NCBI GenBank assembly: GCA_944382925.1
Contig: CALWNX010000131.1
Span: 1 to 35,994 of the forward strand
Origin: an uncultured Clostridia bacterium
GTDB taxonomy: Bacteria; Bacillota; Clostridia; Peptostreptococcales; Anaerovoracaceae
Direction: 5' to 3'
DNA: 35,994 bases
Shown here: one piece after another, positions 1-35,994 of the stretch
Layout: every line of letters begins with the position of its first letter
Position numbering within the stretch: position 1 is the stretch's first letter
Translations under genes and position numbers: made by a program
Notes under the pieces: generated by a model
Databases searched by the model: none
What the model saw: the letters and a program-made list of their open reading frames with translations, nothing else
What the model was told of the DNA's origin: nothing

Positions 1-869
1 AGACGGGAGATGGCGCGGTCGAGCTCTTCCGGCGAAAAGGTGATCGAATCGCGCAGCTTCTGGATCTCGCGGCAGATGTCCTCCAGCCGGTAATAGATGT
101 CGCTGAATTCTTCGCAGAGCTCGGACAGGCCGGCAGAACACGAGGAAACCTCCTCGAGCGCCTTGACGCTGAGGCTCAGGCCCTCCATGACGGAAGGGGA
201 GGCTTCGTACATGGTCTGATAGGAACGGCTGACGCTGTCGAAGATGCGCTCGCTGTTCTGTAAAAGTGAGACCGTTTCGGCAAGCCCTGCATCCTCGCCG
301 GGACGCAGGGCAGCCTTGGCGATCTCCGCTTCTTCAAACTTGTAGAAATCGAGCTGCCGGGCGTTCTCCTTCTCGAGGCTGAGAAGCTGCGCCAGCTCGC
401 GGCGGGCGCTCGTGAATACATCATATTTGTCGGCTACCTCTTCTTTGAGCGCGGCGGTATCGGCCTGCCGGTAGGAGTCCAGCAGCACGATGTGATAGTC
501 GGGATCGAGCAGGGACTGATTGTCATACTGCCCGTGGACGTCGGCCAGCGTGGCGGCAAGACGGTTGACCTCGGCCAGCGTAACGAGCTCGCCGTTGATA
601 CGGCAGAGATTCTTGCCGGCAGCGGAAATTTCCCTGGTGATGACAAGCTCCTGACCGTCAAGCGTCGCGCTGAGCTGGATCAGAGCCTTGGCCGCTCCTG
701 TGCGGACATAGGAAGAATCCGCGCGGCTGCCGAGAGCGAGGCTGACCGCTTCGATGACGATGGACTTGCCGGCGCCGGTTTCGCCGGTGATGATGTTGAG
801 CCCGTCGCTGAGGTCTACCTCCGTATTTTCTATAGTTGCAAAATTTTTGATACTGATATGATCAATCAT
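1..869 (-). CDS. recN: DNA repair protein RecN, N-terminal part (cut by window edge)
   Basis: RecN is an SMC-like ATPase that acts at DNA double-strand breaks during recombinational repair. About 289 N-terminal residues are visible of a protein that is normally about 550-570 long; the rest lies beyond position 1. The start reads MIDHISIKNFATIENTEV, typical of the family, followed by the P-loop GETGAGKS at residues 29-36. The charged, helix-prone sequence after about residue 160 fits entry into the coiled-coil arm. The ATG (867-869) overlaps the argR stop (862-864) in the string ATGATTGA, so the two genes are probably translationally coupled. The argR-recN order is common in Bacillota. No frameshift is seen in the visible part. 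Confidence 0.95.
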   Translation of the reverse strand, partial: MIDHISIKNFATIENTEVDLSDGLNIITGETGAGKSIVIEAVSLALGSRADSSYVRTGAAKALIQLSATLDGQELVITREISAAGKNLCRINGELVTLAEVNRLAATLADVHGQYDNQSLLDPDYHIVLLDSYRQADTAALKEEVADKYDVFTSARRELAQLLSLEKENARQLDFYKFEEAEIAKAALRPGEDAGLAETVSLLQNSERIFDSVSRSYQTMYEASPSVMEGLSLSVKALEEVSSCSAGLSELCEEFSDIYYRLEDICREIQKLRDSITFSPEELDRAISR

Positions 870-1329
870 TGCGGTTCCTCGTCTGCAGCATTTCCCTGAA
901 CTTTTCGATGATTTCGGGCACGTTCTTCTCGTCGTCGGCCAGAAGGAAGATGGTGTTGTCTCCGGCGACGCTGGCGACTATGTGCGGAAGGCCATAGCTG
1001 TCGATGGCCTCGCCGGCAGCCGGCCCGCAGCCGGAAAGCGTCTTGACGGCGATTATATTTCCTGAGGCCACGAACGAGGTGATGGTCTCGCGGAAGATCT
1101 TGGTGAAGCGTTCAGAAGGAGGAGTGTCCTTGTGCCCGGCCACTGCATATTTGTATTTTCCGGAAGGCGAAAGCACCTTGACGAGCTGCAGCTCTTTGAT
1201 GTCCCGGGAAATGGTGGCCTGAGTGACGTCAAAGCCGTTCTCGCGCAAAAGGGAGACCAGCTTCTCCTGGGTGTCGATCTCGTTGCTGCTTATCAGTTCG
1301 AGAATTTTGTTCTGCCTTGAATATCTCAT
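862..1329 (-). CDS. argR: Arginine repressor ArgR/AhrC
   Basis: ArgR is a transcription factor that binds ARG boxes when loaded with L-arginine and controls arginine synthesis and breakdown. At 155 aa it has the normal family length. The N-terminal winged helix-turn-helix carries QATISRDIKELQLVKV (about residues 37-52). The C-terminal hexamerisation/arginine-binding domain carries VASVAGDNTIFLL (about 118-130). The family usually has AGDD here and the two acids line the arginine pocket; this protein has Asp124-Asn125. The start is supported by an AAGGAG ribosome site about 6-7 nt upstream. An ARG-box-like palindrome lies 25 bp before the start, which suggests autoregulation. It is the first gene of an argR-recN operon. 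Confidence 0.96.
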   Translation of the reverse strand: MRYSRQNKILELISSNEIDTQEKLVSLLRENGFDVTQATISRDIKELQLVKVLSPSGKYKYAVAGHKDTPPSERFTKIFRETITSFVASGNIIAVKTLSGCGPAAGEAIDSYGLPHIVASVAGDNTIFLLADDEKNVPEIIEKFREMLQTRNRND

Positions 1330-1353
1330 CTCTAATCTCCTTTTGATCTGACA

Positions 1354-1371
1354 ATTGCATATTTATTCATT
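1354..1371. promoter_or_regulatory. ARG-box-like operator in the argR-ruvC intergenic region
   Basis: The 18 bp read ATTGCATATTTATTCATT. Against the published ARG-box consensus wnTGAATwwwwATTCAnw, the left half-site is TGCAT (4/5) and the right ATTCA (5/5), with an all-A/T 4-bp centre. It sits just downstream of the predicted argR start of transcription, a position suited to autorepression. Seen by eye; not tested. Confidence 0.55.
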
Positions 1372-1381
1372 ATCTAAGGAA

Positions 1382-1410
1382 ATTTTAACATAAGGACTTT
1401 GCCTTTGCAA
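1382..1410 (-). promoter_or_regulatory. Predicted sigma-A promoter of argR-recN
   Basis: On the minus strand TTGCAA (1405-1410) is followed after 17 bp by TAAAAT (1382-1387). Transcription would begin near 1375, just upstream of the ARG-box-like site and about 45 bp before the argR start codon. Confidence 0.5.
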
Positions 1411-1411
1411 G

Positions 1412-1440
1412 TAGACAAACAAATGTTTGTGTGATATAAT
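1412..1440 (+). promoter_or_regulatory. Predicted sigma-A promoter of the ruvCAB-queA-tgt operon
   Basis: TAGACA (1412-1417), 17-bp spacer, perfect TATAAT (1435-1440). Transcription would start about 25 bp before the ruvC ATG. No closer competing promoter is seen. Confidence 0.7.
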
Positions 1441-1472
1441 TTTTGTCAGAAATCAAGATGTGAGGTTTAAAA

Positions 1473-1982
1473 ATGCGTATTTTAGGGATCGACCCTGGCT
1501 ATGCGATTCTCGGCTACGGAATCATCGATGTGACCGGCAACAGATTTTCGGTCGTCGACTACGGTTCGCTGACTACCGAGGCGTCGATGGAGATGCCGGA
1601 GAGGCTCGTCTGCCTTTACGACGGGCTGACAGAGATCATAAAAAAATATGAGCCCGCGGAGGCCTCGATAGAGGAGCTGTTTTTCAACAGCAACGCCAAG
1701 ACTGCGATTCTGGTGGGCGAGGCCAGAGGCGTGGCTGTTTTGGCGTGCTCCAAGGCAGGGCTGGTTATCAACGAATATACGCCGCTGCAGATCAAGCAGG
1801 CTCTGGTGGGCTATGGCCGCGCCGAAAAGACGCAGGTGCAGTTCATGGTCAAGACCATGCTTCATCTGGCGGAGGTGCCAAAGCCCGACGATACTGCCGA
1901 CGCGCTGGCAGCCGCGATCTGTCACGGCCATTCGGCCGGCCGGCGCGACATCCTCAAGCGCATTGATATTCTGCCGCGCTGA
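1473..1982 (+). CDS. ruvC: Holliday junction endonuclease RuvC
   Basis: RuvC resolves Holliday junctions by paired cuts during homologous recombination, working with RuvAB. The 169 aa are full length. Four acidic catalytic positions of the RNase H-like fold are recognisable: Asp7 in GIDPG, Glu67 in the IEELFF segment, and Asp140 and Asp143 in [14 protein letters not shown]. The start gives the canonical MRILGIDPG and lies about 25 bp after the predicted transcription start, with a short AGGTTT-like ribosome site. It is the first gene of a rightward operon and is separated from ruvA by 96 bp that hold nothing I recognise. Confidence 0.97.
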
Positions 1983-2078
1983 GGGCGCAGCAGCAGGACA
2001 CAAGGCGACGCGAGAAAAGCGAGAAAAAGCAGGACAACGCAGGTCAACAATATAGATATAAAGGCAGGTACTATATAA

Positions 2079-2681
2079 ATGATAAGATATGTCAAGGGAA
2101 CATATACGATGAGCGCCGGTAGCGCCATCGTTGTAGAAACGCAGTCCGGACTGGGGCTGGAGATATTTCTGCCCGCCAATTCGCCGGTGTACAGATACCA
2201 GCCCGGCGACTCGGTCATGGTCTACACCTCGATGATCGTCAAGGAGGACGACATCAGGCTGTACGGTTTTCACAACCGCGAGAGCCTGGAGCTGTTTGAA
2301 AAGCTGATCACCGTCAGCGGCGTGGGCGCTAAGGGCGCGATGGCGATCATCGGCACCTTTACGGCCGACGAGCTCAAGCGGGCGATCGCCTTTGAGGACG
2401 CTAGGGAGCTGAGCAGGGCTAACGGCATCGGCAAAAAGACGGCCGAGCGCATCATCCTTGAGCTCAAGGACAAGATGGGCGTGCTGGCCGAGAGCCTGCC
2501 GGCCGACAGCGCTCAGGGCCAAACCGGCGACACGGGCGGCGACGCCAGAAGCGAGGCGATCATCGCGCTGACAGCGCTCGGTTATACCAAGGCCGAGGCT
2601 TTTAATGCGGTCGCTTCGGTCAACGACGAGGGCCTCACAAGCGAGGAATATATCAAGAAAGCGCTCAAGGCGCTGTTTTAA
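2079..2681 (+). CDS. ruvA: Holliday junction branch-migration subunit RuvA
   Basis: RuvA binds the four-way junction as a tetramer and loads the RuvB motor. The 200 aa match the family length. Domain I is an OB-fold (residues 1-63; MIRYVKGTY, then DDIRLYGF). Domain II has tandem helix-hairpin-helix motifs, VSGVGAKGAMAI (about 79-90) and NGIGKKTAERII (about 114-125). Domain III, the RuvB-contacting end, includes EAIIALTALGYTKAEA (about 153-168), after a Gly/Asp-rich linker. A weak GGCAGG-type ribosome site precedes the ATG. It lies between ruvC and ruvB in the usual order. Confidence 0.97.
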   Translation: MIRYVKGTYTMSAGSAIVVETQSGLGLEIFLPANSPVYRYQPGDSVMVYTSMIVKEDDIRLYGFHNRESLELFEKLITVSGVGAKGAMAIIGTFTADELKRAIAFEDARELSRANGIGKKTAERIILELKDKMGVLAESLPADSAQGQTGDTGGDARSEAIIALTALGYTKAEAFNAVASVNDEGLTSEEYIKKALKALF

Positions 2682-2742
2682 AGCTGTGGCCGCGGCGGAC
2701 ATGCTTTCCGCACAAGGCGGCTTAAAGAAAGGCATATAGACG

Positions 2743-3756
2743 ATGGAAAACGAAAGAATAACCTCTGCCAGCATCAGCCCGGGCGAGCTCAGACAGGAGA
2801 CGACGCTCCGCCCTAAGACGCTGGCGGATTATATCGGACAGAAGAAGGTCAAGGACAACCTCAGCATCTTTATCCAGGCGGCCAAGCTGCGGCACGATCC
2901 GCTCGATCACGTGCTGTTCTACGGACCGCCGGGACTGGGCAAGACTACGCTGGCCGGCATCATCGCCAACGAGCTGGGCGTCGACATCAAGATCACCTCG
3001 GGCCCGGCGATCGAAAGGGCCGGTGATCTGGCCGCCATCCTCACAAATCTGAACGAAAACGACGTCCTCTTTATCGACGAAATTCACCGCCTCAACCGCT
3101 CCGTAGAGGAGGTGCTCTATTCGGCGATGGAGGACTATGCGCTCGATATTATCATCGGCAAGGGGCCTTCTGCCCGTTCGATCAGGCTCGACCTTTCCAG
3201 ATTTACGCTCATCGGCGCGACTACCAGAGCCGGCAGCCTTTCTGCGCCTCTCAGAGACAGGTTCGGCGTTATGAGCAAGTTTGAGATGTATACGACGGAC
3301 GAGCTGGCGCAGATCATCAGCCGCTCAGCGCAGATCATCGGCGTGGAGGCGGACGAAGAGTCGATCGCCGAAATGGCCAAGAGATCGCGGGGCACGCCGC
3401 GTGTGGCCAACAGGATATTAAAAAGGATCCGCGACTTTTCACAGGTACAGGGCAGCGGACGCATTACCGTGGAAATTACCAGAGAGGGACTGGCGGCGCT
3501 CGATATAGACGAAATGGGGCTTGAGCGTCTGGACAGAGAAATTTTGCTGGCCATCATCGAACGCTTCGGCGGCGGGCCGGTGGGTATAGACACGATCGCA
3601 GCCTCGATCGGCGAGGAGCGCGTGACCATTGAGGAAGCTTATGAGCCTTATCTTTTGCAGATCGGCTTTCTCAGCAGGACGCCAAAGGGGCGCATGGTAA
3701 CGCCGCTGGCCTACAGACATCTGGGCCTTGAAGCGCCTGAGCAGGAGAGTAAATGA
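2743..3756 (+). CDS. ruvB: Holliday junction branch-migration ATPase RuvB
   Basis: RuvB is the AAA+ hexameric motor that drives branch migration together with RuvA. The 337 aa are full length. Visible motifs are Walker [10 protein letters not shown] (61-69), Walker [10 protein letters not shown] (about 106-114), sensor [10 protein letters not shown] and the arginine-finger segment SAPLRDRFG. The C-terminal winged helix carries the family-typical [11 protein letters not shown]. The start has a ribosome site within AAGAAAGG. The stop overlaps the queA start by 4 nt (ATGA), so queA is probably translated by coupling. Confidence 0.98.
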
Positions 3757-4808
3757 GTATGAACATAAATGATTTTGATTATCAGCTTCCCAAAGAGCTG
3801 ATTGCCCAGCGGCCGCTGGCAGAAAGAGACGGCTGCCGCCTGATGGTGCTGGACAGAGAAAAAAAGACGATCGCAGAAAGGGTTTTCCGCGACATCATCG
3901 ATTATCTCAGACCGGGAGACTGCCTGGTGATGAACGATTCGCGCGTAATACCGGCGCGGATTTTCGGCGTCAAGGAGGGCACAGGCGCCAGAATCGAATT
4001 TCTGATCATCAAAAGGCTGGACGGCGACCTGTGGGAAACCATGGTCAGGCCGGGCAGAAGGCTCAAACCGGGGGATGTCGTTTCCTTCAGCGAAGACGGC
4101 AGCTTCAAGGCTACCGTCGAGGGCTACGGCCAGGATGGAACCAGGCACGTGCGCTTTCAATACGACGGCATCTTTCTCGAGCGCCTCGAGGAGCTGGGAC
4201 ACATGCCGCTGCCGCCTTACATCGAACGTCCCAGCGACCGCCAGGACCGAGACATGTATCAGACCGTCTATGCGCATGAGGACGGCTCGGTGGCTGCACC
4301 GACGGCAGGCCTGCATTTTACCGATCAGCTCCTGGCCAGAATCAGGGAGAAAGGCGTCAAAACGGCCTATGTTACGCTGCATGTGGGGATCGGCACTTTC
4401 CGGCCCGTCAAGGTTGAAAATATCGAGGAACATCACATGCACTTTGAAGAATACACGGTCAGCGAAGAAACAGCCCGCCTCGTCAACGAGACAGTCAGAG
4501 GCGGCGGACGCATAGTCGCCGTCGGCACTACCTCGGTGCGCACGCTCGAAAGCGCGGCCGTCTTCGACGAAAAGGCGGGCCGTCATCTGCTGCGCGCCTC
4601 AAGCGGCAGCACCGGCATCTTTATATATCCCGGTTATCGCTTCAAGCTGACCGACGCGCTGATCACCAACTTCCACCTGCCCAAGTCCACGCTGCTGATG
4701 CTGATTTCGGCCTTCTATGACCGCGAAGAAATCCTCAGAGCTTACGAGCAGGCGGTAGCAAACAAATACAGATTTTTCAGCTACGGCGACGCCATGCTGA
4801 TAATATGA
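3753..4808 (+). CDS. queA: S-adenosylmethionine:tRNA ribosyltransferase-isomerase QueA
   Basis: QueA transfers and isomerises the ribosyl part of SAM onto preQ1-modified tRNA to give epoxyqueuosine, the penultimate step of queuosine synthesis. The 351 aa are full length. Family signatures include [15 protein letters not shown] near the start, [17 protein letters not shown] and the C-terminal [16 protein letters not shown]. Two starts are possible: the ATG at 3753, overlapping the ruvB stop, or the ATG at 3759, which gives a more family-like MNINDFDY. The AGGAG at 3743-3747 lies 5 nt from the first and 11 nt from the second, so the choice is open. It is followed by tgt, its pathway partner. 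Confidence 0.97.
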
Positions 4809-4820
4809 GAGGAAGCATAA

Positions 4821-5945
<1,125 letters not shown>

Positions 5946-5959
5946 GAGGTTTACGATAA

Positions 5960-7114
5960 TTGGAAGTATGTAAACACGATCGCTACTGCGGCGGCTGCAT
6001 CTATCAGGGGCTTCCTTATCAGGAGCAGCTTAAGCTCAAGGAAGAAGAAGTCCTGCGCCTTTTGGCCGAAAAGGGCGTCTCTCCGCAAAAGCTTGAGTCT
6101 ATCGAAGGCTGCCCGGCGCAGTACGGATACCGCAACAAAATGGAATATACTTTCGGCGATATGGAAAAGAACGGGCCGATGACGCTGGGCATGCACCAGA
6201 AAGGGCGCTTCATGTCCATCATCACCGTCGATGAATGTCAGCTGGTGAGCGCAGATTTTAACCGCGTGCTTTCATATACGCTGGCCTTTGCCCGCGAGCG
6301 CGGCTATTCCTTTTATCACAAGAAGACGCACCGCGGCCTGCTGCGGAACCTCATCGTCAGAAGAGGCGTGCGCACGGGCCAGCTGCTCGTCAATCTCGTT
6401 ACCTCTTCGGACGGTGAATTCGACGAACAGGCTTTTACGGCGGGCCTGCTTGCGCTTCCGCTCGATGATGAGATCGTCGGCGTGCTGAGAACCTTCAACG
6501 ACAGCCTGGCCGACGCCGTGATATGTCAGGCGCAGAAGACGCTCTACGGCCGTGATTATTATGAAGAAAAGATTCTTGACCTGACCTTTGCCGTGAGTGC
6601 CTTTTCCTTTTTCCAGACCAATGTGGAGGCGGCCGAAAGGCTGTATGCCAGGGCGATTTCTCTCATCGAGGGTATCGAAGGCAAAGAGGTCTTTGACCTT
6701 TACTGCGGCACCGGGACCATCAGCCAGATCATGGCGCTCGCGGCGGGCCATGTTACCGGGGTGGAGCTGGTTCCTGAAGCGGTCTGTGCCGCCAGAAGAA
6801 ACGCTGCCCGCAACGGACTTGACAACTGCGAGTTCCTCGCCGGAGATGTGTTTGCGGTGCTCAGCGGACTGGACAAGAAGCCAGACGTGATCGTGGTCGA
6901 CCCGCCGCGGGTGGGAATCCAGCCCAAGGCGCTCGACAAGATCCTCGCTTACGGTGTGCGCCAGATAGTATATGTTTCCTGCAACCCGCGCACGCTGGCC
7001 GATAATCTGCGCTACATGGAATACTACGGCTATCGCTGCGATTTTCTTAAGCCGTTTGACAATTTCCCTTTTACGAAGCACACGGAATGTATCGCTTCCC
7101 TGACGCGCAAATGA
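5960..7114 (+). CDS. 23S rRNA (uracil-5-)-methyltransferase, RlmD/RumA family
   Basis: A TrmA/RumA-family SAM-dependent m5U methyltransferase. The protein begins at a TTG (5960) 10 nt after a perfect AGGAGG. Cys4 of the N-terminal cluster motif (C4-x5-C10-x2-C13, then a Cys near residue 51) requires a start at or before this codon. These Cys probably bind a [4Fe-4S] cluster. The Rossmann part has FDLYCGTGTIS (SAM binding), VVDPPRVG and the catalytic-Cys loop VSCNPRTLADN, and ends with HTECIASLTR. At 384 aa it is shorter than many homologues because there is no N-terminal TRAM domain. I cannot tell which uridine (U747, U1939 or both) is modified. It is the last gene of the ruv-que operon. Confidence 0.92.
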   Translation: MEVCKHDRYCGGCIYQGLPYQEQLKLKEEEVLRLLAEKGVSPQKLESIEGCPAQYGYRNKMEYTFGDMEKNGPMTLGMHQKGRFMSIITVDECQLVSADFNRVLSYTLAFARERGYSFYHKKTHRGLLRNLIVRRGVRTGQLLVNLVTSSDGEFDEQAFTAGLLALPLDDEIVGVLRTFNDSLADAVICQAQKTLYGRDYYEEKILDLTFAVSAFSFFQTNVEAAERLYARAISLIEGIEGKEVFDLYCGTGTISQIMALAAGHVTGVELVPEAVCAARRNAARNGLDNCEFLAGDVFAVLSGLDKKPDVIVVDPPRVGIQPKALDKILAYGVRQIVYVSCNPRTLADNLRYMEYYGYRCDFLKPFDNFPFTKHTECIASLTRK

Positions 7115-7118
7115 AAAC

Positions 7119-7147
7119 TTGACAAACGCGGTGCTTTCTGCTAATAT
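7119..7147 (+). promoter_or_regulatory. Strong sigma-A promoter upstream of the leader ORF and CNNM gene
   Basis: TTGACA (7119-7124, perfect), 17-bp spacer, TAATAT (7142-7147, 4/6). The -35 begins only five bases after the preceding stop codon. Transcription would start near 7154, giving a leader of about 200 nt before the CNNM gene. Confidence 0.8.
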
Positions 7148-7182
7148 ACCTATTAAATTGTGAATTTGAAAGGATAAACAAC

Positions 7183-7281
7183 ATGGACGACGGGCCCGAA
7201 GGCAACGCGCACATACAGTTCATACATAGTGTGATCTGCAATATCGATCTATACACGAGGTACAGTAGCTTGCTGCTCTAA
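7183..7281 (+). CDS. Candidate 32-codon leader peptide
   Basis: An ATG at 7183, preceded by AAAGGAT about 7 nt upstream, opens a 32-codon frame ending in TAA at 7279-7281. The peptide begins MDDGPEGN and ends YSSLLL. It lies about 30 nt after the predicted transcription start, and its last codons form one arm of a hairpin (7271-7278). The acidic/proline/glycine-rich beginning resembles, in composition only, the nascent-chain segments known to destabilise ribosomes at low Mg2+, as in MgtL of enteric bacteria. I recognise no homologue. The alternative is a chance frame within a structured leader RNA. Confidence 0.45.
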   Translation: MDDGPEGNAHIQFIHSVICNIDLYTRYSSLLL

Positions 7282-7309
7282 AGCGGGCAGCAGATTGCTG
7301 TGCTTTTTT
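7271..7309 (+). terminator. Candidate attenuator: intrinsic terminator with a competing hairpin
   Basis: Terminator: GCA..CAG (7287-7293, one bulged G) pairs with CTGTGC (7298-7303) around a 4-nt loop and runs directly into six T (7304-7309). Competing hairpin: TGCTGCTC (7271-7278) pairs with GGGCAGCA (7285-7292), 8 bp including one G-U, around a 6-nt loop. Bases 7287-7292 belong to both, so only one can form. The leader ORF ends between the arms of the competing hairpin. Confidence 0.5.
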
Positions 7310-7351
7310 GTGCTTGAAAATAAAATTGAGAAATAGGAGAAAAAGAAAAAC

Positions 7352-8668
7352 ATGAGTGCTATAATCTTACTTGTTATTCTGATCGCTTTGAACGCGATGT
7401 TCGCCTCGGCGGAAATCGCGGTCATATCCATGAACGACGTCAAACTGAAAAATATGGCCGAGGAAGGCAACAAGAGGGCGCAGAAGCTGGTCAGCCTGAC
7501 CGAGCAGCCGGCCAGGTTCCTTTCGACCATTCAGGTCGCGATCACGCTGGCCAGCCTGCTGCAGAGTGCGGTGGCGGCCGAAACATTTGCTGATCAGATC
7601 GTTGACAGGCTGATCGCCGCCGGCATCAGCATTTCGCCGTCTATCTTAAACGGCGTTTCCATCGTGGTCATCACCGTCATCCTTTCGTACTTTACGCTGA
7701 TTTTCGGCGAGCTGGTGCCGAAGAGAGTGGCGATGAAAAAGACCGATATGATCGCTCTGGGCATGGCCGGAATTCTCTATGCTGTTGCCAAGGCCTTTGC
7801 GCCGATTGTCTGGTTCCTGACCAAGTCGACCAACGCCATCCTCAGGCTCATCAGGATCAATCCTGAAGAAGAGGACAGCACGGTGACTGAGGAATCGATC
7901 AAGATGATGCTGGCCGAGGGTAAGGAAAAAGGCGTCATCCAGCCGGAGGAAGATGAGCTGATTCAGAATATCTTTGAGTTTGACGACATCACGGCTGAGG
8001 AGATGTGTACGCACAGACGCGATGTTATCGCGCTGAGCCTTTCCGATGACATAGACGAATGGAAGAGAACCATCAGGGAGAGCCGCCACACCAAGTATCC
8101 TGTTTGCGGCGATACGCTGGACGACATCGTGGGCATCCTCGACACGCGTGATTATTTTATGCACCCTGGTACCGACCAGCAGCAGATAGTAGAAAAAAAT
8201 GTGGACCGGGCCATGCTGGTGCCTGAGAGCATGAAGGCCAACGCGCTGTTCAAGAAGATGCAGGAAAACAGAGAATACTTTGCGGTCGTGATCGACGAGT
8301 ACGGCGGCATGTCGGGTATCGTCACCCTGCACGATATAACCGAGGCGCTGCTGGGCGACCTGTCGGAAAAGGAAAGCCCGGTCAAGCCGGAGGAAATCGA
8401 AAAGATCACCGACAACAAGTTTGTCATTCAGGGCAGCGCTGATCTTGAGGATGTGGCGGACGCTCTGGATATGGAGCTGCCGACCGATATTTACGACACC
8501 TTCAGCGGCTTTATCTGCGGCGTCCTGGGCCGGATCCCGGAGGAGGGCGAGAAGTTCCAGTGCCGCTTTGAGAACCTGCTCATTACCGCGCACAACGTTA
8601 AGCATCATATTGTCGAGAGCGCGACCATCGAGCGCACGCCGGTGCAGAAAGAGGACGAAGAGGAATAA
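7352..8668 (+). CDS. CNNM/CorC (HlyC/CorC) family membrane protein, probable Mg2+/divalent-cation transport or efflux
   Basis: The 438 aa show the classic layout. A DUF21/CNNM membrane domain (about 1-190) starts MSAIILLVILIALNAMFASAE and carries the ELVPKRVAMK motif after a membrane segment. A CBS pair (about 205-325) contains VCGDTLDDIVGILDTRDY and YFAVVIDEYGGMSGIVTL. A CorC_HlyC domain (about 345-425) contains VIQGSADLEDVADAL. Proteins of this type (MpfA, CorC, archaeal CNNM) are linked to Mg2+ homeostasis; older 'hemolysin' labels are misleading. An AGGAG ribosome site sits about 12 nt before the ATG. The gene stands alone behind its own promoter and attenuator-like leader, which suggests regulation, perhaps by Mg2+ (inference). 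Confidence 0.9.
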   Translation: MSAIILLVILIALNAMFASAEIAVISMNDVKLKNMAEEGNKRAQKLVSLTEQPARFLSTIQVAITLASLLQSAVAAETFADQIVDRLIAAGISISPSILNGVSIVVITVILSYFTLIFGELVPKRVAMKKTDMIALGMAGILYAVAKAFAPIVWFLTKSTNAILRLIRINPEEEDSTVTEESIKMMLAEGKEKGVIQPEEDELIQNIFEFDDITAEEMCTHRRDVIALSLSDDIDEWKRTIRESRHTKYPVCGDTLDDIVGILDTRDYFMHPGTDQQQIVEKNVDRAMLVPESMKANALFKKMQENREYFAVVIDEYGGMSGIVTLHDITEALLGDLSEKESPVKPEEIEKITDNKFVIQGSADLEDVADALDMELPTDIYDTFSGFICGVLGRIPEEGEKFQCRFENLLITAHNVKHHIVESATIERTPVQKEDEEE

Positions 8669-8671
8669 TAA

Positions 8672-8733
8672 GGCGCCCCGGGACGCCGGGACGCTGGGGG
8701 CGCCGGCACTTCGGTACGTCGGGGCGCCGGCAC
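8672..8733. repeat. GC-rich inverted/direct repeat after the CNNM gene, possible terminator
   Basis: GGCGCCCC (8672-8679) and GGGGCGCC (8697-8704) can form a strong stem; the string GGGGCGCCGGCAC then occurs twice (about 8698 and 8721). No clear T-run follows directly, so it may be a terminator without a classical tail or simply an intergenic repeat. It ends where the MITE-like element begins. Confidence 0.4.
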
Positions 8734-9028
8734 TATTTTGCTTTCTCCACTTTTTTGGTTATCGCAGCCCTGCAAGATGAATTTTGCAAAATTTTTCACC
8801 GCTTATATAGAAAATGAAGCTCTGCCAAGTTGAAAAGGCCATGAGCTTCTTTGTTTTTAGGTAAAATTAAGGCTTAGAGCAAGAAGAATGAGGACTTTTT
8901 ATGCGTACGGCAGGGCGTTTTCAACTTGCGACTATGCGTTTAAGACTGAAAGAGAAGAAAAGTTTTGCAAAATTCATCTTGCGACGGTTGTATTTTTGCT
9001 TTGCTTGAGAAAGCAACTTGCGCAAGCA
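8734..9028 (+). mobile_element. MITE-like element, copy 1 (nested terminal inverted repeats, no protein)
   Basis: The ends carry inverted repeats of about 54 bp: TTGCTTTCTC (8738-8747), a 24-bp less conserved spacer, then GCAAGATGAATTTTGCAAAA (8772-8791), mirrored on the right and ending GAGAAAGCAA (9007-9016). A second inner pair is CAAGTTGAAAA (8826-8836) and TTTTCAACTTG (8918-8928). A second copy at 28054-28348 is collinear and roughly nine-tenths identical by eye. A third, more diverged and inverted copy lies at 25788-26064. No transposase is encoded; the short open frames inside are not convincing genes. A duplication abuts the right end. Confidence 0.75.
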
Positions 9029-9078
9029 GCGGGGAAGCAACTTGAGAAAGCAACTTGCGCAAGCAGCCGGGGAAGCAA
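9004..9078. repeat. Tandem duplication (37/38 bp x 2) at the right end of MITE copy 1
   Basis: Positions 9004-9040 and 9041-9078 are the same sequence except for one extra C in the second unit. The unit includes the MITE terminal motif GAGAAAGC, so the duplication arose at or after insertion. Confidence 0.85.
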
Positions 9079-9129
9079 AGAGCGCCGCTACGCTGATGCT
9101 CATAGGCATCATTCCAAAAGCGGCGCTCT
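9079..9129 (-). terminator. Strong hairpin, probable terminator of the leftward M20-like gene
   Basis: AGAGCGCCGCT (9079-9089) pairs perfectly with AGCGGCGCTCT (9119-9129). Inside, TGATGC and GCATCA can form a second stem. It lies 18 nt after the stop of the minus-strand gene, but only a short T-run follows on that strand, so termination efficiency is uncertain. Confidence 0.5.
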
Positions 9130-9147
9130 GTTCGTTACAGTTTTTTT

Positions 9148-10575
9148 CTACTCTGCCGCCGGATGGCTGAGGTAGGTGATCAGCCCACCGGCGAAATTGT
9201 CCATCGTGCGCCTGGTCACGCCCAGGGTGATGACGGCCGCTTCGGCATTTTTGCTGCTGATGAGGGCGGCGGGCGTCCATTCTGCGATGCCGATGCTGTC
9301 AAGGTCGATGCTCTGATAATCGCTGTAGGCCTGATGGAAGGCTTCACCCAGCGCTTCGCCGGCTTCACCGGCGTGGAACGGCGCCTGTTCCTCTTCGAGA
9401 CTGTAGTTCACGTCGGTGAGGGCGCTGATCGTCTGATATGCGGTGGCCATATCCGCAAGCAGTTCATCATCGTAGCTGGCGGCTGCCACCTCAATGCTGA
9501 GGGCGTGATTATCTGTCGTGATCGAGCCGATGTTGGCGATCGAAGCGATGTCGCCGTTGTCATCCTTGTAATCAACGCCGCTGATGGCGGTATAGAGCAG
9601 GCTGACGATGCTTTCGGTATCTTCTGTATTGATCACTTGAGCAGGAGTGTCGACCACCTCATAGGTGCAGGAAAGCTCCGGCATATCGGCGATGTTATCA
9701 TCATAGAAGTTCTCGATGGCGCTGTCAAGCCTGCGCTCCAGCTTGGTGGCTGAGTCGGCGTTGACGACGATGGTAAGCTGCGCATCCTGCGGAGTCATAT
9801 CAGCGTCGCGTCCGCCGCTGAAGGAAGCAAGCTCAAAGAGGATCGAGCTCGATTTTAAATCAGCCAGCAGTTCACCGAGGAATTTGATCGGATTGTCTGT
9901 CTGCGCATTAGCAGCGCTGAATCTCAAAGCGGGCAGGCCGGAGATGCTGACCTTGTAGGCGACGTCATAAGAGGTTTCCTGCAGGCGCAGCTCCTTGGAA
10001 AGCACGTATCTGTGGAAGCCGCCGGTAGAAGCGGAAAGCCGCGAGCTCTGCACGTCGCTGAGACAGAAGACTTCGGTTTCGTCGCTAAAATATTTGGCAG
10101 AAAGCTGCTCGGCGTTGAGCTTGCTGCCCAGCTCTTCCGAAACGAAGATGATCCTGTATTCGCCGTGCGGCATATCGTTCTTGGCCACGGTCAGAGCGCA
10201 GACGATGCTGTTTTTGTACGAAGCCATGCTGGCGTAATCGTAGCCGCAGACGATGACGACAGGATTTTTATCTTCCATGCCCTCGCTGGCGGGAAGAGTA
10301 TAGATCACGTTGCCGTAGCTGTCCGTGCTCACGTCGATACCCTTGTTCTCGGCCCAGTCGATGAGATAACGGCTTGCTGCCGCCTGACTGTCCATCGCGG
10401 CCAGCGAATCGGTCAGATCTGTGTCATAGGCTGAAACGCGATTGTTGACCGTTTCTTCCAGCGTAGGCGGCCGTTCCTCATCATGTATAAAGTAAAAATA
10501 CGCCGCCGTCGCCAGCGCCGCCAGCAGCAGGACAGCGGCACAGCAGATAATAATAAGCTTCTTTTTCTTCGACAT
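9148..10575 (-). CDS. Membrane-anchored, degenerate M20/PepD-like protein (probable pseudo-peptidase)
   Basis: 475 aa. A Lys-rich start and hydrophobic segment (about 7-30) predict an N-terminal anchor with the rest outside. Residues 69-160 follow the M20/PepD (aminoacyl-histidine dipeptidase) pattern: a YLIDWAENKGIDV helix, SYGNVIYTLPAS, then VVIVCGYDYASM where active enzymes have a G-H-x-D metal motif, and YKNSIVCAL where they have ADNGIGVAL. The EE of the catalytic motif is kept in VSEELGS (about 145-151). A later ISGLPALRFSAANAQ segment sits where PepD has its GGHSG loop. With Tyr for His and Lys for the bridging Asp, metal-dependent hydrolysis looks lost. Ribosome site AAGGTGG. Assignment rests on pattern reading only. 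Confidence 0.6.
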   Translation of the reverse strand: MSKKKKLIIICCAAVLLLAALATAAYFYFIHDEERPPTLEETVNNRVSAYDTDLTDSLAAMDSQAAASRYLIDWAENKGIDVSTDSYGNVIYTLPASEGMEDKNPVVIVCGYDYASMASYKNSIVCALTVAKNDMPHGEYRIIFVSEELGSKLNAEQLSAKYFSDETEVFCLSDVQSSRLSASTGGFHRYVLSKELRLQETSYDVAYKVSISGLPALRFSAANAQTDNPIKFLGELLADLKSSSILFELASFSGGRDADMTPQDAQLTIVVNADSATKLERRLDSAIENFYDDNIADMPELSCTYEVVDTPAQVINTEDTESIVSLLYTAISGVDYKDDNGDIASIANIGSITTDNHALSIEVAAASYDDELLADMATAYQTISALTDVNYSLEEEQAPFHAGEAGEALGEAFHQAYSDYQSIDLDSIGIAEWTPAALISSKNAEAAVITLGVTRRTMDNFAGGLITYLSHPAAE

Positions 10576-10732
10576 TTAAACCACCTTAATTTTTATTTTT
10601 TCTGAAATATGCAAAATGTACCAGTCATATATAATAAGTTATGATAGCATAATTTTACCCTCAATGTCACTATTTCATAAAATCTTCACAAACAATTAAA
10701 AAAATTTTTTAACAAAGAAAACGTTTTTTATC
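10576..10732. other. AT-rich intergenic region between divergent genes
   Basis: Strongly AT-rich spacer with a TTAAAAAAATTTTTTAA palindrome near 10697-10713. No convincing promoter for the leftward gene was found beyond loose TAAT/TATAT strings. Confidence 0.4.
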
Positions 10733-10761
10733 TTGACATGCGGCTTAATTAGTGGTAGATT
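10733..10761 (+). promoter_or_regulatory. Predicted sigma-A promoter of nrdDG
   Basis: Perfect TTGACA (10733-10738), 17-bp spacer, TAGATT (10756-10761). Transcription would start near 10768, about 50 nt before nrdD. Confidence 0.65.
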
Positions 10762-10773
10762 CTTTATGCAGCT

Positions 10774-10789
10774 ACTAGATATTGTATGT
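10774..10789. promoter_or_regulatory. NrdR-box-like operator
   Basis: On the minus strand the 16 bp read ACATACAATATCTAGT. Its CAATATCTAG core matches the NrdR-box core CwAtATaTwG at 9 of 10 positions. The box lies inside a GCTAC...GTAGC dyad (10771-10792) just downstream of the predicted start of transcription. NrdR boxes usually come in pairs; I found only one, so this is tentative. Confidence 0.4.
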
Positions 10790-10818
10790 AGCCCAAGTGA
10801 GAAAAGAGGGAGAAGAAC

Positions 10819-13164
10819 ATGGACAGCATAAAGAAAATCATCAAAAGAGACGGCCGTATGGTGGACTACGATGTGAACAAGATCGCCGACGCCATCTTCA
10901 AGGCGGCGCAGGTCCTGGGCGGAAAGGATAGAGAAATGGCCATGTATCTGGCCAAGCAGACTGAGCTTTATCTGCTCGAGATCTGCCACAATCAGGTGCC
11001 GACAGTTGAACAGATTCAGGATGCTGTCGAAAAGATACTGATCGAAAACGGCCACGCCAGAACGGCCAAGGAGTACATCCTCTACCGTGCCGAGCGCACG
11101 CGCGCCAGGGATATGAACACCAGGCTGATGAAGATCTACGAGGATCTGACCTTCAAGGAAGCCAAGGAAAACGAGATCAAGCGCGAGAACGCCAACATCG
11201 ACGGCAATACGGCCATGGGCACCATGCTCAAATACGGCTCCGAGGGCGCCAAGGAATTCTATAAGATGTACGTCATCGATCCCAAGCACGTAAAGGCGCA
11301 TGAGGAGGGCGATATTCATATCCACGATATGGACTTTTACACCCTGACTATGACCTGCTGCCAGATCGATCTGGTCAAGCTGCTCAAGGGCGGCTTTTCG
11401 ACCGGTCACGGCCACCTCAGAGAGCCTAACGACATCGAAAGCTACGCGGCGCTGGCCTGTATCGCCATCCAGTCCAACCAGAACGACCAGCACGGCGGCC
11501 AGTCGGTGCCGAACTTCGACTACGGCATGGCTCCGGGCGTGCGCAAGACCTATAAAAAGCTTTATCTGACCAATCTGGGCAAGATGCTCGATATTCTTGA
11601 GGACGTTGAGGACGGTGAGGAGCGCATGAAGGCTCTGGGCAAGAAGATCGAGGAGGAGCACGGAGTATGTCCGTGCATGGCCTGGGACAACAACTATAAA
11701 GAGCTGGAGCTTGCAGAGCTCAAGAAGATAGTTTCCGAGGAAGAAGCCAAGAGGATGCAGGACAGGGCGACCAAGTTTGCCGACAAGGAGATCAGACGCA
11801 AGACCTATCAGGCCATGGAAGCGCTGATCCACAACCTCAACACCATGCACTCGAGAGCCGGCGCGCAGGTGCCTTTCAGCTCCATCAACTACGGTACGGA
11901 CACCTCGCCTGAGGGGCGTCTGGTCATGGAATCAGTGATGCTGGCTACGGAGGCGGGTCTTGGCAACGGCGAGACGCCGATCTTCCCGATCCAGATCTTC
12001 AAGGTCAAGGAAGGCGTGAGCTTCAATCCGGGAGATCCCAACTACGATCTCTTCAAGCTGGCCTGCCGGGTATCGGCCAAGAGGCTGTTCCCGAACTTCT
12101 CCTTCCTGGACGCTCCTTTCAACAAGAAATACCTGGTGGAAGGAGATCCGAACACGGAGATCGCCTATATGGGCTGCCGTACCAGAGTAATAGCCAACAA
12201 TTACGACCCGACGAGAGAGATCGTCACCGGCAGAGGAAACCTGAGCTTCACCTCGATCAATCTGCCGCGCCTGGCTATCAAGGCCAAGGGCGATCTGGAC
12301 ATGTTCTTCGAGGGACTTGACAATATGATCGATCTGGCCTGCGGCCAGCTTATGGACAGGTTTAAGATCCAGTCACAGAAAAAAGTGCGCAACTTCCCGT
12401 TCCTGATGGGACAGGGCATCTGGCTCGATTCCGACAAGCTCGGCCCTGACGATACCATCGCCGAGGTCATCAAGCACGGCACGCTGACCGTCGGCTTCAT
12501 CGGCCTGGCAGAGTGCCTCAAAGCCCTGACCGGCAAGCACCACGGCGAATCAAAGGAATCGCAGGTGCTCGGACTGGAGATCGTCGGCTACATGAGAAAG
12601 CGCGTGGACGAGATGTCCAGAAAGACCGGTCTCAACTGGTCGCTGATCGCTACGCCGGCGGAAGGTCTGTCGGGCAGATTCGTGCGCATCGACAAGGAAA
12701 AATACGGCGTTATCGAGGGCGTGACCGACAGAGATTATTACACCAACAGCTTCCACATCCCGGTTTACTACGATATTAACGCCTTTGACAAGATCAGGCT
12801 GGAGGCGCCGTATCACGAGCTGACCAACGGCGGGCATATCTCCTATATAGAGCTCGACGGCGACCCGCTGAAGAATCTGGACGCCTTTGAAAAGGTGGTA
12901 AGGTTCATGAAGGAGGCCGGCATCGGCTACGGCTCCATCAACCACCCGGTCGACAGGGACCCTTGCTGCGGATATACCGGCATCATCGATAACGAATGCC
13001 CGATGTGCCACCGCAAGGAGGACGAGGGCGACGTAGGCTTCGAGCGTATCCGCCGCATCACCGGTTATCTGGTGGGCACCATGGATCAGTGGAACAACGC
13101 CAAAAAGGCGGAAGAAAGAGACAGGGTAAAACATGATATCAGCACAGGAATGGAAAAGCTTTGA
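10819..13164 (+). CDS. nrdD: Anaerobic (class III) ribonucleoside-triphosphate reductase NrdD
   Basis: NrdD reduces ribonucleotides to deoxyribonucleotides with a glycyl radical. The 781 aa are full length. Residues 2-96 are an ATP-cone, the allosteric dATP/ATP domain. The barrel carries NQNDQHGGQSVPNFDYG, the MGCRTRV loop likely to hold the thiyl-radical Cys, and GNLSFTSINLPRLA. The glycyl radical should be Gly749 in RITGYLVG. The metal-binding loop before it has Cys716-Cys717-Gly and CPMC (727-730), a variant of the double CX2C arrangement of other members. An AGAGGGAG ribosome site precedes the ATG. The gene overlaps nrdG, its activase. Confidence 0.98.
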   Translation: MDSIKKIIKRDGRMVDYDVNKIADAIFKAAQVLGGKDREMAMYLAKQTELYLLEICHNQVPTVEQIQDAVEKILIENGHARTAKEYILYRAERTRARDMNTRLMKIYEDLTFKEAKENEIKRENANIDGNTAMGTMLKYGSEGAKEFYKMYVIDPKHVKAHEEGDIHIHDMDFYTLTMTCCQIDLVKLLKGGFSTGHGHLREPNDIESYAALACIAIQSNQNDQHGGQSVPNFDYGMAPGVRKTYKKLYLTNLGKMLDILEDVEDGEERMKALGKKIEEEHGVCPCMAWDNNYKELELAELKKIVSEEEAKRMQDRATKFADKEIRRKTYQAMEALIHNLNTMHSRAGAQVPFSSINYGTDTSPEGRLVMESVMLATEAGLGNGETPIFPIQIFKVKEGVSFNPGDPNYDLFKLACRVSAKRLFPNFSFLDAPFNKKYLVEGDPNTEIAYMGCRTRVIANNYDPTREIVTGRGNLSFTSINLPRLAIKAKGDLDMFFEGLDNMIDLACGQLMDRFKIQSQKKVRNFPFLMGQGIWLDSDKLGPDDTIAEVIKHGTLTVGFIGLAECLKALTGKHHGESKESQVLGLEIVGYMRKRVDEMSRKTGLNWSLIATPAEGLSGRFVRIDKEKYGVIEGVTDRDYYTNSFHIPVYYDINAFDKIRLEAPYHELTNGGHISYIELDGDPLKNLDAFEKVVRFMKEAGIGYGSINHPVDRDPCCGYTGIIDNECPMCHRKEDEGDVGFERIRRITGYLVGTMDQWNNAKKAEERDRVKHDISTGMEKL

Positions 13165-13687
13165 TGATCATAATACCATAAGAATGGCAGGGGTCGTGCG
13201 CGAGTCTATCGTGGACGGCCCCGGCCTGCGTATGGCCGTCTTCTGCCAGGGCTGCCCGCACGGCTGCCCCGGCTGTCACAATCAGGAGACGCACGACTTT
13301 GCCGGCGGCTATGACTGCGAGATCGAGAAGATCGTGCAGGCCGTCAAGGCCGACCCGCTGCTTGACGGCGTGACCTTCAGCGGCGGCGAGCCTTTTTGCC
13401 AGCCGGAGGCCTTTTTCAATCTGGCCCTGGCGCTCAAGGAGCTGCGGCCGGACCTCAATCTGATGGCCTACAGCGGCTACACCTACGAGGAGCTTACCGC
13501 CATGCACAGCGAGGGCGTGGACAGGCTGCTTGCGATCATCGATTATCTGGTGGACGGACCTTTTATCCTCGCAGAAAGAGACCTGACGCTGCTCTTCCGC
13601 GGCAGCGCCAACCAGCGCGTCATCGACATGAACAGGACGCGCGATGAAGGGGCGGTAGTGCTGGCGGAGAAATATATGAAATCCTGA
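13133..13687 (+). CDS. nrdG: Anaerobic ribonucleotide reductase activating protein NrdG
   Basis: NrdG is the radical-SAM activase that makes the glycyl radical on NrdD. The 184-aa reading has CPHGCPGC at 41-48, the CX3CX2C [4Fe-4S] motif, then CHNQETHDF and TFSGGEPF (the SAM-binding GGE motif). The ATG at 13133 overlaps the end of nrdD by 32 nt and adds 17 residues before the second candidate start (ATG 13184), which gives MAGVVRESIVDGPG, closer to the usual family beginning. No good ribosome site separates the two, so the true start is uncertain. Coupled translation with nrdD is likely. Confidence 0.96.
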   Translation: MISAQEWKSFDDHNTIRMAGVVRESIVDGPGLRMAVFCQGCPHGCPGCHNQETHDFAGGYDCEIEKIVQAVKADPLLDGVTFSGGEPFCQPEAFFNLALALKELRPDLNLMAYSGYTYEELTAMHSEGVDRLLAIIDYLVDGPFILAERDLTLLFRGSANQRVIDMNRTRDEGAVVLAEKYMKS

Positions 13688-13697
13688 AAAATAATGC

Positions 13698-13726
13698 TTG
13701 AACAGCGCGGTTTGCTGTGGTATAAT
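13698..13726 (+). promoter_or_regulatory. Sigma-A promoter of rpmB
   Basis: TTGAAC (13698-13703), 17-bp spacer, perfect TATAAT (13721-13726), about 40 bp before the rpmB ATG. Confidence 0.8.
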
Positions 13727-13771
13727 AACATTCGTTCGAGTGCGGACAAAATCAAAGAGGAGGTGCGGTAG

Positions 13772-13966
13772 ATGTCAAGAAAGTGCGAGATTTGCGGCAA
13801 AGGCCAGGTTTCCGGAAATGCTGTATCCCATTCCAATAGACACACTAGAAGAAAGTGGAACGCCAATATCCAGACGGTAAGAATCGCCGAGGAAAATGGC
13901 ACAGTAAGAAGAGCTAACGTGTGCACGAAGTGTATCAAATCCAACAAAGTGAACCGTGCCATCTAA
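13772..13966 (+). CDS. rpmB: 50S ribosomal protein bL28
   Basis: A 64-aa basic protein of the large ribosomal subunit. It starts MSRKCEICGKG and ends NKVNRAI. Cys5/Cys8 and Cys51/Cys54 make it the zinc-binding (C+) form. SHSNRHTRRKW is the rRNA-contacting segment. A perfect AGGAGG (13758-13763) lies 8 nt before the ATG. It is monocistronic, between its own promoter and an intrinsic terminator. Confidence 0.98.
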   Translation: MSRKCEICGKGQVSGNAVSHSNRHTRRKWNANIQTVRIAEENGTVRRANVCTKCIKSNKVNRAI

Positions 13967-13992
13967 TTTCGGAGCTTGCAGAGATTAAGAGA

Positions 13993-14030
13993 GAGCGTCT
14001 TTTGGGTCAAGACCCAAGCGGCGCTTTTTT
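13993..14030 (+). terminator. Intrinsic terminator of rpmB
   Basis: TTGGGTC (14002-14008) and GACCCAA (14011-14017) form a perfect core stem, extended by AGCG/CGCT pairing outside it, followed by TTTTTTATTTT. It lies between convergent rpmB and the small leftward membrane-protein gene; no matching T-run is seen on the minus strand. Confidence 0.85.
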
Positions 14031-14039
14031 ATTTTGCTT

Positions 14040-14222
14040 TCAGCGCTTGAGCAGCGTCAGGCCGCAGGCGATGAGGATCACGCCCAGGAGGATCAGCCAG
14101 GCTTTGGGCGGGAGGAAGAAGGCGCAGATGGTGACGGCGCCGAAGACCAGCAGCACAAAACCGATATCCTTGGTTTCCTTGTAGATCTGAAAGCATCTTT
14201 TTTTACGAAAATTGTTGTTCAT
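14040..14222 (-). CDS. Small two-segment membrane protein of unknown function
   Basis: A 60-aa protein starting MNNNFRKKRCFQIYKETKD, followed by two hydrophobic segments (about 21-37 and 41-57) joined by a short Pro/Lys turn (LPPKAW), and ending LTLLKR. The start at 14222 is chosen because GGGAGGGG lies about 7 nt upstream; the frame stays open further upstream but loses protein-like composition there and runs across the asp23-family gene. It would form a membrane hairpin with both ends on the same side, probably inside given the positive N-terminus. I do not recognise the family. Confidence 0.65.
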   Translation of the reverse strand: MNNNFRKKRCFQIYKETKDIGFVLLVFGAVTICAFFLPPKAWLILLGVILIACGLTLLKR

Positions 14223-14313
14223 AGCAGCCCCTCCCTGCAAGCTATAATATGAAAGGGGATGTCTTTTTGTGCGTGGATATGATAAAATATAGACAGCAAA
14301 GGAGAGAGCGGAG

Positions 14314-14721
14314 ATGACACTGAACGAAAGAACGAGTCTGGGCCTTATTACGGTCAATGACAATGTAATCGCCAAAATCATCCTCAGAGCGGCGGAGAAG
14401 GCAGAAGGCAGGCTGCTGCTTTCCTCGGAAAAGGGCAGAGTGCTGGGCGTGGCTTCCCGTGTAGGCGTCGGCGACGTGCTGGGCAATTTTTCTATCCGTG
14501 CGGAGGACGATCGCTATGTGCTGAGATTTTCGGGTGTGATTCTCTTTGGCAGCAGCATCAGATGGGTGAGCGAGACGGTGCTTGATGCCGTCGCAGAAGA
14601 ATTGCGCAGCTTTTTTCCCCATCACGGCGGCAGGATAATTCTGCACATCGTCGGCATAAAATCCAAGCAGATCGCCGTGCGCGACATCGAGGTGATGAGA
14701 GAGTATGAAGCTGCAAGATAA
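14314..14721 (+). CDS. Asp23/Gls24 family envelope-stress protein
   Basis: 135 aa. GLITVNDNVIAKIILRAA at the start and the following LLSS...GRVLGVASRVGVGDVLG region follow the Asp23/Gls24 pattern, usually G-x-I-x-I-x-x-x-V-I-x-x-I-A. Such proteins sit at the membrane face and respond to envelope stress; some are essential near rpmB. An AGGAGAG ribosome site precedes the ATG. The end overlaps the recG start by 17 nt. In many Bacillota a DhaL/YloV (fakA-type) gene lies between this gene and recG; here it is absent. The C-terminal half is less typical. Confidence 0.8.
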   Translation: MTLNERTSLGLITVNDNVIAKIILRAAEKAEGRLLLSSEKGRVLGVASRVGVGDVLGNFSIRAEDDRYVLRFSGVILFGSSIRWVSETVLDAVAEELRSFFPHHGGRIILHIVGIKSKQIAVRDIEVMREYEAAR

Positions 14722-16744
14722 GGTCAGCCAGATCAAAGGCGTCGGCGGCAAGCGGGCTGCGCTTTTGCACACCCTCGGCGTGGAAACGGTGGACGACCTT
14801 CTGCACCTCTTGCCGCGCCGCTACGAGGATCGCCGTGCGCTGTGCCCTATCATGGCAGCGCCTGAGGACACGCCGGTGCTGGTGAGCGGAAAGGTGATCG
14901 CCAAGCGGCAGGGCATCAGCACGCGCGGGCGCAAGGTGCCTTTGCGCGTGGTCGTGCAGGATTCCTCGGCCAATCTGGAGCTGCTGTTTTTTAACAGCCG
15001 CTATATTGACGGCCTGCTCGTAACCGGCCAGAGCTATACCTTTTACGGCAAGATCAGCATCAATGCCGGCCGTCGCCAGATGGTGCACCCTGAATTTCAT
15101 CATCTGGGCGACAGGGACGATTTCCGCGGCATCCTGCCCGTCTATCCGCTGACCGAGGGACTGACGCAGCAGATGATGCGCAAGCTGCAGCGCGAGGCCG
15201 CCGGGGCCGCAGACGAGGCCGCCGAGTGGCTGCCGGATTCGATAGTCAGGCAGCACAAGCTCTGCAGCCCTTCATATGCGCTGCGGAATATCCATTTTCC
15301 GCAGGATGAACGGCAGATCCGCGAGGCGCGCTACAGAATGATATTTGAAGAGCTCCTGGTTCTGCAGACGGGGCTTTTGTACATCAAGCGCGGCCGCAAC
15401 AGGCTTGAGCGCGGTATCGTCGTGCCGGAGAAGCTTTCGGTGCAGGACTTTCTTTCTGCCCTGCCGTTTGCCCTTACGGACGGACAGCAGCGCGTCTGGC
15501 ACGAGGTGGAGGGCGATCTCTCTTCGCCGCGGCCGATGAACAGGCTGGTGCAGGGAGACGTCGGCTCCGGCAAGACGGTGGTAGCGGAGCTGGCCATGTA
15601 TAAGACGGTAAAGGCCGGCTATCAGGCGGTGATGATGGCGCCGACGGAGCTTTTAGCCAAGCAGCATTACGCTTCCTTAAAGCGCGATCTTGAGCCGCTG
15701 GGACTGGAGGTTGGACTGCTGTGCAGCAGCATGAAGTCCAAAGAGAAGGAGGAGGTGCTGGCGCGGCTTTCTGCCGGACAGATAGACGTTCTGACGGGCA
15801 CGCACGCCATCATCCAGCCCGGCGTCGAATTTAAGGCGCTCGGCCTGGTGATCACCGACGAGCAGCACCGCTTCGGCGTCAATCAGCGCACTATGCTGGC
15901 AGAAAAGGGCGACGAGCCCAACGTCCTGGTCATGACGGCCACGCCTATTCCGCGCACGCTGGCGGTCATCCTGTACGGAGATCTCGATATTTCCGTCATC
16001 GACACGATGCCAAAGGGACGTCGGCCGGTCAGGACCTTTTTGCGCTACGACGACGCCCGCGGCAAGATCTACGATTTTGTGGAGACGCAGGTGGGGCAGG
16101 GGCGGCAGTGCTACGTGGTCGCGCCTCTGATCGAAGAGTCGGAGAGCCTCGATCTGCGCTCGGCAGAAGAATTATATGAAGAAATAAAGGCCGGGCATCC
16201 GCGCCTTAGGACAGGGCTCGTGCACGGCAACATGAAGCAGGAGGAAAAGGACGCTGTGATGGAGGCTTTTGCCGCCGGACGCCTGGATGTGCTCGTTTCC
16301 ACGGTGGTGATTGAGGTGGGCATCGACGTGCCTAACGCGACCGTGATGGTGATCGAAAACTGCGAACGCTTTGGTCTGGCGCAGCTGCATCAGCTCAGAG
16401 GCCGGGTCGGGCGTGGCGAGCACCAGTCTTACTGCATCCTCATCTGCGGTCATGAGAGCAAGCTCGCCGAGCAGCGCAACCAGATCATGGTCAGCACCGA
16501 CAACGGCTTTGTCATCGCCGAAGAGGATCTGAAGCTCAGGGGACCGGGCGAGATCTTCGGCACCAGGCAGCACGGCCTGCCGGAGCTTGACATCAGCGAT
16601 CTGGTACGGCACGCGGATATTCTCGCCAGCGTCAGGACTGTGGCGGCAGAAATTCTCGCAGCAGATCCTCTTCTTGCGGAAAACAAAGCCCTGCGGCAGC
16701 GGGTGAAAAAAATGTTCGGCGAAAACATATCACTGAAGCTATAA
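14705..16744 (+). CDS. recG: ATP-dependent DNA helicase RecG
   Basis: RecG remodels stalled forks and branched DNA. The 679 aa are full length. The N-terminal wedge domain begins KGVGGKRAALLHTLGVETV and contains the OB-fold (about 50-150). The helicase core has Walker A GDVGSGKT (about 284-291), APTELLAKQH, the DEQH box (about 385-388) and TATPIPRTLA. In the second RecA-like domain are VSTVVIEVGIDVPNAT and QLHQLRGRVGRG. The C-terminus includes GPGEIFGTRQHGLPE. A GAGGTG ribosome site lies about 9 nt before the ATG inside the preceding gene, so coupling is likely. Confidence 0.98.
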   Translation: MKLQDKVSQIKGVGGKRAALLHTLGVETVDDLLHLLPRRYEDRRALCPIMAAPEDTPVLVSGKVIAKRQGISTRGRKVPLRVVVQDSSANLELLFFNSRYIDGLLVTGQSYTFYGKISINAGRRQMVHPEFHHLGDRDDFRGILPVYPLTEGLTQQMMRKLQREAAGAADEAAEWLPDSIVRQHKLCSPSYALRNIHFPQDERQIREARYRMIFEELLVLQTGLLYIKRGRNRLERGIVVPEKLSVQDFLSALPFALTDGQQRVWHEVEGDLSSPRPMNRLVQGDVGSGKTVVAELAMYKTVKAGYQAVMMAPTELLAKQHYASLKRDLEPLGLEVGLLCSSMKSKEKEEVLARLSAGQIDVLTGTHAIIQPGVEFKALGLVITDEQHRFGVNQRTMLAEKGDEPNVLVMTATPIPRTLAVILYGDLDISVIDTMPKGRRPVRTFLRYDDARGKIYDFVETQVGQGRQCYVVAPLIEESESLDLRSAEELYEEIKAGHPRLRTGLVHGNMKQEEKDAVMEAFAAGRLDVLVSTVVIEVGIDVPNATVMVIENCERFGLAQLHQLRGRVGRGEHQSYCILICGHESKLAEQRNQIMVSTDNGFVIAEEDLKLRGPGEIFGTRQHGLPELDISDLVRHADILASVRTVAAEILAADPLLAENKALRQRVKKMFGENISLKL

Positions 16745-16777
16745 GCAGCATATCATATCCGAGAGGAGGTTTTTGAT

Positions 16778-17176
16778 ATGCTGCAGCTTATTTTGGCAGA
16801 TCTTAAGGACATCGGCTATGCAGCGGCCCTGCTGGCCGTGGTCTGGCTGGCGAATTTTCTGCTCGACATATATTACAGCAAAAAAATAGAGCAGCGCTGC
16901 ACGAGCTGTGCTCAGATATACGACGATGTGGTCAGGTTCCTGGCCGTCTGCGCGGGCGTGACGCTTCTGACCATCGCCATTAGCGCCTTTCCGCGCTTTA
17001 TTTCCATGGTCGGCCTCACTGTGCCGGACGAATATGTGGATGTGATGAGCGTGCTCAGCATCGTGGCGCTCTTTGCCAAGGGCATCTTTGAGTACACCGC
17101 CAGCGCCGTCAAAAAGCTCAACGGCATCCTCAGGGACGGTCTCGATGAAAAGGCGGAAGAAGGCCAGACGCAATAG
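16778..17176 (+). CDS. Membrane protein of unknown function, three predicted segments
   Basis: 132 aa after a perfect AGGAGG ribosome site. Hydrophobic segments lie at about 13-33, 52-73 and 86-105. The first is followed by a short loop with CTSC (41-44) and the last by a charged amphipathic tail ending EEGQTQ. Size and layout recall small holin-like or toxin-secretion/lysis membrane proteins, but no lysin or phage gene is nearby and I do not recognise a family motif. It starts 33 nt after recG in the same direction and may be co-transcribed. Confidence 0.7.
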   Translation: MLQLILADLKDIGYAAALLAVVWLANFLLDIYYSKKIEQRCTSCAQIYDDVVRFLAVCAGVTLLTIAISAFPRFISMVGLTVPDEYVDVMSVLSIVALFAKGIFEYTASAVKKLNGILRDGLDEKAEEGQTQ

Positions 17177-17215
17177 ATTTTATCGATAGATACGGGCATT
17201 GCTATAGACTTTATC

Positions 17216-17253
17216 TATATACCTTGGCGTAAAACTGCGCCAGGGTATATAAT
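17216..17253 (+). promoter_or_regulatory. Promoter embedded in a 14-bp inverted repeat upstream of yedF
   Basis: TATATACCTTGGCG (17216-17229) and CGCCAGGGTATATA (17238-17251) are inverted repeats with one G-U position and an 8-nt centre. TTGGCG (17224-17229) can serve as -35 and TATAAT (17248-17253) as -10, 18 bp apart, so the two arms carry the two promoter boxes. No T-run follows, so a terminator is less likely. It could be an operator or RNA hairpin. Confidence 0.5.
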
Positions 17254-17281
17254 TATAAAAAAGCTATCACGGAGGAATAAT

Positions 17282-17893
17282 ATGAATAAAATCGAAGTCA
17301 ACGCGCTGGGGCAGCAGTGCCCGATCCCTGTCGTCATGACGACCAAGGCGCTCAAGGAAATGAAGGAGGCTGGCATCGTCGCAGTCCACGTCGATAACGA
17401 GGTGGCGGTGCAGAACGTACTCCGTCTGGCGCAGAGCCAGAATCTTGAGGCCAAAAGCGAAAAGCAGGGCGAAAAGCATTACGTCATTTCCATCAGTGCG
17501 ACCGGCGCGCCGATTGCCAAAGAAGAGGAGAGCATCTCCTGCGCGCCTGATATGCGCGGCGATACCGTCGTCGTCATCAGCGCAGATCGCATGGGCGAGG
17601 GCAACGACGAGCTGGGCAGGGTGCTGATCAAGAGCTTCATCTACGCAGTTTCGCAGCTTGCGGTGCTGCCGAAGGCCATGATCTTCTATAACGGCGGCGC
17701 GACGCTGACGGTTGAAGGCTCGGAATCTCTTGAGGATCTCAAGAACATGGAGGCTCAGGGCGTGCAGATCATGACCTGCGGCACCTGCCTCGACTATTAC
17801 AAGCTCAAGGACAAGCTGGCGGTGGGCTCGATCAGCAACATGTACAGCATCGTGGAGACCATGAACGGAGCCGGCAGGATCCTCCGTCCGTAA
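17282..17893 (+). CDS. yedF: YedF-type protein: TusA-like domain plus DsrE-like domain, linked to selenium metabolism
   Basis: 203 aa. The N-terminal TusA/SirA-like sulfur-carrier domain (1-70) begins MNKIEVNALGQQCPIP with the conserved CPxP Cys13. The second half (about 95-200) is DsrE/DsrF-like (DTVVVISADRMGEGNDELG, MIFYNGG, IMTCGTCLDYY). In Clostridia this two-domain protein co-occurs with selenium-utilisation genes and is thought to handle sulfur or selenium. Ribosome site GGAGG. The DUF3343 gene follows 12 nt later, a known pairing. selD and selA are not in this window, so selenium use by the organism is not shown here. Confidence 0.88.
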   Translation: MNKIEVNALGQQCPIPVVMTTKALKEMKEAGIVAVHVDNEVAVQNVLRLAQSQNLEAKSEKQGEKHYVISISATGAPIAKEEESISCAPDMRGDTVVVISADRMGEGNDELGRVLIKSFIYAVSQLAVLPKAMIFYNGGATLTVEGSESLEDLKNMEAQGVQIMTCGTCLDYYKLKDKLAVGSISNMYSIVETMNGAGRILRP

Positions 17894-17905
17894 GCGGAGC
17901 AGGGT

Positions 17906-18142
17906 ATGCGTAACAGAGAACTGAGACTGATAATTACTTTCAATTCCACCACCGATGCGATGCAGTTTGAAAAATTTTGCCGCGCGCAGGGGATAGAGGG
18001 GCGTCTGATCCCGGTGCCGCGCACAATATCGGCAAGCTGCGGCCTCTGCTGGCGGGCCCGGCCTGAGGATCAGCAGCGCATCGAGGCCGGCATCGCTGAG
18101 GCGCGTCTTGCGGTCGCGGGATTATATCAGATGGTGATATGA
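17906..18142 (+). CDS. DUF3343 putative Se/S carrier-like protein
   Basis: 78 aa. The fold pattern is that of DUF3343: LRLIITFNSTTDAMQFEKFC, then GRLIPVPRTISASCGLCWRA with a CxxC (Cys45, Cys48), ending in a short helix and strand. Its neighbour YedF and the family name 'putative Se/S carrier-like' suggest thiol- or selenol-linked transfer, which is inference. A GGAGCAGGG ribosome site overlaps the yedF stop region. The next 548 bp hold repeats and no convincing gene. Confidence 0.85.
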   Translation: MRNRELRLIITFNSTTDAMQFEKFCRAQGIEGRLIPVPRTISASCGLCWRARPEDQQRIEAGIAEARLAVAGLYQMVI

Positions 18143-18605
18143 CGGGGCGCGATTCGTCCTTCGGCTCGGGCGCGCTGGCGCCTGGCCAAAACGCGCGCGC
18201 TGGCGCTTGCCGGCGATTTCCCTCTAAACACTTTGGATCAGGCGTGCAAGGGAGCAGAGGACAAAATTTTCTCCTCTCTTTGCCAGGCCTGTCTTGCGTA
18301 AGGGAATTTTTCAGCTTTGTGGCCGGAAAAACTGTTAAAAAACCGGGCCGAAAGCGGCAAATCATTGCTTGAACAAGCTCTTTCTGCCGTGTTATATTCT
18401 CAAGCACCGAAATAAAAGTCATTAGAGAATATAATTTTGTCCTCTGCTCCCTTGAGACGGACTAGTGGAATTAAATGAGGAGAAAATTTTGTCCTCCGGC
18501 TCGGGGCGCGCTTTTTCCTTCGGCCAGGCGCGCTTTTCCCTTCGGCTCGGGCGCGCTTCGCGCTCTGGTGCGGGCACGCTTCGCGTTCGCTTGCGCCGGG
18601 ATGAT
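18143..18605. repeat. Repeat-rich, non-coding stretch between DUF3343 and the SASP gene
   Basis: CTTCGGCTCGGGCGCGCT occurs near 18160 and again near 18541, with related GC-rich strings (GGCCAGGCGCGCTT, GCTTCGCG) between 18490 and 18600. Between them lies an element framed by a perfect 22-bp inverted repeat. The open frames here are built of repeats (Ser/Gly/Arg-rich) and I do not call them genes. Confidence 0.6.
18217..18480. repeat. Element framed by a perfect 22-bp inverted repeat
   Basis: CAAGGGAGCAGAGGACAAAATT (two halves: CAAGGGAGCAG and AGGACAAAATT, 18247-18268) recurs inverted and without mismatch at 18433-18454, framing 208 bp. Each arm is preceded outwards by 21 variable bp and a CCTC(T/A) block (18217-18225 on the left, about 18476-18480 on the right). 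The interior holds an imperfect hairpin (GGCCGG...CCGGGCC) and promoter-like TTGAAC/TATATT (18369-18398). A related single arm lies at 30665-30727. Confidence 0.65.
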
Positions 18606-18644
18606 ATGAAAAACGCCCAGGGGGCGTCTTGCTCCCTGAGCGTT
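18606..18644 (-). terminator. Terminator of the SASP gene
   Basis: On the minus strand AACGCTCAGGG pairs with CCCTGGGCGTT (11 bp, one G-U), followed by TTTTC. It lies about 50 nt after the SASP stop codon. Confidence 0.75.
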
Positions 18645-18692
18645 CTTCTGTCTGTTAAGAAATATAAGGATAAATATTTTCTGGCGGAAAAG

Positions 18693-18902
18693 TTATTTTC
18701 CGGACAGCTGTCTTTCAGCCATTTCAACCAGCTTCTTGGTCATATAGCCGCCTACATAGCCATTCTGTCTGGCAGTCAGGTTACCCTTATCAGCCTGTTC
18801 GTAGTTGGAAAGTCCAAGCTCGTTGGCAACCTCAGTCTTGAGACTGTTCAGAGCAGGCTTAGCATTCATGTTCATCTTATCCTGTAATGACATTTTGTTC
18901 AC
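18693..18902 (-). CDS. Alpha/beta-type small acid-soluble spore protein
   Basis: 69 aa. SASPs coat and protect DNA in the dormant endospore and are degraded at germination. The sequence has the family core: LKTEVANELGL (22-32, including the GPR-protease site region) and GNLTARQNGYVGGYMTKKL (40-58), ending VEMAERQLSGK. A strong GGAGGTG ribosome site precedes the ATG. It is monocistronic on the minus strand, divergent from rsmD, with its own terminator. It is direct evidence for an endospore former. Expression in the forespore from a sigma-G promoter is expected from family knowledge. Confidence 0.97.
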   Translation of the reverse strand: MNKMSLQDKMNMNAKPALNSLKTEVANELGLSNYEQADKGNLTARQNGYVGGYMTKKLVEMAERQLSGK

Positions 18903-18938
18903 CTCCTATTACACCAATAGTGTTACACGGGGCAATTT

Positions 18939-18945
18939 TATTATG
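18939..18945 (-). promoter_or_regulatory. Possible sigma-G/F -10 element of the SASP gene
   Basis: On the minus strand CATAATA fits the forespore -10 pattern CATnnTA, about 37 bp before the start codon. The -35 is not convincing (an ATTCATT string lies upstream), so this is a weak call. Confidence 0.35.
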
Positions 18946-19033
18946 TGATGCAATAAATGGCAAATGAATTGCTTTTGCTGCGCCGATAGGTTAATATATA
19001 ATCAGAATTATTTTTGACGGGAGAAAAAATTTT

Positions 19034-19570
19034 ATGAGGATTATCGCCGGAGATTTCAAGGGACGCAGGCTCAAGACGCCGGAAGACTATCAGATCAGGC
19101 CGACCACCGATAAGGTTAAGGAAGCGATGTTCAGCATTGTCGCGCCCTGGATACCGGGCGGTGTATGCGTAGATCTCTTTGCCGGCACCGGCAACCTCGG
19201 GCTGGAAGCGCTTTCGCGCGGGGCGGCCAGATGCTATTTCTGCGACAATTCGGCCAGGAGTCTGGCGATCATCAGAAGCAACATCGAATACTGCCGCGCG
19301 CAGGAGCGGGCAGCAGTGCTGGCCGGCGATTTTGCCAGCGCGCTTGAGCGCATAAAAGAAAAGGCGGATCTCATCCTGCTCGATCCGCCTTACGATAAGG
19401 ACCTGTATGAAGAATGCCTGACGCTGATTGACTCGCTCGATATTCTGGCCGATGACGGTATCGTCGTGGCTGAGCACCGCCGCGAGCTGGCGCTGCCGCA
19501 GACGGCAGGCAGGCTGGAAATGATCAAGGAGCGCCGCTACGGAAGCATCGTTCTCAGCATCTACCAGTAG
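19034..19570 (+). CDS. rsmD: 16S rRNA (guanine966-N2)-methyltransferase RsmD
   Basis: 178 aa, full length. It begins MRIIAGDFKGRRLKTP, the typical RsmD start. SAM binding is at VDLFAGTGNLGLEALSRG (about 46-63), and the catalytic motif is LLDPPYDKD (about 116-124). It methylates G966 of 16S rRNA in the small subunit. A GGGAGAAA ribosome site precedes the ATG. TATAAT at 18997-19002 may be its -10, with a poor -35. It converges with the E2-like gene, with only 10 bp between the stops. coaD, its usual neighbour, is about 7.4 kb away. Confidence 0.96.
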   Translation: MRIIAGDFKGRRLKTPEDYQIRPTTDKVKEAMFSIVAPWIPGGVCVDLFAGTGNLGLEALSRGAARCYFCDNSARSLAIIRSNIEYCRAQERAAVLAGDFASALERIKEKADLILLDPPYDKDLYEECLTLIDSLDILADDGIVVAEHRRELALPQTAGRLEMIKERRYGSIVLSIYQ

Positions 19571-19580
19571 GCAGTAGCCC

Positions 19581-20432
19581 CTAATAATTGACTTCCTCGC
19601 TGAGCGGCTTTTCCAGCAGCTCGGGATTTTCCAGCAGCACGCGCAGCAGCTTGATCGTGCGCGAGTAATAATAGCCGTCGGCCAGCCTTTCGTCGATCGT
19701 GAGGCCGATGTCGACGCATTCGCGCATTTTCAGCTTATTGTCGCCCTCGTAGACAGGGCGCTTTTTCTTTTCTCCCACCACGCAGAAGACAGAGCAGGTG
19801 CCCCAGTTGGTCAGATGGTGATAGGCGGCCTTGAGGCCGATGGAGCCGAGGTTGGCCAGCACTGCCGAAGCGTAGAAAGGGTCGGAAGCGATGATGGCGC
19901 GCGGCATCCAGCCATGACGGTCGAGAAAACGGGCGAGGGCGCCGACCATCTTCAGCAGCACGCCGGGCAGCTTCTGGATGATGTCCATGCTGGCGGTGGA
20001 GGGATCTTTTTCCTCCTTGCTGCGGCAGAGGGCGATCTGCTTTTTGATTTCCTCCCGCACGGTCTCGATCGTGTAATCGGGCTTTGAATGGATGAAGGCC
20101 AGCGCTTCGCCGCCGTCGTCGGCGAATTCTTTTTTCACGGTAAAGGCGGCCGAAACCTCGTTACGCTGGTACATGGTCTTGTTGGCGATAAAACGGTTCA
20201 TCTTCGGACGCAGGGTGATGACCTTCAGCAGGGCCGTGACCATGATCTGAAAGAGGTTGTATTCGTAGTCAGGATGCTCGCTGTTCTTTTTCTCCAGATA
20301 GGCGTTGATGGCCGTAAGGTCGATGCGCTCGCTGATGAAGGCTTCGTTGTCGCAGCGGTTAGGGTACATCAGCGGCATGATGCAGTGCATCGAGGTGATA
20401 TTTTTCAGTTTTTTGCCGTCTTTTCTGTTCAT
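19581..20432 (-). CDS. Stand-alone E2/CAT-fold acyltransferase-like protein
   Basis: 283 aa resembling the catalytic domain of 2-oxo-acid dehydrogenase E2 / chloramphenicol acetyltransferase, without lipoyl or E1-binding domains. The best segment is IASDPFYASAVLANLGSIGL (181-200) followed by YHHLTNWGT. The C-terminal TIDERLADGYYYSRT (246-259) matches the E2 motif DHRxxDG, but Glu248 stands where active E2 enzymes have catalytic His. From memory, this substitution is shared by a group of free-standing clostridial homologues, so the protein may not be a classical acyltransferase. AGGAGG ribosome site. It is the third gene of the response regulator-kinase operon, 26 nt after the kinase. Function unknown. 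Confidence 0.75.
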   Translation of the reverse strand: MNRKDGKKLKNITSMHCIMPLMYPNRCDNEAFISERIDLTAINAYLEKKNSEHPDYEYNLFQIMVTALLKVITLRPKMNRFIANKTMYQRNEVSAAFTVKKEFADDGGEALAFIHSKPDYTIETVREEIKKQIALCRSKEEKDPSTASMDIIQKLPGVLLKMVGALARFLDRHGWMPRAIIASDPFYASAVLANLGSIGLKAAYHHLTNWGTCSVFCVVGEKKKRPVYEGDNKLKMRECVDIGLTIDERLADGYYYSRTIKLLRVLLENPELLEKPLSEEVNY

Positions 20433-20458
20433 GATAATTTCCTCCTTTTAAGCTGTAA

Positions 20459-21565
20459 TCAGTTTGAGGTCCAAGGCAAGTTGACCGTAAATACAGTCCT
20501 GTCGTCTTTGCTTTCGACTTCCACACTTCCTTCGTGCAGCTCGACGACGCGTTTGACTATGGCCAGGCCCACGCCGTTGCCTTCGGTGGCATGAGATTCG
20601 TCTGCCTGATAAAACTTGTTGAATATTTTTTCGCGTTTATCGCGGGGAATGCTGCTGCCGCTGTTAGCGATGGAAACGCTGAGCCGGGAGGCATAAGGCG
20701 CGGCGGTGATGGCGATGACGCCATGCGGAGGCGCAAATTTGATGGCGTTGTCGAGCAGATTGATCCATACCTGCTTGAGGAGCTCTTCGCTGGCGGTGAC
20801 GTTGTACTCGTCCATTTCAAAATCAATCTCAAGCGCCTTCTTTTCCCATTTGCGGCTTAAGAGCAGCACGCAGGAGCGCAGCTGCTCGCTGAGGTTAAAA
20901 CATCCGGTATCGGTGAGGATGGTCTGATTTTCGACGCGCGTGAGGTTGAGGACGTTGGTGGCCATTTCGCTCAGGCGCAGCGATTCTTCCTCGATGACGG
21001 CCAGATATTCCTTTTTTTGCTCGTCGCTGAGACGGCCGCGCAGAAGCAGCTTGGCAAAGCCGGCGATAGAAACGATCGGCGTTTTGAACTCGTGGGAAAA
21101 ATTATTGACGAAGTCGCTGCGCAAAACTTCCGTATTTTCCAGCTCTTCGGCCATGCGGTTGAAGCTGCCGCAGATTTCCGCCACAAAGGGCTGCCGGCTC
21201 CACCAGGGGCTGGGAGCAAGGCGCACCCTGTAATCGCCCTGCGCAAGGCGGTTCATGCTGTTGATGAGCATGTTGACCGGTTTGAGCAGCACGCGGCTGA
21301 GGATGAAGGCGGTCAGAAAGCCCACCACCAGGCTGAACAGGGCGAAGAACAAAAGCACGCTGGTCGTGGAGGACATGCTCGCGCTCAGGCCGCTGATTAT
21401 TTCGGCTCCGGCCAGCAGGTACATGGCGATGCCGACGATGATGACCGTGATCAGCAGGGAGCCGAGGACGATGCCGGTAAATATGAGCGTCAGCGAGCCG
21501 CGGTGCGGACGGTCTTGGTGCAGCATTTTTCTGTTTTTCTTCATGTTGCTCTTGTTATTGCTCAT
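20459..21565 (-). CDS. Membrane sensor histidine kinase
   Basis: 368 aa. Two membrane segments (about 25-52 and 67-93) flank only a very short outside loop of some 14-16 residues, followed by HAMP (about 92-145). The HisKA domain carries FVNNFSHEFKTP with His158 as the phospho-acceptor. The ATPase domain has an N-box (LLDNAIKF), a G1-like segment (SIANSGSSIP) and GNGVGLAIVKRVVELH. Lacking a large sensor domain, it is likely an intramembrane-sensing kinase of the envelope-stress type (inference). It follows the response regulator by 6 nt and is presumably its partner. Confidence 0.95.
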   Translation of the reverse strand: MSNNKSNMKKNRKMLHQDRPHRGSLTLIFTGIVLGSLLITVIIVGIAMYLLAGAEIISGLSASMSSTTSVLLFFALFSLVVGFLTAFILSRVLLKPVNMLINSMNRLAQGDYRVRLAPSPWWSRQPFVAEICGSFNRMAEELENTEVLRSDFVNNFSHEFKTPIVSIAGFAKLLLRGRLSDEQKKEYLAVIEEESLRLSEMATNVLNLTRVENQTILTDTGCFNLSEQLRSCVLLLSRKWEKKALEIDFEMDEYNVTASEELLKQVWINLLDNAIKFAPPHGVIAITAAPYASRLSVSIANSGSSIPRDKREKIFNKFYQADESHATEGNGVGLAIVKRVVELHEGSVEVESKDDRTVFTVNLPWTSN

Positions 21566-21571
21566 TTCGTT

Positions 21572-22246
21572 CTATTTTAATTTTACGGCCTTGTAGCCTA
21601 GGCCTCTGACAGAAATTATTTCAAAATCGTCCCAGCCTTCAAAGCGCTTGCGCAGACGGCCGATGTGGACGGTGACGGTCTCCCAGCCGGTGTCGCAGTC
21701 GGCGCCCCAGATCTCGTCCATCAGCTGGATGCGGGTGAAGATCTTGTCGGGGTAGGAGAGGAGCTTGTACAGAAGGAGGAATTCTTTCTGCGGCAGGATA
21801 TGCGTCTGCCCGTTCCTGCTCACCGAAAGCGTGTCGTAGTCCAAAACGGCCTCGCCGACGGTGATGCGGCGTTCGCTGGCGATGCGGGAGCGGCGCAGCA
21901 GCGCTTTGATGCGCAGCAGCATTTCCTCTTCATCTATCGGTTTGGTCATATAATCGTCAGTGCCGACGATAAAGCCCCTGTGCTTGTCCTCCGGCAGCAT
22001 TCTGGCCGAAATCATCAGGATCGGCAGGTTGTTGTCGTTTTCGCGCAGCAGGCGGGTAAATTCGTAGCCGTCCATCACCGGCATCATGATATCGAGCACT
22101 ACCAGATCGATATGCGTTTTGTCCATGAGCGCCAGTCCCTCTGCGCCGTCAGAAGCTGTGAAAACATCGTAGCCCTCGCTTTCGAGCACCGCTCTGAGCA
22201 GCAGGCGGGTATTTTTATCGTCGTCGATGACGAGAATATTTACCAT
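21572..22246 (-). CDS. OmpR/PhoB-family response regulator
   Basis: 224 aa. The receiver domain (1-115) has the acidic pocket DDD at 8-10, phospho-acceptor Asp52 in VVLDIMMP and the conserved Lys in DYMTKP. A winged-helix DNA-binding domain follows (about 130-224), with LPQKEFLLLYKLLSYP, ELIW-like MDEIWG, TVTVHIGRLRKR and VRGLGYKAV. It heads a leftward operon with the histidine kinase and the E2-like gene. An inverted repeat (22282-22293 / 22352-22363) in the upstream region could be a binding site for it. Confidence 0.96.
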   Translation of the reverse strand: MVNILVIDDDKNTRLLLRAVLESEGYDVFTASDGAEGLALMDKTHIDLVVLDIMMPVMDGYEFTRLLRENDNNLPILMISARMLPEDKHRGFIVGTDDYMTKPIDEEEMLLRIKALLRRSRIASERRITVGEAVLDYDTLSVSRNGQTHILPQKEFLLLYKLLSYPDKIFTRIQLMDEIWGADCDTGWETVTVHIGRLRKRFEGWDDFEIISVRGLGYKAVKLK

Positions 22247-22281
22247 ATTATATCACCTCGTAATATTATGATCGCACAGCC

Positions 22282-22363
22282 AGATAAACTGAATCTCAAC
22301 TGCCGGCAGGGCACGGGGCGGTTTGCGGGCCGGCGGGCAAAAAAGTTTCTTTTCAGTTTATCT
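22282..22363. promoter_or_regulatory. 12-bp inverted repeat in the divergent promoter region
   Basis: AGATAAACTGAA (22282-22293) and TTCAGTTTATCT (22352-22363) are perfect inverted repeats 58 bp apart, between the divergent response-regulator and acyltransferase genes. A TATAAT at 22372-22377 follows the right copy. This may be an operator for the adjacent regulator, or part of two divergent promoters. Confidence 0.4.
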
Positions 22364-22419
22364 TGCGCAGATATAATTTTTCCTGTACACTTAAAAGGTC
22401 AGCCACGAAAGGAACAGCT

Positions 22420-23202
22420 ATGACAAACACGCACGAAACAGCCAGAAAATTCAACTTTCTCTATCGCATCATCAAATTTTTCGTCTGGCTTTTTTATCCC
22501 CGCACAGAGGTCGTAGGGGCGGAAAATCTTCCGGCCGAGCCGGCGATCATCGTCGGCAATCATTCCAAGATGAACGGCCCGATCGCCTGCGAGCTCTATT
22601 TTCCGGGCAAAAGATATATCTGGTGCGCGGCGGAAATGATGTCCGTCCGCGAGGTGCCGGCCTACGCCTTCCGCGACTTCTGGTCGCATAAGCCCGCCTG
22701 GTGCCGCTGGTGGTTCCGCCTGCTTTCGTATATCATCGCGCCGTTTTCGTCCTGCATTTTCAACAATGCCGGCACGATCGCCGTCTATCGAGACAGACGT
22801 ATAGTCCACACCTTTCATGAGTCGGAGGCTCGCCTGACAGAAGGGGCGAGCGTGATCATCTTTCCGGAGCACGATGTGCCGTATAACAATATCGTCTGCC
22901 AGTTTCAGGACGGCTTCGTCGACGTAGCGCGCATGTACTATAAAAAGACGGGGCGCGAGCTCGACTTTGTGCCTCTTTATGTGGCTCCGGCGCTGAAAAA
23001 AATGTATATCGGCAGGCCCGTAAGGTTTGACGCTTCTGCGCCTATCAAAGAAGAAAAGGAGCGCATCTGCCGCCTGCTGGCCGAGGAAATCACGGACATT
23101 GCCCGCCGGCTGCCGCTGCACAGGGTCGTCCCATATCAAAATATACCGAAAAAAGAGTATCCCGTCAATACGCAGATCTGTGAGAAAGGAGCAGGAAATT
23201 GA
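22420..23202 (+). CDS. PlsC-like lysophospholipid acyltransferase family protein
   Basis: 260 aa from the ATG at 22420 (AAAGGA ribosome site about 8 nt upstream). A hydrophobic N-terminus (about 12-27) suggests membrane association. The PlsC-type pattern is AIIVGNHSKMNGP (42-54) and IIFPEHDVPYNN. The usual HX4D catalytic motif has Gly53 in place of Asp, and the usual FPEG is FPEH. I believe a clade of clostridial homologues has this form, but I cannot check. If active it would acylate a lysolipid or similar acceptor at the membrane. The stop overlaps the PAP2 gene by 4 nt, so the two probably act in one lipid pathway. Confidence 0.75.
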   Translation: MTNTHETARKFNFLYRIIKFFVWLFYPRTEVVGAENLPAEPAIIVGNHSKMNGPIACELYFPGKRYIWCAAEMMSVREVPAYAFRDFWSHKPAWCRWWFRLLSYIIAPFSSCIFNNAGTIAVYRDRRIVHTFHESEARLTEGASVIIFPEHDVPYNNIVCQFQDGFVDVARMYYKKTGRELDFVPLYVAPALKKMYIGRPVRFDASAPIKEEKERICRLLAEEITDIARRLPLHRVVPYQNIPKKEYPVNTQICEKGAGN

Positions 23203-23873
23203 AAAAACCGATCGTAGATTATCGCCATTTTCGCCTCTCTCGGCTGAACGAGCCGCAGTTTTCGCATCTGAAGCTGCTGGCAGGGTGGATAGTCTATTTT
23301 ATCATGTACTTCCTCACCGAAAACCTGATCCCGGCCTCAAGCTGCCATGTGATGCACTGCTTTATCGATGATCTGATTCCTTTCAACGAGGTCTTCGTGA
23401 TTTTTTATGTGTCCTGGTATCTTCTGATCGTGGGCTCGCTTCTTTATTTCATGCTCTATAATATTGAAGGCTTTAAGAATCTTTCCAAATACATCATCAT
23501 CACGCAGGTGGTGGCGATGATGGTATATATCGTCTATCCGAGCCGTCAGGATCTGAGGCCGGAGGTCTTTGCCGACGACAATCTGCTCACGCAGCTGGTG
23601 GGACTGCTCTATACGGCCGACACCAATACCGGCGTCTGTCCGTCCCTGCACGTGGCTTATTCGCTGGGGATCGCCTCGGTCTGGATCAAGGAAAAGGATG
23701 TCAGCATTCTGGTCAGGACGTTTGTCGTGGTGCTGGCTGTCCTGATCTGCCTTTCGACGATGTTCATCAAGCAGCATTCGGCTGTCGACGTGATCGCCGC
23801 TCTGCCGCTGGGCCTGCTGGCCGAAATTCTCGTGTTTCACACCGATCTTCTGCGCCGCCGCCGGCGTTCTTGA
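23199..23873 (+). CDS. PAP2-family membrane phosphatase / lipid headgroup enzyme
   Basis: 224 aa starting at a TTG that overlaps the preceding stop (TTGA), with AGGAG 7 nt upstream. About five to six membrane segments are visible. PAP2 signatures are CPSLHVAYSL (147-156, His151) and STMFIKQHSAVDV (186-198, His193 and Asp197). Cys before PSLH and the membrane-enzyme layout resemble the branch containing phosphatidate phosphatases and inositolphosphotransferases. The substrate cannot be inferred. Basic C-terminal tail RRRRRS. Likely co-translated with the acyltransferase. Confidence 0.85.
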   Translation: MKKPIVDYRHFRLSRLNEPQFSHLKLLAGWIVYFIMYFLTENLIPASSCHVMHCFIDDLIPFNEVFVIFYVSWYLLIVGSLLYFMLYNIEGFKNLSKYIIITQVVAMMVYIVYPSRQDLRPEVFADDNLLTQLVGLLYTADTNTGVCPSLHVAYSLGIASVWIKEKDVSILVRTFVVVLAVLICLSTMFIKQHSAVDVIAALPLGLLAEILVFHTDLLRRRRRS

Positions 23874-23927
23874 CAGCAGGGGGCTTTTGTGATAACTTTT
23901 AAAGTAGTAAATGCTGTTTTGTTTTGT

Positions 23928-23980
23928 CGAAACGACATGCCTTGCGAAAACGACGAGGCTTGCCGCAGCGACAGGGAAGG
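23928..23980 (+). repeat. Three imperfect 17-18 bp tandem units just before pspA
   Basis: Units start at 23928, 23945 and 23963, each of the form CG(A/C)AA-CGAC-A/G-GC-TTG or a variant; the first two are closest. The first unit overlaps a TGTCG-AAA-CGACA dyad. It lies where a regulator or alternative sigma factor could act; I see no clear sigma-A promoter for pspA nearby. Confidence 0.35.
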
Positions 23981-23987
23981 ATAGGAT

Positions 23988-24662
23988 ATGGGAGTTTTAC
24001 AGAGATTCAGTCAAATCATGAGCGCCAACATTAATGCACTGCTGGATAAATGCGAGGATCCGGCGAAGATGATCGACCAGTACCTCAGAGAGATGAACGA
24101 AAATCTGGCGGAGGTCAAGTCGACGACCGCTTCGCTGATGGCCGAGGAAAAGAGATGCCAGCGCGACGTTGATTCCATCACCGCTGACAAGAGCAAGTGG
24201 GAAGACGTAGCCAAAAAGGCGCTTGCTGCCGGTAACGAGGAGGACGCCAAGAAGGCTCTGGCCAACAAGCTGGAGATCGAAGGCAGACTCGCTGTGGCGG
24301 AGAAAACGCTGGCGACGGCCAAGGCTAATACCGACAAGATGCAGCAGATGTACAACAAGCTGGTATCGGATATTTCCGAGCTCAATAACCGCCGCGCGCT
24401 GATCAAGTCCCAGGTGTCGATGGCCAAGGCCACCGAAAAAGCCAACGAGATCAATGATCTGGCCGATTCGAGCGAAGCCATGAACGCCTTCGGCCGCATG
24501 GAAGACAAGGCGCAGCGCATGCTCGACGAGGCGATGGCCAAGGCCGAGCTTGACGCCGAACCGGCGGACGAGTCTGAGGATCTGCTTGACAAGTATGCCG
24601 GCAACAGCTCAGCTGACGTTGATGCCGAGCTTGCCAAGCTGAAGAAGGAAATGGGTCTGTAG
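23988..24662 (+). CDS. pspA: PspA/IM30 (Vipp1-like) membrane-stress protein
   Basis: 224 aa, typical of the ESCRT-III-like PspA/IM30 family, which binds stressed membranes and limits proton leakage. It begins MGVLQRFSQIMSANINALLD, with an amphipathic helix, then EDPAKMIDQYLREM, the family signature near residues 23-36. Most of the remainder is Ala/Lys/Glu-rich coiled coil (about 38-180). GGAAGGATAGG lies before the ATG. The TPM-like gene follows with a 3-nt gap, as in Bacillus ydjF-ydjH-like clusters. Confidence 0.92.
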   Translation: MGVLQRFSQIMSANINALLDKCEDPAKMIDQYLREMNENLAEVKSTTASLMAEEKRCQRDVDSITADKSKWEDVAKKALAAGNEEDAKKALANKLEIEGRLAVAEKTLATAKANTDKMQQMYNKLVSDISELNNRRALIKSQVSMAKATEKANEINDLADSSEAMNAFGRMEDKAQRMLDEAMAKAELDAEPADESEDLLDKYAGNSSADVDAELAKLKKEMGL

Positions 24663-24665
24663 GCC

Positions 24666-25643
24666 ATGGGCAGGCCAGGCAGAGGCGGAGGCGGCAGCCG
24701 CGCGGGAGGCGGCCGCAGCAGTTTCAGATCAAGCGGAGGACACAGAGTAGGCCGCTCGCGCCCCGGCGCGGGCAGCCGCTCGTCGTTTCGTTCAAGACCG
24801 TCCCGCGGCGGCAGACCGCCGAGAAGGAGAGGCTACTACGGCGGCACCTATGTTTCCGGGCCGGGCGGCTGCGGCTGCGCTTCCGGACTGGCTTCGATAG
24901 TGATCGTGCTGGTGGTGCTGGCGATCGCGATCAGCATCATCTTCGCCGTCATGAGAGGGGGCGGAGATGAGGTTTCCACTATTGAGAGAACCAGGCTGGC
25001 TGATCCGGCGCCATACATAAACGACTGCATTGATGATGAGCTGGGCTGGTTCGAAAACGAGTCCCGCGCCGAGACGCGGTTGCAGGATTTCTACGACGAA
25101 ACCGGAGTGCAGCCTTACATAGTGCTTCACGACTACGATCCGGCGCTCACAAACGATGCACAGAAGGAAGACTGGGCGCAGGCGTACTACGAAGAAAACA
25201 TCGACAACGAAAACACGCTTTTGTACGTGTATTTTGCTGAGGAATATGCCGATGATGATGTGGGCTACATGGCTTACGTCCTTGGCAAGCAGGCTACCTC
25301 GGTGATGGATTCTGAGGCGATGGACATTTTCTGGGGACAGATCGACAGGTACTGGTATTCTGATCTTTCCACCGACGATGTTTTCGTATCCGCCTTCAAC
25401 GAGACGGCCTCGATCATCATGAAGACCTACACCAGCGGCTGGGATGTGGCCAAGATCGCGCTGATCGTGGTGGCAGTAGTGATCGTGATCGCCGGTGTCA
25501 TCGTCATCCTTAAGGTGAAGCGCAGAAACGAGGCGGAAAAAGCCGCCGAGACCGAACGCATCCTCAAGACCTCCATGGACGATCTGGTGGATGAGGCCGC
25601 AAACTCGAAAGCTGCCGCAGACGAAAGCAGTGACGACAACTGA
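24666..25643 (+). CDS. Two-segment membrane protein with Arg/Gly-rich N-terminus and TPM-like domain; PspA partner
   Basis: 325 aa. Residues 1-60 contain about 16 Arg and 19 Gly and no acidic residue, with SRSSFRS-type repeats at about 17-44, then GGCGCASG. A membrane segment (about 75-97) follows. The middle (about 105-258) is a TPM-like domain (ETGVQPYIVLHDYDP, NTLLYVYFAEEY). A second membrane segment (about 262-284) and an acidic tail complete it. TPM-domain proteins occur with pspA in Bacillus. The topology would place the RG-rich tail and the C-terminal tail in the cytoplasm and the TPM domain outside. No independent ribosome site is obvious; translation probably depends on pspA. Confidence 0.75.
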   Translation: MGRPGRGGGGSRAGGGRSSFRSSGGHRVGRSRPGAGSRSSFRSRPSRGGRPPRRRGYYGGTYVSGPGGCGCASGLASIVIVLVVLAIAISIIFAVMRGGGDEVSTIERTRLADPAPYINDCIDDELGWFENESRAETRLQDFYDETGVQPYIVLHDYDPALTNDAQKEDWAQAYYEENIDNENTLLYVYFAEEYADDDVGYMAYVLGKQATSVMDSEAMDIFWGQIDRYWYSDLSTDDVFVSAFNETASIIMKTYTSGWDVAKIALIVVAVVIVIAGVIVILKVKRRNEAEKAAETERILKTSMDDLVDEAANSKAAADESSDDN

Positions 25644-25666
25644 TCATAGGAGAAAAGCATAAGATC

Positions 25667-25720
25667 GGCTATTTCACGCCCACGGATCCACGTCCAGGGG
25701 CGTGAAATAGCCTTCTTTTT
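25667..25720 (+). terminator. Very strong intrinsic terminator of the pspA operon
   Basis: GGCTATTTCACGCCC (25667-25681) pairs perfectly over 15 bp with GGGCGTGAAATAGCC (25698-25712) around a 16-nt loop, followed by TTCTTTTT. Confidence 0.95.
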
Positions 25721-25730
25721 GAGTGGCGGC

Positions 25731-25786
25731 GGCCGGCTGCCGCAGAACTGGACCGGCCGGCCGCCGCAGAACTGGACCGGCCGGCC
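25731..25786. repeat. 24-bp tandem repeat, 2.3 units
   Basis: GGCCGGCTGCCGCAG plus AACTGGACC (25731-25754) is repeated with one change at 25755-25778; a third partial GGCCGGCC follows to 25786, directly beside MITE copy 3. Confidence 0.85.
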
Positions 25787-25787
25787 A

Positions 25788-26064
25788 GGTTTCTCAACTA
25801 AATTGAAATATGACGCTTTCTGAGATGAATTTTGCAGCATTTTTCAACTCAAACACGCGAAAACGAATCCCCGCAAGTTGAAACGCTCCTTCACTGTTTT
25901 CCTTTTCGCGAATTGCCTTGAAAGAAAAGGGAAAAATTTAGTGCAGCCACGGCTGACCGGCTTTGTTTTCAACTTGCAGAACGCGGCTTTCCTTATTTTG
26001 CGGAGAACATTTCTGCAAAATTCATCTTAAGGCAGAGCTTAAAACAAAAAAGTGGAGAAAAGCA
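25788..26064 (-). mobile_element. MITE-like element, copy 3 (diverged, inverted orientation)
   Basis: On the minus strand the element begins TGCTTTTCTCCACTTTTTTG (26045-26064), as the left ends of copies 1 and 2. It then has the inner terminal motif AAGATGAATTTTGCA, the CAAGTTGAAAAC/GTTTCAACTTG inner inverted pair, and ends ATTTTGCAGCA...GATGAATT mirror and GAGAAA near 25790. Its core differs strongly from copies 1 and 2, so it is an older or separate subfamily. It ends about 30 bp before the EFR1 gene start. Confidence 0.65.
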
Positions 26065-26094
26065 TTATTAGCAACATTGGAGGAAGGGAAAACA

Positions 26095-26925
26095 ATGAAA
26101 AAGGTTTACGAGATAATTTTCAGTCCGACGGGGCACAGTAAAAAAGCTGCGGAGCTGATCGCCGGAGAGCTGATCGCCGGAGAGCTGCGCGGACAAAAAA
26201 AGACGGTCGACCTTTGCCTGCCTGGCGATGAGGAGAGGGAGACGGCCATAGAAGCGGGCAGCATCTGCGTTTTCTCCGCTCCCTGCTACGGCGGCCGCGT
26301 GCCGCAGACTGCCGCGGAGAGGATACTAAAACGCATCAAAGCGCCGCAGGGCAAAGAAAAGATCCCCGCCATCATCTGCGTCACCTACGGAAACCGCGCC
26401 TTTGAGGATGCGCTGCTCGAGCTTGCCGATCTGGTGGAAAAAGCAGGCTTTCGCGTGGCAGCCGCGGCCGCCCTGGTTGCGGAGCACAATATCGTGCACG
26501 AATTCGCGGCCGGCCGGCCCGACGAGAAAGATGAGCAGCAGATCAGGGCCTTCGCCGCCAAAGCCAGGCAGTTCCTTAATGAGGGAGCGGAAAGCGGCCT
26601 GAAAAAGGGAGCAGAAAGCGGCCTGGCAATCCCCGGCAACCGGCCGTATAAAACATGGAAGGCCTCTGCGCCGGATATCATCGTCGACAAAAGCACCTGC
26701 GTTTATTGCGGCATGTGCGCGCTCAAATGCCCGACGGCGGCGATTTCCAAAGATGGACAGAGGGTGGATAGGGGCAAGTGCATCGGCTGCATGCGCTGCC
26801 TTGCAATCTGCCGCAGCAGGAGCCTGCCGCCCGCATATGTCAGCGGCCTGAGAGAAAAAATCGCGCCGGCCTGTCAGGGGCGCAAAGAAAATCTTTTCTT
26901 TTTGCCATCAGATGCCTGTAAATAG
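26095..26925 (+). CDS. EFR1-type flavodoxin-ferredoxin fusion
   Basis: 276 aa from the ATG at 26095, chosen for the GGAGGAAGGG ribosome site just upstream; an earlier start would run into the MITE. The N-terminal flavodoxin-like part (about 1-165) has IIFSPTGHSKKAAE for FMN phosphate binding and CYGGRVPQTAAERI. Two [4Fe-4S] clusters follow: C202-x2-C205-x2-C208-x3-C212-P and C229-x2-C232-x2-C235-x3-C239. Such proteins carry electrons in anaerobes; partners are unknown. Two in-frame duplications are visible: GELIA (15 bp x 2) at 26152-26181 and GAESGL at about 164-177. Confidence 0.9.
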   Translation: MKKVYEIIFSPTGHSKKAAELIAGELIAGELRGQKKTVDLCLPGDEERETAIEAGSICVFSAPCYGGRVPQTAAERILKRIKAPQGKEKIPAIICVTYGNRAFEDALLELADLVEKAGFRVAAAAALVAEHNIVHEFAAGRPDEKDEQQIRAFAAKARQFLNEGAESGLKKGAESGLAIPGNRPYKTWKASAPDIIVDKSTCVYCGMCALKCPTAAISKDGQRVDRGKCIGCMRCLAICRSRSLPPAYVSGLREKIAPACQGRKENLFFLPSDACK

Positions 26926-26954
26926 TTGCTTCTGCGGGCAGGGTGTGATAGAAT
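26926..26954 (+). promoter_or_regulatory. Predicted sigma-A promoter of coaD
   Basis: TTGCTT (26926-26931), 17-bp spacer, TAGAAT (26949-26954), about 27 bp before the coaD ATG. Confidence 0.6.
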
Positions 26955-26980
26955 AAAAAACAGAATATCTGGAGGCAGTT

Positions 26981-27466
26981 ATGAAAACCAAGGCGCTGTA
27001 CGCCGGCTCTTTCGATCCGCTGACGCTGGGTCATCTTGATATAATCGAGAGAGCAGCCGGCATCTTTGATGAAGTTGTAGTCGGAGTGGTGGTAAATCTC
27101 GAGAAGAAGACCATGTTCTCCTTTGCGGAGAGGATGGAGATGATCAGAGAGGCTACGGCATACCTGCCCAACGTTTCCGTTGACATGTGCGACGGCCTGC
27201 TGGCTGACTTCGTCAATCGCAACGGCTTTAACGTCGTCGTCCGCGGACTGCGCGGGATGTCCGACTTCGACAGCGAACAGCAGATGGCGCAGCTTCATCA
27301 GCACCTGTACAACGATAAGACAGAAACTGTGTTCCTGATGTCTGATTCCAGATTTGCTTTTATCAGCTCAACAATGGCCAAACAGGTGATTTCCCTCGGC
27401 GGAAGAGGGGACATGCTGGTGCCGCCTTGCGTGTTAGAAAAGATGAAAAGGAGATTGAACAAATAA
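26981..27466 (+). CDS. coaD: Phosphopantetheine adenylyltransferase CoaD
   Basis: 161 aa, full length. CoaD adenylates 4'-phosphopantetheine to dephospho-CoA, the penultimate step of coenzyme A synthesis. It begins MKTKALYAGSFDPLTLGH (the T/HxGH nucleotidyltransferase motif at 9-18), then VVRGLRGMSDFDSEQQMA and the C-terminal ISSTMAKQV in place of the common ISSS-x-VRE. GGAGG lies about 5 nt before the ATG. Its TAA overlaps the next start (TAATG). Confidence 0.97.
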   Translation: MKTKALYAGSFDPLTLGHLDIIERAAGIFDEVVVGVVVNLEKKTMFSFAERMEMIREATAYLPNVSVDMCDGLLADFVNRNGFNVVVRGLRGMSDFDSEQQMAQLHQHLYNDKTETVFLMSDSRFAFISSTMAKQVISLGGRGDMLVPPCVLEKMKRRLNK

Positions 27467-28038
27467 TGGAAAATACGATGAAAGTTTTAGAGCTGCTTGA
27501 AGAATTAGAAGATTTAGTTGACGAAGCAACGGGACTTCCTTTGACAGGCAAGATCATGGTAGACGCGGAAGAGATTTTCCAGATTGTTCGAGAGATCAGG
27601 CTGGCGCTGCCTGACGATGTGCAGCAGGCCAAATGGATCAGAGATGAGAGGGACCGCATCCTGGCCGAGGCCAAGACGGAGTACGAGCGCATCATCAGGG
27701 AGGCCAAGAAGCAGGCCGACTATCTGGTTGAGACCGACGACATCACGATCAGAGCGACCAAGCTGGCTGCTGAGATCAAGCAGGACGCCGAGACTCACGC
27801 CCGCGTCATGAGAATGAGAACCTACGACTATGTGGACAAGATGCTCTACGATATGCAGGGCCAGATGGACGAGCTCAACATGAAGTATTTCGGCGAAATG
27901 TATACGAATCTCGAGGCGACCTTTACCAAGATCAACGAGATTCTTACCGCCAACAGAGAAGAGATGAAAAACCTCGCCTACAAGACTCAGAATGAGGTGG
28001 AGTCCGGCACCTTTGCCGAAAGCCTCGATAAGGAGTAA
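27466..28038 (+). CDS. Coiled-coil protein downstream of coaD, unknown function
   Basis: 190 aa from the ATG overlapping the coaD stop by one base; AGGAG lies about 13 nt upstream. An alternative ATG at 27478 gives MKVLELLEELEDLV. Almost all helical. A leucine-rich start is followed by GLPLTGKIMVDAEEIFQIVREIRLALP, then a long Glu/Lys/Arg/Ala coiled coil (about 55-115, RDERDRILAEAKTEYERIIRE) like F0 subunit b or DivIVA-type rods. Homologues next to coaD/ylbJ in Clostridia are often labelled 'ATPase', but I see no nucleotide-binding motif. No signal or membrane segment. Confidence 0.85.
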   Translation: MENTMKVLELLEELEDLVDEATGLPLTGKIMVDAEEIFQIVREIRLALPDDVQQAKWIRDERDRILAEAKTEYERIIREAKKQADYLVETDDITIRATKLAAEIKQDAETHARVMRMRTYDYVDKMLYDMQGQMDELNMKYFGEMYTNLEATFTKINEILTANREEMKNLAYKTQNEVESGTFAESLDKE

Positions 28039-28053
28039 AGGGGCTAACAACAA

Positions 28054-28348
28054 TATTTTGCTTTCTCCACTTTTTTGGTTATCGCCGCCCTGCAAGATGA
28101 ATTTTGCAAAAAATTTCACCGCTTATATAGAAAATGAAGCTCTGCCAAGTTGAAACGGCCATGAGCTTCTTTGTTTTTTGGCGGAATTAGGGCTTAGAAC
28201 AAGAAGAATGAGGACTTTTTACATGTGTGTGGTGGCGTTTTCAACTTGTGACTATGCTATTAAGCCCGAAAGAGAAGAAAAGTTTTGCAAAATTCATCTT
28301 GAGCCGGCTGTATTTTTGCATTGGTTGAGAAAGCTAATTGCGGAAGCG
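28054..28348 (+). mobile_element. MITE-like element, copy 2
   Basis: Collinear with copy 1 without net insertion or deletion over 279 bp (every matching landmark is offset by 19,320 bp). Left TTGCTTTCTC (28058-28067), inner TGCAAGATGAATTTTGCAAAA (28091-28111), right GAGAAAGC (28327-28334). Most differences are substitutions in the middle (around 28222-28234). It starts about 15 bp after the stop of the coiled-coil gene and lies in front of ylbJ. Confidence 0.75.
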
Positions 28349-28435
28349 GTTTGCGTGCGCTTTAGAGGGCGTTTTTGTGCAATCATTTTTAGTCGTACGA
28401 GTAATGTTTTTCTCACGGCGAAATATGCTTGTAGT

Positions 28436-29377
28436 ATGAGAAACAAAAAACTCCTCCTCAATAAAATAGTGGTGAGTGCGGCAGCCTGCTTTGCCCTGGC
28501 GATGATCGTCTTTCCTGAGGTGACGGAAGAAGGCGCCAAGATGGCGATCATCCTCTGGCTCAACGCGATCGTGCCGGTGCTGCTGCCGTTTTTTATTTTT
28601 TCCGACTTTATCAAGAGCAGCGGCGATCTGGCCAAGCTGCCGCCGCGCATCTATCCCTTCATCATGGGCTTTCTCTCCGGCTATCCGATGGGCGCCAAGG
28701 TCACGGGCGATTATGTGCGCGAGGGGCGGCTGACGCTGGATGAGGGAAGGGCGATTTTAAGCTACTCGATGGTCACCGGGCCGGCCTTTATTCTCTTCAC
28801 GGTCGGCCAGTTCATCGGCAGCAGCAGGGCAGCAGCTTTAGTGGCGGCAGCGCATTACGCGGGCGCGCTTGCCAACGGATTTTTTTACCGGCAGGGCAGG
28901 ATAAGAACGGGAAGGAAAGCGGCCGCCAAGCCGATAACGTCTAGAAAGCCGACAACGCCCATAACGCCCATCAAGAGCGATTACATGGAAAACTTCACCG
29001 CCGCCATCCTCGGTGGTTTTAAAGCGATGGCCATCATTCTCGCCTATCTGATCGTCTTTTATATCGGCATCGACCTTGCGAGCCGCGCAGGCCTGTTTGC
29101 CGCCATCGACAACAAGACGGTCTGTGCCTGCCTCAAGGGGCTGCTGGAAATGACGATCGGCACCAATCAGGTCGGCATGTGCGATATCGGCATCGAATAT
29201 AAAACCGTGCTGGCTGCGATGCTGGTTTCCTTCGGTGGGCTTTCCGTCGCCGGGCAGTCGGCCTCGATGACACGAAACAGCGGCCTCGGCTTCAAGGACA
29301 TTCTTCTGATGAAGCTCACGCACGGCATGCTGGCAGCGATTTTCGCTATCCTCCTGACGCGTTTTGTGGTATTATAA
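28436..29377 (+). CDS. ylbJ: Sporulation integral membrane protein YlbJ
   Basis: 313 aa from the ATG at 28436 (MRNKKLLLNKIVVSAA). YlbJ is a multi-pass membrane protein needed for spore cortex formation in Bacillus and made in the mother cell. Hydrophobic segments occupy most of the length. Typical pieces are AIVPVLLPFFIFSDF, GFLSGYPMGAKVTGDY and LEMTIGTNQVGM, the latter two being nucleoside-recognition/gate-like motifs. A Thr/Pro/Lys-rich loop (about 164-180) precedes NFTAAILGGFKAMAIILAYL. The frame stays open upstream through MITE copy 2, but that part is element-derived. No clear ribosome site is seen before 28436, so the start is uncertain. The next start lies just after its stop. Confidence 0.9.
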   Translation: MRNKKLLLNKIVVSAAACFALAMIVFPEVTEEGAKMAIILWLNAIVPVLLPFFIFSDFIKSSGDLAKLPPRIYPFIMGFLSGYPMGAKVTGDYVREGRLTLDEGRAILSYSMVTGPAFILFTVGQFIGSSRAAALVAAAHYAGALANGFFYRQGRIRTGRKAAAKPITSRKPTTPITPIKSDYMENFTAAILGGFKAMAIILAYLIVFYIGIDLASRAGLFAAIDNKTVCACLKGLLEMTIGTNQVGMCDIGIEYKTVLAAMLVSFGGLSVAGQSASMTRNSGLGFKDILLMKLTHGMLAAIFAILLTRFVVL

Positions 29378-29381
29378 GCTT

Positions 29382-30602
29382 ATGGATATGAAATGTGTGG
29401 GAATCACAGCCGAATACAATCCCTTTCACAACGGCCACCTCTATCACCTTGAGGAGAGCAGACGCCAAAGCGGAGCGGAAATCGTCGTCTGCGCCATGAG
29501 CGGCGATTTTGTTCAGCGCGGAGCACCGGCCATCGCAGACAAGTGGGCCAGGGCCAGGATGGCGGTTCTAGGCGGCGCCGATCTGGTCGTCGAGATTCCG
29601 ACGGTCTTCGCCTGCAACGCAGCGCCCGTTTTTGCCGCCAGCGCGGTGGAAATTCTCGAAGAGCTGGGGGCAGATTATATTTCCTTCGGCAGCGAAGCGG
29701 GAAATATCGCCGCGCTTTGCGAAATTGCCCGGGCAATAACCGCGCAGGAGGAGACGCTCGCCGAGTCGATCCGCCGCAAAGTAAAGGAGGGGCTTTCCTT
29801 TCCGCGCGCCAGAGCCGAGGCCGTGGCTGAGAGGCTTGGAGAGGAAGCCTCGGCTCTGCTCGATACGCCCAACAATATTCTCGCGCTCGAATACATTAAA
29901 TGCATGCGCCATGCTAAGCCGCTGACGATCGCCCGCCTGGGGCCGGGCTACAGCGAGCTTAACGCGGAGGGAAGCCTGGCTTCGGCTACGGCGATCAGGA
30001 GGATGCTCAGAGATGGGGAAAGCATCGACGCGCTGGTGCCGCAGCCGGCAGAGAAGCTGCTGATCGCAGAACCAAGACCGAACAGCGAGAGGCTCTTTGC
30101 GCTGCTCTGCATGCAGGTCTTTGCGCACTCCGCCGCGGAGCTTGACCGCGTGTTTGCCGGCGGCGAGGGACTGGGAAACAAGCTCAAAAATGAAATTCGC
30201 CGGGCAGCATCATGGGACGAGCTGGTGGAAATCCTCAAATCCAAGCGCTATACGCGAACAAGAATCGAGCGCTTTCTTATGCACGTGCTCCTTGATATTG
30301 CCGCTCCGAAAAAATACACCAACTTTATCCGCCCGCTGGCCTTTAACAGCCGCGGGAGCACATACCTTAAAGCCGTGAAAAAGAGCGGCTTATGCCGGCT
30401 GCCGTTTGTCAGCAGCGTCAAGAGGACGCCGGCGGAGCCGCCGGCTGAAACTGTGAAAGAGCCGCCGGCTGAGGGTCGGGCGTCTGCCGCGCTTGCTGCC
30501 GCGATCGAGAAGGAGATTCTCGCTACGGACATATATAGTCTGATCTGCGGCCGCGATCTGTATGAATTTTCGGAATTTGTGCGCTCGCCGCGCTTGGTGT
30601 GA
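29382..30602 (+). CDS. tmcAL: tRNA(Met) cytidine acetate ligase TmcAL
   Basis: 406 aa. TmcAL acetylates C34 of elongator tRNA-Met using acetate and ATP. It begins MDMKCVGITAEYNPFHNGHLYHL (shown in two pieces: GITAEYNPF, HNGHLYHL), the nucleotidyltransferase HxGH motif. MSGDFVQRGAPAIADKW and LASATAIRRML follow the family. The start is ATG 29382 or 29388; neither has a clear ribosome site and the gap to ylbJ is 4 nt. A Pro/Glu-rich insert near residues 351-365, encoded by a 14-bp direct repeat (30435-30448, 30459-30472), is unusual. The ylbJ-tmcAL adjacency is common in Clostridia. Confidence 0.92.
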   Translation: MDMKCVGITAEYNPFHNGHLYHLEESRRQSGAEIVVCAMSGDFVQRGAPAIADKWARARMAVLGGADLVVEIPTVFACNAAPVFAASAVEILEELGADYISFGSEAGNIAALCEIARAITAQEETLAESIRRKVKEGLSFPRARAEAVAERLGEEASALLDTPNNILALEYIKCMRHAKPLTIARLGPGYSELNAEGSLASATAIRRMLRDGESIDALVPQPAEKLLIAEPRPNSERLFALLCMQVFAHSAAELDRVFAGGEGLGNKLKNEIRRAASWDELVEILKSKRYTRTRIERFLMHVLLDIAAPKKYTNFIRPLAFNSRGSTYLKAVKKSGLCRLPFVSSVKRTPAEPPAETVKEPPAEGRASAALAAAIEKEILATDIYSLICGRDLYEFSEFVRSPRLV

Positions 30603-30797
30603 GGAGGTCAGGACAGGCTTTTTTTCTCGCAGAATTCATAAAGCCGCCTTTGCAAAATCAAAGGTTGGAGAACAAAATCTTGTCCTCTGTTCCCTTGAGG
30701 CGCTGGTTTTGATTAAAAAGAGGGAAGCCAGTGCGCACGCCGTCTGCACAAACTCATTTTGTCCGATAACCTGTCCGATAACCCACAAAAATTTCAC
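30603..30797. other. Intergenic region before the pyr operon, with a repeat arm
   Basis: It contains a copy (minus strand, about 30665-30727) of the CAAGGGA-nCAGAGGACAA repeat seen at 18217-18480. It also contains a tandem 12-bp direct repeat TGTCCGATAACC x 2 (30760-30783) directly before the pyr promoter. No RNA gene, PyrR-type antiterminator or terminator was recognised. Confidence 0.5.
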
Positions 30798-30826
30798 TTG
30801 ACTAACCGGCGAGAAAGTGGTAACCT
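30798..30826 (+). promoter_or_regulatory. Predicted promoter of the pyr operon
   Basis: TTGACT (30798-30803), 17-bp spacer, TAACCT (30821-30826; weak -10). Transcription would start about 30 bp before the pyrC ATG, leaving little room for an attenuator. Confidence 0.5.
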
Positions 30827-30863
30827 ATTCAAGATAAAAAATTCAATTCACAAGGAGGAAGAC

Positions 30864-32084
30864 ATGCAGCTCGACAGGCTCAAAACTTCACAGCACGACC
30901 GTTACGTCACTGAAAACAGCGAATTGAACGAAAACGTTATTTCTATCCCTACTTTCGCAGATGTACATGTTCATCTTCGGGAGCCGGGATTTTTTTATAA
31001 GGAGACGATCAGGACCGGCACCAGGGCCGCAGCCAGAAGCGGTTACGGCGTGCTGCTGGCGATGCCTAACCTCGATCCCGTCCCGGATTGTCTGGCGAAC
31101 CTGCAGAAGGAGCTTGATATCATCGAAAAGGACGCCTGCATCAGCGTGATTCCTTACGGCGCGATCAGCAGAGGCGAAAAAGGACGGGAGCTGGCCGCGA
31201 TGACAGAAATGGCGCCTTTCGTAGCCGCCTACAGCGACGACGGCGTGGGCTTAAATGACGAGAGCCTGATGGAAAAAGCCATGCGCACGGCGGCCGGACT
31301 TGATAAGATTATCGCCGCGCACTGCGAAGACATGGAGCTTCGGGCCGGCGGCTACATTCATGCCGGCAGCTATGCGCGCGCGCACGGGCACAAGGGCATT
31401 TGTGCAGAAAGCGAATGGAAGCCGATAGAGAGAGATCTGCGTCTGGCATCAAAGACAGGCTGCGCCTATCATGTCTGCCACATCTCTACCAGGGAAAGCG
31501 TGCAGCTGATCAGGGAGGCCAAGCGAGCCGGAATCGACGTTTCCTGCGAGACGGCGCCGCATTATCTGACGCTGAGCGACGAGATGCTCAAAGAAGAAGG
31601 GCGCTTTAAGATGAATCCGCCGCTGCGCAGCGAGGAGGACCGCGAGGCTCTGATCGAAGGGCTACTTGACGGGACGATCGACATGCTCGCCACCGATCAC
31701 GCGCCGCATACGCGCGAGGAAAAGTCGCGCGGCCTCAAGGACAGCGCCATGGGCATCACCGGGCTCGAAACCGCCTTCCCGGTGCTTTACACCAGTCTCG
31801 TGCGCACAGGTGTCATCAGTCTCGATAAGCTGATCGAGCTGATGTGTATAAATCCGCGCCGGCGCTTTGGCCTGCCGCAGGCAGAGGACGGGCTTGATTA
31901 CGCCCTGTGGGAGGTTGGCAAGCCATATACGATCGACTCGGCAAGCTTTGTTTCTCTCGGTAAGGCCACGCCGTTTGACGGCTGGCAGGTATACGGACGC
32001 TGTCTCAAGACAGTCTGCGGCGGCCAGACCGTGTGGCAGGACGGAGAGAAGGGAGAGGTCGGAGCATACGGAGAGAAGAGATGA
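30864..32084 (+). CDS. pyrC: Dihydroorotase PyrC (class I type)
   Basis: 406 aa from the ATG at 30864, with AAGGAGG about 6 nt upstream. It converts carbamoyl-aspartate to dihydroorotate. Zinc-site motifs are FADVHVHLREPG (31-42, His35 and His37), AAHCED, YHVCHIST and MLATDHAPHTREEK. VAAYSDDGVG carries the Asp typical of class I bacterial enzymes. The N-terminal strand domain before the barrel is short (about 30 residues). It opens a tight operon; its TGA overlaps pyrK by 4 nt (ATGA). Confidence 0.96.
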   Translation: MQLDRLKTSQHDRYVTENSELNENVISIPTFADVHVHLREPGFFYKETIRTGTRAAARSGYGVLLAMPNLDPVPDCLANLQKELDIIEKDACISVIPYGAISRGEKGRELAAMTEMAPFVAAYSDDGVGLNDESLMEKAMRTAAGLDKIIAAHCEDMELRAGGYIHAGSYARAHGHKGICAESEWKPIERDLRLASKTGCAYHVCHISTRESVQLIREAKRAGIDVSCETAPHYLTLSDEMLKEEGRFKMNPPLRSEEDREALIEGLLDGTIDMLATDHAPHTREEKSRGLKDSAMGITGLETAFPVLYTSLVRTGVISLDKLIELMCINPRRRFGLPQAEDGLDYALWEVGKPYTIDSASFVSLGKATPFDGWQVYGRCLKTVCGGQTVWQDGEKGEVGAYGEKR

Positions 32085-32812
32085 AAAAAGAGATATATAT
32101 AATAGAAGAAAACTATCCGCTTACCGCGTCGGTCTATAAAATGGTTTTGCGCGGCGATACCTCGGCCATCACCCGGCCGGGCCAGTTCGTCGACATCAAG
32201 CTTGCGGGCTTTTTCCTCCGGCGGCCGATCTCGGTCTGCGACGCAAGAGAAGGCCGCCTGACGCTGATATATAAGGTGGTGGGAGATGGCACAAGGGCCA
32301 TGTCCGCACTGAAGGCCGGCACAGAGCTCGATCTTTTAACTGGCCTGGGCAACGGCTACGATCTTGATAAAAGCGGCGATGCGCCGGTGCTGATCGGCGG
32401 CGGCGTGGGAATTCCGCCTCTGTACAAGCTGGCCCGCGAGCTGTGCGCCCGCGGCTGCCACGTCAAGGTTGTCCTCGGCTTTAACACAGCGGCAGAAATT
32501 TTCCTCGCCAGTGAATTCAGGGAGCTGGGCGCAGAGGTATATGTGACGACGGCTGACGGCTCCTCTGGAATCAGCGGCTTTGTCACAGACGCGCTCAAAA
32601 CGCTTGACTATACGTATTTTTACGCCTGCGGACCTGAGGCTATGTTCAGAGCGATAGAAAAAATCGCCAGGACCTCCGGCCAGTACAGCTTCGAGGAAAG
32701 GATGGGCTGCGGTTTCGGTGCCTGCATGGGCTGCTCCTGCCAGACGAAATACGGCAGCAAGCGCATCTGCAAGGACGGGCCAGTCCTGACGAGGGAGGAA
32801 ATAATATGGTAA
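32081..32812 (+). CDS. pyrK: Dihydroorotate dehydrogenase B electron-transfer subunit PyrK
   Basis: 243 aa. PyrK passes electrons from PyrD to NAD+ through FAD and a [2Fe-2S] cluster. The FAD-binding RRPISV (48-53) and NAD-binding LIGGGVGIPPLY (104-115) are clear. The cluster ligands are Cys210, Cys215, Cys218 and Cys230 (CX4CX2CX11C) in the FEERMGCGFGACMGC region. The start at 32081 overlaps the pyrC stop. The stop overlaps pyrD by 7 nt. Confidence 0.96.
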   Translation: MKKEIYIIEENYPLTASVYKMVLRGDTSAITRPGQFVDIKLAGFFLRRPISVCDAREGRLTLIYKVVGDGTRAMSALKAGTELDLLTGLGNGYDLDKSGDAPVLIGGGVGIPPLYKLARELCARGCHVKVVLGFNTAAEIFLASEFRELGAEVYVTTADGSSGISGFVTDALKTLDYTYFYACGPEAMFRAIEKIARTSGQYSFEERMGCGFGACMGCSCQTKYGSKRICKDGPVLTREEIIW

Positions 32813-33720
32813 GAGATACGAGCACAAAGCTCTGCGGCATCAGGCTCGACAATCCGGTGATCCCGGCTTCGGGCACCTTCGGCTACGGCCAGGAATTCGC
32901 CGCTCTTTACGACATAAACTGTCTGGGCGCGTTCTCCTTCAAAGGAACGACGCTTGAGGCACGCTTCGGCAACCCGACGCCGCGCATCGCCGAGACGCCC
33001 GCGGGGATGATAAACGCGGTCGGGCTGCAAAATCCGGGCGTAGATCACGTGACTGAATATGAATTGCCGCAGTTAAAGCAAGTTTACAATAAAAAAATTA
33101 TGGCAAATATAAGCGGCTTCAGCCTCGAGGAGTACGTTGAAGTTACCCGCCGTCTGGCCGGTCAGGAGCAGATCGGCTGGTTTGAGGTCAACATCAGCTG
33201 TCCGAACGTGCACGGCGGAGGCATGGCCTTCGGCACCACGGCCAGAGGGGCGGCTGAGGTGACGGCGGCCGTTAAAAAAGCGGCTGACAAGCCCGTGATC
33301 ATGAAGCTTTCGCCCAATGTGACGGACATTGCCGCGATTGCCCGTGCCTGCGAGGAGGCGGGCGCAGACGGCATCAGCCTGATCAATACGCTTTTAGGCA
33401 TGCGAATCGATCTCAGAAGCAGAAAACCGGTGATCGCCAACACGATGGGCGGCTTTTCCGGACACGCAGTGCTGCCGGTAGCGCTGCGCATGGTCTACCA
33501 GGTCTACGAGGCGGTTAAAATTCCTGTGGTTGGCATGGGCGGTGTGACTAACGCGGATGAGGTGATCGAAATGATGCTGGCCGGAGCATGCGCCGTCGAA
33601 ATCGGCGCGGCCAACCTCGTCGATCCTTATGCCTGCCGCGACGTGATCGCTGCTCTGCCTCAGGCGATGGAAAAATACGGTATCAAATCATTACAGGAGA
33701 TAATTGGAGGTGCGCACTGA
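32806..33720 (+). CDS. pyrD: Dihydroorotate dehydrogenase B catalytic subunit PyrD (class 1B)
   Basis: 304 aa. It oxidises dihydroorotate to orotate with FMN, using PyrK for NAD+. Typical segments are [14 protein letters not shown] (15-28), [25 protein letters not shown], the catalytic Cys132 in [10 protein letters not shown], and VGMGGV near the phosphate site. Class 1B is shown by the Cys base and the linked pyrK. GGGAGG lies about 9 nt before the ATG. The stop overlaps pyrF (TGATG). Confidence 0.97.
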
Positions 33721-34418
33721 TGGCAAAGGATGTAATAGTAGCCCTTGATTTTGCGAGGGCAGAAGAAACGCTGGCCTTTCTCGACGGTTTCAAAGACGAG
33801 AAGCCTTATGTCAAGATCGGCATGGAGCTGTTCTACGGCGAGGGCCCGCAGATTGTCAGGGAGATCGAGGCCAGAGGGCATAAGATCTTCCTCGATCTCA
33901 AGCTGCACGATATACCAAACACGGTCGGCAAGGCCATGGCAGTGCTTTCCGGGCTGGATATAGACATGGTCAACCTGCATGCGGCCGGCGGCAGCGAGAT
34001 GATGAAGGCGGCGCTCAAAGGTCTGACGCGCGCGGATGGCAGCAGGCCGCTTCTGATCGCCGTCACGCAGCTTACTTCGACGACAGAAGAGGTGATGCAA
34101 AGAGAGCTTTTGATCGAAAGACCGCTGGCTGAGGTGGTCATGGACTATGCAGAAAACGCGGCCGGGGCCGGACTTGACGGCGTGGTCTGCTCGCCGCGCG
34201 AGGCCAGAGCCGTACACGAAAGATGCGGCGCCGGTTTTCTCACCGTCACGCCGGGCGTGAGATTTGCCGGCGGGGACACGCAGGATCAGAAAAGGGTGAT
34301 GACGCCCGAGGCTGCTGCCCGCGAAGGCGCGGATTACATCGTCGTCGGCCGTCCGATCACGCAGGCCGCCGATCCGCAGGCTGCCTATGCCAGATGTATC
34401 AGAGAATTTCTGGGATGA
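33720..34418 (+). CDS. pyrF: Orotidine 5'-phosphate decarboxylase PyrF
   Basis: 232 aa from the ATG that shares one base with the pyrD stop; GGAGG lies about 8 nt upstream. It makes UMP from OMP. The active site DLKLHD (Asp59, Lys61, Asp64) lies in [20 protein letters not shown] (Asp10), KIGMELFY and TPGVR complete the barrel. This is the short subfamily of about 230 aa. It is followed by pyrE after 35 bp. Confidence 0.97.
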
Positions 34419-34453
34419 TTTCCCGCTTCAATAAAAGATGAGGAGGTTTTGCG

Positions 34454-35098
34454 ATGGTGACAAAAGAAGAAATCGCTGCAGGACTGCTTTCGATCGGGGC
34501 GGTTTTTCTGCGGCCCGAGGAGCCTTTTACCTGGGCCAGCGGCATTAAGAGTCCGATCTACTGTGACAACAGGCTGACGCTGACGGCTCCTGAGGTGAGA
34601 GACAAGGTCGAAGAGGGGCTGGCGCAGATAGTCAGAGAGGAATACCCGGGCGCGGAGGTGCTGATGGGCACCAGCACGGCCGGTATCGCCCATGCGGCGA
34701 TCGTCGGCTACAAGCTGGGAATGCCGATGGGCTACGTCAGAGGCGCAGCCAAGGATCACGGCCGCGCCAACAGGATCGAGGGCAAGCTGCTGCCGGGGCA
34801 GAAGGTCGTGGTGATCGAAGATCTGATTTCTACGGCCGGCAGCGCGGTAGAGACGGTTGAAGCTCTCAGAGAAGCCGGCGCAGAGGTGCTGGGAATTGCC
34901 AGTATCTTTACCTACGGCATGAAAAAAAGCGCGGACAGGCTCGGCCGGCACGAGATGAAAAACGTCAGCCTGTGCGATCTTGATACCTTAGTTGAAGTTG
35001 CCGCCAATAGCGGTTATATCAAAGATAAAGCCAAAGAGGCGATCCTGCGCTTCCGCGAGGACCCGTCAGACGAAAGCTGGATGAGAGGAGTAGAGTAA
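34454..35098 (+). CDS. pyrE: Orotate phosphoribosyltransferase PyrE
   Basis: 214 aa. It joins orotate and PRPP to give OMP. The PRPP-binding motif VVVIEDLISTAGS (118-130) is a variant of VVEDVxTTGGS. KSPIYCDNR (32-40) and GTSTAGIAHA are also characteristic. Ribosome site GAGGAGG. The TAA is followed immediately by the pyrB ATG, with no gap (TAAATG). Confidence 0.97.
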   Translation: MVTKEEIAAGLLSIGAVFLRPEEPFTWASGIKSPIYCDNRLTLTAPEVRDKVEEGLAQIVREEYPGAEVLMGTSTAGIAHAAIVGYKLGMPMGYVRGAAKDHGRANRIEGKLLPGQKVVVIEDLISTAGSAVETVEALREAGAEVLGIASIFTYGMKKSADRLGRHEMKNVSLCDLDTLVEVAANSGYIKDKAKEAILRFREDPSDESWMRGVE

Positions 35099-35994
35099 AT
35101 GAAAGACATCAGAAATCTAATCAACATCACCGACCTTTCCGTGGAGGAAATCGACAATCTTATCAAGGTGGCCGACGACATCGTTGCCAACCACCAGGAT
35201 TATGAGGACATCTGCCGCCACAAGAAGCTGGCGACGCTGTTCTTTGAGCCGAGCACGAGAACGAGGCTGAGCTTCGAGGCGGCCATGCTGGAGATGGGCG
35301 GCAGCGTGCTGGGCTTTTCCGAGGCCAATTCGAGCTCGGCGGCCAAGGGCGAAAGCGTTTCCGACACCATCAGGACGGTAGGCTGCTACGTGGACATCAT
35401 CGCCATGAGACATCCGAAGGAAGGCGCTCCTATCGTCGGCGCGCAGAGAACGACGGTGCCGATCATCAATGCCGGCGACGGCGGACATTTCCATCCGACC
35501 CAGACGCTGACCGACCTTCTCACGATCAAGAGAAAAAAAGGCAGACTGAATAACATGACCATCGGCCTCTGCGGCGACCTCAAGTTCGGCCGCACGGTTC
35601 ACTCGCTGATCGAAGCCATGCTGCGCTATGAGGGCATCAAATTCGTGCTCATCTCGCCGAGCGAGCTGCAGGTGCCGGAATACATGAAAGAAAAGATGAA
35701 CGCCTGCGGTGCGCAGTGGAAGGAAGTAGAAAGCCTTGAAGAAGCCATGCCGGAGCTCGACATCCTCTACATGACCAGAGTGCAGAGAGAAAGATTCTTC
35801 AACGAGGAAGATTATATCAGACTCAAGGACAGCTACATCCTCGACCTTGAAAAGCTCAAGCCGGCCAAGGCGGATCTGACGATCATGCACCCGCTGCCGC
35901 GCGTAAACGAGATTTCCACCGAGGTCGACGACGATCCGCGCGCCTGCTATTTCTTCCAGGCTCTCTGCGGCAAGCACATCAGGATGGCCCTGAT
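35099..35994 (+). CDS. pyrB: Aspartate carbamoyltransferase catalytic subunit PyrB (3' end beyond window)
   Basis: 298 codons visible of about 305-310; only the last residues are missing. It joins carbamoyl phosphate and aspartate, the first committed pyrimidine step. FFEPSTRTR (48-56) binds carbamoyl phosphate, and SSAAKGES (79-86) carries the loop Lys83 that reaches into the neighbouring active site. HPLPRVNEI is the late active-site loop. GAGGAG lies about 9 nt upstream within the end of pyrE. A pyrI gene may follow outside the window; none is visible. Confidence 0.97.

Follow-up and report, generated by a model that had tools for sequence, protein, structure and literature searches.

A short ORF with an acidic start and an intrinsic terminator precede clostridial CNNM/CorC genes: a candidate attenuator sensing ribosome stability

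CNNM/CorC-type genes of Clostridia can be preceded by a short leader ORF with an acidic start and an intrinsic terminator, an arrangement described here for a 35,994-nt stretch of DNA from an uncultured Clostridia bacterium (the window, part of a 1.7-Mb draft genome) and for related loci. The promoter, the 32-codon leader ORF and the terminator of the window are real, the leader is much more general than this single window suggested, and its anatomy, conservation and association with CNNM genes are well supported. We interpret it, with moderate confidence, as a leader-peptide transcription attenuator that would sense how stable its translating ribosome is, and in which a completed ORF would lead to readthrough. 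A leader-peptide attenuator before the CNNM gene had been proposed in an initial annotation of the window; the attenuator stands, but its switch logic does not, and the predicted sign is reversed. The proposal should probably be turned round, with finished translation giving readthrough and early abortion giving termination.

In the window, the leader lies in a 237-nt intergenic gap between rlmD, which ends at 7114, and the CNNM gene, which starts at 7352. A predicted sigma-A promoter on the forward strand (7119–7147; TTGACA-17 nt-TAATAT with TG before the −10, 10 of 12 consensus matches) is expected to start transcription near 7154, and the predicted transcript start is only about 25–30 nt 5′ of the leader start codon. 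The ORF itself (7183–7281, +; 32 codons, MDDGPEGNAHIQFIHSVICNIDLYTRYSSLLL followed by a UAA stop) has the acidic start MDDGPEGN and a Shine-Dalgarno (SD)-like GAAAGGA just upstream (7168–7174, +; anti-SD duplex −8.2 kcal/mol); its last 7–8 codons lie within the 5′ arm of the terminator and its stop codon in the hairpin loop. The downstream gene (7352–8668, +) encodes a 438-aa CNNM/CorC-type protein with CNNM, CBS and CorC_HlyC domains by Pfam match, each above its gathering score (PF01595, 171.8 bits; PF00571, 50.2; PF03471, 62.5). Promoter, leader ORF and CNNM gene are all as initially annotated. A pattern search of the window's genome for an SD followed by ATG GAY GAY gave four matches, of which only the window leader fits. 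Elsewhere in the window, the reverse strand at 9148–10575 may encode an aminoacyl-histidine dipeptidase-like protein, judging from a weak and partial match to TIGR01893; Pfam gave no match.

The intrinsic terminator predicted by folding (7257–7309, +) is one long hairpin of 21 pairs with one C-A mismatch, in which a 5′ arm (7257–7278) and a 3′ arm (7285–7306) enclose a six-base loop (7279–7284) that holds the UAA stop. The hairpin directly abuts a U6 tract (7304–7309), has an energy of about −28.9 kcal/mol on its own, and forms part of the leader's minimum-energy fold (z = −3.6 against 200 shuffles). A terminator consisting of the GCAGCAGATTGCTGT stem and this U6 tract had been recognized from the outset and is borne out. 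It could in principle be the ordinary terminator of the upstream gene beside a chance or unrelated small ORF, without any regulation, and with rlmD ending at 7114 a nearby terminator is unsurprising. A dedicated promoter nevertheless separates rlmD from the terminator, and the same arrangement recurs in many families and many gene contexts, making this explanation very unlikely. The fold also bears on the proposed switch, which had set a "competing hairpin" (7271–7278 with 7285–7292) against the terminator as a mutually exclusive structure. Since this stem is the apex of the 7257–7278/7285–7306 hairpin, the proposed antiterminator is part of the terminator and not its rival; the terminator as initially drawn uses the same 3′ arm, so that the two hairpins do not represent two switch states.

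Related loci lead to the same result. Pairing of the upstream leader with the terminator 5′ arm did not differ from that of shuffled sequences (mean z 0.08, with 0 of 58 leaders below −2), and no shared-arm antiterminator pairing of the kind initially proposed is conserved among these 58 leaders, where it stays at chance level. A classical antiterminator/terminator attenuator is thus ruled out by the apex-of-terminator fold together with the lack of an antiterminator in relatives. Promoters with at least 9 of 12 matches occur upstream of 55 of 59 leaders, compared with 14% of control positions, and the median distance from the end of the −10 to the leader start is 35 nt (59 leaders), which leaves little room for an antiterminator or an aptamer. 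A riboswitch (e.g., M-box, ykkC, or yybP) was likewise rejected, as the 5′ UTR before the ORF is only about 28 nt and an Rfam search of the window and 20 related loci gave no match except tRNAs. Since no upstream pairing exceeds chance and the ORF begins soon after the predicted transcript start, under the simplest interpretation the ribosome itself would act as the antiterminator. These observations weigh against an MgtL-like sign, in which early ribosome failure would allow an antiterminator to form and switch the CNNM gene on at low Mg2+, while full translation would lead to termination. The acidic start does resemble those of MgtL, MgtQ and related leaders, whose failed translation at low Mg2+ leads to higher transporter expression (PMC11282234, PMC8092293). 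Yet the antiterminator that it requires coincides with the upper part of the terminator, the 5′ arm pairs with upstream sequence no better than chance in 58 leaders, a stable terminator free of competitors predicts termination of an untranslated leader, and switching on an exporter at low Mg2+ would make little physiological sense; we therefore regard this sign as quite improbable.

To place the leader in a broader context, relatives of the window CNNM protein were fetched and their upstream regions read. By hand curation in named genomes, about 62 of 80 clostridial CNNM loci have an SD-preceded short ORF, an acidic start and an intrinsic terminator, the carriers including Lachnospiraceae, Oscillospiraceae, Syntrophomonadaceae, Thermacetogenium, Ruminiclostridium, Thermoclostridium, and Massiliimalia. 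These ORFs start with MDD, MED, MDTD, MDPD, MSDSSDSD or similar, and their sequences differ strongly between groups while the architecture is kept: terminator arms and mid-peptide are divergent, whereas the acidic start and the relation between ORF end and hairpin persist. A comparison across relatives had been suggested as a check in the initial annotation, and in it the ORF frame, the acidic start and the ending of the ORF at the terminator prove strongly kept.

This association was quantified with a strict automatic criterion, which combined an SD, at least three D/E in residues 2–9, a terminator of −10 kcal/mol or lower, and a stop codon from 100 nt past to 10 nt before the start of the 5′ arm. 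It was passed by 38 of 79 CNNM genes and by 0 of 273 other genes from the same loci. Because the architecture recurs before CNNM genes across Clostridia and none of these other genes pass, it is more than chance. Once frozen, the criterion was passed by 9 of 26 further CNNM loci held out when it was set, and at least four more (L154, L155, L165, and L168) have leaders that are seen by eye and narrowly fail the cut-offs. Without the geometry requirement, 40 CNNM regions contain an acidic SD-preceded ORF, and 38 of these 40 also pass the geometry. A profile of one leader type, run against 391 genomes of the class, yielded five strong matches, all immediately upstream of CNNM genes, three of the five being the same sequences from which the profile was built. 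A strict DNA pattern of the MDDG(D/G)xTD leader type had no match in the 391 genomes and was probably too narrow.

The leader peptides share charge at their start rather than a fixed sequence. Across 65 leaders, the share of D/E at codons 2–8 is 91%, 66%, 22%, 22%, 31%, 5%, and 55%, and it is near background after codon 12, with K/R almost absent at codons 3–8. D and E are interchangeable (26 D and 10 E at position 8), which indicates that charge, and not one amino acid, is conserved. The acidic segment is DDGPE in the window and DDGDSTD, DDSPDPE, DSDADSDSE, DPDV and similar elsewhere; codons 2–9 of many leaders contain just two acidic residues and no proline. The acidic and/or proline first codons characteristic of a short MgtL-type uORF are therefore found both in the window (MDDGPEGN) and as an enrichment among the 65 leaders, and of the initially proposed MgtL-like start sensing Mg2+, the acidic start is conserved at codons 2–8 whereas the sensing of Mg2+ is plausible only. 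Between related leader pairs, which are not independent of one another, 45 synonymous changes were observed where about 25 would be expected if the stretch were non-coding, which points modestly to coding constraint. The SD, the frame and the codon pattern together suggest that the leader ORF is translated.

Such a leader could also sense the charging of Asp/Glu (or Leu) tRNA, as in amino-acid attenuation, for which the runs of Asp codons at the start and the LLL at the end of the window leader might be cited. We rejected this explanation because D, E, S, G, and P interchange across leaders. In addition to this swapping between species, the acidic run is too far upstream for stalling to affect the terminator, there is no antiterminator, the LLL end is kept within one leader type only, and the downstream gene is not biosynthetic, so that amino-acid attenuation is hardly credible. 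A general C-terminal arrest motif (H-x-I-S/L-stop) was also rejected, being confined to one leader group. A group of leaders (L095, L097–L101, L106, L041, and L078) ends in FH(Y/M)IS just before the terminator, and this ending might conceivably signal slow termination.

The end of the ORF is positioned relative to the terminator throughout the curated set. In 59 curated leaders, the stop codon falls between 102 nt past and 8 nt before the start of the 5′ arm, within a curation that itself allowed the stop at most 10 nt before the arm; as a frame control, the +1 frame stops too early in 35 of the 59 and the +2 frame in 48. Two designs can be distinguished: in 44 leaders, including that of the window, the stop lies just before or inside the hairpin, and in 15 the ORF runs through the whole hairpin, many of the latter ending in LLCVFLLL. 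Leaders that cross both hairpin and U tract (L042, L043, L057, L059-L066, L072, L085, L086, L103, and L136-L140) mostly end in a conserved L(S/P)xLLCVFLLL-like peptide. At one locus (L040), the leader ORF extends beyond the terminator into the start region of the CNNM gene, an overlap that would bring translational coupling as well.

When a ribosome was modelled at the stop codon, the median hairpin energy in the first design changed from −24.7 to −5.5 kcal/mol, and in the window from −28.9 to 0 kcal/mol, i.e., the terminator was abolished in the model, whereas a ribosome modelled at codon 6 left the hairpin energy unchanged. In leaders of the L069, L084, and L097 type, whose stop precedes the 5′ arm by 1–8 nt, only the hairpin base is lost under the footprint (−22.9 to −21.6 kcal/mol in L084), and for these the ribosome model relies on the stem base being needed beside the U tract. 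Coverage of the terminator 5′ arm by a ribosome at the stop, listed at first as a weak point of the attenuator, is instead a conserved feature and probably the mechanism.

Taken together, we propose the following sequence of events. RNA polymerase would start just upstream of the short leader ORF, and the acidic segment would be translated first, with ribosome dissociation favoured at low cation (Mg2+, perhaps polyamines). If the ribosome were lost at the acidic start, the intrinsic terminator would fold freely and transcription would stop. A surviving ribosome would reach the stop just before, inside or beyond the hairpin and mask or unwind its 5′ arm, and with this arm masked the polymerase would read into the CNNM gene. 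The exporter would then be on at sufficient or excess cation and off under cation scarcity. The geometry of ORF and hairpin is consistent with ribosome arrival causing readthrough, and by analogy with MgtL the acidic start may destabilise ribosomes in these bacteria as well; Mg2+ as the signal, and the on-at-high-cation sign, are likewise our predictions. Acidic and proline starts destabilise ribosomes in other bacteria, and MgtL, whose translation is thereby made dependent on Mg2+, uses such destabilisation at low Mg2+ (PMC11282234, PMC8092293, PMC12421838). In B. subtilis, the polymerase outruns the ribosome (as cited in PMC9226507), and as the two are not tightly coupled there, the timing of the attenuator in Clostridia is uncertain; if Clostridia are likewise uncoupled, this timing would need a pause or a fast start.

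The window CNNM protein is a probable Mg2+ (or polyamine) exporter. Its CNNM/CBS/CorC_HlyC architecture places the leader, like MgtL, upstream of a probable Mg2+-transport gene. The CNNM protein MpfA protects Staphylococcus aureus from high Mg2+ (PMC5122736), and Salmonella corC expression goes up at high Mg2+ (PMC12421838); an on-at-high-cation sign would suit an Mg2+ exporter in light of both. Ribosome arrival could also be the antiterminating event with a signal other than Mg2+, such as polyamines, the general capacity for translation, drugs that inhibit translation, or a factor resembling ABC-F/EttA or L31. The best NCBIfam match of the window CNNM protein is the polyamine exporter PaeA, below its cut-off; polyamines can replace Mg2+ (PMC12421838); and in enteric bacteria, EttA and L31 modulate leaders that have an acidic start (PMC11282234, PMC8092293). 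Other CorC/CNNM-family proteins are, however, tied to Mg2+ tolerance (PMC5122736, PMC12421838), and we consider a non-Mg2+ signal possible but rather unlikely.

Several known systems resemble the clostridial leader in part. In mgtL-mgtA of Salmonella and E. coli, a short ORF with an acidic/Pro start also precedes an Mg2+-related transporter gene, and ribosome loss is the proposed sensing step. MgtL, however, operates through alternative RNA structures and a Rho-dependent terminator, whereas the clostridial leader has an intrinsic terminator (hairpin and U tract) overlapped by the ORF and no alternative structure; likewise, completion of MgtL turns an importer off at high Mg2+, while the clostridial leader precedes a probable exporter and has the opposite predicted sign. 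Given this intrinsic terminator and the lack of a competing structure above chance, the clostridial leader is not an mgtL/mgtA leader, and may, by analogy, share only the MgtL sensing step. The corL-corA and mgtQ-mgtB uORFs are also small translated ORFs before Mg2+ transporter genes, with acidic residues that matter in mgtQ, but they belong to importers of Enterobacteriaceae, act through Rho termination (corA) or RBS release (mgtB), and require alternative structures. For CorC (YbeX) of E. coli and Salmonella, a rise in expression at high Mg2+ has been suggested to follow from ribosome destabilisation by the early codons (PMC12421838); there the destabilising sequence, at the N-terminus in E. 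coli CorC, belongs to the coding region of the protein itself and affects translation, whereas the clostridial leader is separate and would act on transcription. Finally, the position of a ribosome on the leader ORF decides downstream termination in tnaC, trp, and vmlR-type leaders too, but this is a stalled ribosome, usually with an antiterminator or Rho, while in the clostridial leader an intact ribosome is predicted to cause antitermination upon its arrival. Neither the full-text literature searched, which includes few subscription journals, nor two motif surveys (PMC8632094, PMC11109978) contained an earlier description of the clostridial CNNM leader.

In a tree of CNNM proteins, the leader is found throughout one large clade. 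The window protein groups with Lachnospiraceae-type sequences, as does its nearest relative in the genus, whereas most members of the window's own family belong to a different CNNM clade without the leader, which suggests that gene and leader were transferred jointly. In this leaderless second clade, CNNM proteins begin with motifs such as MDPSPDPS, MVTDPDPS, or MDLDPDPD (L009-L018, L021, and L025, from the window's own family). Such acidic/Pro starts may be a built-in destabilising version, by analogy with E. coli CorC, or may reflect an outside N-terminus. They occur in 8 of 63 CNNM proteins with a leader vs. 21 of 41 without (Fisher p = 3e-5), mainly a difference between the two clades, and independent pairs on the CNNM tree give no support to repeated exchange between leader and built-in acidic start. 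The second CNNM paralogue of the window's genome (L112, G000:C44) starts MLTDPDSLLTQL, has no leader and lies directly behind another gene; paralogues related to it share a DPD/DSD start. A different CNNM paralogue from the same family (L128, G018:C112) is preceded by the leader MDSDSSDNFNYNDFIRHTWTA, a stop codon and then a terminator, and the leader device may accordingly extend past one CNNM clade.

Overall, we lean somewhat towards viewing these leaders as a new and widespread class of attenuator in Clostridia, in which ribosome stability would be the cation sensor and the surviving ribosome the antiterminator, with no aptamer, regulatory protein or alternative fold. This class would mirror MgtL but be on at high Mg2+; it would govern the export of Mg2+ (or polyamines) and pass from one bacterial family to another along with the exporter gene. 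To our knowledge, it is chiefly in enteric bacteria and yeast that acidic starts have been found to destabilise ribosomes. If the proposal is true, an acidic start and a terminator placed 10–60 codons apart would make a transcription switch out of ribosome stability across much of Clostridia. Sensing through ribosome destabilisation would then no longer be limited to enteric bacteria and to importers but would also cover exporters, with the sign reversed, and the proposal would provide a clear substrate prediction for clostridial CNNM proteins.

Follow-up and report, generated by a model that had tools for sequence, protein, structure and literature searches.

Positions 9148-10575 of the window (the whole stretch of DNA that was analyzed, 35,994 nucleotides) hold one gene only, which encodes a protein of 475 amino acids. 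The earlier note had given the same limits, and these hold, with the correction that the gene lies on the minus strand: it begins with an ATG at 10575 and ends with a stop codon at 9148-9150 (475 codons). We refer to it as the pseudo-PepD gene, as explained below. The nearest gene to its left, of the CNNM/CorC type (7352-8668), is convergent, and the right-hand neighbor, nrdD (10819), is divergent. The gene's own strand carries a promoter-like site at 10641-10670 (GTGACA-18-TATCAT, with a TG ahead of the second hexamer), a ribosome-binding-like AAGGTGG directly 5' of the ATG, and a terminator-like site at 8694-8673; the first two are consensus matches only. Because of these neighbors and the promoter-like and terminator-like sites, the gene looks monocistronic. 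No RNA element reached its gathering score across 8600-10900. We also considered a prophage origin for the locus and rejected it: there was a single weak PHROG match (2.6e-8), of unknown function.

Elsewhere in the window, 28178-29374 matches the sporulation membrane protein YlbJ (TIGR02871, E = 3.7e-41) below that model's cutoff, and 25963-26922 encodes an EFR1-family ferredoxin that is barely at the curated cutoff (75.1 versus 75 bits). Two open frames on the minus strand, 1485-2774 and 19584-20432 (430 and 283 amino acids), have no NCBIfam match; the first overlaps a 200-amino-acid frame on the opposite strand and may be spurious.

In an NCBIfam scan, the pseudo-PepD protein matched TIGR01893 (aminoacyl-histidine dipeptidase) with E = 1.2e-23, but it scored just 83.6 bits against a curated cutoff of 343.75. 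Pfam yielded only M20_dimer, below the cutoff (E = 0.032), and a chance-like match to DUF2218. Two solved PepD structures matched by sequence, 2qyv (2qyv_A, 2e-16) and 3mru (4.7e-12). When a profile of 13 anchored proteins (A4) was aligned by hhalign with a profile of 12 true PepDs (A5), 389 columns matched at 99.9% (E = 1.2e-31), and the alignment ended exactly at the start of the second of two deletions described below. An AlphaFold2 model built from A4 (pLDDT 89.3, pTM 0.79) matched 2qyv in Foldseek with E = 9.2e-36. In VIA, it superimposed on 2qyv with Z = 35.3 (4.4 A, 429 residues) and on 3mru with Z = 30.3, while other M20 enzymes gave Z of 25 and lower. The relationship to M20/PepD that the earlier note proposed is borne out, well beyond chance, by the profile-profile match and the superposition. 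The matches to PepD structures rule out an unrelated fold for the predicted model, and, within the limits of a model, they settle the fold: the protein is, by sequence and predicted structure, a true homolog of M20C/PepD with the full-length two-domain fold.

The metal ligands of PepD, according to PMC6271292, are His80, Asp119 (which bridges the metals), Glu150, Asp173, and His461; Asp82 and Glu149 are catalytic, and Arg369 of the lid domain is essential for activity. In the window protein, His80, Asp119, and His461 are absent. First, GYDY (residues 111-114; 10234-10245, minus strand, as are all features of the protein) stands in the place of GHxD, as had been noted from the sequence, with G111 at the position of His80 and D113 at that of the catalytic Asp82. 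Second, YKNS (residues 120-123; 10207-10218) had been read as a replacement of the DNG with the bridging aspartate. That ligand is indeed lost, but not by substitution in place: most of the preceding loop, which carries Asp119 in PepD, is deleted, and 4 residues are left of a segment that has 33 in PepD. Third, the extent of the loss was understated, as a second deletion had been missed: at ITLGV (residues 449-453; 9217-9231), the PepD segment with His461 is absent (1 residue versus 12). Arg369 and Asn260 are replaced as well, by Y368 and D257. In the predicted model, strand 106-112 leads almost directly into helix 114-131, and strand 447-453 leads into helix 458-470; these junctions fall where PepD carries its ligand loops.

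The earlier note also described the EE motif as kept. It is present as E147-E148 (10132-10137), a remnant of the Glu149/Glu150 pair, but it is not conserved in the genus. A pairwise alignment places D113, E147, E148, and D174 of the window protein at Asp82, Glu149, Glu150, and Asp173. Across six members of the genus, however, the residues are E,Q,Q,Q,E,E at position 147, E,E,E,E,N,E at position 148, and D,N,N,N,N,N at position 174, so these positions are not being kept. The position of Arg369 is Y,Y,W,C,Y,N in the same six proteins. We searched the rest of the window protein for metal ligands that might still be intact and found none. HAGEAG (from H401) was considered as the HAGLE motif of PepD and was dropped, as the profile alignment places the HAGLE columns after SIGIAEW.

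The N-terminal anchor proposed from the sequence holds up: residues 1-30 (10486-10575) comprise a basic n-region (KKKK) and a hydrophobic stretch with a Kyte-Doolittle value of 2.82 across 19 residues, and the predicted model has a helix at 2-30. The genus lacks a lipobox and has the hydrophobic type of anchor. With a basic start and a hydrophobic anchor, the window protein is probably anchored and extracytoplasmic.

To define the relatives, a first search covered 61 near genomes, 32 of which had a match. Within the same GTDB family, 204 of 296 genomes then matched a 14-row profile with E no higher than 1e-5; by our reading of the scores, 148 of the 296 matched at 1e-56 or better, and the weaker matches are true PepDs or more distant members. 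The alignment comprises 91 proteins, which came from 80 fetched stretches and from earlier and named loci; identical copies were removed. Manual sorting gave three groups: 10 PepDs without an anchor, 11 exported-type proteins that keep both loops (one of them truncated at a contig end), and 70 loop-deleted proteins, which lack both loops and include the window's. In the fetched loci, each frame was taken from one stop codon to the next; the alignment and the dN/dS values may therefore include a few residues that precede the true start.

All seven ligand and catalytic residues are present in all 10 unanchored PepDs, whereas none of the 81 exported-type proteins keeps every metal ligand. The earlier note had suggested checking if homologs share the lost ligands: His461 is missing from every one of the 81 exported-type proteins, whereas all 10 unanchored PepDs have it. 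Even the loop-keeping proteins retain at most three of the seven residues. Both loops are deleted in 70 of the 81, with 3-7 residues in segment one (33-39 in PepDs) and a single residue in segment two (12 in PepDs); letters in the Asp82 and Asp119 columns of the loop-deleted proteins were left uncounted because they depend on gap placement. Exported-type proteins are also visibly anchored in 80 of 81 cases, and the remaining one is cut by a contig end. The anchor is a lipobox in 39 of the 70 loop-deleted proteins and hydrophobic in 31, although lipoboxes were called by pattern and two of the 31 (L131 and L139) look like missed ones. Among the 11 loop-keeping proteins, nine have a lipobox and one has a hydrophobic anchor; none of the 10 unanchored PepDs has either. 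The claim that the protein is inactive, anchored, and outside the membrane is thus well supported at the level of sequence, with the lost ligands common to homologs. The 11 relatives that keep the loops look like intermediates.

In the samples that we searched, the anchored pseudo-PepD family is confined to one GTDB family. Beyond that family, the best match in an order sample (297 genomes) scored 160 bits, a class sample (341 genomes) had one match, in G726, and a phylum sample (348 genomes) had six. Three of these seven outside matches from the class and phylum samples were inspected, and all three keep every ligand. In G726, which belongs to another order of the class, the PepD encoded by L188:1998-3671 retains every ligand, but its N-terminus is basic and it has a weakly hydrophobic stretch that may span the membrane; the product is perhaps an anchored enzyme that still works, in contrast to the pseudo-family. 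The window genome (92.8% complete) has no TIGR01893 match over the cutoff, so no ordinary PepD was found there; a congener, G005, has both an ordinary PepD and a pseudo-PepD. Some of the related named MAG records are from ruminant gut.

We built a quick tree of the 91 proteins without the deleted columns and the N-terminus. A single clade (SH-aLRT 100) unites 69 of the 70 proteins with deleted loops. Outside it fall the loop-keeping proteins, and the PepDs lie further out. Thus, the simplest order of events would be that the anchor and the ligand loss came earlier and the loop deletion afterwards. There are two complications. L117, although it has both deletions, groups with the loop-keeping proteins, at the end of a long branch (2.84); there may thus have been one or two deletion events. 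Also, L175 lacks an anchor and has intact ligands, but its partner in the tree, L174, is anchored; on this tree, the anchor was therefore not acquired in a single clean step.

Loss of the catalytic residues might be taken as a sign of a functionless, decaying gene. However, frames are open in distant genera, the same locus is kept, and dN/dS is low in close pairs: 0.133 for L183/L070 (at dS = 0.47), 0.046 for L113/L114, and 0.086 for L184/L119, with dS saturated in 6 of the 10 pseudo-PepD pairs. These values (0.05-0.13) contradict decay, which we consider so improbable as to be ruled out. By these sequence comparisons the family is under purifying selection, and it fits the definition of a pseudo-enzyme, that is, a homolog without catalytic residues that is kept by selection.

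What selection keeps has changed. The best conserved part of the pseudo-family is the lid/dimerization domain (residues about 176-399; 9379-10050): in 25-residue blocks, mean conservation is 0.41-0.48 over residues 226-350 versus 0.24-0.40 in catalytic blocks. In true PepDs, the catalytic domain is the best-kept part. Similarly, dN is lower in the lid than in the catalytic domain in 9 of 10 pseudo pairs (the exception is L184/L119). The single PepD pair examined shows the reverse, with dN = 0.236 in the lid and 0.106 in the catalytic domain. So the cleft is no longer what selection keeps best. The most conserved positions of the pseudo-family include Y328 (98%), G333 (96%), L386 (94%), and W74 (91%), which could be for structural reasons.

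This pattern bears on the suggestion, made in the earlier note, of a peptide-binding or sensory role, in which the old cleft of a receptor or sensor for peptides or small molecules would bind without cutting and report via the anchor or a partner. In its favor, Gram-positive bacteria commonly carry receptors of the lipoprotein type on their outer side, and the model retains the two-domain architecture. But the equivalents of the substrate-anchoring Arg369 and Asn260 are lost and variable, the catalytic parts are the least conserved, and in the loci examined we saw no recurrent neighbor that encodes an ABC transporter, a kinase, or a chemoreceptor. We therefore consider a receptor or sensor unlikely. 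A scaffold or regulator would fit the sequences better, though the protein may bind some peptide.

Another alternative is that the protein is still an enzyme, with new chemistry in a remodeled cleft that might involve Cys110, or D113 with E147 and E148. Position 110 is Cys in 71% (by weight) of the loop-deleted set, and D113 is kept in five of the six genus members. However, C110 is absent from several branches, E147, E148, and D174 vary within the genus, and we found no family-wide conserved polar cluster that replaces the metal site. A new enzymatic activity seems very unlikely.

To ask what the non-catalytic protein might do, we examined its neighbors. Of the loop-deleted loci with at least 700 bases ahead of the gene, 63 of 67 have a neighbor among GNAT, nrdD, asp23, and recG, and 4 of the 11 loop-keeping loci have recG or an RlmD-type methyltransferase gene. 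None of the 10 PepD loci has a GNAT, nrdD, asp23, recG, or RlmD-type neighbor, with flanks that are shorter for most; one of them, L048, has an nrdG-cluster gene. These contexts reflect vertical inheritance at mainly one locus. As gene order is generally conserved here, adjacency by itself proves little.

The GNAT gene, whose best NCBIfam match is PseH (below the cutoff), is the divergent neighbor at 34 of the 67 loop-deleted loci, in both the nrdDG and the asp23-recG contexts, and the starts of the two genes are 48-359 nucleotides apart in 35 of 36 cluster members. Divergent pairs were seen at L106, L113, L114, L108, L178, L129, and L142 and at 24 nrdD loci, that is, in two chromosomal contexts. 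Pseudo-PepD might then be an accessory lipoprotein of the adjacent acetyltransferase or of the anaerobic ribonucleotide reductase. This is quite unlikely: the body of pseudo-PepD is predicted to be outside, while GNAT and NrdDG are presumably cytoplasmic, and GNAT is missing from the other half of the loci, including the window's.

In five genera (g52, g80, g85, g96, and g102), the pseudo-PepD gene is followed within about 3 kb by a class A PBP gene (assigned by PF00912 and PF00905) in the same orientation. The pairing is present in all 29 testable genomes of these genera (10 in fetched loci, 14 from listed coordinates compared by eye, and 5 more that were fetched); the thirtieth, G303, ends at a contig edge. 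In the 10 fetched loci, eight pairs are adjacent, with gaps of 54-238 nucleotides, one has one gene in between, and one has two. Class A PBP genes were found at L126, L138, L140, L146, L153-L156, L163, L176, L191-L193, L195, and L196. The pairing counts as a single evolutionary event, in one subclade. At eight other loci (g5, g12, and g103), the convergent neighbor encodes a GH25 muramidase. The window's locus has no PBP, GH25, or GNAT gene, and the PBP pairing is absent from its genus.

More broadly, among 19 of 50 distinct first downstream genes that were scanned, along with L106:7008-8507, we found no common theme or general operon partner; their functions are mixed, and most are convergent and unrelated. 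Wall-related matches (YkuD with PG_binding_4, a CW_binding_2 protein, and GH25) occur in some lineages only. L106:7008-8507 itself encodes an L,D-transpeptidase (YkuD) with PG_binding_4 and lies beyond the GH25 gene that adjoins pseudo-PepD, in a local cluster of wall genes.

Overall, the sequences and models show homology and a common fold, an anchor, ligand loss, shared deletions, vertical inheritance at one locus, and purifying selection. We propose that pseudo-PepD is a membrane-anchored, extracytoplasmic pseudo-dipeptidase that serves as a non-catalytic scaffold or regulator in the envelope. An M20C (PepD) gene would have gained an export signal; the exported protein would have lost its di-metal site by substitution; and two ligand-bearing loops would then have been removed by deletion. 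The resulting protein would act without catalysis, its lid domain binding a partner, at the interface of membrane and wall. Since the locus contexts lack a common theme and the PBP pairing occurs in five genera, we give the envelope role a probability of roughly 0.6 and, within it, treat a link to PBPs as tentative and on balance doubtful. Of the candidate processes, peptidoglycan synthesis by class A PBPs would be the likeliest; there, pseudo-PepD would act much as LpoA/LpoB or MacP do, whose folds we take to be unrelated. What connects pseudo-PepD to this putative cofactor role is solely gene adjacency, in five genera. It is rather unlikely that the exported, disarmed dipeptidase became a dedicated class A PBP cofactor, or another regulator of peptidoglycan synthesis, and as such went to fixation throughout a large gut-dwelling family of Clostridia. 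If it did, then a class of wall-synthesis regulators arose independently on a peptidase fold, and if the wall link is real, pseudo-PepD is a candidate partner of class A PBPs in gut Clostridia.

Two implications depend less on the partner. First, the proteins form a graded series: a working cytoplasmic enzyme, then anchored forms in which the ligands have eroded, and finally forms without the active-site loops. Most of this series sits at a single chromosomal locus, so the origin of a pseudo-enzyme can be traced stepwise. Second, pseudo-PepD genes miss M20 peptidase models or family cutoffs, so automatic annotation would tend toward "hypothetical" or "dipeptidase," both of which are misleading.

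Pseudo-metallopeptidases retain a peptidase fold without catalysis and use it for protein interactions, as described in a review (PMC11266112), and pseudo-PepD resembles them in this respect. A term search of that review gave no M20 example ("M20" occurs only inside two reference DOIs), and among open-license papers we found no report of a lipoprotein or anchored M20/PepD pseudo-peptidase family in bacteria. LpoA/LpoB (PMC3060616) and MacP (PMC10746261) are membrane-bound, non-enzymatic partners of class A PBPs; we compare them with pseudo-PepD only as a way of working. With PepD itself (MEROPS M20C; TIGR01893; 2qyv and 3mru), the window protein shares its full length and, in the model, the two-domain fold over the 429 aligned residues, but it is membrane anchored, its di-metal site is gone, the Asp119 loop and the His461 segment are deleted, and Arg369 and Asn260 are lost. 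The transferrin receptor and nicastrin are animal pseudo-peptidases with ectodomains from the M28 branch of clan MH. Like pseudo-PepD, they have one membrane anchor and, outside the membrane, a di-zinc peptidase domain that is no longer active; in contrast, they are M28 and eukaryotic, and pseudo-PepD is M20C, bacterial, and of independent origin. Pseudo-PepD is not categorically new: the group is the known one of pseudo-peptidases, and the new part would be an exported, loop-deleted branch of M20C that is spread over one bacterial family.
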